Source of the DNA: Caldifarciminota bacterium
Lineage (GTDB): Bacteria > Hydrothermota > Tepidihabitantia > SM23-42
NCBI GenBank assembly: GCA_027026255.1
Contig: JALVOT010000014.1
Coordinates: forward strand, 87,986 to 151,985
Length of the DNA stretch: 64,000 nucleotides
Reading direction: 5' to 3'
Position numbers and translations under genes: made by a program. Of this stretch, positions 1 through 64,000 are shown one piece after another (positions within the stretch are counted from its first letter, which is position 1; every line of letters begins with the position of its first letter). Under the pieces are notes generated by a model. The model was not told the origin of the DNA. It did not search any database and saw nothing but the letters and a program-made list of their open reading frames with translations.

Positions 1-1
1 A

Positions 2-1618
2 GGTCTTGGTTTAATAGGCCTTTTGACGGTTCAGTTACTCAAGGCCGCTGGATGCAGGGTTATTGGATTTGATGTTGATGAAGAAAGGGTTGAGAAGGCA
101 AAACTTCTGGGTGCTGATTACAGTTTTAATATTCATAAGGTAAATTTTTTAGATAAAATCAAATATATCACTGATGGTCATGGGGTAGATGCAACAATTT
201 TAACTGCTGCATCTCATGATTCCACCGTGATTCAGCAGGCAATGGAGATGACTCGTAAAAAAGGACGTGTAATAATCGTCGGAAATGTTAATTTACAAAT
301 AGAGAGGTCGCCGTTTTATGAAAAGGAGATCGATTTACTTATTTCTTGTTCTTATGGCCCTGGAAGGTATGATGTAAATTTTGAAGAAAGAGGGATAGAC
401 TATCCCTATCCCTATGTGCGCTGGACTGAACGGAGCAATATGCTTGAGTATCTTAAGTCTATTGCGGATAAAAAAGTAAATTTTTCGGCGATTGTCGAAA
501 GAGAATATAATATATCACAAGCGGTTGAGGCCTATGAAGCATTAAAATCCGGAGGCAAAAAGCCTATATGTATAATTTTATCGTATAATACAGACCAGAA
601 AGAAGATAAGTTTAATAGTAGAGTAAAACTGGGAAGTAATAAGGTTATTAGAGACAGAATAGGAGTAGCGGTCATTGGAGCTGGTAATTTTGCAAGGTCG
701 GTGCACCTTCCGAATTTAATGGCCATATCGCATTTATTCCATCTTAGGGCAGTGGTTGACAAAGTTGGTGTAAGGGCGCATGAGGTGGCGGAACAATTTT
801 CAGCTGAATATTGTTCAACAAATTTGGAAGATGTTCTGGTTGATAAAAATATTGATATGATTTTAATCGCCACAAGACATAATCTGCATGCCTCAATTGC
901 AAGGGCAGCGGCTGAACATGGGAAGGCGGTTTTTTGTGAGAAACCGATGGCCTTAAATAGTGAAGAATTAAAAAATCTTGTTACGGTAATTAATAAAACA
1001 AAGGTTCCTTATATGATTGGATTTAATAGAAGATTTTCTCCGATTGCAGAAAAGGCACGCGCTATTTTGGACCAAATGAAAACCCCTCGGGTAATTACCT
1101 ACCGAGTTAATGCCGGATATTTACCTGCTGATAGTTGGCTTCTTAGTAAAGAGGGCGGTGGGCGGATTGTCGGAGAGGCCTGTCATATGTTTGATTTATT
1201 CACATATTTGGTTGGATCATCCGATGTTGTCGAAATTTCTTATATAAAAATGAACCCCCATCCTGAGAATCGGAATTACTCTGAGAATGTATCGGTTGGC
1301 CTGCGTTTTCGTAATAATTCTATTTGTAACCTTCTTTATACGTCTATTGGTGGATATAATTTACCAAAGGAGTATATAGAAATACATTTTACCGGGGAGA
1401 CCCTTATAATTAATGATTTCAGAGAAATTTTTTATTACAGTCATAAAGTAAAGAAATGGAAATTTCCACAAAATAAAGGCCATCGTGAAGAACTGATAAA
1501 ATTTGCTGATTATCTAAAAGGTAAAACAGGCCCTCCGATTACTCTGGATGAGATGTTAATTGCAACTAAAATTAGCTTTGTAGTAGAAAAAGAGTTTCAG
1601 AGGATTCAGGCTATCTGA
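2..1618 (+). CDS. Bi-domain oxidoreductase (Zn-alcohol-dehydrogenase-like + Gfo/Idh/MocA), 5' partial
   Basis: The reading frame is open from base 2, so the gene starts before the window. The first visible codons give a GLGLIG dinucleotide-binding loop followed by the rest of an MDR (zinc alcohol dehydrogenase-like) nucleotide domain over about 190 residues. A second Rossmann domain starts at GVAVIGAGNFA (about residue 213 from the TTG at 23) and carries the EKP motif (CEKPMALNS) of Gfo/Idh/MocA sugar oxidoreductases. Proteins with this double architecture are known in bacterial exopolysaccharide loci; their substrate is usually not established, and oxidation/reduction of a nucleotide sugar is an inference. 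It sits 15 bp before the asparagine synthase gene, so it is probably in the same operon. Confidence 0.85.
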   Translation, partial: GLGLIGLLTVQLLKAAGCRVIGFDVDEERVEKAKLLGADYSFNIHKVNFLDKIKYITDGHGVDATILTAASHDSTVIQQAMEMTRKKGRVIIVGNVNLQIERSPFYEKEIDLLISCSYGPGRYDVNFEERGIDYPYPYVRWTERSNMLEYLKSIADKKVNFSAIVEREYNISQAVEAYEALKSGGKKPICIILSYNTDQKEDKFNSRVKLGSNKVIRDRIGVAVIGAGNFARSVHLPNLMAISHLFHLRAVVDKVGVRAHEVAEQFSAEYCSTNLEDVLVDKNIDMILIATRHNLHASIARAAAEHGKAVFCEKPMALNSEELKNLVTVINKTKVPYMIGFNRRFSPIAEKARAILDQMKTPRVITYRVNAGYLPADSWLLSKEGGGRIVGEACHMFDLFTYLVGSSDVVEISYIKMNPHPENRNYSENVSVGLRFRNNSICNLLYTSIGGYNLPKEYIEIHFTGETLIINDFREIFYYSHKVKKWKFPQNKGHREELIKFADYLKGKTGPPITLDEMLIATKISFVVEKEFQRIQAI

Positions 1619-1633
1619 AAATTACCCAATATT

Positions 1634-3535
1634 ATGTGTGGTATCGTCGGTGTTATTGTTTCACAAAAAAGTAACTTTGAAGTTAGCGAGTCATATATTA
1701 CTAAAATGCGTGATACGATGATACATCGTGGTCCCGATGGTAAAGGTTTATGGATTTCCGAAGATAGGAAGATAGGATTTGGACATAGACGGTTATCGAT
1801 TATCGATAAATCATCAAATGCCAATCAACCAATGTGCAATGAGAATAAGGATATCTGGTTAATCTATAATGGTGAGATCTATAATCATACTTCCCTGCGT
1901 TCGGAGATAGAAAAGACCGGGAGGCACTGTTGGCGCACAGATCACTCAGATACTGAGGTAATCATTCATGCCTATGAAGAATGGGGGATTGATTGTATCC
2001 ATAGATTTCGTGGTATGTTTGCTTTCGCATTGTGGGACGGAAGAAAAAATGAATTATGGCTCGTCAGGGATCGTGTAGGGATAAAGCCGCTTTACTACAG
2101 TATTCACAACGGCAGGCTTGTCTTTGCCTCTGAGATTAAATCCCTTTTGCTTGACCCACAGCAGAAACGGGAATTAGATAATGAATCCTTCTACCACTAC
2201 CTTACATTTCTTACTTCTTCACCTCATCAGACACTATTTGCGGGTATTAAAAAGCTATCTGGAGGAACATATATTAGAGTTACACCTGATATTAACCTCT
2301 ATGAATATAAATATTGGGATGTTTTAGATTATGTGGAGCCGTTGACAAACCTTGATGAAGATGAAATCGCCTCAAGAATCCTGGAAGAACTCAGGGTTGC
2401 AGTTCAGTTTAGAAAAGTAAGTGATGTTCCAGTAGGGGTTTTCCTTTCCGGCGGAATTGATTCAAGCATTAATGCTACACTTTTTTCTGAAAATGATAAA
2501 TCACAGATTAATACTTTTACAATCGGGTATACTGGTGAGTATAAATCTTATAAAAATGAGATGAGTTACGCCCGATTGATAGCAGAAAGAGTTAATGCCA
2601 ATCATCATGAGAGGCTACTGAAAGTTGATGATTTATTAAATTTTCTCCCGGATATGGTCTATCAGCAGGATGAACCAATTGCTGATACGGTATGTATTCC
2701 TCTTTACTATGTTTCAGAACTTACACGGCAATCCGGGGTTATTGTTTGTCAGGTTGGTGAGGGAGCCGATGAACTATTCTGTGGTTATCCTTTTTGGAAA
2801 GAACAGATGCAGCTACAATCTTATAGTAATCATTCATTTCTTAAGAATTTTGTAAATTTCTTTTATCTGACGAGTCGATTAATCGGAGCCGAAGATACCG
2901 TCAAATTTGAATTTCTGCGCAGAGCAAAACATAATTTACCTATTTTTTGGGGCGGCGCAATTGGTTTTCCAGAAATTCCTAAAAGGAAATTATTGTCAGA
3001 GAACATGAAGAAGGAATTAGCTGATTTAGATTCATGGGATATTATAAAACCGATATGGAATAATTTTTGTGAGAAGTCCTGGGAGAAATCTTCTTTACAA
3101 TGGATGACATATTTAGATTTGAATTTTAGATTACCTGAATTACTGCTGATGAGGGTTGACAAAATGAGTATGGCGGTCAGCCTTGAAGCCCGGGTTCCAT
3201 TTCTTGATCATAATCTTATTGAAACTGTGATGGGAATTCCTTCGGAAATTAAATTAAAGAATGGAGTATTGAAATACATTCTAAAGAAGGCGGTTAATGG
3301 TATGCTTCCTGAATCTTTTATAAAACGAAAAAAACAGGGATTCGGTATACCTTTACAGGAATGGTTTTATGAAAAAATCAGCACTATTGCCTTCAGAGAA
3401 ATAAGAAAATTTTGTAAACAAACTAATCACTTTGATTATAAACAGCTTAATAACTTATTTAATCGGGGCAATTATCAAAGAATCTGGAGTATTTTAAATT
3501 TCATCCTCTGGTGGAATAGATTTATCGGGAATTGA
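1634..3535 (+). CDS. asnB: Asparagine synthase (glutamine-hydrolysing) family protein
   Basis: The protein begins MCGIVG, so after methionine removal Cys2 is the N-terminal nucleophile of the class II glutaminase domain (about residues 2-220). The C-terminal synthetase domain has the PP-loop SGGIDSS at residues 272-278, which binds and adenylates the substrate with ATP. The length of 633 aa is normal for the family. In polysaccharide loci such proteins often amidate a sugar acid or another metabolite rather than making free asparagine; both remain possible. It is followed after 4 bp by the flippase gene, which indicates one operon. Confidence 0.9.
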   Translation: MCGIVGVIVSQKSNFEVSESYITKMRDTMIHRGPDGKGLWISEDRKIGFGHRRLSIIDKSSNANQPMCNENKDIWLIYNGEIYNHTSLRSEIEKTGRHCWRTDHSDTEVIIHAYEEWGIDCIHRFRGMFAFALWDGRKNELWLVRDRVGIKPLYYSIHNGRLVFASEIKSLLLDPQQKRELDNESFYHYLTFLTSSPHQTLFAGIKKLSGGTYIRVTPDINLYEYKYWDVLDYVEPLTNLDEDEIASRILEELRVAVQFRKVSDVPVGVFLSGGIDSSINATLFSENDKSQINTFTIGYTGEYKSYKNEMSYARLIAERVNANHHERLLKVDDLLNFLPDMVYQQDEPIADTVCIPLYYVSELTRQSGVIVCQVGEGADELFCGYPFWKEQMQLQSYSNHSFLKNFVNFFYLTSRLIGAEDTVKFEFLRRAKHNLPIFWGGAIGFPEIPKRKLLSENMKKELADLDSWDIIKPIWNNFCEKSWEKSSLQWMTYLDLNFRLPELLLMRVDKMSMAVSLEARVPFLDHNLIETVMGIPSEIKLKNGVLKYILKKAVNGMLPESFIKRKKQGFGIPLQEWFYEKISTIAFREIRKFCKQTNHFDYKQLNNLFNRGNYQRIWSILNFILWWNRFIGN

Positions 3536-3539
3536 AATT

Positions 3540-4871
3540 TTGTTGAAAAAAGGCTTATTCGATAAATTCTTTTTAAATTTTAGCAGTGGAAAAAAATCAT
3601 TGCTGGTTAAAAATATCCTGGGGGTCTATGGCGGTGATTTGTTTTCTCAGCTAATCTCTGTAGGAATTTTTCTCTTGATGATTAGAGGTCTAAGTGTTCG
3701 GGATTATGCTGCCTATACAGTATTTTATGCCATCCTTTCGATGATGCCTGGACTCATTGGTGCGGGAATTAATACATCGCTGGTTAGATTTGCGAGTGAG
3801 TATTTATCGGTTAAAAAAAAACAGCCTTATGGTCTTTATTTCCTTAATTTTATTTTTCAGATTGCATTTTATCTTTTAATATTTATTATTGTTTATTTTA
3901 TGGGGAATATAGTTGTAAAATTTTTGTTCGGCCAGAAATCCTTTATTTCTTCCTTCCGGTACGGGTTAATTGGTGGTCTGGGTATACTTCTTGTTCAATC
4001 CGGAAGGAGTATATTCCAGGCAGAAGAAAATTATGGTTCTTATATCAAAACATTATGGCTAAAACAAATTATAATATTTTTATTTATCGCATTCTTTTTC
4101 ATAAAGAGGAGTTTAAATTTTTATATTGGTGCACAAATTATCATTTATACAAATCTTCTAATTGGTTTTATTATAATTGTTCATATCTTTAGAAAATATA
4201 ATATTTTGAGCATTATAGAAGCAATAAGGAACCAATTTGATCTCATTAAAGAATTTATTTCTTCTTCTAAATGGCTTATAATCTATTTTGTTTTTCTTAT
4301 GGCCTTTCAGAGATTAGATGTGTTTATGTTATCACACTTCTCAAATACCGAAGAACTGGCCAATTATGGAATTGCCTTTCGTTACTATTCTGCAATTCTT
4401 CTATTGTTGGGTTCAATCCATACTGTTTTATTACCTAAATTCTCTAAGATAGATATGCAGGATATTAATAGGCAGAGAGAATTCACTATTAAATGGATAA
4501 AGGTGACCAGTTGGATTATAATACCCATTTTGTTTATTGATATCTTTGGTAAACCTCTATTTCTTTGGTTGAACGGTCAGCAATATGAAAGGTCTTTTAC
4601 AATATTCGTGTGTTTCTCGCTGGGTATATGGATTAGTTTTATGTTTAGTCCGCTTGTGAATATATTAAAAAGTAGAAAATCTTTTAAATTTCTTACATCA
4701 TTAAGTTTTTCCGCCTTTATTCTTAATTTCATTGGCAATTATTTATTTATTCCAATATGGGGTGGTCTGGGTGCTGCATTTATTACGATTATTTCACATG
4801 GACTAATCAACATAATTGTTGCCCTAAGGATAATATTTACTGTGAATGAAAGGAAGTTATCTTATGAATAA
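3540..4871 (+). CDS. Oligosaccharide flippase (Wzx-type)
   Basis: A 443-aa, almost wholly hydrophobic protein with about a dozen predicted membrane segments. It has the N-terminal pattern of polysaccharide flippases (a KNILGVYGGDLFSQLISVG-type segment, then MLSHFS and an early Arg-rich loop). It would move undecaprenyl-linked repeat units across the inner membrane. The start is TTG at 3540, 4 bp after the asnB stop, with no strong ribosome site, so it may be translated by coupling. Its 3' end overlaps the next gene by 8 bp. The assignment to the MOP/Wzx superfamily is good; the transported glycan cannot be read from sequence. Confidence 0.85.
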   Translation: MLKKGLFDKFFLNFSSGKKSLLVKNILGVYGGDLFSQLISVGIFLLMIRGLSVRDYAAYTVFYAILSMMPGLIGAGINTSLVRFASEYLSVKKKQPYGLYFLNFIFQIAFYLLIFIIVYFMGNIVVKFLFGQKSFISSFRYGLIGGLGILLVQSGRSIFQAEENYGSYIKTLWLKQIIIFLFIAFFFIKRSLNFYIGAQIIIYTNLLIGFIIIVHIFRKYNILSIIEAIRNQFDLIKEFISSSKWLIIYFVFLMAFQRLDVFMLSHFSNTEELANYGIAFRYYSAILLLLGSIHTVLLPKFSKIDMQDINRQREFTIKWIKVTSWIIIPILFIDIFGKPLFLWLNGQQYERSFTIFVCFSLGIWISFMFSPLVNILKSRKSFKFLTSLSFSAFILNFIGNYLFIPIWGGLGAAFITIISHGLINIIVALRIIFTVNERKLSYE

Positions 4872-6303
4872 AATTTATAATATGAGGTCCCAGATACCCT
4901 CGATTGTTTTCATGATTTTAATATTATTATCAGTATTTTTGGGATTAATTACAACAAATGTGATAACTGGTGTAGGTGCATTTTTTTCTAACCTGGGTAG
5001 TACCTGGGTTAATATCGTGATTTTAGACATAATATTTACTGCCTATTTAATCTGTCTTTTACTGATTGTAAAAAAGACATCAGCGGCGCCATTATTTATA
5101 TATCGCCCTATAACATTAATATTTATTTTCTTTATTGTAATTGTAATCCTGGGTTCGTTAAATTATTATTTTGTCACAATGTTTTTTCCTCAAACAAGGG
5201 TTGCTAATATCCCCAAGGGCCTATTCTACCTTTGTGTTATATCACTCAGTATAATGGCAGGATATCACATTAGGTTATTACCCTATAAATTATTTGAGTC
5301 CCGAAATACTTACGAACAGCAGACTAAAGAATGGGATCTAAGTAAATTGAAGGTTTTGATTATTGTGCTATTTATAATTATGATTATAGGTAATATAATT
5401 GCATATCGAAAGATTGGGGCGGTTGCGTTTTTACATAAGGCTGTCGGTAATGTAAGATTTTATTTTAGCGAAGAGATGGGTATCTGGGAAAAATTTATTA
5501 AGATTACACCTACGGTGATTATGCTGAGTGGTACCTATTTCTTCTTGAAGAAAAATGAGTTGTCAATGTTGGCCATTTTAGTGGTATCTTCGATTCTGGC
5601 GTTTATATCAACAGTTAGATTTTACTTCGTTATGCCCTTAATGGTATTGGTGCTGGTTTATTTCAAAATGGCAAAAAAGGTTAATGTCAGAAATATTATT
5701 ATATTATTGGTTGCCCTTAGTGTAATTATTTATGGGTTTGGTTTAGTATTATCAGTGCGAGTTCCTATTACTGCGGGGACGCGTTTACCGGGGATGTTAT
5801 TTTATCTTCAATCTTCGCCAAATGTTGAATTTATTGACTTTTGTCGTATAATCCAGAGAATTGAAGAAAGTGGTCCGGAAAAGGCGGTGACAATCTTCCA
5901 TAGTTTGATTGCACCGGTTCTGCCAAAGCAATTCTGGTCGATACTGGATATTGATAAGAAAATGTTGCTCTCTGAACACGCCTATTTGATGTGGGATTTA
6001 ATCAGTGGCTGGGCGTGTCGGTTGCGGGTAGGTTCCTTCGGTGAGTTATATCTATTTGGCGGATGGCTCGCACTTATCACGGGTAGTTTTATTTTAGGCC
6101 TCATAATTTCCTGGATAGACCTGAAACTTATTAATCTTAATCGGAAAGACAGCCGGATCGTTATCTTCTGTTTTTTGTGTATCATTTTTGTGCTTACGCC
6201 GATCCTTCAACTTTATGCAGTAAGTGATATGGTTGTATTTAACGGCGTTGTTATGATGGTTGCGCATTTTTTATGCCGTAAAAGGGTGAAAAACTCATTA
6301 TAA
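4864..6303 (+). CDS. O-antigen/oligosaccharide repeat-unit polymerase (Wzy-like)
   Basis: A 479-aa integral membrane protein with roughly a dozen hydrophobic segments and a large periplasmic loop containing SVRVPITAGTRLPG, a pattern seen in Wzy-type polymerases. I place the start at the ATG at 4864, not the upstream ATG at 4846, because AGGAAG at 4851-4856 gives a ribosome site at 7 nt. It overlaps the flippase gene by 8 bp. Wzy proteins share little sequence, so the call rests on topology, size and position between a flippase and glycosyltransferases. Confidence 0.75.
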   Translation: MNKIYNMRSQIPSIVFMILILLSVFLGLITTNVITGVGAFFSNLGSTWVNIVILDIIFTAYLICLLLIVKKTSAAPLFIYRPITLIFIFFIVIVILGSLNYYFVTMFFPQTRVANIPKGLFYLCVISLSIMAGYHIRLLPYKLFESRNTYEQQTKEWDLSKLKVLIIVLFIIMIIGNIIAYRKIGAVAFLHKAVGNVRFYFSEEMGIWEKFIKITPTVIMLSGTYFFLKKNELSMLAILVVSSILAFISTVRFYFVMPLMVLVLVYFKMAKKVNVRNIIILLVALSVIIYGFGLVLSVRVPITAGTRLPGMLFYLQSSPNVEFIDFCRIIQRIEESGPEKAVTIFHSLIAPVLPKQFWSILDIDKKMLLSEHAYLMWDLISGWACRLRVGSFGELYLFGGWLALITGSFILGLIISWIDLKLINLNRKDSRIVIFCFLCIIFVLTPILQLYAVSDMVVFNGVVMMVAHFLCRKRVKNSL

Positions 6304-6307
6304 TTTT

Positions 6308-7486
6308 ATGAAAAAGATGATTTTCGCAGAAATCTTGAGTTGGTTTAATTCCTGTAAGGTAGGTAGTCATAAGTATGCCTCAAGATTTTTATCAGACGGC
6401 TATCAGCTTTGCTGGGTGTCTCATCCAATTTCACCTCTTCATTTTTTTAAAAAGAAGTATATTAATATTTTTTTAAATGAATTTATTAAAGATACAAATT
6501 TGCATCATTTAACAAACAATAATCTTAGATTGATGAGACCCTTTACAGTATTACCATATACGCATATTAACATTCTGGACAGCTATAGCATTTGCAGGAA
6601 TACACTCAAATATACAATTCCCAATTTCAAAAATAGACTAATAAAAAATCAATTTTCTGAAGTTGATTTAATCTGGATGACTAACATTCATCTTTTAGGA
6701 CTTTTAAACTTTGTTAAATATAAAAAGCTGATTTTCCGAATTGCTGATAATATTATCGCATTCCCGGGCGCGCCAAATTCTTCAAAAGAAGTTACAAAAT
6801 ATCTGATTAATAAAGCTGATATTGTCTTCTGCGCTTCTCAGAACCTTACATCAATTTTAAGTAATAAATACAGAAAAAGAATTATTTATTTACCCAACGG
6901 GGTAGATTTTGAGACTTTTAGATATCAAAAAGGGCAGACTAAACCTATAGAGTTGAAAAATATTAAAAAGCCGATTGTAATTTATATCGGTATGATCTCG
7001 GAATGGTTTGATGTTGATCTTGTTTATTATATTTGCAAAAAATCGTCCAATCTCCACTTTATTTTTATCGGTCCTGTTGAGATAGATTTACGGAAAATAG
7101 CGGATTTGGAAAATGTATCCATCCTTGGACCAAGGCCTCATAATACATTGCCTCGATATATGCACAGTGCACAAATAGGAATAATTCCCTTCAAAAAAAA
7201 TTTAATGACCGATTTTATCCACCCGATAAAGCTATACGAATATTGTGCTGCAGGATTGAGCGTTGTTTCAACCGACCTTAAGGAAACTCGAAGTATACAT
7301 TCTCCAGCGTTAATTGTAGATTCCTATAGTGAATTTTATGATGCAGTTCAATCTCTGGCCAAGGAAAGGATTGACCCCAATGTTGCTATTGCTTTTGGCG
7401 AAAAAAACTCCTGGGATGCAAGATTCCGTCAGGTTAAAGAGATTATCGAAGATGACAAAAGCGTTTCTGAATCGACACTATTATAG
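6308..7486 (+). CDS. Glycosyltransferase, GT-B fold
   Basis: A 392-aa protein with a nucleotide-sugar-binding C-terminal half: YLPNGVDFETF, an IYIGMISEWFDVDL start of the donor domain, and the KLYEYCAAGLSVVST segment with the E-x7-type donor-binding glutamate of family 4/1 glycosyltransferases. It would add one sugar to the lipid-linked repeat unit at the cytoplasmic face. It lies 4 bp after the polymerase gene, and its last 35 bp overlap the next glycosyltransferase. Donor and acceptor cannot be assigned. Confidence 0.85.
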   Translation: MKKMIFAEILSWFNSCKVGSHKYASRFLSDGYQLCWVSHPISPLHFFKKKYINIFLNEFIKDTNLHHLTNNNLRLMRPFTVLPYTHINILDSYSICRNTLKYTIPNFKNRLIKNQFSEVDLIWMTNIHLLGLLNFVKYKKLIFRIADNIIAFPGAPNSSKEVTKYLINKADIVFCASQNLTSILSNKYRKRIIYLPNGVDFETFRYQKGQTKPIELKNIKKPIVIYIGMISEWFDVDLVYYICKKSSNLHFIFIGPVEIDLRKIADLENVSILGPRPHNTLPRYMHSAQIGIIPFKKNLMTDFIHPIKLYEYCAAGLSVVSTDLKETRSIHSPALIVDSYSEFYDAVQSLAKERIDPNVAIAFGEKNSWDARFRQVKEIIEDDKSVSESTLL

Positions 7487-8738
7487 AATATTAATTGTTA
7501 ACAGTTTTCATTACCTCAGAGGAGGTGATTGTAAATATACATTCACTCTTTCTGCGCTACTGAGGAATAAAGGCCATAGGGTTGTTCATTTTGCAATGAA
7601 CCATCCTCTTAATTTCGAAAGTGAATATTCAAAGTATTTTGTTCCTGAAATTGACCTTGCTGGTGAGTTAAAAAAAGGTGGTACGGTGAGTGGTTTAAAG
7701 GTTTTAAAGCGTGCTATATATTCAAACATTTCGAAAAAGAAACTAAGTTCTCTACTAAATAATTATACTGTGGACATTGCCCATATTCAAAATATTCATG
7801 GTCATATTACACCTTCAATTTTTCATATACTTAAAAAAAAGCATATCCCGATTATCTGGACCCTGCATGATTATTTTTTGCTCTGTCCAAACAGCACATT
7901 TTATGCAAAAAATAAGGTTTGTGAAGCCTGTAAAGGTAATCGATTTTATAATGTAGTTTTAAACCGCTGTCGAAAAAATTCCCTTGGTGCCAGTATTGTT
8001 GTAATGCTGGAAGAGTATATTCATAGATTAATGGGATTTTTGAAATTCGTGGACTATTTTATTACACCCAGTATATTTTTTAAGTATAAATTGATCGAGT
8101 ATGGTTTTGAAGCATCAAAGGTTATAAATATACCACATTTTATTGACAACACATTTTCTGATACAGCTACAGAGAATGATTGTGAGGAGGATTATATTGT
8201 ATATATAGGGAGACTTTCTTATGAGAAAGGATTGTTGACATTGCTAAAAGCTATTTCAATAGTTAACTCAGTTAAGTTATATTTAGTTGGTGATGGTCCA
8301 ATGAGGGATGCAATCGAGCAATATGTGCGAAGGAATAATTTATCGAATAAGATTCTCTTACTTGGTTATATTGGTGACGTAGATAGGTTGAAAGAGATTA
8401 TCCGCAAGGCACTTTTTTTAGTTTTTCCTTCCGAATGTTATGAGACATTTGGTCTTTCTGTGGTTGAAAGTTATGTGCTGGGAAAACCGGTTATTGGAAG
8501 TAAAATCGGTGCGATTAAGGAAGTGGTTAGGGATGGTGAAACCGGTATTCTTTTCGAATCGGGTAATGCGCACGACCTTGCGGATAAGATTAGGTGGTTA
8601 CTTAATCATCCTGAGAAACGAAATGAAATGGGCAAAAGAGCGAAGGGCTTGGTCAGGAATGAATATAATGCCGAATTACACTATGAACGGATAATGAGAG
8701 TTTATAGGTCAGCTCTCAAAAGGTGTGGCAAACTTTAG
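7452..8738 (+). CDS. Glycosyltransferase family 4
   Basis: I start this 428-aa protein at the ATG at 7452 (MTKAFLNRHYYRILIVNSFHY), which places the N-terminal GT-B strand correctly; an upstream in-frame ATG at 7329 would bury the start in the preceding gene. The acceptor domain has an IIWTLHDYFLLCPNST segment with a small Cys cluster (CEACKGN) that is common in GT4 enzymes of polysaccharide loci. The donor domain has IVYIGRLSYEKGL, LVGDGPM and PSECYETFGLSVVESYVLGKP, which includes the conserved donor-site glutamates. It overlaps the previous gene by 35 bp, which fits translational coupling. Confidence 0.88.
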   Translation: MTKAFLNRHYYRILIVNSFHYLRGGDCKYTFTLSALLRNKGHRVVHFAMNHPLNFESEYSKYFVPEIDLAGELKKGGTVSGLKVLKRAIYSNISKKKLSSLLNNYTVDIAHIQNIHGHITPSIFHILKKKHIPIIWTLHDYFLLCPNSTFYAKNKVCEACKGNRFYNVVLNRCRKNSLGASIVVMLEEYIHRLMGFLKFVDYFITPSIFFKYKLIEYGFEASKVINIPHFIDNTFSDTATENDCEEDYIVYIGRLSYEKGLLTLLKAISIVNSVKLYLVGDGPMRDAIEQYVRRNNLSNKILLLGYIGDVDRLKEIIRKALFLVFPSECYETFGLSVVESYVLGKPVIGSKIGAIKEVVRDGETGILFESGNAHDLADKIRWLLNHPEKRNEMGKRAKGLVRNEYNAELHYERIMRVYRSALKRCGKL

Positions 8739-8746
8739 GAGGTAAA

Positions 8747-9742
8747 ATGGAATGTGCAGTAATTACTACTTATCGTTGTAATGCGAGATGCTGGATGTGT
8801 AACTCCTGGCACCATCCAACAAAGCCGTCGGAAGAGTTTAATCCGGAGATTCTGAAAAAAATACCAGAAGGTATGAAGCGACTCAATATTACCGGTGGCG
8901 AGCCTATGTTAAGAAAGGATATAATGGACATCGTCGAAATTCTGGATAAAAAGACCGAAAGGCTTGAAATCAGTACCAACGGTTTTTTTACAGAGAAGAT
9001 TGTTGAAGTTGCCAGAAACTTTCCCGATATTACAATTAGAATCAGTGTTGAAGGCCTTCCGGAAAAAAATGACCGGTTGCGGGGAATAAAGAATGGATTC
9101 GACCATGCCTTGAGAACGCTCCTTGAGTTAAAAAAAATGGGTATTAAAGATATCGGTTTTGCCATTGTTATATCACATAATAATATTTCAGACCTTATTC
9201 ATATTTATGAGCTTACTGCCGGACTGGATGTTGAGTTTTCGCAGTCAACGATGCATAACTCATTCTATTTTCACAAATTTGATAATCGGATTGAAGACAT
9301 TGAAAGCGTTAGAAACATAATGCAGGAATTCATTAAGAGATTGCTTAATTCAAAAAGGAAAAATCTGAAAATGCGGGTTAAGGATTGGTTTCGTGCCTAT
9401 ATTAATATGGGGTTGCTCAGATACATAGAGGGAAAATCCCGTCCCATCCCCTGTGGTGCAGGAACCGACAGCTTTTTTGTTGATCCCTGGGGAAGGATGC
9501 TTGCCTGCAATGGTTCTGATGAACCCTGGGTGATGGGTGATTTAACGACTCAGGATTTTGAAGAGATCTGGAATTCTGAGCAGGCAGAACAAATGCGAAG
9601 ACGAGTTGCAGACTGCAAAAAGAATTGTTGGATGATTGGAACCTCAGTTCCAGCTATGCGTAAGCAGATTTGGATTCCATTTTTTTGGGTGTCGAAAAAC
9701 CGATTTAGGCTTTTGTTGAAAAAAGATATCATTATCGAGTGA
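8747..9742 (+). CDS. Radical SAM protein with SPASM-like C-terminal region
   Basis: The start is the ATG at 8747, with GGAGG at 8738-8742 just before it; a GTG 24 bp upstream is less likely. The protein (331 aa) begins with the radical SAM cluster motif CNARCWMC (Cys11, Cys15, Cys18), followed by NITGGEPMLR for SAM binding. Near the C-terminus IPCGAGTDSFFVDPWG and CKKNC look like auxiliary Fe-S cluster ligands of the SPASM/twitch type. Its place between two glycosyltransferases in a polysaccharide locus suggests it alters a sugar or a lipid-linked intermediate, but no function is established. It ends with a TGATG stop/start overlap with the next gene. Confidence 0.85.
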   Translation: MECAVITTYRCNARCWMCNSWHHPTKPSEEFNPEILKKIPEGMKRLNITGGEPMLRKDIMDIVEILDKKTERLEISTNGFFTEKIVEVARNFPDITIRISVEGLPEKNDRLRGIKNGFDHALRTLLELKKMGIKDIGFAIVISHNNISDLIHIYELTAGLDVEFSQSTMHNSFYFHKFDNRIEDIESVRNIMQEFIKRLLNSKRKNLKMRVKDWFRAYINMGLLRYIEGKSRPIPCGAGTDSFFVDPWGRMLACNGSDEPWVMGDLTTQDFEEIWNSEQAEQMRRRVADCKKNCWMIGTSVPAMRKQIWIPFFWVSKNRFRLLLKKDIIIE

Positions 9743-10833
9743 TGAAAATTGCTTTCGTCGGATTAAAAGGAGTCCCAGCAAAATTTGGTGGGATTGAAAG
9801 ACATGGGGAAGAATTAGGATGGCGGCTCGCCAAAAAGGGGCATAGTATAATTGTGTACAGCCGGCATCATTATAACTATTTTAGTGGAATCTATAGAAAT
9901 ATGAGGATTATTTCTCTTCCTGCTATTAGAGAGAAACATACGGAGATGATTTCTCATACATTTTTGTCGTTATTTGATCTTTTAGATAAAAATATGGATA
10001 TAATCCACATTCATGGTGTTGATCCTGCGTTGATTTCATTTATTCCCAGATTAAAAACAAAGGTTGTTGTTACTTCTCATGATAGAGCGTATCGTCGGGA
10101 AAAATGGGGCCCAGTGGCAAAGAGTTTCTCCAGGCTGGCTGAACGGGCATTCATAGTTTTCCCACACAAAAGAATTGCAGTTTCTAAAACCTTACAGAAA
10201 TATTATGAGGAGAAATATAATTGTGAAATCAAATACATCCCTAATGGTGTTGATATCCCTGAGGAAGAAGGTTGTAAGGAACTTGCAAAGTTTGGACTTA
10301 CAAGGGGAAATTATTTTCTTTTTGTCGGCAGAATCGTACCTACAAAGGGATGTGATACTTTGGTTGAGGCTTTTAAAAAGGTTAAAACAGATAAAAAACT
10401 AGTATTCGCAGGAGGAAGTTCATACACCGATAATTATGTTGAGAAGTTGAGAAAAAAGGCAGATGATAGGGTATTCTTTCTGGGGTATCGTTATGGAAAA
10501 GAATTAGCACAGCTATATGCTAATGCTTACTGTTTTATTATTCCTTCTGAAGTTGAAGGATTGGCAATTACACTTCTTGAGGCTATGTCTTACAGAAGAT
10601 GTGTGATTTATTCAGATATTCCTGAGAACGTTGAGGCAGCCAGTGATGTTGGGATACCTTTTCGTAATAAGGATATCAATGATCTGGCAGATAAAATTAA
10701 TTTTGCCGTTCAGAATCCTTCGTTATGTCAAAAGTTGGGTTTAAAGGCTCAAGAGCGAGTTAGATATGAATATAATTGGGATCGGATTGCGGATGAGACT
10801 GAGGCTATTTATAAAAATTTGTTGCGAGAATAA
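9742..10833 (+). CDS. Glycosyltransferase family 4
   Basis: A 363-aa GT-B protein starting at the ATG at 9742, which overlaps the TGA of the radical SAM gene by one base. The N-terminus MKIAFVGLKGVPAKFGGIE is typical of GT4 enzymes of the rhamnosyltransferase/DUF1972-like type with a Gly-rich acceptor loop. The donor domain shows YIPNGVDIPEE, LFVGRIVPTKGCD and IPSEVEGLAITLLEAMSYRR, with the conserved glutamate pair. It is the last of three glycosyltransferases here, so the repeat unit probably has at least four sugars counting the one placed by the initiating transferase. Confidence 0.88.
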   Translation: MKIAFVGLKGVPAKFGGIERHGEELGWRLAKKGHSIIVYSRHHYNYFSGIYRNMRIISLPAIREKHTEMISHTFLSLFDLLDKNMDIIHIHGVDPALISFIPRLKTKVVVTSHDRAYRREKWGPVAKSFSRLAERAFIVFPHKRIAVSKTLQKYYEEKYNCEIKYIPNGVDIPEEEGCKELAKFGLTRGNYFLFVGRIVPTKGCDTLVEAFKKVKTDKKLVFAGGSSYTDNYVEKLRKKADDRVFFLGYRYGKELAQLYANAYCFIIPSEVEGLAITLLEAMSYRRCVIYSDIPENVEAASDVGIPFRNKDINDLADKINFAVQNPSLCQKLGLKAQERVRYEYNWDRIADETEAIYKNLLRE

Positions 10834-10883
10834 AGTGTTAACATTTATTAAGATTTTCTTTTAGATTTTTAAGTCGTAAGATT

Positions 10884-11888
10884 ATGAATATTGCAGTCAT
10901 TGGTGTAGGGCGTTGGGGTCCTAATTTAGTTTGCAATTTTTTAAACCATCCTGAGGTGGAGAAAGTCCATTGCTATGATATCGATTCTAATCGTCTAAAA
11001 GATATTCATAAGACATATCCCTATGTGGAGGTTGTCAGTAGTTTTGATGAAATACTAAAATCTGAGCATATCGAAGCCGTGGCTATCTCGACCCCCGTAT
11101 TTACTCACTTTTCACTGGCAAAGCAGGCTTTAGAACATAACAAAAATGTTCTGGTAGAAAAGCCATTATCATTGAATAGCAGCGATGCCCAGGTTCTTAT
11201 AAATATTGCCAGGGAAAAAAATCTTATTCTTATGGTTGATCATGTTTCTCTTTATAATGGCGCGATACGGAAGATAAAAGAAATTGTGGATTCTGGTGAG
11301 ATAGGTGATATTATGTATTTCGATGCCGTGCGGATAAATTTCGGTTTTTTTCAGCAAGATGTCAATGTATTATGGGATCTGGCGATTCATGATATTTCAA
11401 TCATAGACTATTTTCTAAAGGATAAACCTCGTGCAGTTCGGGCAGTGGGGGAGAGGCATTATAGTACGCTTGAGGATATTGCCTATTTAATATTATATTT
11501 TGATAACCACTGTATTGGACATATTCATGTAAGTTGGCTCGCGCCGTTAAAGATTCGCAGAATTTTAATCGGTGGAACAAAAAAAATGATTCTTTTTGAT
11601 GATATTGAACCTTCCGAAAAGATAAAAATATATGAAAAGCAAGTAAAATTAATAACTGGGCAGGATATTTATCAAACACAATTTCAATATCAAATTGGAG
11701 ATATGCTTTTACCTAAGTATGATATAACTAAGCCGTTGAAATTGGCAGTGGATGACTTTATTCGGGCAATAAAGGATAATAGAGAACCGTTAACTAATGG
11801 TGAGGCCGGTTTAAATATTGTTAGAATCCTTGAAGCAGCAGAACAGTCGATTAAAGAAAACGGAAAAATAGTTGAACTGAATGATTGA
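10884..11888 (+). CDS. Gfo/Idh/MocA oxidoreductase, probable UDP-sugar 3-dehydrogenase
   Basis: A 334-aa protein with N-terminal Rossmann loop MNIAVIGVGRWGPNLV and the VLVEKPLSLN motif carrying the EKP lysine. The segment WDLAIHDISI has the catalytic-site His pattern (HD) found in the family. It overlaps by 8 bp the DegT aminotransferase gene. The pair resembles WlbA/WlbC-type enzymes, in which the 3-hydroxyl of a UDP-HexNAc(A) is oxidised and then transaminated. An N-acetyltransferase partner is not present in the window. The role is inferred from the pairing. Confidence 0.8.
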   Translation: MNIAVIGVGRWGPNLVCNFLNHPEVEKVHCYDIDSNRLKDIHKTYPYVEVVSSFDEILKSEHIEAVAISTPVFTHFSLAKQALEHNKNVLVEKPLSLNSSDAQVLINIAREKNLILMVDHVSLYNGAIRKIKEIVDSGEIGDIMYFDAVRINFGFFQQDVNVLWDLAIHDISIIDYFLKDKPRAVRAVGERHYSTLEDIAYLILYFDNHCIGHIHVSWLAPLKIRRILIGGTKKMILFDDIEPSEKIKIYEKQVKLITGQDIYQTQFQYQIGDMLLPKYDITKPLKLAVDDFIRAIKDNREPLTNGEAGLNIVRILEAAEQSIKENGKIVELND

Positions 11889-13071
11889 CTATCAGAAAAT
11901 CAATTCTAATAATATGGAAATTCCATTTATGGATCTGAAGAGGCAGTATTTAAATATCAAAGATGAGGTTGATAAGGCAATTCAGGAAACAATCGACGCC
12001 TGTGCATTTGTTTCTGGAAAGATGGTTAAGAGATTTGAAGATAATTTTGCGCGCTACTGTGGTGTGAAGCATGCAATTGGTGTTTCAAATGGCACAAGTG
12101 CATTATATACGGCATTAAAGGCGCTTGATGTCGGTCCTGGAGATGGTGTGATTACTGTCTCTTTTACATTCATTGCAACGGTTGAGGCGATCAGTATGAC
12201 CGGGGCAAGGCCGATATTTGTTGATATCGATGAAAAATCCTATAATATTTCACCTGTCAAGTTGATTGAATATATTGAGAATAATTGTGAATGGCAGGAG
12301 TCAAACAAGACACTCGTTGATAAAAAATTCCGGGTCAGGATAAGGGCGATAATGCCGGTTCATCTATATGGACAGATGGTTGATATGGACCCGATTGTAG
12401 AACTTGCAAAGAAATACAATCTCAAGGTTATTGAAGATGCTGCTCAGGCTCACGGGGCTACATATAAAGGTAGAAAAGCCGGTTCGATCGGTCATCTTGC
12501 TGCATTCAGTTTTTATCCCAGTAAAAATCTCGGGGCATATGGTCAGGCAGGTGCAGTCCTTACTAATGATGATAAGTTGGCAAAGAAGATGCGGATGTTT
12601 ATTGACCATGGCCAGCGGGAACGATATGACCATGCAATTGAGGGCTGGAATTTTCGAATGGATGGTTTCCAGGCTGCAATCCTTGATGTCAAATTGAAAC
12701 ATCTTGATGGTTGGAATAGTTTGCGGAATCGGAATGCACTATTGTATAAAAAGTATTTAAGTAATTTAGAAAATATCCGTCTACCTGGAACACATAGTAA
12801 TAATTACCATGTTTATCATCTTTTCATTATCCATACGAATATGCGTGATGAGTTAAAGGATTATCTTAAGGATGCTGGTATCGGAACATCAATTTACTAT
12901 GCGGTTCCGGTGCATATGCAACCGGCCTATAGCTATCTTGGATATAAGAAGGGTGATCTTCCAGTAAGCGAATTATGTGCTTCCGGTGTTTTATCTTTAC
13001 CTATATTTCCTGAATTATCGTTAGAGGAAATAGAATATGTTTGTGAAAAACTCAGGAGTTGGCGTAAATGA
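11881..13071 (+). CDS. DegT/DnrJ/EryC1 sugar aminotransferase
   Basis: A 396-aa fold-type I PLP enzyme. SNGTSALYTAL forms the phosphate-binding region, VIEDAAQAHGA gives the Asp that pairs with the cofactor pyridine nitrogen, and AFSFYPSKNLGAYG holds the Schiff-base lysine (Lys215). It would transfer an amino group from glutamate to a keto sugar nucleotide made by the preceding dehydrogenase. The ATG at 11881 lies inside the end of the previous gene; an alternative start at MEIPFMDLKRQY (11914) is also possible because neither has a clear ribosome site. Its TGA overlaps the next ATG (ATGA). Confidence 0.88.
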   Translation: MIDYQKINSNNMEIPFMDLKRQYLNIKDEVDKAIQETIDACAFVSGKMVKRFEDNFARYCGVKHAIGVSNGTSALYTALKALDVGPGDGVITVSFTFIATVEAISMTGARPIFVDIDEKSYNISPVKLIEYIENNCEWQESNKTLVDKKFRVRIRAIMPVHLYGQMVDMDPIVELAKKYNLKVIEDAAQAHGATYKGRKAGSIGHLAAFSFYPSKNLGAYGQAGAVLTNDDKLAKKMRMFIDHGQRERYDHAIEGWNFRMDGFQAAILDVKLKHLDGWNSLRNRNALLYKKYLSNLENIRLPGTHSNNYHVYHLFIIHTNMRDELKDYLKDAGIGTSIYYAVPVHMQPAYSYLGYKKGDLPVSELCASGVLSLPIFPELSLEEIEYVCEKLRSWRK

Positions 13072-14369
13072 TTGTTTTTTTCATTGACGCTATCGCTGTA
13101 TTAGTTTCAGTTTTATTGGCAATTAAGATAAGATTTGGAACAGTTTTTGATGGCACGCTTAATCAGAATACGACGATAATATTTGCACTGTTATCTGTTC
13201 TTTTTTTTATATATTTAACTGATCTCTATGTTCGTTATGTATATGTTTCAAGATTAAAGTTATTTTTTAAGGTAGTTCGCCTGTGGGGCGGGGTTTTAGT
13301 TTTATATATTACGATTGCTTTTATTACAAAGCATACATTTTTAATCGATAGTAGAATCTTTATTGTTTTTTATCATACAATTCTTTTAATATTATTGTTA
13401 GTATCCAAGTTGGCTGTTATCCCCTATATTTTTAGGATTAAATATCTTCGCAGGAAGATTCCTTGTGTGTTCATTGGCTCTGAAAATTGTTTGGAAGATA
13501 TTGATAAATTCTTCGCGAAAAATTCTCTGCTTGGCTTAACTCGATATAGGAAAACCGAAGGCAGAGAGCCAAAGGAATTTTTCATTGTGAGTGAAACTAA
13601 TGATTTTGGTGAACTCTATGATTTAATAAGAAAATATCTAAAAAAAGGATATCCTGTTCATGTTGCTTCTTTTCTTTTTAATGAATTAAATCTCAAATGG
13701 GAATGGGGTTGTTTAAATAGGATGGCGATCTATACTTTTAGACTAAAAAAAGAATCTCCATTATACAGAATTCTACGCAGGGCTGTAGATATAGTTGTCG
13801 CAATTTTACTTATAATAATTTTAGGTCCTTTATTTTTGATAATTGCAATAGCAATAAAATTTGATTCCAGAGGTCCTGTAATTTACAAACAGAAGAGATG
13901 CGGTGCTGGGGCTAAGGAATTTATTCTTTATAAATTCCGTTCGATGATATATTCTAATAACGAAAAGGAGAATATGGAACTAATAAGTAAAAAATATCTA
14001 CGACAGAAAGCAGATAAAGAAAAATTGATAGATAAAAGAGCTATAACTTTTGTGGGTTCAATACTCAGAAGAACATCTCTTGATGAACTTCCTCAACTTA
14101 TTAATGTTCTAAAAGGTGATATGAGTTTAATTGGTCCCAGACCACCAATACCCTATGAGGTAAAACATTACCACGAATGGCATCGGGATCGTTTTCTTGT
14201 AAAGCCCGGTTTAACTGGCTTATGGCAGGTCTATGCACGGGGAACTATGCCCTGCGATTCCTCGATATTCCTTGATCTTGTATATATAATCAATCGTTCT
14301 CTCAGCCTTGATTTGAAGATAATGCTAAAGACCATTCCGATGGTGCTTTTGGGAAGAGGAGCGTATTAA
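13068..14369 (+). CDS. Initiating sugar-phosphate transferase (polyprenyl glycosylphosphotransferase)
   Basis: A 433-aa protein with about four N-terminal membrane segments (residues 1-125), a weakly conserved middle domain, and a C-terminal bacterial sugar transferase domain (PF02397-type, from about residue 235). A membrane-inserting helix before KFDSRGPVIYKQKRCG, the LYKFRSM motif, LRRTSLDELPQLINVLKGDMS and KPGLTGLWQVYARG are all present and are strong family marks. It would move a sugar phosphate from a UDP-sugar to undecaprenyl phosphate and so start repeat-unit synthesis. It overlaps the preceding gene by 4 bp. Confidence 0.9.
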   Translation: MIVFFIDAIAVLVSVLLAIKIRFGTVFDGTLNQNTTIIFALLSVLFFIYLTDLYVRYVYVSRLKLFFKVVRLWGGVLVLYITIAFITKHTFLIDSRIFIVFYHTILLILLLVSKLAVIPYIFRIKYLRRKIPCVFIGSENCLEDIDKFFAKNSLLGLTRYRKTEGREPKEFFIVSETNDFGELYDLIRKYLKKGYPVHVASFLFNELNLKWEWGCLNRMAIYTFRLKKESPLYRILRRAVDIVVAILLIIILGPLFLIIAIAIKFDSRGPVIYKQKRCGAGAKEFILYKFRSMIYSNNEKENMELISKKYLRQKADKEKLIDKRAITFVGSILRRTSLDELPQLINVLKGDMSLIGPRPPIPYEVKHYHEWHRDRFLVKPGLTGLWQVYARGTMPCDSSIFLDLVYIINRSLSLDLKIMLKTIPMVLLGRGAY

Positions 14370-14383
14370 GGGAGTGTAAAAAT

Positions 14384-15784
14384 ATGCCGGTGTTGATATT
14401 GAGTTTTTTTATTTTTAAGATTTTTCTACCGATTGATTCCTGGCAGAATGAATATCTTGACGAAATTCAGGTTAGAGGGCATCATTTGAGTCGTTTCCCA
14501 TCAGTCAGGCCCTATGATTTTAAGAAAGATATCAAAGTTGCCGACCCCCTCTCGAGGCGAATAGGGCTCTTCAATCTTTCCGGAAATCTTGAAATTGATA
14601 CGATAAAGGTTGTTAGATTAAAACCCTGTCTTTTTTATAAATTTTCAGACTTTACGTTTTTTATGGAGCCGGTTCTTAAATTCGGTAAAGACAGTCTGCC
14701 TCCGAATAATTTTTTTATGGGTCTTGTTGCATCTGACTATGAACGTGCCTATGTAAAATTTCAGAATAAAAATCTATTATTCTTTCTGGGTCGGGAAAGA
14801 TTGAGTATCGGCCCTTCACCAGTATATAATATTTTGGTCTCAGGGTATTCATCCCCTATGGATTGGTTGAATCTTTCTCTTGAGAGTAACCATTTAAAAT
14901 TTTCTTTTTATCTGAGTCGCCTTGAAGACCTTTTCACAAAACCTCTGGAATTTGTGGGTGATACCATCACACAGTATATCAAGGCGCGAAGATTTCTTTC
15001 CATCCGGAGATTAGATTATTCCCCCGCCGATTGGTTGAATTTCAGTTTTAGCGAGGGGACGACCTTTGGGGGCGAGAATTTTGCCTTAAATATTTATCAT
15101 TTTAATCCCATCATTCTTTTACATACCTATCAATATAATTGGAACCAGGATGTAAATCTATTCTTTCATCTTGACGGCAGACTGTTCTTTAAGAATTTAT
15201 CACTTTATGGAGCCCTTCTGGTTGATGATTATCAACTTGAAAAAGATCCCAATAATGAACCAAACCATTTAGCTGTAAAACTGGGGGGAGAAATCGCCGA
15301 CTTTTTAAACATCAGAAAAAGTTTTGTTATTTTAGAGTATACGGCAATCACAAGATGGACATATTGTCATTTTATTCCCTATCAACGATATAAGTTCCGT
15401 AATACACCGATTGGGGCAATTTATGGTAATGACTACGATAATATTTTTATCAAATATATCTATCATTACAATCGTAAATCCGATTGGTATACAACATTTT
15501 CTTATTTGAGAAAGGGTGAATCAACCATTGATGCCATATGGCCTATCCCCGAGCAACCGCGCGTTCCCGGAACTAAATTTCCTGAAGATAATTTTCTTTC
15601 GGGATGTATTCAGTATTCTTATTTAGCCGGTGCAGGATGTAGAATTTTTTTACAACATCATGCCTGCGTTGAGTTTTTTCTTGGTTATTTATATATAAGA
15701 AATTTCGAACATATTGATAATAATAGTAAAAAGTCCGTCTCGGTAAAATTCCAGATTGACCTCCTGAATATACCCGGTATTTAG
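14384..15784 (+). CDS. Capsule-assembly (Wzi-like) outer-membrane beta-barrel protein
   Basis: A 466-aa protein whose N-terminus is a hydrophobic stretch ending near residue 19, compatible with a signal peptide although it lacks the usual positive n-region. The rest is rich in alternating aromatic/polar strands. The stretch from AYVKFQNKNLLFFLGRERL to NLSLESNHLKF matches the pattern of Wzi proteins (a self-contained 'GR-R--WGPG ... LLS ... D' block in a beta barrel). Wzi binds surface polysaccharide at the outer membrane. GGGAG at 14370-14375 gives a ribosome site. A Wzi-like role fits the locus, but other barrels are possible. Confidence 0.6.
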   Translation: MPVLILSFFIFKIFLPIDSWQNEYLDEIQVRGHHLSRFPSVRPYDFKKDIKVADPLSRRIGLFNLSGNLEIDTIKVVRLKPCLFYKFSDFTFFMEPVLKFGKDSLPPNNFFMGLVASDYERAYVKFQNKNLLFFLGRERLSIGPSPVYNILVSGYSSPMDWLNLSLESNHLKFSFYLSRLEDLFTKPLEFVGDTITQYIKARRFLSIRRLDYSPADWLNFSFSEGTTFGGENFALNIYHFNPIILLHTYQYNWNQDVNLFFHLDGRLFFKNLSLYGALLVDDYQLEKDPNNEPNHLAVKLGGEIADFLNIRKSFVILEYTAITRWTYCHFIPYQRYKFRNTPIGAIYGNDYDNIFIKYIYHYNRKSDWYTTFSYLRKGESTIDAIWPIPEQPRVPGTKFPEDNFLSGCIQYSYLAGAGCRIFLQHHACVEFFLGYLYIRNFEHIDNNSKKSVSVKFQIDLLNIPGI

Positions 15785-15805
15785 AAACCACACACATCCT
15801 TCAAT

Positions 15806-16741
15806 ATGGGTAAACAGAAAACCATCTTTGATTATATCTTCCTTACCCGTCCAATTTTATTAATCCCTGGTTGGGCATTTCTCTTCCTCGGTTATTATCG
15901 CGCCGGGGGTGAGAGGTTTGCCCTTGAGCCAAAATTCATTTTAATCTTTATCATCTATACGATGCTGATGGCAGCAGTCTATATACTTAATCAGATCACC
16001 GATATCAAGTCGGACAAAATTAACGATAAACATCTTCTTCTTGCTGAAGGGATTTTATCCCGGCGCGAGGGATATATAGAAATCGGGTTGCTGCTTTGCG
16101 CTGCCTTTATATTATCTGTATTCCAGCATGGTTTTTTCACTATCTTTATAATAATTTCTTTAATACTGGGAATTATGTATTCAGCACCACCCTTTAAATT
16201 TAAAGAGCGTCCGATCATTGATTTTCTGGTAAATGGTATTGGCTATGGTTTTTTTAACTTTTCGGTGGGCTGGCTGAGCATTAAAGAGTTTTCTTTACAG
16301 ACCATTATTTTTTCTTTACCTTATATTTTCGGTGTTGCGGCGATCTTTATTAATACTACAATACTCGACATAAAAGGGGATGAGCTCAGCGGCAGCTTAA
16401 CTACAGGTATCTACCTGGGGGGGAGATGGGCATTAAGGTTAAGTCTTGTATTTATAACGATTTGCGCAATTCTTTCTCTGATTTTAAAAGATTGGATATG
16501 CTTTATCCCTGCGGTTGTTTCCATACCTCTATTTCTATATAGTGCCATAAGGCAGGATAGGCAGTCGGTTCTTTTTTCGGTCGGTGTCGGAGGCCCCCTG
16601 CTGATTCTTATCATCGGAATTATTTTCCCCTATTTTTTAGTTATTACAATTATAATCTTTATCTTTCTGCGGTTGTATTATCATCATCGTTTTGGGATTG
16701 AATACCCGGCTCTCCATATCTCCAGGAACCAACAAGACTGA
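15806..16741 (+). CDS. UbiA-family prenyltransferase
   Basis: A 311-aa membrane protein with about eight or nine hydrophobic segments. The first Asp-rich motif is LNQITDIKSDKIN (Asn62, Asp66, Asp70), and the second is ILDIKGDELSG near residue 187; both bind Mg2+-diphosphate in UbiA enzymes. It would transfer a prenyl group to a polar or aromatic acceptor such as a quinone precursor, a phospholipid headgroup or a ribose phosphate. It ends the polysaccharide block, but nothing ties it clearly to that process. No clear ribosome site is seen before the ATG at 15806. Confidence 0.8.
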   Translation: MGKQKTIFDYIFLTRPILLIPGWAFLFLGYYRAGGERFALEPKFILIFIIYTMLMAAVYILNQITDIKSDKINDKHLLLAEGILSRREGYIEIGLLLCAAFILSVFQHGFFTIFIIISLILGIMYSAPPFKFKERPIIDFLVNGIGYGFFNFSVGWLSIKEFSLQTIIFSLPYIFGVAAIFINTTILDIKGDELSGSLTTGIYLGGRWALRLSLVFITICAILSLILKDWICFIPAVVSIPLFLYSAIRQDRQSVLFSVGVGGPLLILIIGIIFPYFLVITIIIFIFLRLYYHHRFGIEYPALHISRNQQD

Positions 16742-16996
16742 AATGGATAACACCCGGAAAAGAAAATTTCTTATCGCTGGAACTTTATAGTGATATAACC
16801 CGGCTAAGTCAAAATGGTAAAATACATTCTGTTTATTCGAATAATTTTAATTTATAGACCGGTATCAACCCGGGTCAGTAAATAGACAACCAGGCGTGGT
16901 TTCATTATTATAAAATACTTGAATTAATATAAGAAATATCCTGTAATTTCGGGAGATTATTGTTAAGATTAAACAGTAGTTTTGACTATAATAAAT

Positions 16997-17082
16997 CCCG
17001 GCAGATTGTTGACTTTTAATATATTTTGTGTATAATTGAAAACATTTAGTTATTGATTTTGCGGTTCAATTTTCCTGCCGGG
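16997..17082. promoter_or_regulatory. Inverted repeat flanking the acyl-CoA operon promoter
   Basis: CCCGGCAG at 16997-17004 and its exact complement CTGCCGGG at 17075-17082 bracket the promoter, just upstream of the -35 and downstream of the expected start of transcription. The arms are 70 bp apart, so this may be a pair of operator half-sites or a long hairpin in the leader. It could also be chance. Confidence 0.35.
17009..17036 (+). promoter_or_regulatory. Sigma-70-type promoter of the acyl-CoA dehydrogenase operon
   Basis: TTGACT (17009-17014) and a perfect TATAAT (17031-17036) are separated by 16 bp. The site is about 90 bp before the first acyl-CoA dehydrogenase start and is the only strong promoter seen for the following run of tightly packed genes. 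Confidence 0.75.
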
Positions 17083-17125
17083 TGAAAAAGAGAGGTTTTT
17101 ACCGCATTCAATGATGAGGAGGTGC

Positions 17126-18208
17126 ATGGGATTAATAATTTTCAATGATGAACAAACATTGATTCAAAATGAAGTGAAAAAATTCGTCAAGGATAAATTG
17201 TCACCAATTGCTGATGAGATTGATAAGAAAGAAAAATTTCCTGAAGAGATAATTACGACCCTTACTGAATTAGGTCTGATGACTATTATGGTTCCGGAAG
17301 ATTATAAAGGTGCAGGACTTGACTGCACAAGCCTCTGTATTGCTGCAGAGGAGTTGTCAAAGGAGTGTGCCTCTATAGGCCTTGTTATGGTCGTTAATAA
17401 CTGTTTGGTCGGGTATGCGTTATCCCGATACGGCACTCAATTTCAGAAGACCCAATATTTAAACTCCTTATCAGATGGTGTAATTGGGGGGTATGGTTTC
17501 TGCCCGGAGATTAATAATCCAGAAAGGCTTTTGAAAAGTGAAAAAAAAGGCGGAAATTTTGTGCTTTCCCGGGGGAATGGGTTTATCCTGAATGGAGCAG
17601 TGGCTGAATTTATTCTCTTTTCAAATTTTCAGGAGAAGAAATTTTTGTTGTTTCCAAAGCAAGCCGGGCTTAAGTTGAAAAATCAATATATACTTGGTAT
17701 GCGTAGTGCCGGAATTGTCAGGTTTGAATTCAATCAAATTGAGGTCCCTGAGACTTCTTCTTTTAGTTTTGATAATAAGGTATTTGACCTTGCCTATATC
17801 GGATTTTCTGCAGTAGGCCTGGGGATTGCCCGGGCGGCATTGGATTCGGCAATAAAATATGCTAAAGAGAGAAAACAATTTGGTCGACCGATATGTGAGT
17901 TTCCAATGGTCCAGGAACTTATCACAAAGATGAAGATCGCGGTTGAGACATCACGGCTTCTGGTCTATGAATCTGCAAAGTGTTTTGATAATAACGAAGA
18001 TTCCTCTTTGATCGCCAATATTACCCGGGTATATGTTACTGAGACTGCCGTCCTATGCGGGTTGAATGCGATTCAGGTCTATGGTGGATATGGTTATACA
18101 AAGGATTATCCGGTGGAACGGTATCTACGCGATGCCAAGACACTTCAGGTCCTTTTAGGACAACCTTACTTAGCAAAGTCTCTGATTGCCAAGGAGATTC
18201 TTTTGTGA
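17126..18208 (+). CDS. Acyl-CoA dehydrogenase homologue lacking the catalytic glutamate
   Basis: A 360-aa protein with the full acyl-CoA dehydrogenase fold pattern: N-terminal helical domain, YAKERKQFGRPICEF and QVYGGYGYTKDYPVERYLRDAK near the C-terminus. The C-terminal site is changed: where the two neighbouring paralogues have EGTSEIQ, this one has LLGQPYL, so the catalytic base Glu is Leu. The middle beta domain is also divergent and lacks the TEPNAGSD motif. I choose the ATG at 17126, close after GAGGAGG; an ATG at 17111 is possible. The gene overlaps the next dehydrogenase by 4 bp (GTGA), which suggests a two-subunit enzyme in which this chain is structural. Confidence 0.85.
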   Translation: MGLIIFNDEQTLIQNEVKKFVKDKLSPIADEIDKKEKFPEEIITTLTELGLMTIMVPEDYKGAGLDCTSLCIAAEELSKECASIGLVMVVNNCLVGYALSRYGTQFQKTQYLNSLSDGVIGGYGFCPEINNPERLLKSEKKGGNFVLSRGNGFILNGAVAEFILFSNFQEKKFLLFPKQAGLKLKNQYILGMRSAGIVRFEFNQIEVPETSSFSFDNKVFDLAYIGFSAVGLGIARAALDSAIKYAKERKQFGRPICEFPMVQELITKMKIAVETSRLLVYESAKCFDNNEDSSLIANITRVYVTETAVLCGLNAIQVYGGYGYTKDYPVERYLRDAKTLQVLLGQPYLAKSLIAKEILL

Positions 18209-19341
18209 TACTTTCAAAAAGGTATCAGGAATTTCAGGATTGGGTGCGGCAGTTTGCCCGGAAAGAGGTTGCGCCAAGGGCAAAGGAACTGGATAAGAAA
18301 GAAGAGTTTCCCCGGGATTTAGTAAAGCGAATGGCTGAGTTAAAGATGCTTGGTATATTCATTCCTGAGGAGTATGGCGGTGCAGGACTTGATACATTAT
18401 GCTATGCGATTGCAGTGGAAGAGGTGGGTCGGGTCTGCGGCTCAACCGGGATATTCCTTGCTGCCCATTCCTCACTTGGTGTCTTTCCTATTTATCATGC
18501 AGGTGATGAAAAGCAGAAAAGTCGCTGGCTTATTCCTCTGGTAAAGGGTGAAAAGATCGGCTCATTCGGTCTTACCGAACCGAATGCCGGTTCCGATGCT
18601 GCGGCAACCCGGACCACGGCACGGCTTGAAGGTGATTTTTATGTTATCAATGGGATAAAACGATTCATTACATCAGGTAGTATCGCAGATATTATTGTAT
18701 TCACTGCAACCCAGGATCCTTCAAAGGGGCATCGTGGGATTTCTGCATTTGTTGTGGAAAAGGGAACCAGGGGATTTTCATATGGAAGGAACGAAGATAA
18801 ACTTGGTCTGCGCGGTTCGATTACATCAGAATTGATATTCGAAGACTGCCGGATTCCTAAGGAGAACCTTTTGGGAAAAGAGGGAGAGGGTTTTAAAGTC
18901 TTTATGGATACCCTTGATGGTGGGAGGATTTCAATTGGTGCCCTTGCCCTGGGCATCGGTGAGGGGGCACTGGATGCAATAATCAATTTTGTCCAGCAGG
19001 CACAAGAATCGGGTCAACCTTTAAAAAAGAATCAATGGATTCAATCAATGGTGGCTGAGATAGCGACCGAACTGGAGTCAGCCAGGCTCCTGGTTTATCA
19101 GGCTGCTCAATTAAAGGATGTCGGTATCCCTTTTATCAAGGAATCTGCAATGGCAAAGTATTATGCATCAAAGGTCGGGATGAAGGCAACTTCAATTGCC
19201 CTTGAGATTTTTGGAGCCGATGGTTTAACCGATGAATATCCAGTAGAGAGATTTATGCGGGATGAAAAACTTATGGAAATCGGTGAGGGAACCTCTGAAA
19301 TCCAGAAGATTGTCATTGCCCGACAGATTCTGGGAAAGTGA
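18205..19341 (+). CDS. Acyl-CoA dehydrogenase
   Basis: A 378-aa FAD enzyme. It has the FAD/substrate segment GSFGLTEPNAGSDAAA, an IKRFITSG strand, and a C-terminal EGTSEIQKIVIARQIL with the catalytic Glu that removes the alpha proton of acyl-CoA. The start is the GTG at 18205, supported by AAGGAG at 18191-18196; it shares 4 bases with the stop of the Glu-less homologue, so the two are probably made in equal amounts. Electrons would pass to the ETF encoded downstream. Chain length and branching of the substrate cannot be fixed; isobutyryl-, butyryl- or isovaleryl-CoA are likely from context. Confidence 0.92.
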   Translation: MILSKRYQEFQDWVRQFARKEVAPRAKELDKKEEFPRDLVKRMAELKMLGIFIPEEYGGAGLDTLCYAIAVEEVGRVCGSTGIFLAAHSSLGVFPIYHAGDEKQKSRWLIPLVKGEKIGSFGLTEPNAGSDAAATRTTARLEGDFYVINGIKRFITSGSIADIIVFTATQDPSKGHRGISAFVVEKGTRGFSYGRNEDKLGLRGSITSELIFEDCRIPKENLLGKEGEGFKVFMDTLDGGRISIGALALGIGEGALDAIINFVQQAQESGQPLKKNQWIQSMVAEIATELESARLLVYQAAQLKDVGIPFIKESAMAKYYASKVGMKATSIALEIFGADGLTDEYPVERFMRDEKLMEIGEGTSEIQKIVIARQILGK

Positions 19342-19427
19342 AATGAAAAACCGATATTTTTTTGGTCTGAATTTATGGCTGATAAAAATTACTATTTTAA
19401 ACCAAAATTCTAATATGAGGAGGTATG

Positions 19428-20570
19428 ATGAATTTTGATTTAACCAGTGACCAGAAGATGCTCCAGGATCAGGTGCGGAAATTTGCCCGGACTGAACTGG
19501 CACCGGTCGCACCAGAGATTGATAAGTCTGGAGAATTTCCCTGGGAGAATTTGAAGAAGATGGCGAAGTTAGGCCTTTTAGGAATAATTATTCCGGAGGA
19601 GTACGGCGGTTCAGGATTCGACTTTATCTCCCTTGCTATCGCCGTTGAAGAGATATCAAGGGTTTGTGCAACAACCGGTGTTATTGTTGCAGTAAACAAT
19701 TCACTCTGTGCATATCCAATACTACAGTTTGGAACCGAAGAGCAAAAAAAGAAATATCTTCCCCCCCTTTGCAGCGGTGAAAAGATTGGTGCGATGGGAA
19801 TTACTGAGCCGAATGCCGGGTCTGATGTTGCCGGTATGGAATCGACTGCTCGACTTGAGGGCGATTATTATATACTTAATGGCACTAAACGATTCATTAC
19901 CAATGGTGGTGAAGCAGGGATATATGTAGTATTTGCCTATACAAATAAAGAGATGAAGCATAAGGGGATCAGTGCATTCATTGTGGAAAGAGATACCCCG
20001 GGATTTACCCTGGGAAAGCATGAGGACCTGATGGGGATAAGGGCGACGGCCAATTGTGAATTGATTTTTGAGGATTGCAAGATTCCTAAGGAGAACCTTC
20101 TGGGTGAAGAGGGACAGGGTTTTAAGATCTGTATGAATACCCTTGATGTTTCACGGATTGATATTGGTGCCCAGGCAGTGGGTATTGCCCAGGGTGCATT
20201 GGATGAGGCGATTAAGTATTCAAAGGAGCGTAAGGCATTCGGCCAGCCGATATGCAATTTTGAGATGATACAATCGATGCTTGCTGAGATGGCAACCCAG
20301 ATTCATGCGGCGCGGCTTATGGTCTATTATGCCGGATATTGTAAGGATAAGGGGATGAAGAGGTTTTCCAAAGAGGCGGCAATGGCAAAGTATTATGCCT
20401 CTTCAATTACGGTTGATGTTGCAAGAAAAGCACTTCAGATTCATGGTGGTTATGGTTATACAAAGGATTATACAATCGAGCGACTCTATCGTGATGCCAA
20501 GATCTTGGAACTCTATGAAGGAACAAGCGAGATTCAGAAGCTTGTAATCGCAAGAGAACTTACCAGATGA
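19428..20570 (+). CDS. Acyl-CoA dehydrogenase (short/branched-chain type)
   Basis: A 380-aa enzyme with all family marks: GAMGITEPNAGSDVAGM, NGTKRFITNGG, YSKERKAFGQPICNFEM, QIHGGYGYTKDYTIERLYRDAK and YEGTSEIQKLVIAREL with the catalytic Glu. I prefer the second of two adjacent ATGs (19428), because GGAGG at 19419-19423 is too close to the first at 19425. It lies 35 bp before etfB and closely resembles butyryl-CoA dehydrogenases. It would oxidise a saturated acyl-CoA in the cytoplasm and reduce ETF. Confidence 0.93.
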   Translation: MNFDLTSDQKMLQDQVRKFARTELAPVAPEIDKSGEFPWENLKKMAKLGLLGIIIPEEYGGSGFDFISLAIAVEEISRVCATTGVIVAVNNSLCAYPILQFGTEEQKKKYLPPLCSGEKIGAMGITEPNAGSDVAGMESTARLEGDYYILNGTKRFITNGGEAGIYVVFAYTNKEMKHKGISAFIVERDTPGFTLGKHEDLMGIRATANCELIFEDCKIPKENLLGEEGQGFKICMNTLDVSRIDIGAQAVGIAQGALDEAIKYSKERKAFGQPICNFEMIQSMLAEMATQIHAARLMVYYAGYCKDKGMKRFSKEAAMAKYYASSITVDVARKALQIHGGYGYTKDYTIERLYRDAKILELYEGTSEIQKLVIARELTR

Positions 20571-20604
20571 TAATCAGAAAGAATATTTTTAGTAGGAGGT
20601 GAAC

Positions 20605-21375
20605 TTGGAGATTGTTGTCTGCATAAAAAGGGTCCCCCAGACTGCAGAAGCTGAGGTAAAGGTGGATCCATCAGGTAGGGATATAGTCAAGGACCGACTG
20701 ACATTTGATATTAATGAGGCAGATTCCTACGCCTTGGAACAGGCGATTTTGCTGAAAGAGAAGTATGGAGGAAGTGTCACCGCAATCAGTCTGGGTCCTG
20801 CCGAGGCGGAAGATACCCTGCGCATAGCCCTGGCAAAAGGTGCGGATAATGCGCTGCGCATAAAGGAAGAGGATTTTACACCGCTTGACGGTTATAAGAC
20901 GGCATTGATACTTTACAATATAATTAAGGACTTAAAGTATAATGTTATTCTCACCGGATGTATTGCTACTGATGATGGATATTCCCAGGTGGGGCCGATT
21001 ATTGCCGAACTTTTGGGTATACCACACGCTACATTGGTAACCGAACTTGAAATAAAAGATGAGAAGGCAGAGGTTGTGCGGGAACTTGAGGGTGGATTAC
21101 TGGAAAGGTTGGAGATAAATCTTCCGGCGCTTTTTGCAGTTCAAACCGGTATCAATGAGCCGCGCTATGCATCACTTCTGGCGATTCGTCGGGCTGCAAA
21201 GAAGGAGATAAAGACCCTCGGTGGCGCCGATATACAAGGAGAGGTGAAATCATTGTCGGTGCTTGAAAAACTCTATGTGCCACCAGTTGAAAGGCGTGCA
21301 GAAATTCTTTCGGGTAGTATGGATGAGATTTCAGAAAAACTTGTTCAGATTATTAAAGAAAAGGGTCTTTTATAA
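20605..21375 (+). CDS. etfB: Electron transfer flavoprotein beta subunit
   Basis: The protein starts at a TTG (20605): AGGAGGT at 20594-20600 lies just before it, and the product then begins MEIVVCIKRVPQTAEAEV, the normal EtfB N-terminus. About 256 aa, with the conserved DINEADSYALEQA, a LTGCIATDDGYSQVGP nucleotide-binding region and a KKEIKTLGGAD C-terminal arm. It pairs with EtfA, encoded 9 bp downstream, to carry electrons from the acyl-CoA dehydrogenases. Whether it is of the bifurcating type cannot be decided by eye. Confidence 0.93.
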   Translation: MEIVVCIKRVPQTAEAEVKVDPSGRDIVKDRLTFDINEADSYALEQAILLKEKYGGSVTAISLGPAEAEDTLRIALAKGADNALRIKEEDFTPLDGYKTALILYNIIKDLKYNVILTGCIATDDGYSQVGPIIAELLGIPHATLVTELEIKDEKAEVVRELEGGLLERLEINLPALFAVQTGINEPRYASLLAIRRAAKKEIKTLGGADIQGEVKSLSVLEKLYVPPVERRAEILSGSMDEISEKLVQIIKEKGLL

Positions 21376-21384
21376 GGAGGAACG

Positions 21385-22359
21385 ATGCCTGATATATTTG
21401 CACTAATTGAACATCGGCAGGGTGTGATAAGGGATATCAGCTATGAACTTCTTGCCTGTGCCCGAAGCCTTGCAGAGAAAAAGGGTGTTAATGCGAGCGC
21501 GGTTCTTTTAGGACATAATACCGAAAAGATGGTGGATTCACTCAAAAATCAGATTCCGCGTATAATTGTAGTTGACAATAAGCTCTTTGAAAATTTTAAT
21601 GTTGATACATATCAGCCGGTTCTTACCGAAATAATAAAGAAAGAACAACCATTTATTACCCTGCTTGGGCACACCGCATTTGGTATGGACCTCGGTCCGG
21701 CATTGGGAACCCAGCTCGCCCTTCCCTTTACCACCGATTGTCTGGATATCAAAATTGAGGATAATAAGGTTCGGGTGATACGCCAGATGTTTGATGGAAA
21801 ATTGAACGCCCAGGTGCTCCTTGAGGATAATCCATCATACCTTTTAACCCTGCGCAGTGGAACTTTTCCGGCAACGCCGGCACAATTAAATGCCGAGGTC
21901 CAGGTCATTGAATCACCGATTACCAAAGAACCTGAGCTTCGGAGATTTCTTGAATATATTGAAGCGGCAGCAGGTGAGGTTGATATCACAAAAGCTGATA
22001 TTATTGTTGCCGTTGGTCGGGGTATCAAAGAACCGGCAAATATTCCGCTCATTGAAGAATTTGTTCGTTCAATCGGAGGTGTGGTTGCCTGTTCCAGACC
22101 GATTGTTGATGCCGGCTGGCTTCCTAAGGAACGCCAGGTCGGCTCTTCAGGTAAAACCGTGAAACCGAAACTATATATCGCCCTTGGGATTTCCGGTGCA
22201 TCCCAGCATATTGCCGGAATGAAAAATTCTGCCTGTATCGTTGCGGTGAATAAAGACCCGAATGCCCCGATCTTTAATGAAGCACATTATGGAATTGTTG
22301 ATGACCTTTTTAAGGTTATCCCGGCACTCAAGAATAAGATAATGGAGCTTAAGGGGTGA
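21385..22359 (+). CDS. etfA: Electron transfer flavoprotein alpha subunit
   Basis: A 324-aa protein, preceded by AAGGAGG at 7-nt spacing. The C-terminal FAD-binding domain has IIVAVGRGIKEPANIPL, SRPIVDAGWLPKERQVGSSGKTVKP and LYIALGISGASQHIAGM, the EtfA signature region, followed by VAVNKDPNAPIFNEAHYGIVDD. The N-terminal domain is short and has no ferredoxin insert. It is joined to the HdrA-like gene by overlapping stop and start codons, which suggests ETF and the Hdr-like proteins act together. Confidence 0.94.
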   Translation: MPDIFALIEHRQGVIRDISYELLACARSLAEKKGVNASAVLLGHNTEKMVDSLKNQIPRIIVVDNKLFENFNVDTYQPVLTEIIKKEQPFITLLGHTAFGMDLGPALGTQLALPFTTDCLDIKIEDNKVRVIRQMFDGKLNAQVLLEDNPSYLLTLRSGTFPATPAQLNAEVQVIESPITKEPELRRFLEYIEAAAGEVDITKADIIVAVGRGIKEPANIPLIEEFVRSIGGVVACSRPIVDAGWLPKERQVGSSGKTVKPKLYIALGISGASQHIAGMKNSACIVAVNKDPNAPIFNEAHYGIVDDLFKVIPALKNKIMELKG

Positions 22360-22361
22360 TG

Positions 22362-24299
22362 ATGAACCGAATTGGAGTCTTTATCTGCCACTGTGGAAGA
22401 AATATTGCCGCAACCGTTGATGTAAAATCTCTGGTTCAAGAAATTTCTAAGTATCCCGGGGTTATCCATTGTGAAGACTATAAGTATATGTGTTCGGATC
22501 CCGGTCAGAACCTGATTAAAGAGAAGATTAAAGAGAAGAATATCGAGGCGGTTGTGATTGCGGCCTGCACTCCTTCACTTCATAGTACAACATTTCGTCG
22601 CGCAATCGGTCATGTAGGGTTGAACCCGTTTCTTCTTGAGATTGCAAATATCCGGGAGCAGTGCAGCTGGATTCATAAGGATATCACTGACGGGACAAAA
22701 AAGGCTGGTGCGATTATCCGGGCCGGAATCGAAAAGGTGCGTCTGAATGAATCATTGATGCCGTCCAAATTTCCGGTTACAAAAAGGGCGATGGTAATCG
22801 GGGCGGGTATTGCAGGAATCCAGGCGAGCCTTGATATCGCCAATTCCGGATATGAAGTGGTGCTGGTTGAAAAGAGTCCATCCATTGGAGGACATATGGC
22901 ACAACTCTCTGAGACCTTCCCGACCCTTGATTGTTCCCAGTGTATCCTCACGCCGAAGATGGTTGAGGCCGGTCATCACAAAAAGATAAGGTTGTATACA
23001 TATTCGGAAATTGAAGAGGTTTCCGGCACCGTGGGAAACTTTAAGGTGAAGATAAGAAAAAAATCGCCCAGTATTCATTATGACAAGTGTAATGGCTGTG
23101 CAGATTGTGTTGAAGTATGTCCGATAACCTTGGAGAATGAATTTGACCTCGGCCTTTCAGCACGCAAGGCAATTTACCGGCCCTTCCCGCAGGCGATTCC
23201 CAATAAATTTACTATTGACCGGCGCAGTTGTGTGCAGTGTGGATTGTGTATCAAAGTATGTGAGCAGGGTGCAATAGATTATGAATTGAGGGATGAAATA
23301 ATTGAAACAGAGGTGGGTGCGATAATTATTGCAACGGGCTATGAACTCTATCCAACTGAAAAATTTTCTGAATACGGCGGTGGGAAATATAAGGATGTGG
23401 TTAACGGATTGCAATTTGAAAGATTACTATCTGCGTCAGGTCCGACCCAGGGTGAAGTAAGAAGACCTTCGGACAATAAAATACCCAAACGGGTGGCATT
23501 CATATCCTGTGTAGGTTCCCGTGACCCTGAGCATCATCTTCCTTACTGCTCCAAGATTTGTTGTATGTATCTTCTGAAACATGCACTTTTGTATAAGGAA
23601 CGGGTACCTGATGGCGAACCCATTATATTCACTATTGATATCCGAACTGCCGGCAAAGGTTATGAGGAGTTTTTCATTCGGGCAAAGGAGAATGAACATA
23701 TTACATATATCAGAGGAAAGCCCGGCCGTATCATAAAAGACGGTGACGGTCTTGTAATCTGGGCAGAGGATATGATTACCCAGAAGCCGATAAAGGTGCA
23801 TTGTGATATGGCTGTCCTGGCGACTGCAATAACTCCTTCAGCAGAGGTGACTGAACTCGCCCGGCGTTTAAATATCCATACTGATACCGCGGGATTTTTC
23901 AGTGAGGCACACCCCAAATTGAGGCCGGTGGAATCCTTGGTTCCGGGATTCTTCCTTGCCGGCTGTGCCCAGGCACCGAAGGATATCCCTGATACAGTTG
24001 CCCAGGCATCGGCTGCCGCGAGTAAGGTGCTGGAGATGTTTTCCCGGGGTGAATTGCAGGTTGAACCATTTATTGCATCGGTTGATGAAGAATTGTGTGC
24101 GGGTTGTCGTCTCTGTGTTGTTAGCTGCCCTTATGATGCAAGGGTTTATGATAAAGAGAAGGGCGTTGTGCGTGTGCAGGAGTCATTATGTTTGGGCTGT
24201 GGAGCCTGTATTGCCGCGTGTCCGAGTGGTGCAACTCAGCAGAAGAATTTAAATGATCAACAATTATCAAGGATGGTGGAGGTAATCATTGGCTGCTAA
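22362..24299 (+). CDS. HdrA-like FAD/Fe-S oxidoreductase
   Basis: A 645-aa protein with the HdrA layout: N-terminal MNRIGVFICHCGRNIAATVD and a CTPSLHSTTFR segment, then an FAD-binding VIGAGIAGIQASLDIANSG, the CSQCILTPKM Cys pair, and four ferredoxin-type cysteine clusters: CNGCADCVEVC, CVQCGLCIKVC, CAGCRLCVVSC and CLGCGACIAAC. HdrA is the flavin subunit of heterodisulfide-reductase-type complexes and can split or merge electron pairs. Here it follows etfBA directly and overlaps the HdrCB-like gene by 11 bp. The bases before 22362 also allow an ATG at 22359. The physiological partner (NADH, ferredoxin, a disulfide) is unknown. Confidence 0.9.
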   Translation: MNRIGVFICHCGRNIAATVDVKSLVQEISKYPGVIHCEDYKYMCSDPGQNLIKEKIKEKNIEAVVIAACTPSLHSTTFRRAIGHVGLNPFLLEIANIREQCSWIHKDITDGTKKAGAIIRAGIEKVRLNESLMPSKFPVTKRAMVIGAGIAGIQASLDIANSGYEVVLVEKSPSIGGHMAQLSETFPTLDCSQCILTPKMVEAGHHKKIRLYTYSEIEEVSGTVGNFKVKIRKKSPSIHYDKCNGCADCVEVCPITLENEFDLGLSARKAIYRPFPQAIPNKFTIDRRSCVQCGLCIKVCEQGAIDYELRDEIIETEVGAIIIATGYELYPTEKFSEYGGGKYKDVVNGLQFERLLSASGPTQGEVRRPSDNKIPKRVAFISCVGSRDPEHHLPYCSKICCMYLLKHALLYKERVPDGEPIIFTIDIRTAGKGYEEFFIRAKENEHITYIRGKPGRIIKDGDGLVIWAEDMITQKPIKVHCDMAVLATAITPSAEVTELARRLNIHTDTAGFFSEAHPKLRPVESLVPGFFLAGCAQAPKDIPDTVAQASAAASKVLEMFSRGELQVEPFIASVDEELCAGCRLCVVSCPYDARVYDKEKGVVRVQESLCLGCGACIAACPSGATQQKNLNDQQLSRMVEVIIGC

Positions 24300-25488
24300 G
24301 AAGAGTGTAACAATAGAAATAAATTCAGAAATCAGGGATGCCTTGATTGAAGAGGGTGCCCGGGATGCATATAAATGCTATCAATGTGGAAAGTGCAGTA
24401 GTATCTGTCCCTGGTTTCAGGTTGGGACATATGAATTCCCGGTGCATCGTCTGGGTGAAGAGACACTACTGGGTCTTTTAGCAAGCAGTGAAGAGAAAGA
24501 TGAGCTTGCCCGGGAAGTGGATAAAATCTATCGGTGTGTAGGATGTGAGGCCTGTATTGACCAATGCCCGCTGGGTGTAAATATTCCGAAAATTCTGCGT
24601 GCCGCAAGAAGAATCCTGGTTGATTTTGGTTCCTATCCTGAAACCCTGAAATCGGTTGTCCAGAAACTTAGAAATGTCGCCAATCCATTGGGTGAATCAC
24701 CTGAAAGGCGTGGAGACTGGTCTTCAGAACTCAATGTTCCAAATTATGATTCCCGACTCGAGTACCTCTATTTTTCGGGTTGTCTGCCGGCTTATGATGT
24801 GCGATTAAAAAAGGTTGCCAATGCAACGGTCCGACTTCTCCAGTTAGCCGGTGTGACATTCGGAATCCTCGGGGAAAAGGAGAATTGCTGTGGTGAGGCG
24901 GTAAGAAGGATTGGTGCAGAAAAAGTATATCAGGAGTTGACAAAAAGAAATATTGAAGTCTTTAATGCAGTCGGCGTAAAAAAGATTATTACTACATCGC
25001 CCCATTGTTATACTACATTCAAAAAGGAATATCCGGATTTCGGCGGGGTTTTTGAGGTCTTCCATATTACCCAGATTCTTGCCCGTCTCATCGTCGAGAA
25101 AAAAATTGTGCCTCAAAAGGCATTTAAGAAGAAGGTGGTTTATCATGACCCCTGCACCTTGGGAAGACAGAACAGCATCTATGAGGAACCACGCATTGTC
25201 CTGCGCAGTATCCCGGAACTTGAATTGGTTGAGGTTGAAAATTTTAATCACAATCTCAGTGTCTGCTGCGGTGCTGGGAGTGGCGGCCTCTGGCAGGATT
25301 GGCAAAGGGATGAACGGATTGCCGAGGTCAGGGTGAATCAACTTCTTGCAACCGGTGCCGAGGTAATTGCCGTTGCCTGTCCTTATTGCCTGCAGATGTT
25401 TGAAGAAACCATAAAATCTATGGGAAAGACGACACCGGTGCTCTCGGTGTCGGAGATACTTTATGAAGCCTGCGGCGAAGTTTTTTAA
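24289..25488 (+). CDS. HdrC-HdrB fusion-like (Fe-S) protein with two CCG domains
   Basis: A 399-aa protein. The N-terminal HdrC-like part has two [4Fe-4S] motifs, CYQCGKCSSICP and CVGCEACIDQCP. The C-terminal part has two cysteine-rich (CCG) domains, with ENCCGEAVRRIG...TTSPHC and SVCCGAGSGGLW...ACPYC, as in HdrB/HdrD and GlpC-type proteins. The start is TTG at 24289, with GTGGAGGT ending 6 nt before it. It probably carries electrons between ETF/HdrA and a membrane or soluble acceptor. No membrane segments are present. Confidence 0.88.
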   Translation: MAAKKSVTIEINSEIRDALIEEGARDAYKCYQCGKCSSICPWFQVGTYEFPVHRLGEETLLGLLASSEEKDELAREVDKIYRCVGCEACIDQCPLGVNIPKILRAARRILVDFGSYPETLKSVVQKLRNVANPLGESPERRGDWSSELNVPNYDSRLEYLYFSGCLPAYDVRLKKVANATVRLLQLAGVTFGILGEKENCCGEAVRRIGAEKVYQELTKRNIEVFNAVGVKKIITTSPHCYTTFKKEYPDFGGVFEVFHITQILARLIVEKKIVPQKAFKKKVVYHDPCTLGRQNSIYEEPRIVLRSIPELELVEVENFNHNLSVCCGAGSGGLWQDWQRDERIAEVRVNQLLATGAEVIAVACPYCLQMFEETIKSMGKTTPVLSVSEILYEACGEVF

Positions 25489-26413
25489 GGATATATTAAA
25501 GGGAGATAAATCAGCAGTCGCCCGGGCGATAACCATAGTTGAGAACGATTCTGATTATACGCTGCTGAAAAAACTTTTTCCTTTCAGCGGCCGGGCATAT
25601 TATATCGGCATCACCGGTCCACCCGGGGCTGGAAAATCCACCCTGGTGAATGCAATTGCAAAACTCTTTTTGAAGAGGAAGAAACGGATTGGTATAATTG
25701 CGGTTGACCCGACATCGCCATTTTCTGGTGGTGCACTCTTAGGAGACCGGGTGCGGATGGCAGACCTTGCCCTGAATAAAAATGTTTTTATCCGTTCTAT
25801 GGCATCACGGGGAAGCCTGGGTGGACTTGCAAAAAAGACAAAGGATGCGGCTTTAGTCCTTGATGCCGCAGGTATGGATTATATTTTGATTGAGACGATT
25901 GGCGTGGGGCAGGTAGAACTTGATATCGCCCAGGTCTGTGATACCACACTTGTTGTGCTTGTCCCGGAATCAGGTGATTCAATCCAGGCGATGAAGGCGG
26001 GACTTTTAGAGATTGGTGATATCATTGTGGTGAATAAGGGCGATCGTGAGGGATGCGAGCGTTTAATAATGGAATTAAAGTTTGCATTTGACCTGAGAAA
26101 TCAGCTCCCGGGCTGGTCATATCCTATTGTCAAAACGATTGCAACCGAAGGGTATGGCATTGAACAGGTGGTTTCCCGAATTGAAGCGCATCAGGCTTAT
26201 CTGAATAAAACCGGTAAATTTGAGGTATTAAGAAAAGAACATCTCTTTTCAAGGATAAACGAATTAATTGAAGAAAAGATAAAGAATAAACTTCGCCGAA
26301 GATTGAAGTCCCAGCCCGAATTGAAAAAGATTATTGATGATATCTATAGTCGACGCCGTAATCCATTTGATGTTGCGGAAAATTTATTAAAAGACTCGGG
26401 TATTGTGCCGTAA
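25463..26413 (+). CDS. meaB: MeaB-type G-protein chaperone of B12-dependent acyl-CoA mutase
   Basis: A 316-aa GTPase with P-loop GPPGAGKST (residues 52-60), DPTSPFSGGALLGDRVRM (switch region), a DYILIETIGVGQVELD Walker-B region, and VNKGD as the G4 base-recognition motif. MeaB/ArgK proteins gate adenosylcobalamin loading and protect the mutase from inactivation. It overlaps the preceding gene by 26 bp and is directly followed by the acyl-CoA mutase genes. In the IcmF fusion this same G domain is joined to an isobutyryl-CoA mutase, which fits the residues seen in the next gene. Confidence 0.93.
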   Translation: MKPAAKFFKDILKGDKSAVARAITIVENDSDYTLLKKLFPFSGRAYYIGITGPPGAGKSTLVNAIAKLFLKRKKRIGIIAVDPTSPFSGGALLGDRVRMADLALNKNVFIRSMASRGSLGGLAKKTKDAALVLDAAGMDYILIETIGVGQVELDIAQVCDTTLVVLVPESGDSIQAMKAGLLEIGDIIVVNKGDREGCERLIMELKFAFDLRNQLPGWSYPIVKTIATEGYGIEQVVSRIEAHQAYLNKTGKFEVLRKEHLFSRINELIEEKIKNKLRRRLKSQPELKKIIDDIYSRRRNPFDVAENLLKDSGIVP

Positions 26414-26486
26414 GAAGTTATGATGGTGATAGTTGATTTATCCTTTGGTTTTATAAAATTTAATAACAGAAAATAATGGAGGAAAT

Positions 26487-28118
26487 ATGAGTCGGGAGAT
26501 ATGGGAAAAGAAATTAAAGAACTGTAAGGAGCGGGATTTTAAGTTTAAGACCGTCTCCGGGATCTCCGTAAAGCCGCTCTATACACCGGATGACTGTGAA
26601 TTCTTCGACTATGAGCGGGATCTTGGTTATCCTGGAGAGTTTCCCTTTACCCGGGGTGTCTACACAAATATGTACCGGGGTCGGCTCTGGACGATGCGGC
26701 AGTTTTCTGGATTTGCCACACCAAAGGATACGAACAGACGCTACAAATATTTATTAAAGCATGGTCAGACCGGGCTATCCGTAGCATTCGATTTTCCCAC
26801 CCTCTATGGAAGGGATTCTGATGACCCGTTTTCCCGGGGTGAGGTAGGTAAATGCGGGGTTGCAGTTGATACCTTAAGGGATATGGAGATTATATTTGAT
26901 GGTATCCCACTGGATCGCATATCCACCTCGATGACCATAAACCCACCGGCGGCAATTCTTCTTGCAATGTATATTGCGGTGGGTGAAAAACAGGGGGTGC
27001 CTGCACATATCCTCACCGGAACGATTCAGAATGATATGCTCAAGGAGTATCAGGCACAGAAGACCTGGATTTATCCGCCTGAACCGTCAATGCGTATTAT
27101 TACCGATATCCTTGAATACTGTTCAGAAAATGTTCCAAAATGGAACACTATTTCTATCTCAGGTTATCATATCCGTGAGGCCGGTTCAACCGCCCTGCAG
27201 GAACTTGCCTTTACCCTCGCCAACGGTTTCACCTATGTTGAATACGGCATAAAGCGGGGCCTTGAGGTTGATAAATTTGCCCCCAGACTTTCCTTCTTTT
27301 TCAATTCTCATCTCGATTTCTTTGAGGAGATTGCAAAATACCGGGCCGCACGAAGAATCTGGGCACGCATGATGCGTGATAAATATAATGCCCAGAATCC
27401 CCGTTCATTTTTGATGAGGTTCCATACCCAGACCGCCGGATGCACCCTTACCGCGCAGCAGCCCGAGAATAATATTGTGCGCACCGCATTTCAGGCCCTG
27501 GCTGCAGTGCTTGGAGGAACCCAATCCCTGCACACGAATTCAATGGATGAAACCTATGCCCTGCCGACCGAAAAGGCGGTAAAGATCGCCCTGCGCACCC
27601 AGCAGTTGATTGCTTATGAGACCGGTGTTCCCAACACCATCGATCCCTTAGGTGGTTCATACTACATTGAGACATTGACCAATGAACTGGAAAAGGGTGC
27701 CTATGAATATTTCAAAAAGATTGAAAAATTCGGTGGTGTATTACCTGCAATTGAAAAGGGGTTTTTCCAGCAGGAGATTTCCCGCAGTGCATATAAATAC
27801 CAGCGTGCCTTAGAAAAGAAAGAGAGGTTCCAGGTCGGTATAAATATTTTTGAAGAAGACAAACCGGCAGATATCGAAATCCTTAAGATACCGCCTGAGG
27901 TTGAACGCAATCAGATAAAAAAGCTGAAAGAGGTTAAAAGTGAGAGGAATAATAGAAAGGTGAAAGAGACACTGCGTCTTTTACTCAAGGCGGCACGGGA
28001 TGGAGACAATTTGATGCCCAGAATTCTCGATTGTGTGCGTGTCTATGCAACAATCGGTGAAATCTGTAATACCTTAAAGGAGGAGTTTGGTGAATATCAG
28101 GAACCAATCATATTTTAA
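26487..28118 (+). CDS. B12-dependent acyl-CoA mutase large subunit, isobutyryl-CoA-mutase type by active-site residues
   Basis: A 543-aa catalytic TIM-barrel subunit with no B12-binding domain, as in two-gene mutases. Compared with Propionibacterium methylmalonyl-CoA mutase, Tyr89 is Phe73 here (RQFSGF) and Arg207 is Gln191 (YQAQKTW). Phe/Gln at these two sites is the known mark of isobutyryl-CoA mutase (Phe80/Gln198 in IcmA). The catalytic SGYHIREAG histidine is kept. It would interconvert butyryl-CoA and isobutyryl-CoA, or a related pair such as isovaleryl/pivalyl-CoA. It lies between meaB and the small subunit. The second mutase of this window, at 46832, has the Tyr/Arg pair instead. Confidence 0.88.
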
Positions 28119-28144
28119 AAAATTGTTGGCAAGAAGGAGCAGAG

Positions 28145-28588
28145 ATGGATAAAAAGATTCGAGTTTTGGTCGCCAAACCCGGTCTTGATGGCCATGACCG
28201 TGGTGCAAAGGTTGTGGCGGCGGCACTGCGTGATGCCGGGATGGAGGTTATCTATACAGGTCTTCATCAGAGTCCGGAATCGATTGTTGAGGCGGCAATT
28301 CAGGAAGATGTGGATGTGATTGGCTTATCCATCCTTTCCGGTGCCCATATGACGATCTTTCCCAAGGTGCTCAGTTTGCTCAAGAAGAAAAATGCACAGA
28401 AGATTATCGTTATTGGTGGAGGCATCATTCCTGCTGATGATATGAAGAAACTTAAAAAGAAGGGGGTTAAGAAACTTTTTGGTCCGGGCGCTCCGACTAC
28501 CGAAATAATCACCTGGCTTAAGGAAAATGTAAAACCTGGAAAGAAGAAAAGGGCTCAGACCAGGAAAAAAAATAATAAAGGATTATGA
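28145..28588 (+). CDS. B12-binding small subunit of acyl-CoA mutase
   Basis: A 147-aa protein with the cobalamin-binding motif LDGHDRG (Asp15-x-His17-x-x-Gly20), where the histidine replaces the lower axial ligand, and the later GLSILSGAH and VIGGGIIP segments of the B12 Rossmann fold. A basic tail ([12 protein letters not shown]) is unusual. It is the only such subunit in the window, so it probably serves both the mutase encoded just upstream and the methylmalonyl-CoA mutase at 46832. The ribosome site is AAGAAGGAG before 28145, and its stop overlaps the next gene. Confidence 0.93.
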
Positions 28589-29418
28589 TGGATTTTGGAA
28601 AATTTAATTTTACAATAATTTCCGATGGTAATTTCTGGCTTGATGGTGGTGCAATGTTTGGTGTGGTGCCCAAGGTTTTATGGAATAAATTAAACCCGGC
28701 GGATGACCAGAACCGTATACGGCTGGCATTAAATTGCCTTGTGATTGATACCAGGGGCAAAAAGGTTCTTATTGATACCGGCGTAGGGGAAAAGTTGAGC
28801 GAAAAATTTAAGGGGATATACCGGATTGAGCGGGAACTCTGCCTTCTGGATTCATTGAGAAAAAATGGGATTGAACCCGAGGATATAGATTTTGTAATAA
28901 ATACCCATCTCCATTTTGACCATTGCGGTGGTAATACAAGAATAATAGAGAATAAGTTGACGACAACATTTCCCCGGGCTAAATATATAATACAAAAAAG
29001 GGAATGGTATGATGCCACACATCCTAATGAGCGGACAAAGGCGAGTTATTTAGTTGAGAATTTTATTCCGATAGAAGAGAACGGTCAGTTGGTTTTAATT
29101 GATGGTGATGCAGAAATTTTACCCGGGATAAGGGTGATTCTGACCAATGGTCATACAAAAGGACATCAATCAGTATCAATTCAGTCAGAAAACAGAACCG
29201 CAATCTATCTTGGTGATCTTGTGCCGACAACCAGTCATTTAAAGATTCCCTATATAATGGGCTATGACCTTTTCCCCCTTGATATTATTAAAAAGAAAAA
29301 AGAGATTCTGGGTCGGGCATTGAAAGAAAGATGGCTGTTGATATTTGAACATGACCCGAAGTATCCGTTTGGTTATCTGGAAGAAAGGGATGGCAAGCCG
29401 GTTTTTAAACCGCTCTAA
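28588..29418 (+). CDS. MBL-fold metallo-hydrolase
   Basis: A 276-aa metallo-beta-lactamase-fold protein with the di-metal motif NTHLHFDHCGG (His107, His109, Asp111, His112), a NGHTKGHQ second histidine and YLGDLVPT with the bridging Asp. The pattern resembles lactonase/thioesterase-like members. Given the operon, hydrolysis of an acyl-CoA or lactone is possible, but the substrate is unknown. Two ATGs (28585, 28588) are adjacent; both overlap the stop of the B12-subunit gene. A short inverted repeat AAACCGG/CCGGTTT follows the stop (29419-29457). Confidence 0.85.
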   Translation: MDFGKFNFTIISDGNFWLDGGAMFGVVPKVLWNKLNPADDQNRIRLALNCLVIDTRGKKVLIDTGVGEKLSEKFKGIYRIERELCLLDSLRKNGIEPEDIDFVINTHLHFDHCGGNTRIIENKLTTTFPRAKYIIQKREWYDATHPNERTKASYLVENFIPIEENGQLVLIDGDAEILPGIRVILTNGHTKGHQSVSIQSENRTAIYLGDLVPTTSHLKIPYIMGYDLFPLDIIKKKKEILGRALKERWLLIFEHDPKYPFGYLEERDGKPVFKPL

Positions 29419-29493
29419 AAACCGGTATGTTTGAATACTTGATGAATATTCCGGTTTCTGCATTGATTATTTTAATACGATATGGAGGTGTCA

Positions 29494-31041
29494 ATGAAGA
29501 TTAAGGACAGATTGAAACATCTTGAGGAACTTGAGAAGCAGGCTGAACTCGGGGGTGGTGAAGAGAAGATTAAGGCACAGCACGAAAAAGGTAAACTTAC
29601 AGCCCGGGAAAGAATTGACCTACTCCTGGATAGCGGAACATTTCGGGAGACCGATAAGTTTGTCACCCACCGATGCACAGATTTTGGAATGGATAAGAAG
29701 AAGATTCCTGGTGATGGCGTGGTTACCGGTTATGGCAGGATTTCGGGTCGCCCGGTGTGTGTGTTCTCGGAGGATTTTACGGTGTTTGGTGGTTCTCTAT
29801 CCCTTGCTTATGCTGAGAAGATTTGCAAACTCCAGGACCTTGCCCTGAAGATGGGTTGCCCAATAATCGGACTAAAGGATTCCGGCGGGGCAAGAATTCA
29901 GGAAGGGGTGGACAGCCTTGCCGGCTATACCGATGTATTTTTGCGGAATGTCCTATCTTCGGGAGTTGTTCCCCAGATTTCTGCAATTATGGGACCCTGT
30001 GCCGGTGGTGCGGTTTATTCTCCGGCAATGACCGATTTTGTTATAATGGTTCATGGTTCATTAATGTTTCTTACCGGACCGGATGTGGTAAAGGCTGCCA
30101 CCCATGAGGATGTTACATTTGAGGAACTCGGTGGTTTTATGGTTCATAATGAAAAATCGGGTGTTGCCCATTTTGCCGTGGAGACCGAGCCTGAATGTTT
30201 TGACTTGATAAAAAAATTACTTTCTTATATTCCCCAGAATAATTTAGAGGAGCCAGCAATAACTGACTGCAGCGATGATCCGAACCGCTGTGACCGGGAA
30301 CTGGATACCATAATTCCCGACAGCCCGATAAAACCCTATGATATGTTTGAGGTTATTAAGAGGGTTGTGGATAATGGTGAGTTTCTTGAGGTGCACAAAT
30401 ATTTTGCCACCAACCTTATTGTCGGTTTTGCAAGGTTAAATGGTCGGAGTGTCGGTATTGTTGCCAATCAGCCCGGAGTGCTTGCTGGAGTTCTTGATAT
30501 AAACTCATCACAAAAAGGTGCGCGTTTTGTCCGATTCTGCGACTGCTTTAATATTCCCATCATTACCTTTGTCGATGTTCCGGGATTCTTGCCCGGTACT
30601 AAACAGGAGTGGGGCGGAGTAATCAAGAATGGTGCGAAACTTTTATACGCATATTGTGAATCAACCGTTCCCAGGGTTACGGTGATTACGAGAAAGGCTT
30701 ATGGTGGTGCCTATTGTGTGATGAGTTCAAAACATACAAGGGCTGATATAAACTTTGCCTGGCCCAGTGCCGAGATTGCAGTAATGGGTCCGGATGGAGC
30801 AGTGAAGATTCTATATCGTAAGAAGTTAAAAGAGGCAAAGGACCCAAAGGCATTAGAGAAGACATTGGTTGATGAATATACTGATAAATTCGCCAATCCA
30901 TTTATTACTGCAAGCAAGGGATATGTGGATGCGGTGATTCGACCTTCTGAGACAAGACCAAGAATCATCGAGGCGTTGGAGTTTATCGAAAATAAAAGGG
31001 ATTCCAATCCACCAAGAAAGCATGGGAACATACCATTATGA
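29494..31041 (+). CDS. Acyl-CoA carboxylase carboxyltransferase subunit (propionyl-CoA carboxylase beta type)
   Basis: A 515-aa carboxyltransferase with paired crotonase-fold halves. The N-terminal half has [30 protein letters not shown] and [16 protein letters not shown]; the C-terminal half has [29 protein letters not shown] and the [11 protein letters not shown] oxyanion region. This matches propionyl-CoA carboxylase beta and the related methylmalonyl-CoA decarboxylase alpha. The start at 29494 is chosen because GGAGG at 29484-29488 gives a good ribosome site; an upstream ATG at 29482 overlaps that site. With the biotin carboxylase and carrier downstream it would link propionyl-CoA and methylmalonyl-CoA. 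Confidence 0.92.
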
Positions 31042-31120
31042 AGATTTATACACCACTTCAGAATTGAAAGGGATATTGGAAATGAAAAGACGGTATAGAT
31101 ATTTTGAATTAACAAGACAG

Positions 31121-31153
31121 GCTGCGACACCGTACAACGAACAACGATCTTTT
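31121..31153 (+). repeat. Left direct repeat bounding the IVP cassette
   Basis: A 33-bp sequence beginning GCTGCGACACCGTACAACGA is repeated exactly at 31741-31773. With two mismatches the match extends about 8 bp further upstream. The repeats enclose the four-helix-bundle gene. Confidence 0.9.
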
Positions 31154-31172
31154 TTATGCAACCTATAAAAAT

Positions 31173-31601
31173 ATGAAAAAATATATACGCAGTTTTCGAG
31201 ACCTGGATGTTTATCAAAATACCTATAAGGCGTCTGTTATAATTGCTACTAAAATTTTACCAAGACTACCGGAGAAGGAAAGGTATGATTTGGTCAGTCA
31301 GCTTGGTCGGTCTTCAAAGGCGATACCGCGTTTAATAGCAGAGGGTTTTGCAAAAAAACACCAGAAATCAGGTTTCAGAAAATACCTTGATGATGCAATG
31401 GCTGAATGTAATGAGACAATAGTCAGTCTTGAACAGACTAAGGATATATACAAAATTGAGGTTGAATTGTGTAATCAATTACTTGAGGTTTATGATAAAT
31501 CCGCTCGTCAATTATACAAATTAGCTGAAGTCTGGGATTCATTTAAAAGCAGGCGACGTAAGACTATGCCAAAGATTGAGACAAGTAGCGATGATATTTA
31601 A
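31173..31601 (+). CDS. Four-helix-bundle protein (23S rRNA intervening-sequence protein family)
   Basis: A 142-aa all-helical protein. The N-terminus SFRDLDVYQNTYK, the LVSQLGRSSKAIPRLIAEGFAKK segment and the SGFRKYLDDAMAECNETIVSLE helix are marks of the four-helix-bundle/IVP family. Such genes are often found inside 23S rRNA intervening sequences or as free cassettes; their function is not known. Here the gene breaks the carboxylase operon and lies between two copies of a 33-bp direct repeat. It has no visible ribosome site and has a short basic tail (KSRRRKT). Confidence 0.88.
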   Translation: MKKYIRSFRDLDVYQNTYKASVIIATKILPRLPEKERYDLVSQLGRSSKAIPRLIAEGFAKKHQKSGFRKYLDDAMAECNETIVSLEQTKDIYKIEVELCNQLLEVYDKSARQLYKLAEVWDSFKSRRRKTMPKIETSSDDI

Positions 31602-31740
31602 TATAAAGAGACCTTTAACGAGAAAGGTAGTGATACCGCATAACCTACAACGAGAGTGGTTGCACAGTGTCACTATGTTTGAATATTTGAGATTATGGTT
31701 AAATCTTTTAGACGTACGACGACACCTTATAACGAGACGG
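31602..31740 (+). repeat. Degenerate repeats downstream of the IVP gene
   Basis: This 140-bp stretch carries no gene. It contains two imperfect relatives of the direct repeat core, GTGATACCGCATAACCTACAACGAGA and CGACACCTTATAACGAGAC, next to the full right repeat. The shared core is roughly GACACC-TA-AACGA. This suggests a tandemly decayed repeat array or a structured RNA. Confidence 0.5.
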
Positions 31741-31773
31741 GCTGCGACACCGTACAACGAACAACGATCTTTT
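31741..31773 (+). repeat. Right direct repeat bounding the IVP cassette
   Basis: An exact second copy of the 33-bp sequence at 31121-31153. It ends 4 bp before the GTG start of the biotin carboxylase gene, which therefore has no normal ribosome site. Confidence 0.9.
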
Positions 31774-31777
31774 AGTT

Positions 31778-33286
31778 GTGTTTAACAAAATCTTAGTCGC
31801 AAACCGGGGTGAGATTGCAGTGCGTGTGCTGCGCGCCTGCAAAGAGAATGGTATTATCGGTGCTGCGGTCTATTCTGAACCGGACCGCACCGCACTCCAT
31901 ACCCGTTATGCCGATGAAGTTTACTTCATTGGGCCGGCTCCGTCAACTGAAAGTTATCTCAGAATAGATAAGATTATTGATGTCGCAAAACGAGCGGGTT
32001 GTGAGGCGATTCATCCTGGATATGGGTTTCTGGCTGAGAATAAAGAGTTTGCCCGTGCCTGTGAGGAAAACAATATCATATTTATCGGTCCGAATTCAAA
32101 GGCGATTGAACTGCTTGGTGATAAGATTGCCTCCAAGATAACGATGCGCAGGGCAGGGATTCCAGTTATACCGGGCAGTGACGGTCCGGTAGAAAACTTA
32201 GCCCGGGCGGAAAAGATTGCACAAGAGATCGGCTATCCCATCTTAATCAAGGCTGCAGGTGGTGGTGGTGGCAAAGGGATGCGGGTTGTTCACAAAAAAG
32301 AGGAACTTGAACCGGCAATGAAACAGGCAGCAAATGAGGCGCAATCAGCATTTGGAAATCCGGTGATCTTTATTGAGAAATTTCTTGAATCACCACGGCA
32401 TATTGAGTTTCAAATCCTTGCCGATAATTACGGTAATGTTGTGCATCTTGGAGAGAGGGAGTGTTCAATCCAGCGTCGACATCAAAAATTGATAGAGGAG
32501 GCTCCTTCAGCAATAATGACCTCGGAATTGAGAAAAAAGATGGGTGATGCTGCGGTGAAGGCGGTAAAGGTATCAAATTATAATAATGCGGGAACCGTAG
32601 AATTTATGGTGGACAAAGATAGAAACTTCTACTTTCTTGAAATGAATACCAGACTTCAGGTTGAACATCCGGTTACTGAACTTGTGACCGGAATAGATAT
32701 TGTAAAAGAACAATTTAAGGTTGCTGCAGGTGGAAAATTGTCGCTCCGGCAGGAAGATATCAAACTTATCGGTTCGGCAATCGAGAGCCGTATTTCTGCT
32801 GAAGACCCGGAGAATAATTTTGTTCCGTCAACCGGCACAATTACTGCATTGATTGAGCCGGGCGGTCCCGGGGTACGGGTTGAATCCGGTGTCTATGAAG
32901 GATTTACCGTGCCGATATACTATGACCCATTGATTGCAAAACTTCTGGTCTGGGCTCCAACCCGTCAGGAAGCGATTGAAAGGATGAAGCGCGTTCTTGA
33001 TGAGTATCTGATTCGTGGAATAAAGACCTCAATTCCATTTCACCGTCTGGTAATGCGGAACCCAAAATTTGTTTCGGGAGATTATGATACAACTTTTATT
33101 GACCGCGTCCTGGGAAAGGTTGAATATAAAAAAGCACATCATAATATAGCAGCCATTGCCGGAGTTGTTGCAAAACTTCTTGAAGAGAAAAAGGTAAGTG
33201 TGGTTTCGAAAAGGAAGAGGGCAGGGATGAGTCCCTGGAAATTTGCCGGTCTAAAGGACCAGTTAAGAAGTCGCACAGGATTTTAA
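31778..33286 (+). CDS. Biotin carboxylase subunit of acyl-CoA carboxylase
   Basis: A 502-aa ATP-grasp protein: FNKILVANRGEIAVRVLRA start, KAAGGGGGKGMRVV Gly-rich ATP loop, HIEFQILADNYGNVVHLGERECSIQRRHQK, and FLEMNTRLQVEHPVTELVTGIDIVKEQ with Mg-ATP ligands and the active-site Arg. It carboxylates the biotin of the carrier protein encoded 10 bp downstream. The GTG start at 31778 lies directly after the direct repeat and has no Shine-Dalgarno sequence, as if the repeat insertion removed it. The carboxyltransferase partner is 736 bp upstream across the IVP cassette. Confidence 0.93.
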   Translation: MFNKILVANRGEIAVRVLRACKENGIIGAAVYSEPDRTALHTRYADEVYFIGPAPSTESYLRIDKIIDVAKRAGCEAIHPGYGFLAENKEFARACEENNIIFIGPNSKAIELLGDKIASKITMRRAGIPVIPGSDGPVENLARAEKIAQEIGYPILIKAAGGGGGKGMRVVHKKEELEPAMKQAANEAQSAFGNPVIFIEKFLESPRHIEFQILADNYGNVVHLGERECSIQRRHQKLIEEAPSAIMTSELRKKMGDAAVKAVKVSNYNNAGTVEFMVDKDRNFYFLEMNTRLQVEHPVTELVTGIDIVKEQFKVAAGGKLSLRQEDIKLIGSAIESRISAEDPENNFVPSTGTITALIEPGGPGVRVESGVYEGFTVPIYYDPLIAKLLVWAPTRQEAIERMKRVLDEYLIRGIKTSIPFHRLVMRNPKFVSGDYDTTFIDRVLGKVEYKKAHHNIAAIAGVVAKLLEEKKVSVVSKRKRAGMSPWKFAGLKDQLRSRTGF

Positions 33287-33296
33287 GGATGATGAT

Positions 33297-33785
33297 ATGG
33301 CATATATAGTAACAGTTGATGATAAGAAATTTAAGGTTGCAGTTGAAAAGCAGGGAAAGGAATTTAAAGTAAAATTGGATGATAAAGAGTTTTTGGTTGA
33401 AATTATGGAAAATAAAGCAGGGTTATTGAACCTGATAATTAATAATAAAAGCTACACAGTATTTTTGGAAGACGAAAAAATTTCTGTGGGTGGAGAAGAA
33501 TATAATATAGAGATTATTGATGAAAAGATTAAAGACCTTATTAAATCTGGAAAAGGTTTTGACCATAAAAAAGAGGTTGTGATAAAGGCGCCGATGCCCG
33601 GATTGATTGTTGAGGTTGAGGTAAATCCCGGAGATAAAGTAAAGCCTGGTCAGGGTCTTATCATTGTTGAGGCGATGAAGATGCAGAATGAGATGAAGAC
33701 ACCAAAGGATGGTGTTGTAAAACAGATTAATGTGAAAAAGGGTCAGACCGTAAACAGCGGCGATACCTTAATCATTATCGAATAA
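33297..33785 (+). CDS. Biotin carboxyl carrier protein of acyl-CoA carboxylase
   Basis: A 162-aa protein. Residues 1-90 form a poorly conserved N-terminal domain with repeated short strands. The C-terminal biotinyl domain has APMPGLIVEVEVNPGDKV and the EAMKM biotin motif with the attachment lysine at residue 128. It would carry carboxybiotin between the biotin carboxylase just upstream and the carboxyltransferase at 29494. An AAGGATGAT sequence precedes the ATG. It is the last gene of the operon. Confidence 0.93.
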   Translation: MAYIVTVDDKKFKVAVEKQGKEFKVKLDDKEFLVEIMENKAGLLNLIINNKSYTVFLEDEKISVGGEEYNIEIIDEKIKDLIKSGKGFDHKKEVVIKAPMPGLIVEVEVNPGDKVKPGQGLIIVEAMKMQNEMKTPKDGVVKQINVKKGQTVNSGDTLIIIE

Positions 33786-33963
33786 AGCCCTGGCTCATTT
33801 GTGATACGGCACGGTGCCGGAAGCGGATGACAATGAGATAGCCTTTAGATATTTTCCAAAAAAACCTTGACTTTTTGGTTTTTTGGTGTATATTTTATTA
33901 TAGGCGGTTAAATTATGATAAACTTTGCCAGGTACGAGATGGAAAATTTTGGAGAAATAAATA
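33786..33963 (+). other. Intergenic region at the left edge of the accessory island
   Basis: About 180 bp without a gene. The last half is the promoter/leader copy described at 33867-33894; the first half has only a small GC-rich palindrome (CGGCACGGTGCCG) and no clear terminator. Confidence 0.6.
33867..33894 (+). promoter_or_regulatory. Promoter copy 1 with palindrome over the -35
   Basis: TTGACT (33867-33872), 16 bp, TATATT (33889-33894). The -35 lies inside an AAAAAACC...GGTTTTTT palindrome (about 33857-33886). The same arrangement and the following leader (ATGGAAAATT, GGAGAAAT) occur again upstream of the restriction-modification genes at 36552-36678. Confidence 0.65.
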
Positions 33964-34194
33964 ATGAATAAAAATACAGCAAAGCTGATAGAGCGAATTA
34001 AAGGCCATCTGACAAAGATATACGAGGAGAAAGTTAGAGATGGTATTTTACGCGGTTCTTATGTAAAATGTGAATATACAAAAGACCCTGATGTAGATAT
34101 ACTTGTTTTTATTGACCCCTCTCATGACCCTTTTAAAGTTAGAACAAAATCAAACGACCTTCTGTTTGATATACTGGTTGCTCATTTTAGTTGA
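33964..34194 (+). CDS. Truncated nucleotidyltransferase-domain protein
   Basis: A 76-aa protein with the minimal nucleotidyltransferase pattern LRGSYVKCEYTKDPDVDILVFID: GSY at the start of the active-site helix and the metal-binding DVD. Full MNT/HepT-type or CCA-adding-like domains are longer, and this one stops at LVAHFS soon after the second strand, so it is probably truncated or a very small member. GGAG before the ATG at 33964 gives a ribosome site. No HepT-like toxin gene follows. Confidence 0.55.
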   Translation: MNKNTAKLIERIKGHLTKIYEEKVRDGILRGSYVKCEYTKDPDVDILVFIDPSHDPFKVRTKSNDLLFDILVAHFS

Positions 34195-34234
34195 CAGCAA
34201 AGGAGGTGATACTATCAATAAATTGATTAAAAAG

Positions 34235-34265
34235 TAAAGTTCTTTAGAGCTGGTAAAGAACTTTA
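34235..34265. promoter_or_regulatory. Perfect 12-bp hairpin
   Basis: TAAAGTTCTTTA (34235-34246) and TAAAGAACTTTA (34254-34265) with a 7-nt loop. There is no following T-run on the + strand; read from the other strand the hairpin is followed by TTTTTTA. It could be a processing or attenuation site between the nucleotidyltransferase fragment and the Pro/Gly-rich gene. Confidence 0.55.
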
Positions 34266-34317
34266 TAAAAAACCTTAAAAATACCAGCTAAATTTAGTAG
34301 TGAAAGGAGGAAGTAAA

Positions 34318-34662
34318 ATGAAGGAAAGAAATTTAAAGGATATCATTTCAAAATTAGAAGCTATAAAAGAAAGACTGGGTATGGGTTCAATGAGCGGAAT
34401 GGGGTTGAGGGGGCCGGTAGCAGATCCAGGTCCTGGATGGGGCCCATACCTGCCTGGTCCTGTAGTTCCTTTTCCTGGATGGGGCAGACCTCTGCCTGGG
34501 CCTGTAGCTGATCCTGGTCCATCGTATTTACTGGATAAAGCAAAGCTGGCACAACTTAAAATTCGTAAAATTGATGTTGCAATTACTGAATTGGAAAAAC
34601 AAATAGAACTTCTGAAATTAGAACGCGACCTATTGAAAAAAGAATACAAAATAAGAAAATAA
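34318..34662 (+). CDS. Small Pro/Gly-rich repeat protein, possible substrate of the neighbouring radical SAM enzyme
   Basis: A 114-aa protein with a strong ribosome site (AAAGGAGG, 7 nt before the ATG). Residues 1-20 and 71-114 are charged amphipathic helices; the C-terminal one has coiled-coil heptads. The middle (32-68) is a repeat: GPVADPGPGWG (32-42), GPVVPFPGWG (47-56), GPVADPGP (61-68), with Trp41 and Trp55. The two GPVADPGP copies differ at four third codon positions but not in protein, so the peptide itself seems to be under selection. I recognise no family. Because a B12-type radical SAM gene follows, it may be a modified precursor or a partner protein; this is inference. Confidence 0.7.
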   Translation: MKERNLKDIISKLEAIKERLGMGSMSGMGLRGPVADPGPGWGPYLPGPVVPFPGWGRPLPGPVADPGPSYLLDKAKLAQLKIRKIDVAITELEKQIELLKLERDLLKKEYKIRK

Positions 34663-34689
34663 AAGACTCAACTAAAATATAGTATCAAG

Positions 34690-34740
34690 ACGGAGTCTCC
34701 GAGTCGTTAGGAGTTTAACTTATTTGCTTGGAGACTCCGT
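34690..34740. promoter_or_regulatory. Inverted repeat before the radical SAM gene
   Basis: ACGGAGTCTCC (34690-34700) and GGAGACTCCGT (34730-34740) form a perfect 11-bp stem with a 29-nt loop, between the Pro/Gly-rich gene and the radical SAM start. No T-run follows, so it is more likely a transcript-processing, partial-attenuation or repeat element than a simple terminator. Confidence 0.55.
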
Positions 34741-34769
34741 ACGGTTAAATATCCAGAGGTATAAGGAAA

Positions 34770-36359
34770 ATGAAAAGAAGATACAGTAAAAAAAATAAGT
34801 CTGATATTATATTAATTGGCTATGAAGAGTGGGAAAATCTTGGACTTCGTTCAATCGCTGCCTTTTTGAATAAACATAGTGTAAAAGTAAAGATATTATC
34901 GTGTGATAAAACATCTAAAGAGGATATTCTTGCAGTTATTCAAAAAGAGAGACCAAGAATTGTTGGTTTTTCTTTAATTTTTCAGCGAATGCTCTATGAA
35001 TTTGCTGATTTAATTGCTTATCTTCGTCAAAACGGTATTACGGCTCATTTTACTATGGGAGGTCATTTCCCAAGTATAGAATACAGGGGTACTTTAAAAA
35101 ATATCCCGGGACTTAATTCAGTAATTCGGGGTGAGGGTGAAGTAACTCTTCTGGAACTATTCAGATATCTCAACAAACCTGATCACTGGAAGCAAATTAA
35201 GGGGCTTGCATATCGGTGTGATGGAAAAATTAAGGTAACTCCACCTCGTCCATTAATAAAAGACCTTGATAATTTACCATATCCAGTTCGTAGTGAGCGA
35301 GTTGTGACACATAGGGGATTGGGAATTTGTTCAATTTTAGCCAGCCGAGGCTGTTATTATAATTGTAGTTTTTGTAGTATCCATGAATTTTACAGCAGTT
35401 CTCCAGGACCGAATCGCCGGGCGCGTTCTCCTGCTAATGTCGTGCGAGAGATGGAGCAGCTATTTTACGAACGTAATATTCGTATCTTCATTTTTGAAGA
35501 CGATGATTTTCTTATGAATTCCTCTGTATGCCGACAATGGATCAGCGATTTTGTGATGGGGTTAAAGAAGAAGAAAATATCCGATAAAATCCTGTGGCGC
35601 ATTTCCTGCCGTATAGATGATGTGGATGGCGAACTTATCAAGAAAATGATGGAAGCGGGGTTAATGAGTGTCTATATCGGGATTGAATCTGGCAATAATC
35701 AGGGATTGAAGATTTATAATAAACATTATACGGTTGACGATATCTACAATGGAATTGCTACCCTGCAGGATTTAAAAATACCCTTTGAGTTTGGTTTTAT
35801 GATATTGAATCCATACACTACTTTTGCTACTTTAAAAGAAGATATCGTTTTTCTGAAAGAAATAGGTAAAAGCGGGCAGGCTATAGTCCATTTTACAAAG
35901 ATGGTTCCCTATGCCGGGACAACAATAGCATATAGGCTTAAAAAAGAAAGAAGACTTAAAGGAACGCTTGCTTCACCTGATTATACTTACAAAGACCCCA
36001 GGTTAGAACTACTACAATTGTTTTTCACCCAGGCGTTCCATTTTAGAAATTTTGATAATAATGGTTTAGTCGAACGGTTGAGACACGCTAAGCTTGATTC
36101 TGTGGTTTTAAATAAATTTTTTTCCCATAAATATGACTCTCAACTTTATACCGAAATTATCCAGGATTTGATCCGTAAAAGTAATGAGGTGTGTTTGGAA
36201 AAGATGAGTTTAGCAGTAAATTTTATGGATATGCAGAGTGAAAATGAAATTTTGGATAATTGGCATTTTTTAGAATATCTGGTTCAGGAAGAAAAAGATA
36301 TGGAATTACTTATCACTTCAGCTCTAAACAGCGTAATGATGCACTACTCTCAGGATTAA
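34770..36359 (+). CDS. B12-binding-type radical SAM protein
   Basis: A 529-aa protein. The N-terminal 130 residues look like a cobalamin-binding Rossmann domain (IAAFLNKHSVKVKIL, RPRIVGFSLIFQ, FTMGGHFPS, VIRGEGE) without the axial-histidine DxHxxG motif, as is usual in this class. The radical SAM motif is CYYNCSFC (Cys195, Cys199, Cys202). The remaining 300 residues include EDDDFLMN and YIGIESGNNQGL segments typical of the class. Members methylate or rearrange unactivated carbons, or act on lipids, cofactors or peptides. AAGGA precedes the ATG. It is alone with the small repeat protein upstream, which is the best candidate substrate. Confidence 0.85.
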   Translation: MKRRYSKKNKSDIILIGYEEWENLGLRSIAAFLNKHSVKVKILSCDKTSKEDILAVIQKERPRIVGFSLIFQRMLYEFADLIAYLRQNGITAHFTMGGHFPSIEYRGTLKNIPGLNSVIRGEGEVTLLELFRYLNKPDHWKQIKGLAYRCDGKIKVTPPRPLIKDLDNLPYPVRSERVVTHRGLGICSILASRGCYYNCSFCSIHEFYSSSPGPNRRARSPANVVREMEQLFYERNIRIFIFEDDDFLMNSSVCRQWISDFVMGLKKKKISDKILWRISCRIDDVDGELIKKMMEAGLMSVYIGIESGNNQGLKIYNKHYTVDDIYNGIATLQDLKIPFEFGFMILNPYTTFATLKEDIVFLKEIGKSGQAIVHFTKMVPYAGTTIAYRLKKERRLKGTLASPDYTYKDPRLELLQLFFTQAFHFRNFDNNGLVERLRHAKLDSVVLNKFFSHKYDSQLYTEIIQDLIRKSNEVCLEKMSLAVNFMDMQSENEILDNWHFLEYLVQEEKDMELLITSALNSVMMHYSQD

Positions 36360-36375
36360 GTTAAAATTATGTTAT

Positions 36376-36525
36376 ATGTTCGTCGAGCAAGACTTTTACC
36401 TGATACACCATATACACAATGATCTTAGGCAATTGCTCTTTGGGTTATTATGCTTAGCAACTTCTTTATTTACCATAGCCATTAAGAAAAATCTTAACGG
36501 AATAGAGGAAGAATTATGCGGCTAA
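36376..36525 (+). CDS. Possible small membrane protein
   Basis: An open frame of 49 codons starting ATG at 36376. The product has a hydrophobic helix (LLFGLLCLATSLFTIAI) followed by KKNLNGIEEELCG. There is no ribosome site and I know no homologue, so it may not be expressed. It lies just after the radical SAM gene. Confidence 0.25.
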   Translation: MFVEQDFYLIHHIHNDLRQLLFGLLCLATSLFTIAIKKNLNGIEEELCG

Positions 36526-36565
36526 TAGTAAGACAAATAAACTTTAGCCCATTCCCAAAAAAACC

Positions 36566-36594
36566 TTGACTTTCTTGGTTTTTCACTATATAAT
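36566..36594 (+). promoter_or_regulatory. Promoter copy 2 of the restriction-modification operon
   Basis: TTGACT (36566-36571), 17 bp, TATAAT (36589-36594). As in copy 1 at 33867, the -35 sits in an AAAAAACC...GGTTTTT palindrome, and the leader that follows shares ATGGAAAATT and GGAGAAAT with copy 1. This is the likely promoter for the small ORF, mod, the ATPase gene and res. Confidence 0.7.
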
Positions 36595-36677
36595 GTGTTA
36601 TTGTAAGAGAAGAAATAAAGGTGAGATCTGTCAGATAAAGAGAAAATAAATCGATGATGGAAAATTCAGGAGAAATG

Positions 36678-36815
36678 ATGACCTTGAGAGTGAGATATAC
36701 CCGTAATACTTCGTATATACTGCCAGATCAGCAGGATATCTGTAATGCGGATATGAATGAGTTAGTTGCAATTCGGAAATCTGCCCATTTAAAAGAAAAA
36801 TATGGAGGAAAATAA
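36678..36815 (+). CDS. Small ORF before mod
   Basis: A 45-codon frame beginning MTLRVRYTRNTSYILPD and ending HLKEKYGGK. The ATG at 36678 is 5 nt after GGAG, and this ribosome site is conserved with the one used for the nucleotidyltransferase gene in the duplicated leader. The stop at 36813-36815 ends just before the mod start at 36817, and the GGAGG that serves mod lies within its last codons, so translation may be coupled. The product is basic and has no recognised family. Confidence 0.4.
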   Translation: MTLRVRYTRNTSYILPDQQDICNADMNELVAIRKSAHLKEKYGGK

Positions 36816-36816
36816 A

Positions 36817-38826
36817 ATGATCTTGTTGGAAGAACTGAAAGAACTCTTAAAGGAAGATTCACGATTTGTAGATAATGAAGGGAAACTTTTGAAAAACAAA
36901 ATCGTGGAACATGCTTTAAAACTTGATGAGGAATTGATTAAACTTCTATTAAAAAACGGACGAATAAAAGAGCATTTCTTTAAGGATGTAGATGGTATTT
37001 TAGTTTTTGATAAAGAAAAATTCATAAAATTCATAGACAATAAAGAATTTCTTCCTGATTCTTACACAGCTTTTAAAAATAAGATTGGACTTGCTAATGA
37101 AGATGGTAAATACTTAGCAAAGAGTAAAGAAGTAGTTTTGGTTTGGCCATATAAGGATTGTGTACTTGAAGGCGGGCAGGAAAAACTTGATGAAAAAAGA
37201 AAAGAAATTTTCCACAATCTAATTCTTGCTCTGGATGAGATTGATAGATTATTAGAACCGAAAGTAGCTACTAACTTTAAAAGAATAGATAAAGATGGAG
37301 AGCATCCGCTTGATGGTTTCAGGAGAGATCTGGAGATAAACAGGAAAAGAGGATTGCCGGAAGATACTATAACAGATAACCTGATTATAAAGGGAAATAA
37401 TCTTCTGGTATTACATTCTTTGCTGAAAGAGTTTAGAGGGAAAATCAAAATGATTTACATTGATCCACCGTATAACACAGGAAACGATGAGTTTCAATAT
37501 AATGACAACTTCAAACATTTAAGTTGGCTCACATTTATGAAAAATAGATTAGAAGTGGCTAAAGAGTTGTTAAAAGAGGATGGGGTTATTTTTGTGCAAT
37601 GTGATGATAATGAACAAGCGTATTTGAAAGTTTTGATGGATGAGATTTTTGGCAAAGAAAATAATGAGGTTACAATGTATATTCAAGTAAGGTATAGTCA
37701 AAAAACACTTTCTGAGAAAAACTATTATCAGAAGTTAATAGAGCAAATTCATGTTTATAGTAAAGGGAATTTTATACCAAATAGGGAAAGAGAGGAATAC
37801 ACTCTTGATAAATTTGTATGGGAAATTATAGAATTGTCTAAAGGGACAAAAGTAAAAATAGGAAACAGAGATGCAATTATATTTAAACCCGGAGAATATG
37901 TTATTAAAAAAAGTAATCCTGGCATAGACAAACTAAAAGAAACATGGGCCAGTGGTACAGTTTTAAAATCTAACGCTTCTGGAAAGTTTTTTAATGATTA
38001 TATTGCACCAAGGGTTAACATAGATGGATATGGAGTATTATATAAGGTATTCGGTATAGGTGAGGATGGATTAGGGTATAGATATTTTACAGGACCGAAA
38101 AGGGAGGGTGCTACTAAAGGTAAATTTTATTCAGGTGTGCCTCTAAATAGGCGAACAGAGATTGAAAGAGGTAAGTCTTATAAATTTAAAGTTATTGAGA
38201 ATTTTTATAATTTTGCAGACAGCTTTGGGAATTGTAGACATGAAGGGGGGGTTGAGTTAAGAAGCGGTAAGAAACCGGAAGTGTTATTAAAGAAGATTAT
38301 AGAGATAGCAACTAATGAAGGAGACATTGTATTAGACTTTTTCATGGGTACTGGCACCACCTGTGCTGTAGCCCACAAAATGGGAAGGCAATACATTGGT
38401 GTTGAGCAACTTGATTACGGAGAAAATAGCGCTGTTGTCAGGCTTAAGAATGTAATTAATGGTGATCAAACAGGAATCTCCAAAGAAGTTAACTGGCAAG
38501 GTGGCGGTGATTTCGTCTATATGGAACTAATGAAACTCAACGAGGCTTTCGTTGAAAAAATACAAGATGCCAAAACAACAGAGGAACTTTTAAGCATCTG
38601 GAAAGATATGAAGCATAACGGATTTTTGAGTTATAGGATTGATCCAAGATTATTTGATGAAAATATTGAAGAGTTTAAGGCTCTTAGTGTGGATGAGCAA
38701 AAGAAACTTCTCCTTGAGATGCTTGAATACAACGACCTTTATGTGAATTACAGCGAAATTGATGATGTTATATACAATGTGAGCAAAGAGGATAAGAAGT
38801 TGAATAAGAAATTTTATGGGAGATGA
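36817..38826 (+). CDS. mod: Type III restriction-modification methyltransferase (Mod)
   Basis: A 669-aa N6-adenine methyltransferase of the beta class: the catalytic DPPY motif (IDPPYNTGNDEF, residues 216-219) precedes the SAM-binding FMGTG motif (509-513), with a target-recognition region of about 290 residues between them. The N-terminal 100 residues are a helical region seen in Mod proteins. I choose the ATG at 36817 with GGAGG 8 nt upstream over an ATG at 36802 that would include the ribosome site. It is followed after 3 bp by the ATPase gene. It defines the recognition sequence of the system and protects host DNA. Confidence 0.92.
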   Translation: MILLEELKELLKEDSRFVDNEGKLLKNKIVEHALKLDEELIKLLLKNGRIKEHFFKDVDGILVFDKEKFIKFIDNKEFLPDSYTAFKNKIGLANEDGKYLAKSKEVVLVWPYKDCVLEGGQEKLDEKRKEIFHNLILALDEIDRLLEPKVATNFKRIDKDGEHPLDGFRRDLEINRKRGLPEDTITDNLIIKGNNLLVLHSLLKEFRGKIKMIYIDPPYNTGNDEFQYNDNFKHLSWLTFMKNRLEVAKELLKEDGVIFVQCDDNEQAYLKVLMDEIFGKENNEVTMYIQVRYSQKTLSEKNYYQKLIEQIHVYSKGNFIPNREREEYTLDKFVWEIIELSKGTKVKIGNRDAIIFKPGEYVIKKSNPGIDKLKETWASGTVLKSNASGKFFNDYIAPRVNIDGYGVLYKVFGIGEDGLGYRYFTGPKREGATKGKFYSGVPLNRRTEIERGKSYKFKVIENFYNFADSFGNCRHEGGVELRSGKKPEVLLKKIIEIATNEGDIVLDFFMGTGTTCAVAHKMGRQYIGVEQLDYGENSAVVRLKNVINGDQTGISKEVNWQGGGDFVYMELMKLNEAFVEKIQDAKTTEELLSIWKDMKHNGFLSYRIDPRLFDENIEEFKALSVDEQKKLLLEMLEYNDLYVNYSEIDDVIYNVSKEDKKLNKKFYGR

Positions 38827-38829
38827 ACT

Positions 38830-41124
38830 ATGATTAAAAAGATTAAACAAATTAAAAATATAGGTATTTTCAAAGATTTTAGTTGGAATTCAAGTATTTC
38901 TGAATTTAAAAATTATAATGCTTTTTATGGTTGGAATGGGACAGGGAAAACTACCATAACTAGAATATTGTCCGTCTTTGAAAAAGGTGAAATAGGCTCT
39001 CTTAAACTTGAAGATGATTCTAAGTGTATAATTGAAACAGACAGCGGTGTTTTAGAGTTATCAAAATTTTCGATCCCGGATGCTCTAAAAAACAATATAA
39101 GAGTTTTTAATGAAGATTTTATAAATGATAACCTTAATTGGAAGGAAGGAAAAGCTTCTCCAATTTTAATAATTGGCAAATTACAAAAAGAACGGAAAAA
39201 TAAATTGGATGAAATAAAAGATAGTTTAGAAAAGAAGAAAAATGAATTGAGACAGAAAGAAAATGAAAGAGAGAAAAAAGAAAAAGAAAAGAGAAAAATT
39301 TTAGAGAGAGCAAGAAATAAAATTAAGGAAAGTTTAAGAGGAGTTGTTGGTGTTAAACCCAAAAGTGCTCGTGCAAACGATTACATAAATTATACTGTTG
39401 TAGATGTTGAGAATGTTTTAAAAGGTGAAGAGGAATTGAAGCTTAATGATGATGAGATTTTTCAACTCAAAAATTCTTTAAAAGAAAGAGAAGTAAAAGA
39501 TATTATCTTTGAAATGGAAGCAGATTTTACTTGGATTGATGATGTTATAAGTAATTCACAAAAAATATTTGATACTATAATTCCAGAGGCAGGATTAAAG
39601 TTATTAAATGAAAAGGATGAAAAACTAAAAGAATGGTTAAGGATTGGTCATGAGATTCACAGAGACAAAGAAAAGCCTGTGGTATGTGAATTTTGCAAGA
39701 ATGAAATTTCTGAAGAACGATTAAAGGAATTAGCGGATTATTTTAATGATATTCTCATAAATTTAATAAATAATATTAATGAGACTATTATAAAAATTGA
39801 GCAAAACGATATACCTGCAATAAATTTACAGAAAGAACAATTTTATAGTGAGTTTCAAAGTAATTTCTTAGAATTAAGTAATAATTTTACTCAGCAAAAA
39901 AGTAGGATTAAGTCAGAACTGAATAAAATAAAGGAAGCATTAAAAGAGAAAAGGAAAAAACCTTCACAAAAATTTGTGTTTGATTTTAGTGTTCTCAAAG
40001 AGGAAGTGGAGAATATAAAGAATACAATTAAGCAATTAAATGATTTAATCAGTAAAAACAATAAAAACACTGAATTATTTGAAGATAAACTAAAGGAACT
40101 TGCTCACAAGTTAGAAGTGGGCATCATTAGTAAATATAAATCTGATTATAATGAGAAAGTAAAAGAATTAAAAACTCTGCAAAGTGATATTGATTCATTA
40201 ACAAAGGAGAAAAAAGAATTAGAAAATAGAAAAAATGAGCTGGAACAAAAACTCAAAGAACACCATATTGCTGCGGGAAGGTTTAATGGATTATTAACAT
40301 CTTTTATGGGGAGGGATGAAATAATTTTAGAAACAAAGGATGAGGGTTATATAATTAAAAGAAAAAATAGTGATGAACCTGCAAAAAATTTAAGTGAAAG
40401 TGAAAGGAATGCAATAGCACTTATTTATTTTTTAATTAAATTAGAAGAAGAAAATTTTGATGCTAACAATGGAATAGTAGTTATAGATGATCCCGTTTCC
40501 AGCTTTGATTCGCAAAATCTTTATAGGGCTTTTGGATTTATAAAGGAAAAAATCAAAGACTCAAACCCTAAACAGGTTTTTATTTTTACACACAATTTTC
40601 CGTTTTTTAGATTGATTAGAAACTGGGTGAGTTATGAAAATCATTCTTTTTATATGATCAAATCAAAAATAAGAGGAAACGAGCGTCATTCTGTTATAAA
40701 AAGGATAGATAAATTGTTAGAGAAATATAATTCAGAATATACTTTTTTATTCAAATTTATTTATCAGCGGGCAAAGAGTCAGGATGGCAGTTTAGAACAA
40801 GATTATATTTTTCCAAATGTAATAAGAAAGTTTTTAGAGAACTACATTTCTTTCAAAGTTCCCATCGGTGGCGTAAATATCCATGAAAAGTTTAAAAAGT
40901 TATGTGAGGATTATCTAGAGATTGAACAGGGGACTAAAACTTATATTGAAAGTTATTGTCAGGACCAATCTCATCCTCTTTATCAAGATAGCCCAACAGA
41001 TTTTGACACCAGATTATTAGGTGAAATACAAGAAGTATGCCGAGCTGTAATTAAGTTATTGGAAATAACCGACCCCAAACATTATCAACATCTAAAAGAA
41101 AAAGTCGGGAATAAAAATGTCTAA
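38830..41124 (+). CDS. RloC/PrrC-like AAA ATPase with zinc-hook motif
   Basis: A 764-aa protein of the AAA_13 type. Walker A is GWNGTGKTT (34-42); two long coiled coils (about 115-165 and 330-480) are separated by a CEFC pair (Cys286, Cys289) like the zinc hook of RloC. The ABC signature is NLSESE (520-525), and Walker B is VVIDDP (550-555). The C-terminal 150 residues hold Arg666-x3-Glu670 and a later His715 in a QSHPL segment. These could be an anticodon-nuclease-like Arg/Glu/His set as in PrrC, but this triad is my inference. It sits between mod and res and overlaps res by 8 bp, so it belongs to the same defence operon. Confidence 0.8.
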   Translation: MIKKIKQIKNIGIFKDFSWNSSISEFKNYNAFYGWNGTGKTTITRILSVFEKGEIGSLKLEDDSKCIIETDSGVLELSKFSIPDALKNNIRVFNEDFINDNLNWKEGKASPILIIGKLQKERKNKLDEIKDSLEKKKNELRQKENEREKKEKEKRKILERARNKIKESLRGVVGVKPKSARANDYINYTVVDVENVLKGEEELKLNDDEIFQLKNSLKEREVKDIIFEMEADFTWIDDVISNSQKIFDTIIPEAGLKLLNEKDEKLKEWLRIGHEIHRDKEKPVVCEFCKNEISEERLKELADYFNDILINLINNINETIIKIEQNDIPAINLQKEQFYSEFQSNFLELSNNFTQQKSRIKSELNKIKEALKEKRKKPSQKFVFDFSVLKEEVENIKNTIKQLNDLISKNNKNTELFEDKLKELAHKLEVGIISKYKSDYNEKVKELKTLQSDIDSLTKEKKELENRKNELEQKLKEHHIAAGRFNGLLTSFMGRDEIILETKDEGYIIKRKNSDEPAKNLSESERNAIALIYFLIKLEEENFDANNGIVVIDDPVSSFDSQNLYRAFGFIKEKIKDSNPKQVFIFTHNFPFFRLIRNWVSYENHSFYMIKSKIRGNERHSVIKRIDKLLEKYNSEYTFLFKFIYQRAKSQDGSLEQDYIFPNVIRKFLENYISFKVPIGGVNIHEKFKKLCEDYLEIEQGTKTYIESYCQDQSHPLYQDSPTDFDTRLLGEIQEVCRAVIKLLEITDPKHYQHLKEKVGNKNV

Positions 41125-43843
41125 CCTATTTACATATCAAAGATTAAGTCAGGAATATGATGTTCTCTATAAACGGGGGGTTATTAAAAAGGAGATTCCC
41201 AAATATATAGAAGACAACCTCAATCCACGTTTTAAATTAAGATCATATCAGATTGAAGCAATAGCAAGATTTATTTACTACATGGAAGAAGATCCCAACC
41301 GAAAGAAACCTACTCAATTACTGTTTAACATGGCAACAGGTTCTGGTAAAACCCTTTTGATGGCTGCGAATATACTTTACCTTTACAATAAAGGATATAG
41401 GAACTTCCTGTTTTTTGTACATTTAGATAACATAATAGAAAAAACAAGGGATAACTTCCTGAACCCTCTGTTCCCAAAATATCTATTCAATGAGAGAATA
41501 AAATTTGAGGATAAAGAAGTTGCAATAAGAGAGGTTTCTAATTTTGATGAGGCGAATGAAGAAGATATAAATATCATCTTTACAACAATTCATGGACTAC
41601 ACAGCCAGTTAAATATTTTCAGGGAAAATTCAATCACATTTGAGGATTTTAAGGATAAGAAGATTGTTTTAATATCCGATGAGGCACACCACATAAATGC
41701 ATGGACAAAAAATAAAAAACTAAAAAGAAAAGAAGAAAAAGCAAAAAATACTTGGGAATATACGATTATGCAGATTCTCAATTCCAACCCCGGAAATATA
41801 ATGCTTGAATATACTGCCACCATTGATATTGATAACCCGGCAATTTATGAGAAATATAAAGACAAGATAATTTTTGAGTATGATTTAAAGCAGTTTAGAA
41901 TTGATGGTTATTCAAAAGAGGTTAAGGTTTTGCAGGCAGATTTAGAAAACTGGGAAAGAATGTTACAAGCAGTTATTTTAAGCCAACATAGAAGAAAAAT
42001 TGCAGAAAAATATGGAATAAGGCTAAAGCCCGTAATACTTTTCAAGTCAAAAAAAATAAAACATAGTAACCGAGAAAAGAAGGGAGGTGAATGGCGGGAT
42101 AAGGTAAAAAATAAACTCTTTGATAAATACGATTATCCACAAAAAGATTGGGGGTCAATGGAAAACTTTGAACTGTTCAGAGAAAAAATAGACAATTTAA
42201 CTGAAGCTGATATAGAGAAAATCAAGTCAAGTGTAAAAGGGGCTGTATTGGATAAAGTATTTGATTATTTTGAAAAAGAAAGAATAACAATAGATAACTT
42301 CATAATTGAATTGAAAGAGGATTTTTCAGAGGAAAAATGTATTTTGCTTGATTCTGATAATATATCCAAAGATAAACAAATTAAACTCAATACTCTTGAG
42401 GATGAAAATAACGAGATTAGAGCTATATTTGCGGTAAAGATGCTTGATGAAGGATGGGATGTTCTTAACCTTTTTGATATAGTCAGACTCTATGATACGA
42501 GAGATGGAAGATGGACGAGGGATGGTAGATATATACCTGGAAATACCACGATTGCAGAAAGGCAATTGATCGGAAGGGGGGCAAGGTATTATCCATTCAA
42601 ACTCAATGAAGACGATGATTTCTTCAAAAGGAAATTTGATAACTGGCTTGATCATGATTTAAAAATCATTGAAGAACTCTATTACCACAGTAAACACAAT
42701 CCAAGATATATACAGGAACTAACAACAGCACTAAAAGAATATGGAATTATGCCCTATGAAGAAAAGGAGATTGTGTTGAAAGTAAAGCCGACAATTAAAG
42801 AAACAGAATTCTGGAAAAAAGGGTTTCTTTTTGTAAATAAGAGGGTTGAAGCGGATAGAAGTGGGATAAAAACAGTAGATGATATCGGGATAGAAAAAAC
42901 TTACAAATACAAACTACCAACAGGTTTTATAAAAGAAGATGTGATTTTAAAGGAAGGTGAAACTAATAGTAAATCTCTTGAAACAACAACCAAAATATTT
43001 CAATTGGGTGATTTTGGACATGCAATCTTAAGAAAGGCAATGGCAAAACTTGATTTCTATAGGTTTAACAACCTTAACAAATACTTTCCGTCCCTGACTT
43101 CTTCCAATGAATTTATTAGCTCTTTGAAAAATATAACCGTTGATATCACAAGTTCAAGAGAAAAATTGGATAAACTAACACCGGAAGATAAATTGAAAGT
43201 GTGTATAAATGTGTTTACGCAACTGGAAGATGAAATTTTGAATGAGTATGTTGAGTATAAAGGGACAGAAATTTTCAAACCAATAGAAATTGAGATAATA
43301 GTTAGGGACAAACAACTGAAAATTAATGTTGGAGATTATGGTGATCAAGAATATGGTGTACCAATGAGTAACCCAAAACATCCAGATTTACAATTGAATT
43401 TAGTAGATAAAGATTGGTATGTTTATGATGAAAACTATGGTACTTATGAAGAAAAATCTTTTGTTAAATTTATTGATGGAGTTATAGAAGATTTAAGAGA
43501 AGAGTACAGAGAAGTGTATCTATTAAGAAATGCAAAATTATTTAAGATTTATAGATTTTCGGATGGAAAAGCTATGGAACCGGATTTTGTGTTGTTTTTA
43601 AAGAAAGAAAATTCAGATGAGATTGAACAATACCAGCTTTTCATAGAACCAAAGGGGGAACATCTAATTAAAACAGATCAATGGAAAGGGGATTTCTTAA
43701 AAGAAATTGAGAAAAAATACCAGATTGAACCAAGATTATTCGGAGAAAACAAAAAATACAAACTAATTGGTTTTCCATTCTACAATGAAGTGAGAAAAAG
43801 CCAATTTATTAAAGTATTTAAAGAAAAGTTGGGATTAACATGA
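41117..43843 (+). CDS. res: Type III restriction-modification endonuclease/helicase (Res)
   Basis: A 908-aa protein with superfamily 2 helicase motifs: MATGSGKT (72-79), DEAH (188-191), and AVKMLDEGWDVLNLFDIVRL and ERQLIGRGARYYPF for motifs V and VI. The C-terminal nuclease has the PD-(D/E)xK pattern Asp823...Glu844-Pro-Lys846 (EPDFVLFL, FIEPKGEH). With Mod it cleaves DNA at a distance from two unmethylated sites. All motifs look intact, so the system should be active. Confidence 0.93.
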   Translation: MSNLFTYQRLSQEYDVLYKRGVIKKEIPKYIEDNLNPRFKLRSYQIEAIARFIYYMEEDPNRKKPTQLLFNMATGSGKTLLMAANILYLYNKGYRNFLFFVHLDNIIEKTRDNFLNPLFPKYLFNERIKFEDKEVAIREVSNFDEANEEDINIIFTTIHGLHSQLNIFRENSITFEDFKDKKIVLISDEAHHINAWTKNKKLKRKEEKAKNTWEYTIMQILNSNPGNIMLEYTATIDIDNPAIYEKYKDKIIFEYDLKQFRIDGYSKEVKVLQADLENWERMLQAVILSQHRRKIAEKYGIRLKPVILFKSKKIKHSNREKKGGEWRDKVKNKLFDKYDYPQKDWGSMENFELFREKIDNLTEADIEKIKSSVKGAVLDKVFDYFEKERITIDNFIIELKEDFSEEKCILLDSDNISKDKQIKLNTLEDENNEIRAIFAVKMLDEGWDVLNLFDIVRLYDTRDGRWTRDGRYIPGNTTIAERQLIGRGARYYPFKLNEDDDFFKRKFDNWLDHDLKIIEELYYHSKHNPRYIQELTTALKEYGIMPYEEKEIVLKVKPTIKETEFWKKGFLFVNKRVEADRSGIKTVDDIGIEKTYKYKLPTGFIKEDVILKEGETNSKSLETTTKIFQLGDFGHAILRKAMAKLDFYRFNNLNKYFPSLTSSNEFISSLKNITVDITSSREKLDKLTPEDKLKVCINVFTQLEDEILNEYVEYKGTEIFKPIEIEIIVRDKQLKINVGDYGDQEYGVPMSNPKHPDLQLNLVDKDWYVYDENYGTYEEKSFVKFIDGVIEDLREEYREVYLLRNAKLFKIYRFSDGKAMEPDFVLFLKKENSDEIEQYQLFIEPKGEHLIKTDQWKGDFLKEIEKKYQIEPRLFGENKKYKLIGFPFYNEVRKSQFIKVFKEKLGLT

Positions 43844-44042
43844 TGGGTGAAAACAATAAGTACGGGGCAGGTTTCCGAACTCTCCGCTTCCTTCGGTCGC
43901 TCCGACCCATACGGGGTGCGATTAACAAGCGGGTATCTGGCTTCAGCACTTCGTGCCTTCGCCCAAATCCAGCTTACAGCAGGACTCCAGATACCCGACG
44001 GACTTTATATAAAATGGCCGGTTTAATAAGCGGTGATATAGG
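43844..44042 (+). other. Intergenic region with GC-rich inverted repeat
   Basis: About 200 bp between res and the next methyltransferase gene. It is richer in G and C than the flanks. CGGGTATCTGG (43930-43940) and CCAGATACCCG (43987-43997) form a perfect 11-bp inverted repeat with a 46-nt loop that itself has the smaller hairpin GGCTTCAGCACTTCGTGCC-like (pairing GCAC/GTGC). Upstream, CTTCCTTCGGTCG and CTCCGACC also look structured. A 73-codon open frame across this stretch looks non-coding. Confidence 0.6.
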
Positions 44043-45599
44043 ATGTTTGATAAAAAAGTAAGTTTCAAAACTGAAAAAGAACTCCAGGAAGCAATCCTAA
44101 AGGAAAAGATAAAAGGAACCTCTGATTTGGAGATTGGGCAGAAATATGGAGTTACATTTAGGTATATCGAACAACTTATTACTAAGACACAAGGTCTCAA
44201 TGTTAGCGCTTTAAAAGTTACTAAAAAAATAAAGCGGCTTCATCCGAAAGATTTTAAAGAAGAAAAAACTACAGTGTGGAGTTTTAAACAAAGAGGCAAT
44301 TGGGCAACACATAGTGGTGAGTATAGAGGTAATTGGTCTCCTTATATTCCGAGAAATGTAATTCTTAAGTATTCAAAGCCAGGTGAGTTGGTGTTGGATT
44401 ATTTCTGCGGCGCGGGAACAACTGCTGTAGAATGTAAACTTTTAGGAAGGAGGTGTATTGCCTTAGACATTAATGATAAAGCTATTGAACTGGCAAAGAA
44501 GAATATTAACTTCGTCGTAGAATCTCCACAATTAACTTTGCTTGATGATAAAAGGCAGTTAAAGATTTATGAACCTGAATTATCGCTTGGCGATGCAAGA
44601 AATTTATCTTTCCTGCGAGATAATTCTATAGATTTAATCTGTGCTCATCCTCCTTATGCAAATATTATTCATTATACAGATTCTAAAGAAGGAGACCTAT
44701 CATTCTTAGATATTGATGATTTTTTAAAAGAGATGTCCAGGGTTGCAAGAGAAAGTTTTAGGGTATTAAAGCCAGGCAGACGATGTGCTATCTTGATAGG
44801 AGATACACGCAGGAAGAAGCATGTGATTCCTTTGGGCTTTAAACTTATAAATATTTTTTTGGATGTGGGCTTTAAATTAAGAGAGCTTGTTATCAAACGG
44901 CAGCATAACTGCAAAACCACAGGTTTCTGGTATGCTAATAGCATAAAATATAATTTTCTTCTCTTGGCTCATGAGTACTTGCCGATTTTTGAAAAACCTT
45001 CATCAACTGTTTCTTTGAGTATAAGAGAAAAAGAAGCAGATTACGGCTTAATTGTTCCTGCTTTAGAAAAAACTACACTAAGAAAGAAATTAGATGAACT
45101 CGAGACCACAACGGTATGGATTTTACCTCAAAAGAACTTTGAAAAGAATTTAAATAAAAATGTAATCGATAGATATTCAAAAGGTAAGGGATATTATACT
45201 ATATCGTTTGTTTCTTATTCCAAGAATGATATAGATTATTCAGAAATAAATGCGAAAAGTGCTAAACAATTACTTTTTATTAAATCTCCATTTTTAAATA
45301 ATTCTTCTTCTCGTACAAGTATTGAAAATTATTTAAAAGGAATAAAAAGAATATTGGTTCAAGAACTGTCTAACTTAAACAAAGGCGGATTTGTGGTAAT
45401 TCAGACAAAAGATGCCAGGATTGACGGATACATAGAGCCTCTTGCTAAAAGAATAGTAGATATGTTGGTGCATGATAAGTTATGGCTTAAGGAAATTGTG
45501 GTTGTTACTCATGATGGAGCTAATTCAATTAACCAGAATTCAAAAGGCTATTTAAAAATAATCCATCAATATCTACTTGTATTCGAGGTGAAAAAATGA
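44043..45599 (+). CDS. DNA methyltransferase with HPPY motif
   Basis: A 518-aa amino-methyltransferase. Residues 15-60 look like a helix-turn-helix. The SAM motif DYFCGAGTT (119-127) precedes the catalytic-type motif AHPPY (201-205), the reverse of the Mod order. The usual first residue (D, N or S) of this motif is His202. The module from GRRCAILIGDTR to LLAHEYLPIFEK (245-317) seems repeated near the C-terminus, from GGFVVIQTKDAR to HQYLLVFE. No cognate nuclease gene is intact nearby, so it may be an orphan, or its partner may have decayed. Its stop overlaps the next small ORF (ATGA). Confidence 0.85.
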   Translation: MFDKKVSFKTEKELQEAILKEKIKGTSDLEIGQKYGVTFRYIEQLITKTQGLNVSALKVTKKIKRLHPKDFKEEKTTVWSFKQRGNWATHSGEYRGNWSPYIPRNVILKYSKPGELVLDYFCGAGTTAVECKLLGRRCIALDINDKAIELAKKNINFVVESPQLTLLDDKRQLKIYEPELSLGDARNLSFLRDNSIDLICAHPPYANIIHYTDSKEGDLSFLDIDDFLKEMSRVARESFRVLKPGRRCAILIGDTRRKKHVIPLGFKLINIFLDVGFKLRELVIKRQHNCKTTGFWYANSIKYNFLLLAHEYLPIFEKPSSTVSLSIREKEADYGLIVPALEKTTLRKKLDELETTTVWILPQKNFEKNLNKNVIDRYSKGKGYYTISFVSYSKNDIDYSEINAKSAKQLLFIKSPFLNNSSSRTSIENYLKGIKRILVQELSNLNKGGFVVIQTKDARIDGYIEPLAKRIVDMLVHDKLWLKEIVVVTHDGANSINQNSKGYLKIIHQYLLVFEVKK

Positions 45600-45784
45600 A
45601 GAAACTTTTTAGGTTCTTAAAAGTAATCCATTACTATTTGAAATCTTCTTATAAAATATGGAAAGTTAAGCGGTTACAAGATAAAGAGATCCATTCACTT
45701 CATTTAACACAGTATAAAAGGTTCGTGCCTTATGCGATTCAGCTAAATACTTTGCTGTTGCTCAGGGTTTCAGGTGCCTGTTAG
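45596..45784 (+). CDS. Small ORF coupled to the methyltransferase gene
   Basis: A 62-codon frame whose ATG overlaps the methyltransferase stop. The product is basic (MKKLFRFLKVIHYYLKSSYK) and ends in a hydrophobic tail. I recognise no family; it may be a remnant of a longer gene. Confidence 0.35.
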   Translation: MKKLFRFLKVIHYYLKSSYKIWKVKRLQDKEIHSLHLTQYKRFVPYAIQLNTLLLLRVSGAC

Positions 45785-45825
45785 TCGTTATATGAAATGG
45801 CAAATCCTGTTATGGAGGTAATGAA

Positions 45826-45954
45826 ATGAGGATTAAAAGAATAAATAAAAAAATAGTAAAAACTGATATTAAGAAAGAATTAAAGAATATTTACTCTCAA
45901 GTTGTTGAGGATGGAGAGATTAATCTTGAGAAATTAAAGGCGTTGTTGATATGA
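45826..45954 (+). CDS. Small protein upstream of the DUF1016 pseudogene
   Basis: A 42-codon frame with a good ribosome site (GGAGG, 7 nt upstream of the ATG at 45826). The product is charged and ends VEDGEINLEKLKALLI, a pattern also seen near the N-terminus of some Mod-type methyltransferases, so it may be a remnant of one. Its TGA overlaps the presumed ATG of the DUF1016 gene (ATATGA), as in translationally coupled pairs. Confidence 0.45.
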   Translation: MRIKRINKKIVKTDIKKELKNIYSQVVEDGEINLEKLKALLI

Positions 45955-46536
45955 AAAAAGAAGTATCTTAATATCGCGGTAAGGAGAAAAGAATATACTC
46001 AGTTAATAAATTCTACAGGTGAATTATTAGAATCTGCACGCAAACAGGTTGCAGGGACTATAAATAGTATTCTTGTAAAGACATACTGGGAAATTGGCAA
46101 AAGAATTGTGAAGTATGAACAGAAGGGAGAAAAAAGAGCAGATTATGGAGAGGAACTTTTAAAGAGATTATCAAAGGATTTGAGTTTTAGATATAGCATG
46201 AGATTTAGTAGAAGCAACTTACAATATATGAGGTTGTTATATATAAAATATCCAAAATGCCAGACACTGTCTGGTAAATTATCCTGGAGCCATTATGTTG
46301 AACTATTAAGTATTTCTGATGATTCAGCACGCTCCTTTTATGAAAAACAATGTATAAAAGAGAACTGGTCAGTAAGGGAACTGAGAAGGTAAATAAATTC
46401 TATACTTTTTGAAAGAATTGCTTTAAGTAAAGACAAAAAAGGAGTTTTAAAATTTGCCAAAAAGGGGCAGATAATAAAGAGTATATAATAAAAGACCCTT
46501 ATGTGTTTGAGTTTTGTGGAAAAGAAAAAGCTTAAG
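45951..46536 (+). pseudogene. DUF1016 (YhcG/PDDEXK-type) gene, broken
   Basis: The frames encode the conserved DUF1016 N-terminal domain: LLESARKQVAGTINSIL, TYWEIGKRIV, YEQKGEKRADYGEELLKRLSKDL, FSRSNLQYMR, LSWSHYVELL, FYEKQCIKENWSVRELRR, then NSILFERIALSKDKKGV and IIKDPYVFEF. It has three lesions: the ATG at 45951 is out of frame with the rest by one base in a run of A, a TAA at 46390-46392 stands where the family has Gln, and a frameshift near 46478 joins the last block. The nuclease half is missing after FCGKEKA. The product would have been a nuclease-like protein found near restriction systems. Confidence 0.8.
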
Positions 46537-46831
46537 TTGAAATTTGACCCCAAATTAGATTTTCAATATGAAAGTTATACGCAGTTGCAAATGGAATTTC
46601 AAATTAATAGCACCAAACAAATCAGAATGCACATCGTTGCAAGTTGTTGGGCATCGCGGCCCGTCTCGTCTTACGGCATCGTTATCCGTAGAAAAATCGA
46701 TTTATGATCCAAGCAAGGATAATGAAATTCAAGATTCAAACACTAAACAAACCAGAACGTCAAAAGTTAAATTATTGATTTTTTAATGTTTTTGGTTATC
46801 ATAATGCTGTTAAATTCTTTAATTAAAGATT
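46537..46831 (+). other. Gene-free region with repeat relics
   Basis: About 300 bp after the broken DUF1016 gene. At 46535-46549, GTTGAAATTTGACCC matches 13 of 15 bases of the RAYT-associated repeat (GTCGAGATTTGACCC). At about 46640-46690 there is an inverted relative of the repeat that bounds the IVP cassette. Open frames across it show no coding signs. Confidence 0.5.
46640..46690 (-). repeat. Inverted relative of the IVP-cassette repeat
   Basis: GTTGGGCATCGCGGCCCGTC followed by TCGTCTTACGG resembles the complement of the junction at 31722-31760, including the block GCCCGTCTCGT. The match is imperfect but long for chance in AT-rich DNA. Confidence 0.45.
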
Positions 46832-48379
46832 ATGATTTTTACTCCGGATGATTTGAAAAATTTTGATTATGAAAGGGACCTAGGTAAACCGGGTGAATTT
46901 CCATTTACCCGGGGAATATATCCTACAATGTATGCCGGCCGGCTCTGGACAATGCGTCAGTATGCAGGTTTTGGCACGGCTGAAGAATCAAATAAACGCT
47001 ATAGATATCTCTTAGAGCAGGGTCAGACCGGTCTTTCTGTTGCCTTTGATTTACCGACCCAGATGGGCTATGATTCAGATGACCCGATCGCTGAAGGTGA
47101 AGTGGGAAAGTGTGGGGTGGCAATTGATACCTTGAAGGATATGGAAATTCTCTTTAATAAGATACCCCTTGATAAAGTAAGCACCTCAATGACGATTAAT
47201 GCCACCGCAGCAGTTTTACTTGCGATGTATATAGTCCTGGCTGAAAAACAGGGGATTGGACCGGAGAAACTGCGCGGAACCGTGCAGAATGATATCTTAA
47301 AAGAATATATTGCCCGGGGAACCTATATATATCCTCCAGAACCGTCAATGAGATTGACCGTTGATATTATTGAATTCTGCAGTGAAAACCTGCCTAAGTG
47401 GAATACCATTTCCGTTTCCGGATATCATATCCGGGAGGCTGGAGCAACTGCAGTTCAGGAACTCGCTTTTACCCTTGCTGACGGTATCGCCTATGTCCAG
47501 GCTGTGATTGATAGGGGACTGGATATTGATACATTTGCACCAAGACTTTCATTCTTTTTTAACGCCCATAATAACCTTTTCGAGGAGATAGCAAAATTCC
47601 GCGCCGCAAGAAGGTTATGGGCAAAGATTATGCGTAATCAATTTAAGGCGAAGAATCCTTTGTCCTGGAGATTGAGATTTCATACCCAGACAGCAGGTTC
47701 AACCCTTACTGCCCAGGAACCCCGGAATAATGCAATCCGGGTTGCATATCAGGCATTAGCTGCGGTTCTGGGCGGCACCCAGTCTCTGCATACCAATTCA
47801 TTTGATGAGGCGCTTTCTTTACCGACCACCGAATCAGTAAGACTTGCCCTGCGCACCCAGCAGATAATCGCCCATGAGACCGGTGTTCCTGAGGTGGTGG
47901 ATCCGATGGGTGGTTCATACTATTTAGAATCCCTTACCCGGTCACTTGAGGATAAGGCAGTTGAGTATCTGAAAAAGATTGAAGCACTTGGTGGGGCGAT
48001 AAAGGCGATTGAAAAGGGTTATTTCCAGCGTGAGATTCATCTCAGTGCCTATAAATATCAGAAGGCGGTTGAAGAGAATAAGATTGGTGTTGTCGGCGTA
48101 AATAAATTTTCTGATAGTCAAAAGTCAGAACAATACAAAATCTTAAAGGTTAAAGATAAGGCGGTTGCAAGACAAAAAAGTCGTCTGAAAAAAATAAAGG
48201 CGATGCGCGATAAAAAGAAGGTCGAACAAAGCCTTGAGAGATTAAAAAATCTTGCAGTAAGTGGTCAAAATCTGATGGAACCGATTATTGAATGCGTCAG
48301 GGCATATGCAACCCTGGGTGAAATTTCAAAGGCACTCAAAGAAATTTTTGGAGAATATGAAGAAAAACCATTGTTTTAG
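46832..48379 (+). CDS. Methylmalonyl-CoA mutase large subunit
   Basis: A 515-aa catalytic subunit without B12 domain. It has RQYAGF with Tyr44 and YIARGTY with Arg162, matching Tyr89 and Arg207 of Propionibacterium methylmalonyl-CoA mutase, which bind the substrate carboxylate; so methylmalonyl-CoA/succinyl-CoA is the likely pair. SGYHIREAG keeps the catalytic His. It is shorter at the N-terminus than its paralogue at 26487 (543 aa). There is no small subunit beside it; the one at 28145 probably serves both. No clear ribosome site precedes the ATG. Confidence 0.92.
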
Positions 48380-48457
48380 TTTCGTGAAAGTCAAATAATT
48401 TTATAGATTCCTTGATAATTCAATGCTTTTTTCCGTTTTGTTAAAGTAATTTAATAC

Positions 48458-48485
48458 TTGCATTTATTTGATTTGATGTTATAAT
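48458..48485 (+). promoter_or_regulatory. Promoter of the alanine dehydrogenase operon
   Basis: TTGCAT (48458-48463), 16 bp, perfect TATAAT (48480-48485), about 30 bp before the ATG of the next gene, which has a strong AAAGGAGG ribosome site. Confidence 0.65.
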
Positions 48486-48517
48486 AGAGCCTAAGAACCT
48501 TTGAAAGGAGGCAAAAA

Positions 48518-49606
48518 ATGAACTTTGGTGTTCCAAGGGAACTGCCACCGTTCAAGCAGACACCTGAATACCGCGTTGGACTTTCTCCTATGGGTGCCAG
48601 GGAATTGGTACTTCAGGGTGCAAATGTCTTCATTGAGACCAAGGCGGGTGAAGACGCTGGATTCAGTGATCAGGATTATGAAAAGGCAGGGGCGACAATC
48701 GTCTATTCAAAGGATGAGGCATATAAACGGGCTGATGTTGTTTTAAAGGTACGCAGACCTCAGCAGGATGAATATGACTGTATTAAAGAGGGACAGGTTA
48801 TAATGGGATTTATCCATATGGTTACCGCACGCAAGGAATTTCTTAAGGTGATTGAAGAGAAAAAAGTTACCCTGATCGGCTATGAGATTATTCAGAAAGA
48901 TGATGGTAAGTTACCGATTGTCATTCCAATGAGTGAAATGGCAGGAAAACTTGCGGTTCAACTTGCTGCCCGATTATTAGAATCACCGGGCGGCGGAAGG
49001 GGAATTCTGCTTGGTGGTATTCCTGGCATTCCACCGGCTGAAGTTGTAATCCTCGGCGGAGGAACCCTGGGTTGTAATGCAGCAAAGAGTTTTGCCGGAC
49101 TTGGTGCCAATGTCTATGTGCTCGATGTAAATCGTGATAAACTTGAGGAGATCGCCACCCATACATTCGGGATGAAGGTTATTACTATGTTTGCAACCCG
49201 GCATAATATTGAGAAGCTTGTAAAGTTTGCTGATGTTTTGATCGGTGCGGTGCTGGTTCCTGGTAAGAGGGCACCAATTCTTGTCACTGAGGATATGGTT
49301 CATACAATGCGCCGCGGTGCCGTGATTATCGATTTTTCTATCGACCAGGGTGGTTGTATCGCAACTTCAAAGATTTCACCCAGTGGCAAATTTATCTATA
49401 AAGTAAATAATGTGATACATTTCTGTATGCCCAATGCCACAACATTGGTTGCCAGGACCGCCAGCCATACATTGACATCCGCTGCCTATCCCTATCTGGA
49501 GCAGATTGTAAGATTGAGTTTTGAGCAGGCATTAGAGGAGAATAAAGACCTGCAGCGTGGTTTGTATGCAAAAAATGGTAAGATAAAAGAGGAGTATCGG
49601 ATATGA
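48518..49606 (+). CDS. ald: Alanine dehydrogenase family protein
   Basis: A 362-aa NAD(P)-dependent enzyme. It starts MNFGVPRELPPFKQTPEYRVGLSP, with Arg19, Lys77 (VVLKVRRP) and His100 (MGFIHM) at the pyruvate-binding positions of the family, and a Rossmann segment VVILGGGTLGCNAAKSFAGLGA. VIIDFSIDQGGC gives the conserved Asp near the active site. It would interconvert alanine and pyruvate plus ammonia with NAD(H). Lysine-ketoglutarate-type relatives exist, so the exact substrate is moderately sure. It opens an operon with the CoA transferase (ATGA overlap). Confidence 0.88.
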   Translation: MNFGVPRELPPFKQTPEYRVGLSPMGARELVLQGANVFIETKAGEDAGFSDQDYEKAGATIVYSKDEAYKRADVVLKVRRPQQDEYDCIKEGQVIMGFIHMVTARKEFLKVIEEKKVTLIGYEIIQKDDGKLPIVIPMSEMAGKLAVQLAARLLESPGGGRGILLGGIPGIPPAEVVILGGGTLGCNAAKSFAGLGANVYVLDVNRDKLEEIATHTFGMKVITMFATRHNIEKLVKFADVLIGAVLVPGKRAPILVTEDMVHTMRRGAVIIDFSIDQGGCIATSKISPSGKFIYKVNNVIHFCMPNATTLVARTASHTLTSAAYPYLEQIVRLSFEQALEENKDLQRGLYAKNGKIKEEYRI

Positions 49607-50898
49607 GCTGTATTGATAATTATAAAAAGAAGTTGTGCTCATTAGAAGAGGCTGTCGCAGTTGTGAAAAGTAATGACCGTGTCTATATCAGTGGCAATGC
49701 TGCAACACCTTTTAAATTGATGGAGGCACTTGCCGAGCGTAAGGATGAACTGAAAAATGTTGAGATTACCCATGTGCTTTTACTTGGTGAGGACCCTTTA
49801 TCAAAACCGGAAATGGCGGAACATTTTCGGCATAACTCACTCTTTGTCGGACCGGCAGATCGCGCCGCAGTGAATGAAGGCAGGGCAGACTATATTCCGG
49901 TTTTTCTCTATGAAATTCCGAGCCTTTTTTATTCTAAATTACTGCCGCTTGATGTTGCCTTGCTTCATGTTTCGCCGCCGGATGAACATGGATTTATGAG
50001 TTTCGGGGTTGAGTGTCTGGGTTCTAAGGCTGCAGTAGAAACCGCAAAGATTGTTGTTGCCCAGGTTAACGACCGGATGCCCAGAACCCTTGGTGATTCA
50101 TTCATTCATATCTCAAAGGTGGCGAAATTGGTTGAGGTATCAGAGGAATTACCTCAACTTAAAATCCCGCCTTTTACTGAGGTGGAAAAAAAGATTGGTG
50201 GATATATTGCCGACCTTGTTGAGGATGGTTCAACCCTGCAGCTGGGTATCGGGGGAATTCCCAATGCGGCACTGAAGGCAATGTTCAATAAAAAAGACTT
50301 AGGGATTCATACCGAAATGGTATCAGACTCGGTTATTGAGGCGATTGAAGCCGGGGTGATAACCGGGGCAAAAAAGACATTGCATCCGGGTAAAGTGATT
50401 GCTACATTTTACTTAGGCACGAATAAACTCTACGATGCAATTGATAATAATCCAACCTTTGAGACCCATCCAACCGATTATACAAATCATCCATTTATTA
50501 TTGGTCAGAATGAAAAGATGGTGGCGATTAATTCGGCAATTGAGGTTGATCTTACCGGCCAGGTCTGTTCCGATTCTATCGGCACGAGAATCTATTCAGG
50601 ATTTGGCGGTCAGGTGGATTTTATTCGGGGAGCAGCACAATCCAAGGGGGGTAAACCGATTATTGCACTGCCCTCTACAGCAAAAAAGAATCAGGTTTCA
50701 AAGATTGTTCCTACCCTGAAAGCCGGGGCCGGTGTGGTTACTACCCGGGCTGATGTTCATTATGTAGTTACTGAATTTGGTGTGGCATACCTTCATGGCA
50801 AGAATTTGCGGGAAAGGGCAAAAGCGTTGATCAAGATTGCCCATCCGAATTTTCGGCCGATGCTTGAGCAGGAGGCAAAGAAGAGAAAGTTAATATAA
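49603..50898 (+). CDS. Acyl-CoA:carboxylate CoA transferase (4-hydroxybutyrate CoA transferase family)
   Basis: A 431-aa protein of the acetyl-CoA hydrolase/transferase family. The catalytic glutamate that forms the CoA thioester is Glu238 in HTEMVSDS, at the same number as in the Clostridium enzyme. GIGGIPNA and VVTEFGVAYLHGKNLRERA are also family marks. It would move CoA between acetyl-CoA and short acids such as propionate, butyrate or branched acids, with release of free acid and conservation of the thioester. It overlaps ald by 4 bp and abuts the epimerase gene. Confidence 0.9.
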   Translation: MSCIDNYKKKLCSLEEAVAVVKSNDRVYISGNAATPFKLMEALAERKDELKNVEITHVLLLGEDPLSKPEMAEHFRHNSLFVGPADRAAVNEGRADYIPVFLYEIPSLFYSKLLPLDVALLHVSPPDEHGFMSFGVECLGSKAAVETAKIVVAQVNDRMPRTLGDSFIHISKVAKLVEVSEELPQLKIPPFTEVEKKIGGYIADLVEDGSTLQLGIGGIPNAALKAMFNKKDLGIHTEMVSDSVIEAIEAGVITGAKKTLHPGKVIATFYLGTNKLYDAIDNNPTFETHPTDYTNHPFIIGQNEKMVAINSAIEVDLTGQVCSDSIGTRIYSGFGGQVDFIRGAAQSKGGKPIIALPSTAKKNQVSKIVPTLKAGAGVVTTRADVHYVVTEFGVAYLHGKNLRERAKALIKIAHPNFRPMLEQEAKKRKLI

Positions 50899-51312
50899 AT
50901 GGAAAAAGATTTTAAAGTTTTGAAACTTGACCATATCGGTATCGCAGTTGGTTCAATCGAGGAGCAATTAAGGGTATGGCAGAATTTGCCGGGTCTAAAA
51001 ATGATCGAAACCAAAGAAATTCCGGATCAGAAGATAAAGGTTGCGATTTTTAATCTCGGCAATCTCCATATTGAACTGATTGAGCCTCTAACTGCAACAA
51101 GTTCGGTTCACAATTTTATTAAAAAGAGGGGAGAGGGCCTTCATCACCTCTGTTTTGAGGTTGATAATATTGATACCGCACTTGCGCTTTTAAAAGATCG
51201 GGGTGTTCGTCTGGTTGATGAAAAACCGAGGACCGGGGCATGGGCAAAAAAAATAGCCTTTATCCATCCGAAATCTATGGGTGGTGTCCTGGTTGAGTTG
51301 AGCGAACATTAA
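50899..51312 (+). CDS. mce: Methylmalonyl-CoA epimerase
   Basis: A 137-aa protein of two beta-alpha-beta-beta-beta modules (glyoxalase fold). His12 (DHIGIAV), His83 (HHLCFEV) and Glu133 (VELSEH) are the expected metal ligands. It converts the (S)- and (R)-methylmalonyl-CoA epimers, linking the carboxylase to the mutase encoded at 46832. The start follows the CoA transferase stop with no gap. Confidence 0.92.
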   Translation: MEKDFKVLKLDHIGIAVGSIEEQLRVWQNLPGLKMIETKEIPDQKIKVAIFNLGNLHIELIEPLTATSSVHNFIKKRGEGLHHLCFEVDNIDTALALLKDRGVRLVDEKPRTGAWAKKIAFIHPKSMGGVLVELSEH

Positions 51313-51333
51313 AATGGCCCCTCCCCTCATAAA

Positions 51334-51355
51334 ATATTAAATCTATGTTTAATAT
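51334..51355. promoter_or_regulatory. Short AT-rich hairpin
   Basis: ATATTAAA and TTTAATAT with a 6-nt loop lie between mce and the PLP enzyme gene, just before its ribosome site. The role, if any, is unknown. Confidence 0.3.
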
Positions 51356-51371
51356 CAGATAAGGAGGAATA

Positions 51372-52538
51372 ATGCATTTTGACACCGAGGTTGTCCATGG
51401 CGGTCAACATCCTGACAAGCTGCACGGGGCAATTTCCCCCCCAATCTATCAGACCTCAACATATGCATTTAAGGATGCAGACCAGGGCGCGCGTCTCTTT
51501 AAAAAAGAAGAAGAAGGATATATCTACACCCGGCTGAGCAACCCGACGATTGACCTTCTCGCTCAAAAGGTTGCCCGCTTAGAATCAGCTGAGGCAGGAA
51601 TTATTTTTTCTTCTGGGCTCGCGGCAATCTTCAATACTATTGTTACCCTTGTTAAATCCGGAGAAGAGGTTGTTTCAGATAATACAATTTATGGAGGAAC
51701 ATTCGCCCTTTTAAAGAATATTCTGCCCCGCTTAGGTATCGGTGTAAAATTAATCAATGCCAATGATGCAAACGCATTGAATTCGGCGGTCAATGAAAAG
51801 ACCAGATTACTTTTCATTGAAACTCCTGCCAATCCGACACTTAAGATTGTTGATATCGCAGCCTGCGCTGATTTTGCTCATAAAAATAATATCCCGTTAT
51901 GCGTTGATAATACATTTGCTACGCCATATCTTCAAAGGCCGATTGAACTTGGTGCAGATATCGTTGTCCACTCGGCAACAAAGTATCTTGGTGGACATGG
52001 CGATATTATCGGCGGTATTGTTGTGGGAAAAAAGGATTTTATCGAGAAGTTGTGGGATGATGCTAAGGAGATTGGTGCCTGTAATACACCAATGAATGCC
52101 TGGCTTATTTTAAGGGGAATTAAGACGCTTGCAGTGCGTATGGATAAACACTGCTCCAATGCAATGAAGATTGCAGAATTTTTATCGACACATAATAAAA
52201 TAGAAAAGGTCTATTATCCGGGATTGAAGAGCCATCCCGGTTATGAACTTGCCCGACGCCAGATGAGTCAATTTGGGGGTATGGTAGGATTTGATCTCAA
52301 AGGTGGTAAAGAGGCCGGTAAGGTTGTTATGAATGCGGTTAAACTCTGTATCCTGGCTGTGAGCCTGGGTGATGTTGATACCCTGATTGAGCATCCCGCC
52401 TCAATGACCCATTCTACATATAGTGATGAAGAATTAAAAAAGTGTGGTATTAATCCTGGATATGTGAGATTATCGGTTGGTATTGAGAATCCTGAAGATT
52501 TGATCGAGGATTTAAACCAGGCTTTATCAAAAGTTTGA
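51372..52538 (+). CDS. Cys/Met-metabolism PLP enzyme (methionine gamma-lyase/cystathionine gamma-synthase family)
   Basis: A 388-aa enzyme starting after AAGGAGG. Family marks are YTRLSNPT, ESAEAGIIFSSGLAAI, SDNTIYGGTFALL, VDNTFATPYLQRP and HSATKYLGGHGD, where the Lys holds PLP. Methionine gamma-lyases usually have Cys where this has the second Gly of YGGTF, so the exact reaction is open among gamma-lyase, gamma-synthase and sulfhydrylase. The setting with propionyl/methylmalonyl-CoA genes suits methionine gamma-lyase, which gives 2-oxobutyrate and then propionyl-CoA. It is 17 bp before the HMG-CoA synthase gene. Confidence 0.85.
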   Translation: MHFDTEVVHGGQHPDKLHGAISPPIYQTSTYAFKDADQGARLFKKEEEGYIYTRLSNPTIDLLAQKVARLESAEAGIIFSSGLAAIFNTIVTLVKSGEEVVSDNTIYGGTFALLKNILPRLGIGVKLINANDANALNSAVNEKTRLLFIETPANPTLKIVDIAACADFAHKNNIPLCVDNTFATPYLQRPIELGADIVVHSATKYLGGHGDIIGGIVVGKKDFIEKLWDDAKEIGACNTPMNAWLILRGIKTLAVRMDKHCSNAMKIAEFLSTHNKIEKVYYPGLKSHPGYELARRQMSQFGGMVGFDLKGGKEAGKVVMNAVKLCILAVSLGDVDTLIEHPASMTHSTYSDEELKKCGINPGYVRLSVGIENPEDLIEDLNQALSKV

Positions 52539-52554
52539 ACAATGGGGAAGTTAT

Positions 52555-53601
52555 ATGATTGGAATTGTGGGCTATGGGTCTTATATCCCGCGCTATCGCA
52601 TCAGGGCGGATGATATTGCCCGACAATGGGGAAGAGACCCAGAGACCGTAAAGCGGGGTTTACTACTTAAGGAAAAGACCGTTCCCGGGTTGGATGAAGA
52701 TACAATTACAATTTCAGTTGCTGCAGCAAAGAATGCCTTAAGGCGTGCTGAGATTGAGCCCGGGGAAATTGGTGCCCTTTATATCGGTTCTGAATCCCAT
52801 CCCTATGCGGTGAAACCTTCAGGAACCGTGGTCGCTGAGGCTCTGGGAATTACGCCTGAGGTTCATATCGCTGATTTTGAATTTGCCTGTAAGGCAGGAA
52901 CCGAGGCGATGTATGTCGCCTATGCCCAGGTCAGGGCAGAATTGGTGAAGTATGCGATGGGTATTGGAGCCGATACATCACAGGGGGCGCCGGGTGATGC
53001 CTTAGAATTTTCTGCCTCGGCAGGAGGTTCGGCATTCATATTTGGAAAAGAAAAGGTGATTGCTGCGGTGATTGATACATATTCATATACTACAGATACA
53101 GCAGATTTCTGGCGCAGGGAAGGCGCCTTTTATCCACTCCATGGTGGAAGATTTACGGGTGCCCCGGCCTATTTCAAACATATTCTTGGTGCAGGAAGGG
53201 CGATATTGAAGAAAAATAATTTGAAACCGGAAGATTTTACCTATGCCGTCTTTCATATGCCCAATGGAAAATTCCCTATGAGTGCTGGCAAGAGACTCGG
53301 TTTTAAAAGGGAACAGATGGAACCGGGCTGGATTGTCCCCTTAATGGGAAATACCTATTCGGCTTCTTCACCAACCGCTTTTTCTGCCACTTTGGATATT
53401 GCAAAGCCCGGTGATTTGATTCTCCTTGTCTCATTCGGTTCGGGTGCAGGAAGTGATGCATTTATCTTTAAGGTGACCGAGCGGATTAATGAAGTGCGGG
53501 AAAAGGCAGAAAAGGTTAAGGATATGCTGACCCGATCTCCAATCTACCTGGATTATGGCCGGTATGCAAAATTTCGTGGTAAAATTATTATGAATGAATA
53601 G
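52555..53601 (+). CDS. Hydroxymethylglutaryl-CoA synthase (archaeal type)
   Basis: A 348-aa thiolase-fold enzyme with Glu80 ([11 protein letters not shown]), the acyl-bearing Cys112 ([10 protein letters not shown]) and His234 (FHMPNGKFP), the catalytic set of HMG-CoA synthase. Size and sequence pattern match the archaeal type, which works in a complex with a thiolase and a DUF35 protein; those two genes follow directly in the same order. Here the neighbours are leucine-pathway enzymes instead of mevalonate genes, so it may cleave HMG-CoA to acetoacetyl-CoA and acetyl-CoA, or build it. Confidence 0.9.
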
Positions 53602-53609
53602 AGGACAAG

Positions 53610-54752
53610 ATGCGTGATGTCTATATAATCGGTGTGGGAATGACAAAATTTGGTGAACTGTGGGATAAATCCCTCAGGGATATATTTGTTGAATCGGCAC
53701 TTTCGGCAATGGATGATGCCGGGGTTGATCATATTGAATCGATGTTTGTAGGTTCAATGACTCCGGGTCTATTTGTCGGTCAGGAACATATTGGGGCGCT
53801 TATGGCAGATTATCTTGGTGCCGCACCGGTTCCTGCAGTAAGAGTGGAATCAGCCTGCTGTTCTGGCGGAATGGCATTAAGATTAGGATTTTTTGAGATT
53901 GCATCAGGAAACAGTGATATTGTTTTGGTCGGTGGTGTGGAAAAAATGACCGATAGTGCTGATGTAACTGCTGCCCTGGCGACTGCTGCCGACCAGGAAT
54001 ATGAGGTGTATCATGGAATAACATTCCCCGGATTATATGCCCTGATTGCCCGGGCGCATATGGCACGTTATGGGACAACCAGGGAACAACTTGCCTCAGT
54101 TTCTGTCAAAAATCACCATAATGGTTCATTGAACCCCAGGGCACAGTTTCAAAATGAGGTAACAAAAGAACAGGTTATTAATGCTACACTTATTGCAGAC
54201 CCCTTGACGATACTTGATAGTTCACCAGTATCCGACGGTGCAGCCTGTGCAATACTGGTTTCGGAGAAGTATTTAAAGAAACCCGCCGTAAAAATTATCG
54301 GTTCGGGTGCAGCAACTGATAGGATTGCCCTGCATCAACGGGATGACATTACAGAGCTCAGGGCGGTTAAGGTTTCAGCCGAAAGGGCATACAGGATGGC
54401 AGGGATTGGTCCGGAAAATATAGATTTTGCTGAGGTCCATGACTGTTTTTCAATCGCCGAACTCTGCATTATCGAAGAACTCGGTTTTGTTGAGAAGGGC
54501 AAGTCAGGACCGTTTATTGAATCTGGTAATACTATGCTTGAGGGTAAGATTCCAGTGAATACCTCAGGCGGCCTGAAGGCAAAAGGACATCCGGTCGGTG
54601 CGACAGGTATTGCCCAGGTGGTTGAGGTGGTCGAACAACTAAAGGGGACTGCTGGTAAGAGACAACTTAAGAATATCCATATCGGGCTGACCCATAATAT
54701 GGGTGGTTCCGGTGCGTCATCGGTTGTGCATATACTGAAATTGGTAGAATAA
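53610..54752 (+). CDS. Acetyl-CoA acetyltransferase/thiolase (HMG-CoA synthase partner)
   Basis: A 380-aa thiolase. Cys83 in [11 protein letters not shown] is the nucleophile, and KGHPVGATG near the C-terminus provides the catalytic His. An HDCFSIAE segment of the archaeal/SCP2-type thiolases is present. It would make or cleave acetoacetyl-CoA. It follows the HMG-CoA synthase gene by 8 bp, with a GAGGA ribosome site, in the order known for the channelling complex of archaea. Confidence 0.9.
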
Positions 54753-54763
54753 GGGGGATATAT

Positions 54764-55153
54764 ATGCCGACACCAGGGTATACACGTGAGATACCTCAGA
54801 GGTATCGACTTGAAGCAAATAAATGTAAAAATTGTGGAAAGATTTCATTTCCACCAAGGTTAGTCTGTCCATATTGCGGGGCGCGGAATTTTGAACCGAC
54901 AAAACTTTCTGATACCGGAAAGATTGTTACTTTTACCACTATCCGGGTTGCCCCGGGCCGCTATGCTGCCTATGTCCCTTATAGTATCGCCATAATTGAA
55001 TTGAATGATGGGGTTAAAATTACTACGCAGGTAGTTGATTGCAAACCTGAGGACCTTGAGATTGGTAAAGCGGTGAGGATTATTTTTAGAAAGATGTATC
55101 CTGAAGGGAAGACCGGAATAATCTGCTATGGGTATAAGGCAGTTTTGATTTAA
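54764..55153 (+). CDS. DUF35 zinc-ribbon/OB-fold protein
   Basis: A 129-aa protein with an N-terminal helix, a zinc ribbon CKNCGKISFPPRLVCPYCG and a C-terminal OB fold (KIVTFTTIRVAP, YSIAIIEL). DUF35 proteins hold HMG-CoA synthase and thiolase together and bind CoA. The gene has an AAGGGGG ribosome site. It completes the three-gene set. Confidence 0.92.
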   Translation: MPTPGYTREIPQRYRLEANKCKNCGKISFPPRLVCPYCGARNFEPTKLSDTGKIVTFTTIRVAPGRYAAYVPYSIAIIELNDGVKITTQVVDCKPEDLEIGKAVRIIFRKMYPEGKTGIICYGYKAVLI

Positions 55154-55165
55154 GAGTTGTAAATA

Positions 55166-56773
55166 ATGGAAAGAATAGAATCGCAGATAAGAACTGATTC
55201 ATCGGAGTTTAAAGAGAACAAAAGAGTGATGGAACAGGCGGTAAGGGTTCTCAAGGAAAGGCTTGCACAGGTGCACAAGGGCGGGCCTCCGCATATGCAT
55301 GAGAAACATAAAAAGAGAAACAAACTTTTTGTGCGTGAACGATTGAAACGGTTATTTGATCCGGATACACCGTTCCTTGAACTGAGTCCTTTGGCTGCCT
55401 GGGATATGTATGATAACACCCATCCATCTGCCGCAATCATTACCGGCATAGGTGTTGTGCATAATAAAGAGGTGATGGTGGTTGCCCATGATGCTACAGT
55501 TAAAGGCGGAACTTATATTCCCGAGACGATAAAAAAACATATTCGTGCCCAGGAAATAGCAATGGAGAACCGCCTGCCCTGTATCTACCTTGTCGATTCA
55601 GGCGGAATATTTTTGCCCCTCCAGGTCGGAACATTCCCGGATAAATTTCACTTCGGAAGAATCTTTTATAATCAGGCGCGGATGTCTGCAGATAATATAC
55701 CGCAGATTTCTGTAGTATTGGGTTTCTGCACCGCGGGTGGTGCGTACCAGCCGGCAATGAGTGATGAAGTTGTGATTGTTAAGGGTGCAGGCACAATCTA
55801 TATTGGTGGTCCACCTCTGGTTAAGGCAGCAACCGGTGAGGTGGTTACTGAAGAGGAGCTGGGCGGTGCCGATGTCCACTGTCGGATTTCTGGTGTTGCC
55901 GACCATTATGCCGAAGATGATGAACAGGCACTGGCTATTACCAGAAACATAATTGAGAACCTTCCGGCTTCAAGGAAATATCCATTGGGGAGATATGAAC
56001 CAGAACCTCCTGCCTATGACCCGGCTGAACTCTATGGGATTATCCCGGGCGATTTGAAAAAGCCGTTTGATATGAAAGAGGTGATTGCTCGGATTGTTGA
56101 TAACAGTGAATTCCAGGAATTTAAGGCACTTTACGGCACAACCCTGGTTTGCGGCTTTGCCCGAATAATGGGCTATCCAGTTGGTATTCTGGCAAATAAT
56201 GGTGTGCTGTTTTCCGAATCTTCTCAAAAGGGTGCCCATTTTGTTTCGATGTGTGCAGTGCGCAGGATTCCGATAATATTTTTCCAGAATATTACCGGAT
56301 TCATTGTTGGAAAACGATATGAGCACGGCGGTATTGCCAAGGATGGAGCAAAATTAATTCATGCGGTAGCAAATGCCCAGGTTCCAAAATTTACAATTAT
56401 CGTTGGGAATTCTTATGGCGCAGGTAATTATGGGATGTGCGGTCGGGCATATGGCCCAAGGCTGTTATGGATGTGGCCGACTGCCAAGATCTGTGTGATG
56501 GGTGGTGAACAGGCTGCAGGTGTATTGACCGATATAAAGGTTAAGGCATTGACCAGGCAAGGGAAGAAATTGACTAAAGAAGAGATTGAAGAGATCAGAA
56601 AGCCGATACTTGCCAAGTATGAATATGAATCGAGTGCCTACTATTCTACCGCCCGTTTATGGGATGACGGTATAATTGATCCGGTTGATAGCCGTGAGAT
56701 ACTTGGGCTGGCAATTTCAATGTCATTGAATGCACCGATTCCGGAACATAAATTCGGCGTCTTTAGAATGTAA
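55166..56773 (+). CDS. Methylcrotonyl-CoA-carboxylase-type carboxyltransferase subunit
   Basis: A 535-aa carboxyltransferase. [58 protein letters not shown] and [22 protein letters not shown] strongly match methylcrotonyl-CoA or geranyl-CoA carboxylase beta subunits and differ from the propionyl-type subunit at 29494. With the biotin carboxylase and carrier at 58144-60135 it would interconvert 3-methylcrotonyl-CoA and 3-methylglutaconyl-CoA in leucine metabolism. The ribosome site is weak. Confidence 0.9.
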
Positions 56774-56859
56774 TTGAAATAGCGGCATTGGGAATATGAT
56801 TTTTAGAAACATTTTTTATAATCCCCGGCATCAGGGGGAATAAGAGGGGAGCAATTAAA

Positions 56860-56937
56860 ATGGGTTCGATACAAAGTGGCGAAAATATAGCTAATCTGGA
56901 AATTCCGAATATCTTAGGAGTAAGAAAGGAGGTTTAA
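56860..56937 (+). CDS. 25-codon ORF coupled to the cupin gene
   Basis: ATG at 56860 follows a GGGGAG ribosome site; the frame encodes MGSIQSGENIANLEIPNIL and ends at a TAA that shares one base with the cupin ATG (TAATG). It could be a leader peptide or a chance frame. A small TCCCC/GGGGA hairpin (56822-56839) lies just upstream. Confidence 0.3.
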   Translation: MGSIQSGENIANLEIPNILGVRKEV

Positions 56938-57257
56938 TGAAAAAGATATGTTTTAAGGAATTAATTAAAGATTTAAAAGAACCCTGGCAATTAAAGGATA
57001 TTGCATATATTAATGATACCGCAATGCGTATCGCAAAGATTGATGGTGAATTCCACTGGCATACCCACGAGCTTGAGGATGAATTCTTTTTTGTTCTTAA
57101 GGGTAAAATATCAATTGATACTGAAGAGGGTTCAATTGACCTGGCTGAAAATGAAGGATGTCTTATTAAAAAAGGGATAAGGCACAGGTCACGTTCTGAA
57201 GGCCCAGCCTGGATACTTCTGATTGAACCAATCAAGACCAAGACAAGGGGTGAATAA
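56937..57257 (+). CDS. Cupin-domain protein
   Basis: A 106-aa single-domain cupin. The first motif has the metal-binding set HWHTHELEDEFFFVLKG (two His and a Glu), and the second motif includes KKGIRHRS. AAAGGAGG precedes the ATG. Small cupins of this kind may be mannose-6-phosphate-isomerase-like or regulatory proteins; the substrate is unknown. Its place between two leucine-pathway genes suggests a link to that pathway. Confidence 0.85.
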   Translation: MKKICFKELIKDLKEPWQLKDIAYINDTAMRIAKIDGEFHWHTHELEDEFFFVLKGKISIDTEEGSIDLAENEGCLIKKGIRHRSRSEGPAWILLIEPIKTKTRGE

Positions 57258-57267
57258 AGAAAAATTT

Positions 57268-58071
57268 ATGGGCGAAAAGGTATTTGAAACAATATTATTC
57301 GATATAAAAGGGCCGGTTGCAAATATTGTTTTTAATCGACCGCAAATCCATAATGCATTTAATGATACGATGATTAATGAATTGATTGCGGCCTTTGATG
57401 ATATCGAAAAGAATAGAGATATAAGGGTGGTTGTTCTTACCGGTAAGGGAAAATCATTCTGTGCTGGAGCAGACCTGAACTGGATGAGGCGGGTAAGGGA
57501 TTTTTCCTATGAAGAAAATTTTAAGGAATCATTAGCCCTATCTGAAATGCTCTATAAGATTTATACCTGCTCCCGACCAACGATAGCCCGGGTAAACGGG
57601 ACGGCAATCGGCGGCGGCACAGGTCTTGTTGCAGTCTGTGATATTGCAATTGGTGCGGAAGGAGCAAGATTCAGTTTCAGTGAAGTAAAACTTGGTTTGA
57701 TACCCGCCTGTATTTCACCCTATGTGATAAGAAAATGTGGTGAAGGACGGTGCCGCGAGTTTTTCCTGACCGGGGAGAGGTTGACCGCACAAAAGGCATT
57801 GAATGCAGGATTACTAAATATGGTGGTTCCCTTGGAAGAATTGGATAGTGCGGTTTTTAATCTTGTGAATCAACTTATTTCAAGCGGTCCTGTAGCAATA
57901 AGACAGTGTAAGGATCTTTTGAAAAATGTCCCGGGTATGGCATGGGAAGATGTCAAACGCTATACTGCTGAAATCATCTCCCGGATGAGAATATCTGATG
58001 AAGGTCAGGAAGGAATGAATGCATTCTTAGAAAAAAGAAGACCAAAATGGGGTAAAGGTCAAGCTGGTTAA
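57268..58071 (+). CDS. Enoyl-CoA hydratase (methylglutaconyl-CoA-hydratase-like)
   Basis: A 267-aa crotonase-fold protein with oxyanion-hole segments SFCAGADLNWM and GTAIGGGTGLV, and the SEVKLGLIPACISPYVIRK stretch that is typical of LiuC-type 3-methylglutaconyl-CoA hydratase. I place the start at ATG 57268, where the protein lines up with the family; a GTG at 57250 is possible. It would hydrate methylglutaconyl-CoA to HMG-CoA, joining the carboxylase and the HMG-CoA synthase encoded nearby. Confidence 0.87.
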   Translation: MGEKVFETILFDIKGPVANIVFNRPQIHNAFNDTMINELIAAFDDIEKNRDIRVVVLTGKGKSFCAGADLNWMRRVRDFSYEENFKESLALSEMLYKIYTCSRPTIARVNGTAIGGGTGLVAVCDIAIGAEGARFSFSEVKLGLIPACISPYVIRKCGEGRCREFFLTGERLTAQKALNAGLLNMVVPLEELDSAVFNLVNQLISSGPVAIRQCKDLLKNVPGMAWEDVKRYTAEIISRMRISDEGQEGMNAFLEKRRPKWGKGQAG

Positions 58072-58143
58072 TTATTATCGTTCGAAAAATAAACTGAGTT
58101 CGGAAGAATTGATATTAGCAGAAATTCAACAAATTGTTTTTCT

Positions 58144-59643
58144 ATGATAAAAAAGATTCTTATTGCCAATCGGGGTGAGATTGCAATACGGGTGGCGCGT
58201 GCCTGCCGGGAATTGGGAATTGAGGTGGTGGGTGTTTATTCAGAGGTGGATAAAGATTCTCTGCATCTACGGTTTATGGATGATGCATACTGTATTGGAG
58301 AACCTGCGCCCAAGAAGAGTTACTTAGATATACAAAAGATTGTTGATGCAGCAAAGAAATCGGGTTGTGAGGCGATTCATCCCGGCTATGGATTTTTAGC
58401 AGAAAATGCTGAATTTGCAAAGACCTGCGCGGATAATAATATTATATTTATTGGACCGGATTATAAGGCGCTTGCCTTGGTCGGAGATAAATTGGCATCG
58501 CGTAATACTGCCCGTCGTGTTGATGTTCCTGTAATTCCCGGTATGGAATTGAAATCAAGCGATTTAGAGACATTCAAAAAAACGGCGAATCAGGTAGGCT
58601 ATCCAGTTATTATCAAGGCATCACTCGGTGGCGGTGGTAAAGGAATGAGGGTGGTCCATACTGAAAAGGAACTTGAGCCGAGCATATCCGCGGGGCAGAG
58701 AGAGGCAAAAAGTGCGTTCGGTGATGACACAGTCTATTTAGAAAAATATATAGAAAAACCCCGGCATATTGAATTTCAGGTGCTCAGGGATAATTATGGG
58801 AATACCATTCATCTATTTGAAAGGGAATGTTCAATCCAGAGGCGACATCAGAAGATAATTGAAGAGACTCCGTCAGTAGCACTGGATAATAATCTGCGTA
58901 GGAGGATGGCTGAGGCGGCAAAACAGGTTATCTCGGCAGCCGGATATACAAATGCCGGGACTGTCGAATTTTTACTTGATGAAAATAACAACTTCTATTT
59001 TCTTGAGGTTAATGCCCGAGTCCAGGTTGAACATCCGATTACTGAACTTGTAACCGGGGTAGACCTTGTGCACCAGCAAATTTTGATTGCCTCGGGTCAA
59101 AAGATAAAGTTAAACCAGGAAGAGATTTATCAACGAGGACATGCAATCGAAGCAAGAATTTATGCCGAGGACCCGGAGAATAATTTTCTTCCTTCTCCCG
59201 GAGAGATTCTCTACCTTAATGAACCTCAGGGACCCGGGGTCAGAGTGGATTCTGGTGTCTATCAGGGCTGGAATGTTCCACCCCATTATGACCCGATATT
59301 ATCAAAATTGATTGTCTGGGCGGAAGACCGTGAAATTGCAATCGCCCGACTTGTCAATAACCTTAAGGATTATATCATTCTTGGAATTAAAACAAACATC
59401 GGTTTTTTGAAAGAAATTCTTCTGACCAAAAATTTTCTTGAAGGCAATTATCATACACATTTTATCGATGAATGTAAAGATGAACTATTGAAAAAGAAGA
59501 AAAATCTGCATGCCGCCCTGATCGCCGGGGCATTGATGCAGAGCCAGACAAAAAAGGTTACCGGACCGGAAATTTTACATCAGGATAGTGAACAGACAAC
59601 ACCCTGGCAGGAACTCGGTGCCTGGAAGATATGTAAAAGATAG
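58144..59643 (+). CDS. Biotin carboxylase subunit (second acyl-CoA carboxylase)
   Basis: A 499-aa ATP-grasp enzyme: MIKKILIANRGEIAIRVARAC, IIKASLGGGGKGMRVV, FERECSIQRRHQKIIEE and FLEVNARVQVEHPITELVTGVDLV. It closely resembles the subunit at 31778 (both lack a fused carrier domain). With the carrier 10 bp downstream and the carboxyltransferase at 55166 it should form the methylcrotonyl-CoA-type carboxylase. Confidence 0.92.
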   Translation: MIKKILIANRGEIAIRVARACRELGIEVVGVYSEVDKDSLHLRFMDDAYCIGEPAPKKSYLDIQKIVDAAKKSGCEAIHPGYGFLAENAEFAKTCADNNIIFIGPDYKALALVGDKLASRNTARRVDVPVIPGMELKSSDLETFKKTANQVGYPVIIKASLGGGGKGMRVVHTEKELEPSISAGQREAKSAFGDDTVYLEKYIEKPRHIEFQVLRDNYGNTIHLFERECSIQRRHQKIIEETPSVALDNNLRRRMAEAAKQVISAAGYTNAGTVEFLLDENNNFYFLEVNARVQVEHPITELVTGVDLVHQQILIASGQKIKLNQEEIYQRGHAIEARIYAEDPENNFLPSPGEILYLNEPQGPGVRVDSGVYQGWNVPPHYDPILSKLIVWAEDREIAIARLVNNLKDYIILGIKTNIGFLKEILLTKNFLEGNYHTHFIDECKDELLKKKKNLHAALIAGALMQSQTKKVTGPEILHQDSEQTTPWQELGAWKICKR

Positions 59644-59652
59644 GAGTGTCGG

Positions 59653-60135
59653 GTGCGGTATGCTTTGAAATATCTTAATAATATACATAAAATAGAAGTA
59701 AAAAAAGAGGATTCAGCATTATATATTTTAATTGATCGACAGAATTTTGTCGTAAAAAATATTAAGATAAAAAGTAATCAGGTTTCATTTCAATTAAATA
59801 ATAAGAGATATTGTGTATATGGAGTGTTAAAAGATAGAGTAAGTTATATATCTATTGATGGAGAGTATTATACACTTGAATTGGCTGATGAGAAAAGACA
59901 GAAGCGGGATACATCAACTGGTGGTGATTCTGTAGCATCTCCGATGCCCGGTCTTGTGGTGAAGATTGCGGTAAAGGTCGGTGAAAAAGTGACTGCCGGG
60001 ACAACCCTGGCTATAGTCGAAGCGATGAAAATGCAGAATGAACTGCGCGCACCGCGTGATGGTATGATAAAGAAAATTAATTTCAAAGAAGGGGAACAGA
60101 TTGACGCATTCGAACCCATCGTAGAACTCTCTTGA
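59653..60135 (+). CDS. Biotin carboxyl carrier protein (second acyl-CoA carboxylase)
   Basis: A 160-aa protein starting at GTG 59653, with AGGAG 6 nt upstream. The C-terminal biotinyl domain has SPMPGLVVKIAVKVGEKV and VEAMKMQNEL with the biotin lysine at residue 126. The N-terminal half is variable, as in the carrier at 33297. A RAYT-type repeat begins at the base after its stop codon. Confidence 0.92.
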   Translation: MRYALKYLNNIHKIEVKKEDSALYILIDRQNFVVKNIKIKSNQVSFQLNNKRYCVYGVLKDRVSYISIDGEYYTLELADEKRQKRDTSTGGDSVASPMPGLVVKIAVKVGEKVTAGTTLAIVEAMKMQNELRAPRDGMIKKINFKEGEQIDAFEPIVELS

Positions 60136-60160
60136 GGGTCAAATCTCGACATTGGACAAA
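60136..60160 (-). repeat. Left 25-bp inverted repeat of the RAYT element
   Basis: Begins GGGTCAAATCTCGACATTGG and is the exact complement of 61149-61173. It lies directly after the carrier-protein stop and just before the transposase ribosome site. Confidence 0.93.
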
Positions 60161-60171
60161 AGGAGGATGAT

Positions 60172-61170
60172 ATGGCCCGGCCATTAAGAATTCAATTCCC
60201 CGGAGCATATTATCATATCACCTGCCGCGGTATTGAAAGACGGAACATCTATTATGATGATAAAGATCGTGAAATGTTTTTGTCTTTTCTTAAGGAGTCA
60301 TTAGAAATTTACCAGGTTGTACTTTACGCCTTTATTCTAATGCCCAATCATTTTCATTTATTGATACAAACAAAAAAGGCAAACTGTTCTGAATTTATGC
60401 GCCAATTTAATGTTCGATATACTGTCTGGTTTAATCATTACCATAAGCGTGTGGGAAATCTTTATCAGGGAAGATATAAGGCACATCTGGTAGATGCTGA
60501 CAGCTATTTCTTGGAACTCTCACGATATATCCATTTAAATATTGTGCGTGTTTCATCTCATCATTCATTGAATTACAAGCAGCTTTTATCGTATTTACAT
60601 AAATATCAATGGAGCAGTTTAGCGGGCTATTTTGACAAAAAATTTGCTAAATATTACATTGATTATAAAAAGATACTACTTATGGCGGGCGGACGCCGTC
60701 AATATCGAAGATTTATTGTCGATGGTCTGAAACGGGATATTAGCGATCCATTTAAAAAAGTTAAATTCGGACTGTTTATAGGTGATGATGATTTTATAGA
60801 AGAAATAAAGACTAAATATATAAAGGATGGGTCAGAACGCGATCAACCATCTTACCGTCATTTACTATCTTCAAAAATTGAGCCTGAAGTTGTTATTAAT
60901 AAAGTTTCCGAACTATTTAATGTAGGCCCGGATAAAATTATTCAACGTTCGATGAGTGGTATAGTGCGAGGTATCTTAAGTGAAATGCTTTATTGCTACT
61001 CGGATTTAACTCAGCGGGAGATCGGTAAGTTGTTGGACGGAATTGATTATTCTGCGGTAAACAAACTTCGAACCCGGCTGAAAAAAAGAATGGATGATAA
61101 TGAAAATATCCAGAAGATATTCAAGAAGGTTAAAAAAAGTATTGAGGATTTGTCCAATGTCGAGATTTGA
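60172..61170 (+). mobile_element. RAYT (REP-associated tyrosine transposase, IS200-like Y1) gene
   Basis: A 332-aa protein. The N-terminal HUH domain starts ARPLRIQFPGAYYHITCRG, has the metal-binding HxH at His60/His62 (MPNHFHLLI) and a catalytic Tyr within SYFLELSRYIHLN (about 111-123). The C-terminal 130 residues hold a helix-turn-helix (LTQREIGKLLDGIDYSAVNKLRTRL) like the DnaA-C-type domain of long RAYTs. AGGAGG precedes the ATG. Such proteins act on short palindromic repeats; here perfect 25-bp inverted repeats flank the gene, and its stop codon lies inside the right repeat. Confidence 0.92.
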
Positions 61171-61173
61171 CCC
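61149..61173 (+). repeat. Right 25-bp inverted repeat of the RAYT element
   Basis: Begins TTTGTCCAATGTCGAGATTT. It encodes the last residues (NVEI) and the stop of the transposase and is identical to a free copy at 63924-63948. Confidence 0.93.
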
Positions 61174-61176
61174 TTT

Positions 61177-61944
61177 ATGATGGAATCAGCACTGGTTGGC
61201 ATTGTACCCCGTAAAAATTTATGGGAAATAATAAAAAAGGAGAGATGGTATCATATCCCGGTTCAGTCTGCACCCCGTAATCTACCACAGGTAAGATATA
61301 TCGCCTTTTACTTTCCTAAGGTTTTTGGTGAAGAATTATGTTATAAGGTTATTTATTATGGACGGGTGATAGGGATGGAGAAGAAGAAACGGATTGAATT
61401 ATTTCCGGATGAAACACAACATCCGCGCCAGGGCCTCGACTATTATCAAATACATCTTGACCGGATAGAGGAACTTCCTCGTCCTATTCCCAGCCGGCGA
61501 TGGCGTCGTATCGTTCATATTCCAACGACACTAAGACGACTATATACTGCAGAAGAGATTAATGATTTGTATGAAACTTCTCCGATAGAAGAGAAGATGT
61601 ATCGTGCTCTACGCCGCAGAAATATAAATCCCGAGAGGCAATTTTATGTTCGCGTCAATAATCAATACTACTGTCTCGATTTTTGTATTTTCTGTAAAAA
61701 GGCGAATATCGATTTAGAGTGTGATGGAGAGCGTTATCATATTCTACCTGAGTCTCTTACCCGGGATCGTCTTCGTAACAATGAGCTTACAAGTTATGGA
61801 TGGTATGTTCTTCGATTTATTGGTAATGAGATTCGCACGAAGTTAAATAACTGTTTACGCACAATCATACGCACCATAAATACCCTGGATGGTTTACAGG
61901 AGAAAGACACACCTTACCAACAGGAGGGCACACCAGATTTTTGA
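61177..61944 (+). CDS. DUF559-like (Vsr-type fold) nuclease-domain protein
   Basis: A 255-aa protein. The N-terminal 130 residues are a domain I do not recognise. The C-terminal part from SPIEEKMYRALRRRNINPERQFYV through YYCLDFCIFCKKANIDLECDGERYH to RLRNNELTSYGWYVLRF follows the DUF559/PD-(D/E)xK pattern (Glu, Asp-x-(n)-Glu-x-Asp). It starts 3 bp after the right repeat, without a ribosome site, and may be read through from the transposase gene. Its role is unknown. Confidence 0.75.
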   Translation: MMESALVGIVPRKNLWEIIKKERWYHIPVQSAPRNLPQVRYIAFYFPKVFGEELCYKVIYYGRVIGMEKKKRIELFPDETQHPRQGLDYYQIHLDRIEELPRPIPSRRWRRIVHIPTTLRRLYTAEEINDLYETSPIEEKMYRALRRRNINPERQFYVRVNNQYYCLDFCIFCKKANIDLECDGERYHILPESLTRDRLRNNELTSYGWYVLRFIGNEIRTKLNNCLRTIIRTINTLDGLQEKDTPYQQEGTPDF

Positions 61945-61990
61945 TATTAAAGAAGTTAAACAGATTGATTATTTAAAAGGAGGTTAATCG

Positions 61991-62329
61991 ATGAAGATAA
62001 CAAAATGGCAACAGATTGACAAACATCCTAACCCACATGGGGTGGATGTAAGAAAGATTTATGATGCCGTGCATGCCCAGGTTATGCATATTACATTAAA
62101 TCCCGGAGAAAAACTTAAAAGACATATTACTCCGGTTGATGTTATCTTTTATGTTCTTGAAGGACAAGGGATAGTTGAAATCGGTGATGAAAAGAGAGAG
62201 GTTGAGCAGGGGACATTGATTGATAGTCCGAGAAAAATACCACATTGTTGGTATAATGAAGGTGATAAAATCTTGCGGTTTCTTGTTATCAAGATTCCTC
62301 GCCCCAGTGAAAAATCAAAATTGCTATAA
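61991..62329 (+). CDS. Cupin-domain protein
   Basis: A 112-aa cupin with a strong AAAAGGAGG ribosome site. Metal-binding positions are at KRHITPVDVIFYVLEGQG (one His) and PRKIPHCWYNEGD (second motif). It differs from the cupin at 56937. The next gene encodes a ferredoxin-like protein 31 bp downstream, and they may be co-expressed. Function unknown. Confidence 0.8.
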   Translation: MKITKWQQIDKHPNPHGVDVRKIYDAVHAQVMHITLNPGEKLKRHITPVDVIFYVLEGQGIVEIGDEKREVEQGTLIDSPRKIPHCWYNEGDKILRFLVIKIPRPSEKSKLL

Positions 62330-62360
62330 AGTATAGAAACAGCATAATAAGGAAAAGTTA

Positions 62361-62921
62361 ATGGACGAGAAAAATTCAACTCTTCACTATGTTTGTACGC
62401 GGAAAGAAGCGTGGGATTTAATTGAGCAACATAACCGCTTTTGGATTTCTGATTGTGGATGTCGGCTGGCTAAACATGGATGTGCCCGTTCCCGGATTGA
62501 TTTATGTCTTGCTTTTGTTGAAAACTGGTGGAAAAATAAAAAAGATAAGGGAATGAATCTTAAAGAAGTTTCAAAGGAATATCTACGAGAAATTTTTCAA
62601 GAAGCGAAAGAAAAACATCTGGTAACAAGACCATTTCATAATTCAGAAGATTTGAACAGTGTTACAGGAATATGCTTTTGCTGTGATGACTGTTGTAAGT
62701 TTTTTATCGGTGATAGTGAGAAATGCAATAAAGGCTTACTGATTGAGAAAACTGATCTTACGGAATGTACATCCTGTGGTTTATGTGTAGAAGTCTGTCA
62801 TTTTGAAGCCAGAAAAATCGTGAATGGCGGGTTGACTGTTGACCGGGATAGATGCTACGGTTGCGGGCTCTGTTTAGATGTTTGTCCAATAGAAAAATGC
62901 ATTATGATGGTGCCCAGATAA
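62361..62921 (+). CDS. Cysteine-rich protein with C-terminal 2[4Fe-4S] ferredoxin domain
   Basis: A 186-aa protein. The N-terminal part has an unusual DCGCRLAKHGCARSRIDLC and a CFCCDDCCKFF cluster; the C-terminal part has CTSCGLCVEVC and CYGCGLCLDVC, the two cluster motifs of bacterial ferredoxins. It resembles Fe-S proteins that pair with reductases; the partner is not evident. AAGGA precedes the start. Confidence 0.83.
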   Translation: MDEKNSTLHYVCTRKEAWDLIEQHNRFWISDCGCRLAKHGCARSRIDLCLAFVENWWKNKKDKGMNLKEVSKEYLREIFQEAKEKHLVTRPFHNSEDLNSVTGICFCCDDCCKFFIGDSEKCNKGLLIEKTDLTECTSCGLCVEVCHFEARKIVNGGLTVDRDRCYGCGLCLDVCPIEKCIMMVPR

Positions 62922-63093
62922 TTTCATATGTCGAGATTTAAGCCGGAGTTTAAAGTGACAGTTTTTAAGGGTGTAAGAGATGGGATTGAGGATTGGACCA
63001 AGAAAATATTTTGTGAAGAAAATCAATAAGCCAACGGCATATAAAAAATACATTATAATAAGGCAAAACACGATAGTGATTTAGTGGCGAATT
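62922..63093 (+). other. Intergenic region with partial RAYT repeat
   Basis: About 170 bp with no supported gene. At 62928-62939, ATGTCGAGATTT matches the inner half of the RAYT repeat. Confidence 0.4.
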
Positions 63094-63792
63094 ATGAAAA
63101 AAGAATTTTTATACAATTGTTTAGTTGAGGTCAAAAATAAAGTAGCAATAACAAATAAAAATGCTACTTCTCAGAGAACACTTTTCAAACAGAGATTTTC
63201 ATTTTCCAGTCTATCTAAATCTGAGCAACTGATTGTCTGGGATTATATCTGGAATAATTCATCTGATTTTTGGGTATCTATGCAGTCCTTTTTATTTCTT
63301 GAAAAGAATATGAAGGACAAATATTTTTTGGTCGAATCGTGGGAGACAATAAAAAATTGGCAAAATAAAGTGGATAATTGGGGGAGATGTGATGCATTAT
63401 CAAAAATCTATACAAAAATTCTTGAGATAATTCCTGATAAGGTATTGGAACAACTAAAGAAATGGAATAAATCAAAGAATTTATGGGACAGGAGGCAATC
63501 TCTTGTAAGTCTTTTATATTTCAGTCGAACAAAGAAAACCATATTACCTTATGAAACAATAGTTCCCTTTGTGAGCAGATTGATTGATGACAAAGAATAT
63601 TATGTTCAAAAAGGCATCGGTTGGACATTGAAAGAATTATACCGTGTTTATCCAAATAAGACATTAAAATATATTGAGAAAAACGCTAAAAGAATTTCAG
63701 CAATAGCATTTTCTGCTGCAACTGAGAAACTTACAAAAACAGCTAAAGAAAGATTGAAAGAAATAAGAAAAAGCAAGCCATTAATACTCTGA
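63094..63792 (+). CDS. DNA alkylation repair protein (AlkD-like HEAT-repeat glycosylase)
   Basis: A 232-aa all-helical protein with tandem HEAT-like repeats. The active-site pattern of AlkD is present: Trp96 and Asp100 in DNWGRCDALS, Arg133/134 in LWDRRQSLVSL and Trp177 in VQKGIGWTLKELY. AlkD removes positively charged alkylated bases from DNA without base flipping. Ribosome site is weak. Confidence 0.82.
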   Translation: MKKEFLYNCLVEVKNKVAITNKNATSQRTLFKQRFSFSSLSKSEQLIVWDYIWNNSSDFWVSMQSFLFLEKNMKDKYFLVESWETIKNWQNKVDNWGRCDALSKIYTKILEIIPDKVLEQLKKWNKSKNLWDRRQSLVSLLYFSRTKKTILPYETIVPFVSRLIDDKEYYVQKGIGWTLKELYRVYPNKTLKYIEKNAKRISAIAFSAATEKLTKTAKERLKEIRKSKPLIL

Positions 63793-63834
63793 AACCTGGA
63801 CAAAGCTTTACCTTGTACATAAAAATAGTAGAGT

Positions 63835-63876
63835 ACAAACAAACTTGACAGATTTGCTAAGATAATATAATATGTC
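63835..63876 (+). repeat. 42-bp direct repeat with promoter, copy 1
   Basis: Exact copy of 63959-64000. It contains TTGACA (63845-63850), 17 bp, TAATAT (63868-63873), a near-consensus promoter. Confidence 0.85.
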
Positions 63877-63923
63877 CTATCATTCTGTTAATTCCAGAAT
63901 TTAGGATTGTTTTTTATGGAAAC

Positions 63924-63948
63924 TTTGTCCAATGTCGAGATTTGACCC
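63924..63948 (+). repeat. Third copy of the 25-bp RAYT repeat
   Basis: Identical to 61149-61173, standing alone between the two copies of the promoter-bearing direct repeat. An ATTCTG/CAGAAT hairpin lies shortly upstream. Confidence 0.92.
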
Positions 63949-63958
63949 TAAGTTTGAA

Positions 63959-64000
63959 ACAAACAAACTTGACAGATTTGCTAAGATAATATAATATGTC
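63959..64000 (+). repeat. 42-bp direct repeat with promoter, copy 2
   Basis: Exact copy of 63835-63876, reaching the window end, so it may be longer. TTGACA is at 63969-63974 and TAATAT at 63992-63997. The copies are 124 bp apart in register. Confidence 0.85.

Follow-up and report, generated by a model that had tools for sequence, protein, structure and literature searches.

The window, which is the whole 64,000-nucleotide stretch of DNA analyzed here, contains a gene for a small repeat protein directly upstream of a gene for a B12-binding radical SAM enzyme. Since the pair recurs across unrelated bacteria and in one archaeon, we consider it very probable that the enzyme chemically alters the repeats of its partner. 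Judging from the sequences, we think it quite likely that the partner is the enzyme's substrate; by analogy with related enzymes, the chemistry is reasonably probable to be methylation, and we lean somewhat toward a product that stays a protein. These gradings are judgments rather than computed values and are not independent of one another. Neither the partner nor the enzyme falls in a named family. Among the many B12 radical SAM proteins that lack annotation, most have no assigned substrate; for this enzyme, sequence evidence names a substrate candidate, a probable target motif (DPxP), and a probable recognition part.

The partner has near-invariant repeats between two predicted helices

The partner gene starts with an ATG at 34318, and its stop codon ends at 34662. 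The original prediction, a 114-aa reading frame with a strong ribosome site, was borne out by the sequence AAAGGAGGAAGTAAA before this ATG. The pair comprises the following features.

34303..34317, plus strand: ribosome-binding region 5' of the partner gene, identified by sequence
34318..34662, plus strand: type A partner gene, 114 aa, probable substrate; open reading frame with a strong ribosome site and homologues in four other genomes
34321..34374, plus strand: N-terminal helix of the partner, residues 2 to 19; AlphaFold2 model, conserved across type A
34411..34440, plus strand: repeat 1, GPVADPGPGW; GPVADPxP is invariant at this position in 5/5 type A proteins
34456..34482, plus strand: repeat 2, degenerate, GPVVPFPGW; a middle copy, whose sequence and number vary between genomes
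34498..34521, plus strand: repeat 3, GPVADPGP, then SY; the other four genomes have ADPAPW here in the type A alignment
34519..34656, plus strand: C-terminal helix of the partner, residues 68 to 113, also predicted to form a coiled coil, the proposed recognition part; AlphaFold2 pLDDT of about 90, with the motif and helix start common with type B in profile comparison
34690..34740, plus strand: stem-loop between the two genes, with 11-bp perfect arms at 34690-34700 and 34730-34740; folding compared with shuffles
34770..36359, plus strand: B12-binding radical SAM enzyme gene, 529 aa; Pfam B12-binding and Radical_SAM, homologues 65 to 76% identical in four genomes
34824..35159, plus strand: B12-binding domain, enzyme residues 19 to 130; PF02310, 5.4e-20
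35352..35375, plus strand: CYYNCSFC, the canonical CxxxCxxC iron-sulfur motif, enzyme residues 195 to 202; three cysteines invariant in alignment A6

The middle region of the partner reads LRGPVADPGPGW / LPGPVVPFPGWG / LPGPVADPGPSY and places the repeats in the contexts RGPVADPGPGW, PGPVVPFPGWG, and PGPVADPGPSY. AlphaFold2 (five sequences, mean pLDDT of 67) predicted helices at residues 2 to 19 and 68 to 113, the latter at a pLDDT of about 90, and values below 50 for residues 22 to 60. The two helical ends proposed earlier hold in this model, in which the protein is predicted to consist of a short N-terminal helix, a disordered repeat-bearing middle, and a long C-terminal helix. No significant match to the partner was found in Pfam, NCBIfam, PHROGs, or PDB sequences; weak matches to TIGR04374 (0.027) and to an IS3 transposase (0.19) were judged to be coiled-coil noise.

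Between the first and last repeats of the window partner, 4 of the 7 conserved codons differ and every difference is silent, as had been claimed for the GPVADPGP codons. Over the five homologous loci, the same comparison gave 23 silent differences and 1 replacement (P = 1.6e-11 for a silent expectation of 30% per single-base change), a P value that is biased and flattering because the copies were picked by peptide match. Stronger support than the codon test comes from the alignment, in which the motif is invariant in position across the five genomes, which belong to different phyla.

The enzyme belongs to no curated subfamily by sequence scores

As first proposed, the gene after the partner is predicted to encode a B12-binding radical SAM protein, with the B12-binding domain followed by a radical SAM domain (PF04055, residues 191 to 359, 5.2e-19). 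Domain order and the three-cysteine motif place it among the cobalamin-dependent radical SAM enzymes. Its AlphaFold model is moderately confident (pLDDT of 70.6), with values below 50 for residues 162 to 218, including the cluster-binding loop. Every NCBIfam equivalog scored at most 134 bits, far below its cut-off, and by this measure the enzyme belongs to no curated subfamily. The best NCBIfam match by E value was ApyD (NF050148; 8e-39), followed by BchE; the best PDB match was OxsB, and the nearest solved structures include OxsB, the methylases TsrM, CysS, and TokK, and the protein methylase MgmA.

ApyD is a B12-binding radical SAM protein of the aminopyruvatide RiPP pathway, with a ribosomal peptide encoded beside it, and it beta-methylates a tyrosine near the C terminus of that peptide (PMC10635010). 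The window enzyme scored 133.5 bits against the ApyD family cut-off of 750, and the P450, MNIO enzyme, and methyltransferase of ApyD's own setting were not found to be common to the loci studied here. The RiPP maturation C-methyltransferases of TIGR03975 (rSAM_ocin_1) also combine B12 and radical SAM domains with a peptide substrate, but the enzyme scored 64.7 bits, below their cut-off of 281.85. MgmA (TIGR04014, methyl-coenzyme M reductase glutamine C-methyltransferase) is a cobalamin radical SAM enzyme and structural neighbor that methylates a retained protein, whereas its substrate is a large folded enzyme rather than a repeat peptide, and the score was 50 bits against 360. The tetrapyrrole and hopanoid enzymes BchE, HpnR, and HpnJ have the same two-domain scaffold, yet scored 129, 98, and 93 bits against cut-offs of 481, 650, and 578, and their pathway genes are not conserved beside the pair. 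According to a review, a grouped set of RiPP Cbeta-methyltransferases that includes PoyC has Cx7Cx2C, in contrast to the CxxxCxxC of the window enzyme.

The pair recurs in unrelated genomes

The enzyme alone was used to scan 84,980 species genomes by exact peptide words from one sequence, a method that would miss more distant relatives, and five loci in four genomes were found (65 to 76% identity). These genomes are titled Nitrospirae JdFR-85, Methanomassiliicoccales archaeon, Phycisphaerae bacterium, and Candidatus Aerophobetes bacterium; the Aerophobetes enzyme gene is split over two contigs. The partner lies directly upstream of the enzyme in all four, and the plan is the same. Together with the window, these genomes define type A, for which the evidence comes from five genomes. 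The other four are metagenome assemblies according to their titles, and the archaeal host assignment likewise comes from the genome title. The homologous partners are 110 to 137 aa long, lie 64 to 117 nt upstream of the enzyme, and are 57 to 68% identical to the window partner; for the archaeal partner, which has a longer reading frame, the alignment guided the choice of start codon. In the type A alignment, LRGPVADPxP and the last GP[VI]ADPxP are invariant or nearly so, and the stretch between the first and last motifs varies in length and copy number (two to four motifs). A conserved pair of a small precursor-like gene beside a modifying enzyme, the arrangement used to recognize RiPP-type systems, was found in 5/5 type A genomes.

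The partner is present as one copy per type A genome, beside the enzyme. A partner profile found nothing else in 17 genomes of the Aerophobetes phylum, 396 of the Nitrospirota, 397 of the Phycisphaerae class, and 300 of the archaeal class, and no partner was found in phages or plasmids. No third gene was common to the type A loci (the flanks covered reach about 10 kb in both directions at the Nitrospirae and archaeal loci and were contig limited at the others). The window pair looks horizontally acquired, since the 147 genomes of the window's own phylum contain no close partner or enzyme; weak partner matches there (E values of 6e-4 to 0.1), in low-complexity proline/glycine sequence, were judged to be due to chance. 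Because the type A distribution is sparse and crosses domains, joint horizontal transfer of both genes would be its natural reading.

Viral contigs contained no relatives beyond two enzymes at 23 to 25% identity, one of which was read closely and has no partner. An enzyme on a Sinorhizobium sojae plasmid (31 to 34%) adjoins another radical SAM gene, and no DPxP partner was seen upstream of it.

Sister enzymes in Nitrospirota have distinct upstream partners

A search of 396 Nitrospirota genomes with an enzyme profile returned 12 further enzymes in 11 genomes (about 380 to 440 bits, 34 to 40% identity), none of them selected for having a partner. An upstream partner was present for 12/12, in three types.

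Type B, 5 loci: 77 to 78 aa, MEKPIMNPELPLPEVFKWRVPINWDPVPWWFFERANLPKEALSQLALIQLENQR..., with one DPVPW motif (WDPVPWW) and a helix or coil directly after it
Type C, 1 locus: 171 aa if counted from the likely start and 184 if counted from the first ATG; two coils enclose four VxDPxP repeats
Type D, 6 loci: 331 aa, with a C-terminal part FIDKGDPSPEDIIRLK (DPSP motif) and predicted helices

The type C motifs are VVDPAPW, PVVDPGPF, PIVDPGPF, and VVADPAPYPW. No more than about 20 nt separate the end of the type D partner gene from the enzyme start; in L099, the locus that was read closely, stop and start codons overlap as ATGA. Profile comparison over the motif and helix linked types A and B (E value of 1.1e-4, probability of 57%). 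The residues common to all partner types are D-P-x-P, usually though not always followed by Trp, Phe, or Tyr. No single aromatic residue is universal in the motif, Trp being absent from repeat 3 of the window partner and from repeat 1 of L006, and the number of motifs per partner ranges from 1 to 4. The three partner architectures allow side-by-side testing, and the 77-aa partner from Nitrospirota, with its single motif, would serve conveniently as a minimal substrate.

Maximum-likelihood analysis placed the 17 enzymes in a single clade with support of 98/98, within which the enzymes of type A (86/98), type B (100/100), and type D (100/100) each form one group. Partner types track this tree, on which their labels require only 4 changes, the minimum number. 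An upstream DPxP partner was found for 17/17 clade enzymes versus 0/20 matches outside the clade (26 to 32% identity), a set with some short flanks and with the copies in genome G135 entering two times, once as loci of their own and once as part of L060. The original prediction had suggested searching for the pair in related genomes and asking whether the repeat covaries with the enzyme; the pair is present in four further type A genomes and at 12 sister loci, and the partner types follow the enzyme phylogeny. Two outcomes had been named in advance as contrary, and neither was seen: among the 17 clade enzymes none lacks an upstream partner, and against the NCBIfam models the enzyme does not strongly resemble any family that modifies lipids or cofactors. 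These results largely support the earlier proposal that the enzyme modifies the repeats.

Among random windows of the same size, 3.4% contain an open reading frame with DPxPW and 12.8% one with DPxP. Types A, B, and C stand well above this background. The type D partner is a candidate only, because its single DPSP could arise by chance (12.8% background), and for this a single such event in its ancestor would be enough.

A second, very divergent B12 radical SAM gene lies directly downstream of the type C pair (L097, 8746-10866), and an LGFP-repeat protein is encoded near 3/5 type B pairs (L094, 4068-5417; L095; L096).

Intergenic stem-loops and candidate regulatory elements

The 11-bp inverted repeat reported between the two genes is real: the window stem-loop has a predicted energy of -32.5 kcal/mol and folds better than shuffles (z = -3.9). 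Intergenic stem-loops are also present in L006 (z = -5.8) and L008 (z = -2.35), and none beyond shuffles was found in L007 or L010. Long stems are predicted between the genes in 5/5 type B loci (z = -0.4 to -2.9). The intergenic stem-loop fits with more partner than enzyme being made.

At the Aerophobetes locus, a c-di-GMP-I riboswitch (RF03167; L010, 2020-2096; 63.8 bits, cut-off of 59) was found 420 nt upstream of the partner, and the interval contains no convincing plus-strand gene; it is one of two c-di-GMP-I riboswitches in that genome. The remaining type A loci yielded no riboswitch, the Rfam search there returning nothing beyond chance, and alignment of the upstream regions revealed no convincing common element. 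Elsewhere, the genome titled Methanomassiliicoccales archaeon has a c-di-GMP-I riboswitch above the cut-off (L061; G148:C1:936508-936591), which is unexpected for an archaeon and may bear on the host assignment.

A stretch (A)AGGAGGTGA(T), complementary to the anti-Shine-Dalgarno end of 16S rRNA, occurs 66 to 127 nt upstream of the partner start at three loci (window, about 34200; L006, about 2533; L010, about 2389) and possibly belongs to a leader open reading frame. A near-identical promoter-like element, CTTGACTTT..TTGGTTTTT then TATATT/TATAAT, flanks the pair in the window (33856-33884 and 36555-36583), and weaker copies are found elsewhere in the genome.

A model for the pair and its alternatives

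In our model, the upstream gene would make an excess of a small protein whose disordered, proline-rich middle carries GPVADPxP(W) motifs between helices. The product of the downstream gene, a cobalamin-dependent radical SAM enzyme, would dock on this partner, probably through the C-terminal helix directly after the last motif. Residues inside the DPxP segments would then be modified repeat by repeat, most likely by methyl transfer to an unactivated carbon (of Pro, Val, Asp, or Trp), and the modified partner would most likely not be exported as a peptide but remain inside the cell as a small coiled-coil protein whose repeats have been stiffened. The sequences show the two genes, their linkage and co-inheritance, the conservation of the motif, and the fit of partner types to the enzyme tree; from these we infer the substrate role, the docking on the C-terminal helix, the methylation, and the retention in the cell. 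A substrate would be expected to show just this combination, motifs that differ in number, lie in disordered sequence, and keep nearly the same letters in a protein strictly linked to its enzyme. Recognition is placed in the helix because types A and B have in common the DPxPW motif and the helix directly following it. C-methylation is the leading guess because ApyD is the top NCBIfam match and OxsB, TsrM, CysS, TokK, and MgmA are the solved neighbors. The model as a whole, a two-gene cassette with C-terminal helix docking, DPxP methylation, and a retained product, has in our estimate slightly better than even odds, with the caveat that the sister partners differ in size (77, 171, and 331 aa).

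That an ordinary lipid- or cofactor-modifying enzyme merely sits beside an unrelated coiled-coil protein is extremely unlikely. Both domains are common, and the enzyme does score 93 to 129 bits against HpnJ, HpnR, and BchE, but these scores are far below the respective cut-offs, the same pair recurs at 57 to 76% identity in five phyla with no other gene in common, and linkage in the clade is 17/17. For type A, coincidence is refuted by linkage. It is also quite improbable that the partner serves as a scaffold, activator, or delivery protein while the enzyme modifies something else. Small helical proteins can act as recognition partners, and type D partners are large, with translation coupled to that of the enzyme by the ATGA start/stop overlap read in L099; recognition partners are normally folded, however, whereas the disordered, repeated, near-invariant motifs seen here are substrate-like, and no RiPP recognition family matched. 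With the partner taken as substrate, methylation is a majority guess: BchE (a cyclase), HpnJ, and OxsB (ring contraction) are about as similar to the enzyme as methylases are. The same broad B12 radical SAM group includes ring contraction and cyclization, and the enzyme might instead cross-link, cyclize, epimerize, or oxidize residues of the motif, for example by joining Trp to a Pro or Val carbon. We consider such chemistry unlikely, as enzymes that combine a B12-binding with a radical SAM domain most commonly methylate. The motif often ends in Trp, but a Trp cross-link cannot be general because some motif copies lack this residue.

The remaining alternative concerns the product. The pair resembles a minimal RiPP system with a predicted modification, and the repeats could be released from the precursor after modification and leave the cell to act as a signal or antimicrobial, the helices being leader and follower. 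A precursor beside a maturase, an intergenic stem-loop, and repeated cores would suit such a product. GPVADP may resemble the bottromycin core. Bottromycin, which carries beta-methylated residues, is made from the N terminus of its precursor, and the C-terminal recognition part proposed here recalls that arrangement (PMC5103208). Both would involve radical SAM methylation of a ribosomal precursor (BtmD in bottromycin), with a C-terminal part absent from the bottromycin product; in contrast, bottromycin has one core, no repeats, and many more tailoring genes. Some RiPP clusters carry no protease or exporter. We nevertheless regard a released natural product as improbable: the loci have in common no neighboring gene for a protease, transporter, or immunity protein, the motif is nearly invariant, unlike most antimicrobial cores, and the linkers between motifs vary without a common cleavage site. 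The evidence leans toward a retained protein because no conserved protease or transporter was found.

More broadly, and only tentatively, these loci might represent an undescribed class of radical-SAM-modified coiled-coil proteins, found in Bacteria and at least one archaeon, whose 1 to 4 DPxP motifs are each modified by a dedicated enzyme to give a retained structural or signaling product, under c-di-GMP control in some hosts. Our literature search found no paper with GPVADPAP and none joining c-di-GMP, riboswitch, radical SAM, and RiPP. If the model is true, a mobile cassette of partner and enzyme alone, passing between archaea and bacteria, would modify a peptide or protein with unusually simple means, and it could supply chemistry at Pro or Trp carbons.

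Genomic neighborhood of the pair

Just upstream of the partner gene, the window contains an apparently truncated 76-aa nucleotidyltransferase (33964-34194) that matches PDC-S09/MntA-like models. A defense island adjoins the pair (36802-45599); it contains a type III restriction-modification methylase (36802) and restriction enzyme (41117), an AAA/PDC-S06 candidate defense gene between them (38830), and then a type II methyltransferase (44043). On either side of the island lie two genes of similar sequence (26487-28118 and 46832-48379) that are predicted to encode methylmalonyl-CoA mutase-like large subunits, and their similarity suggests a duplication.
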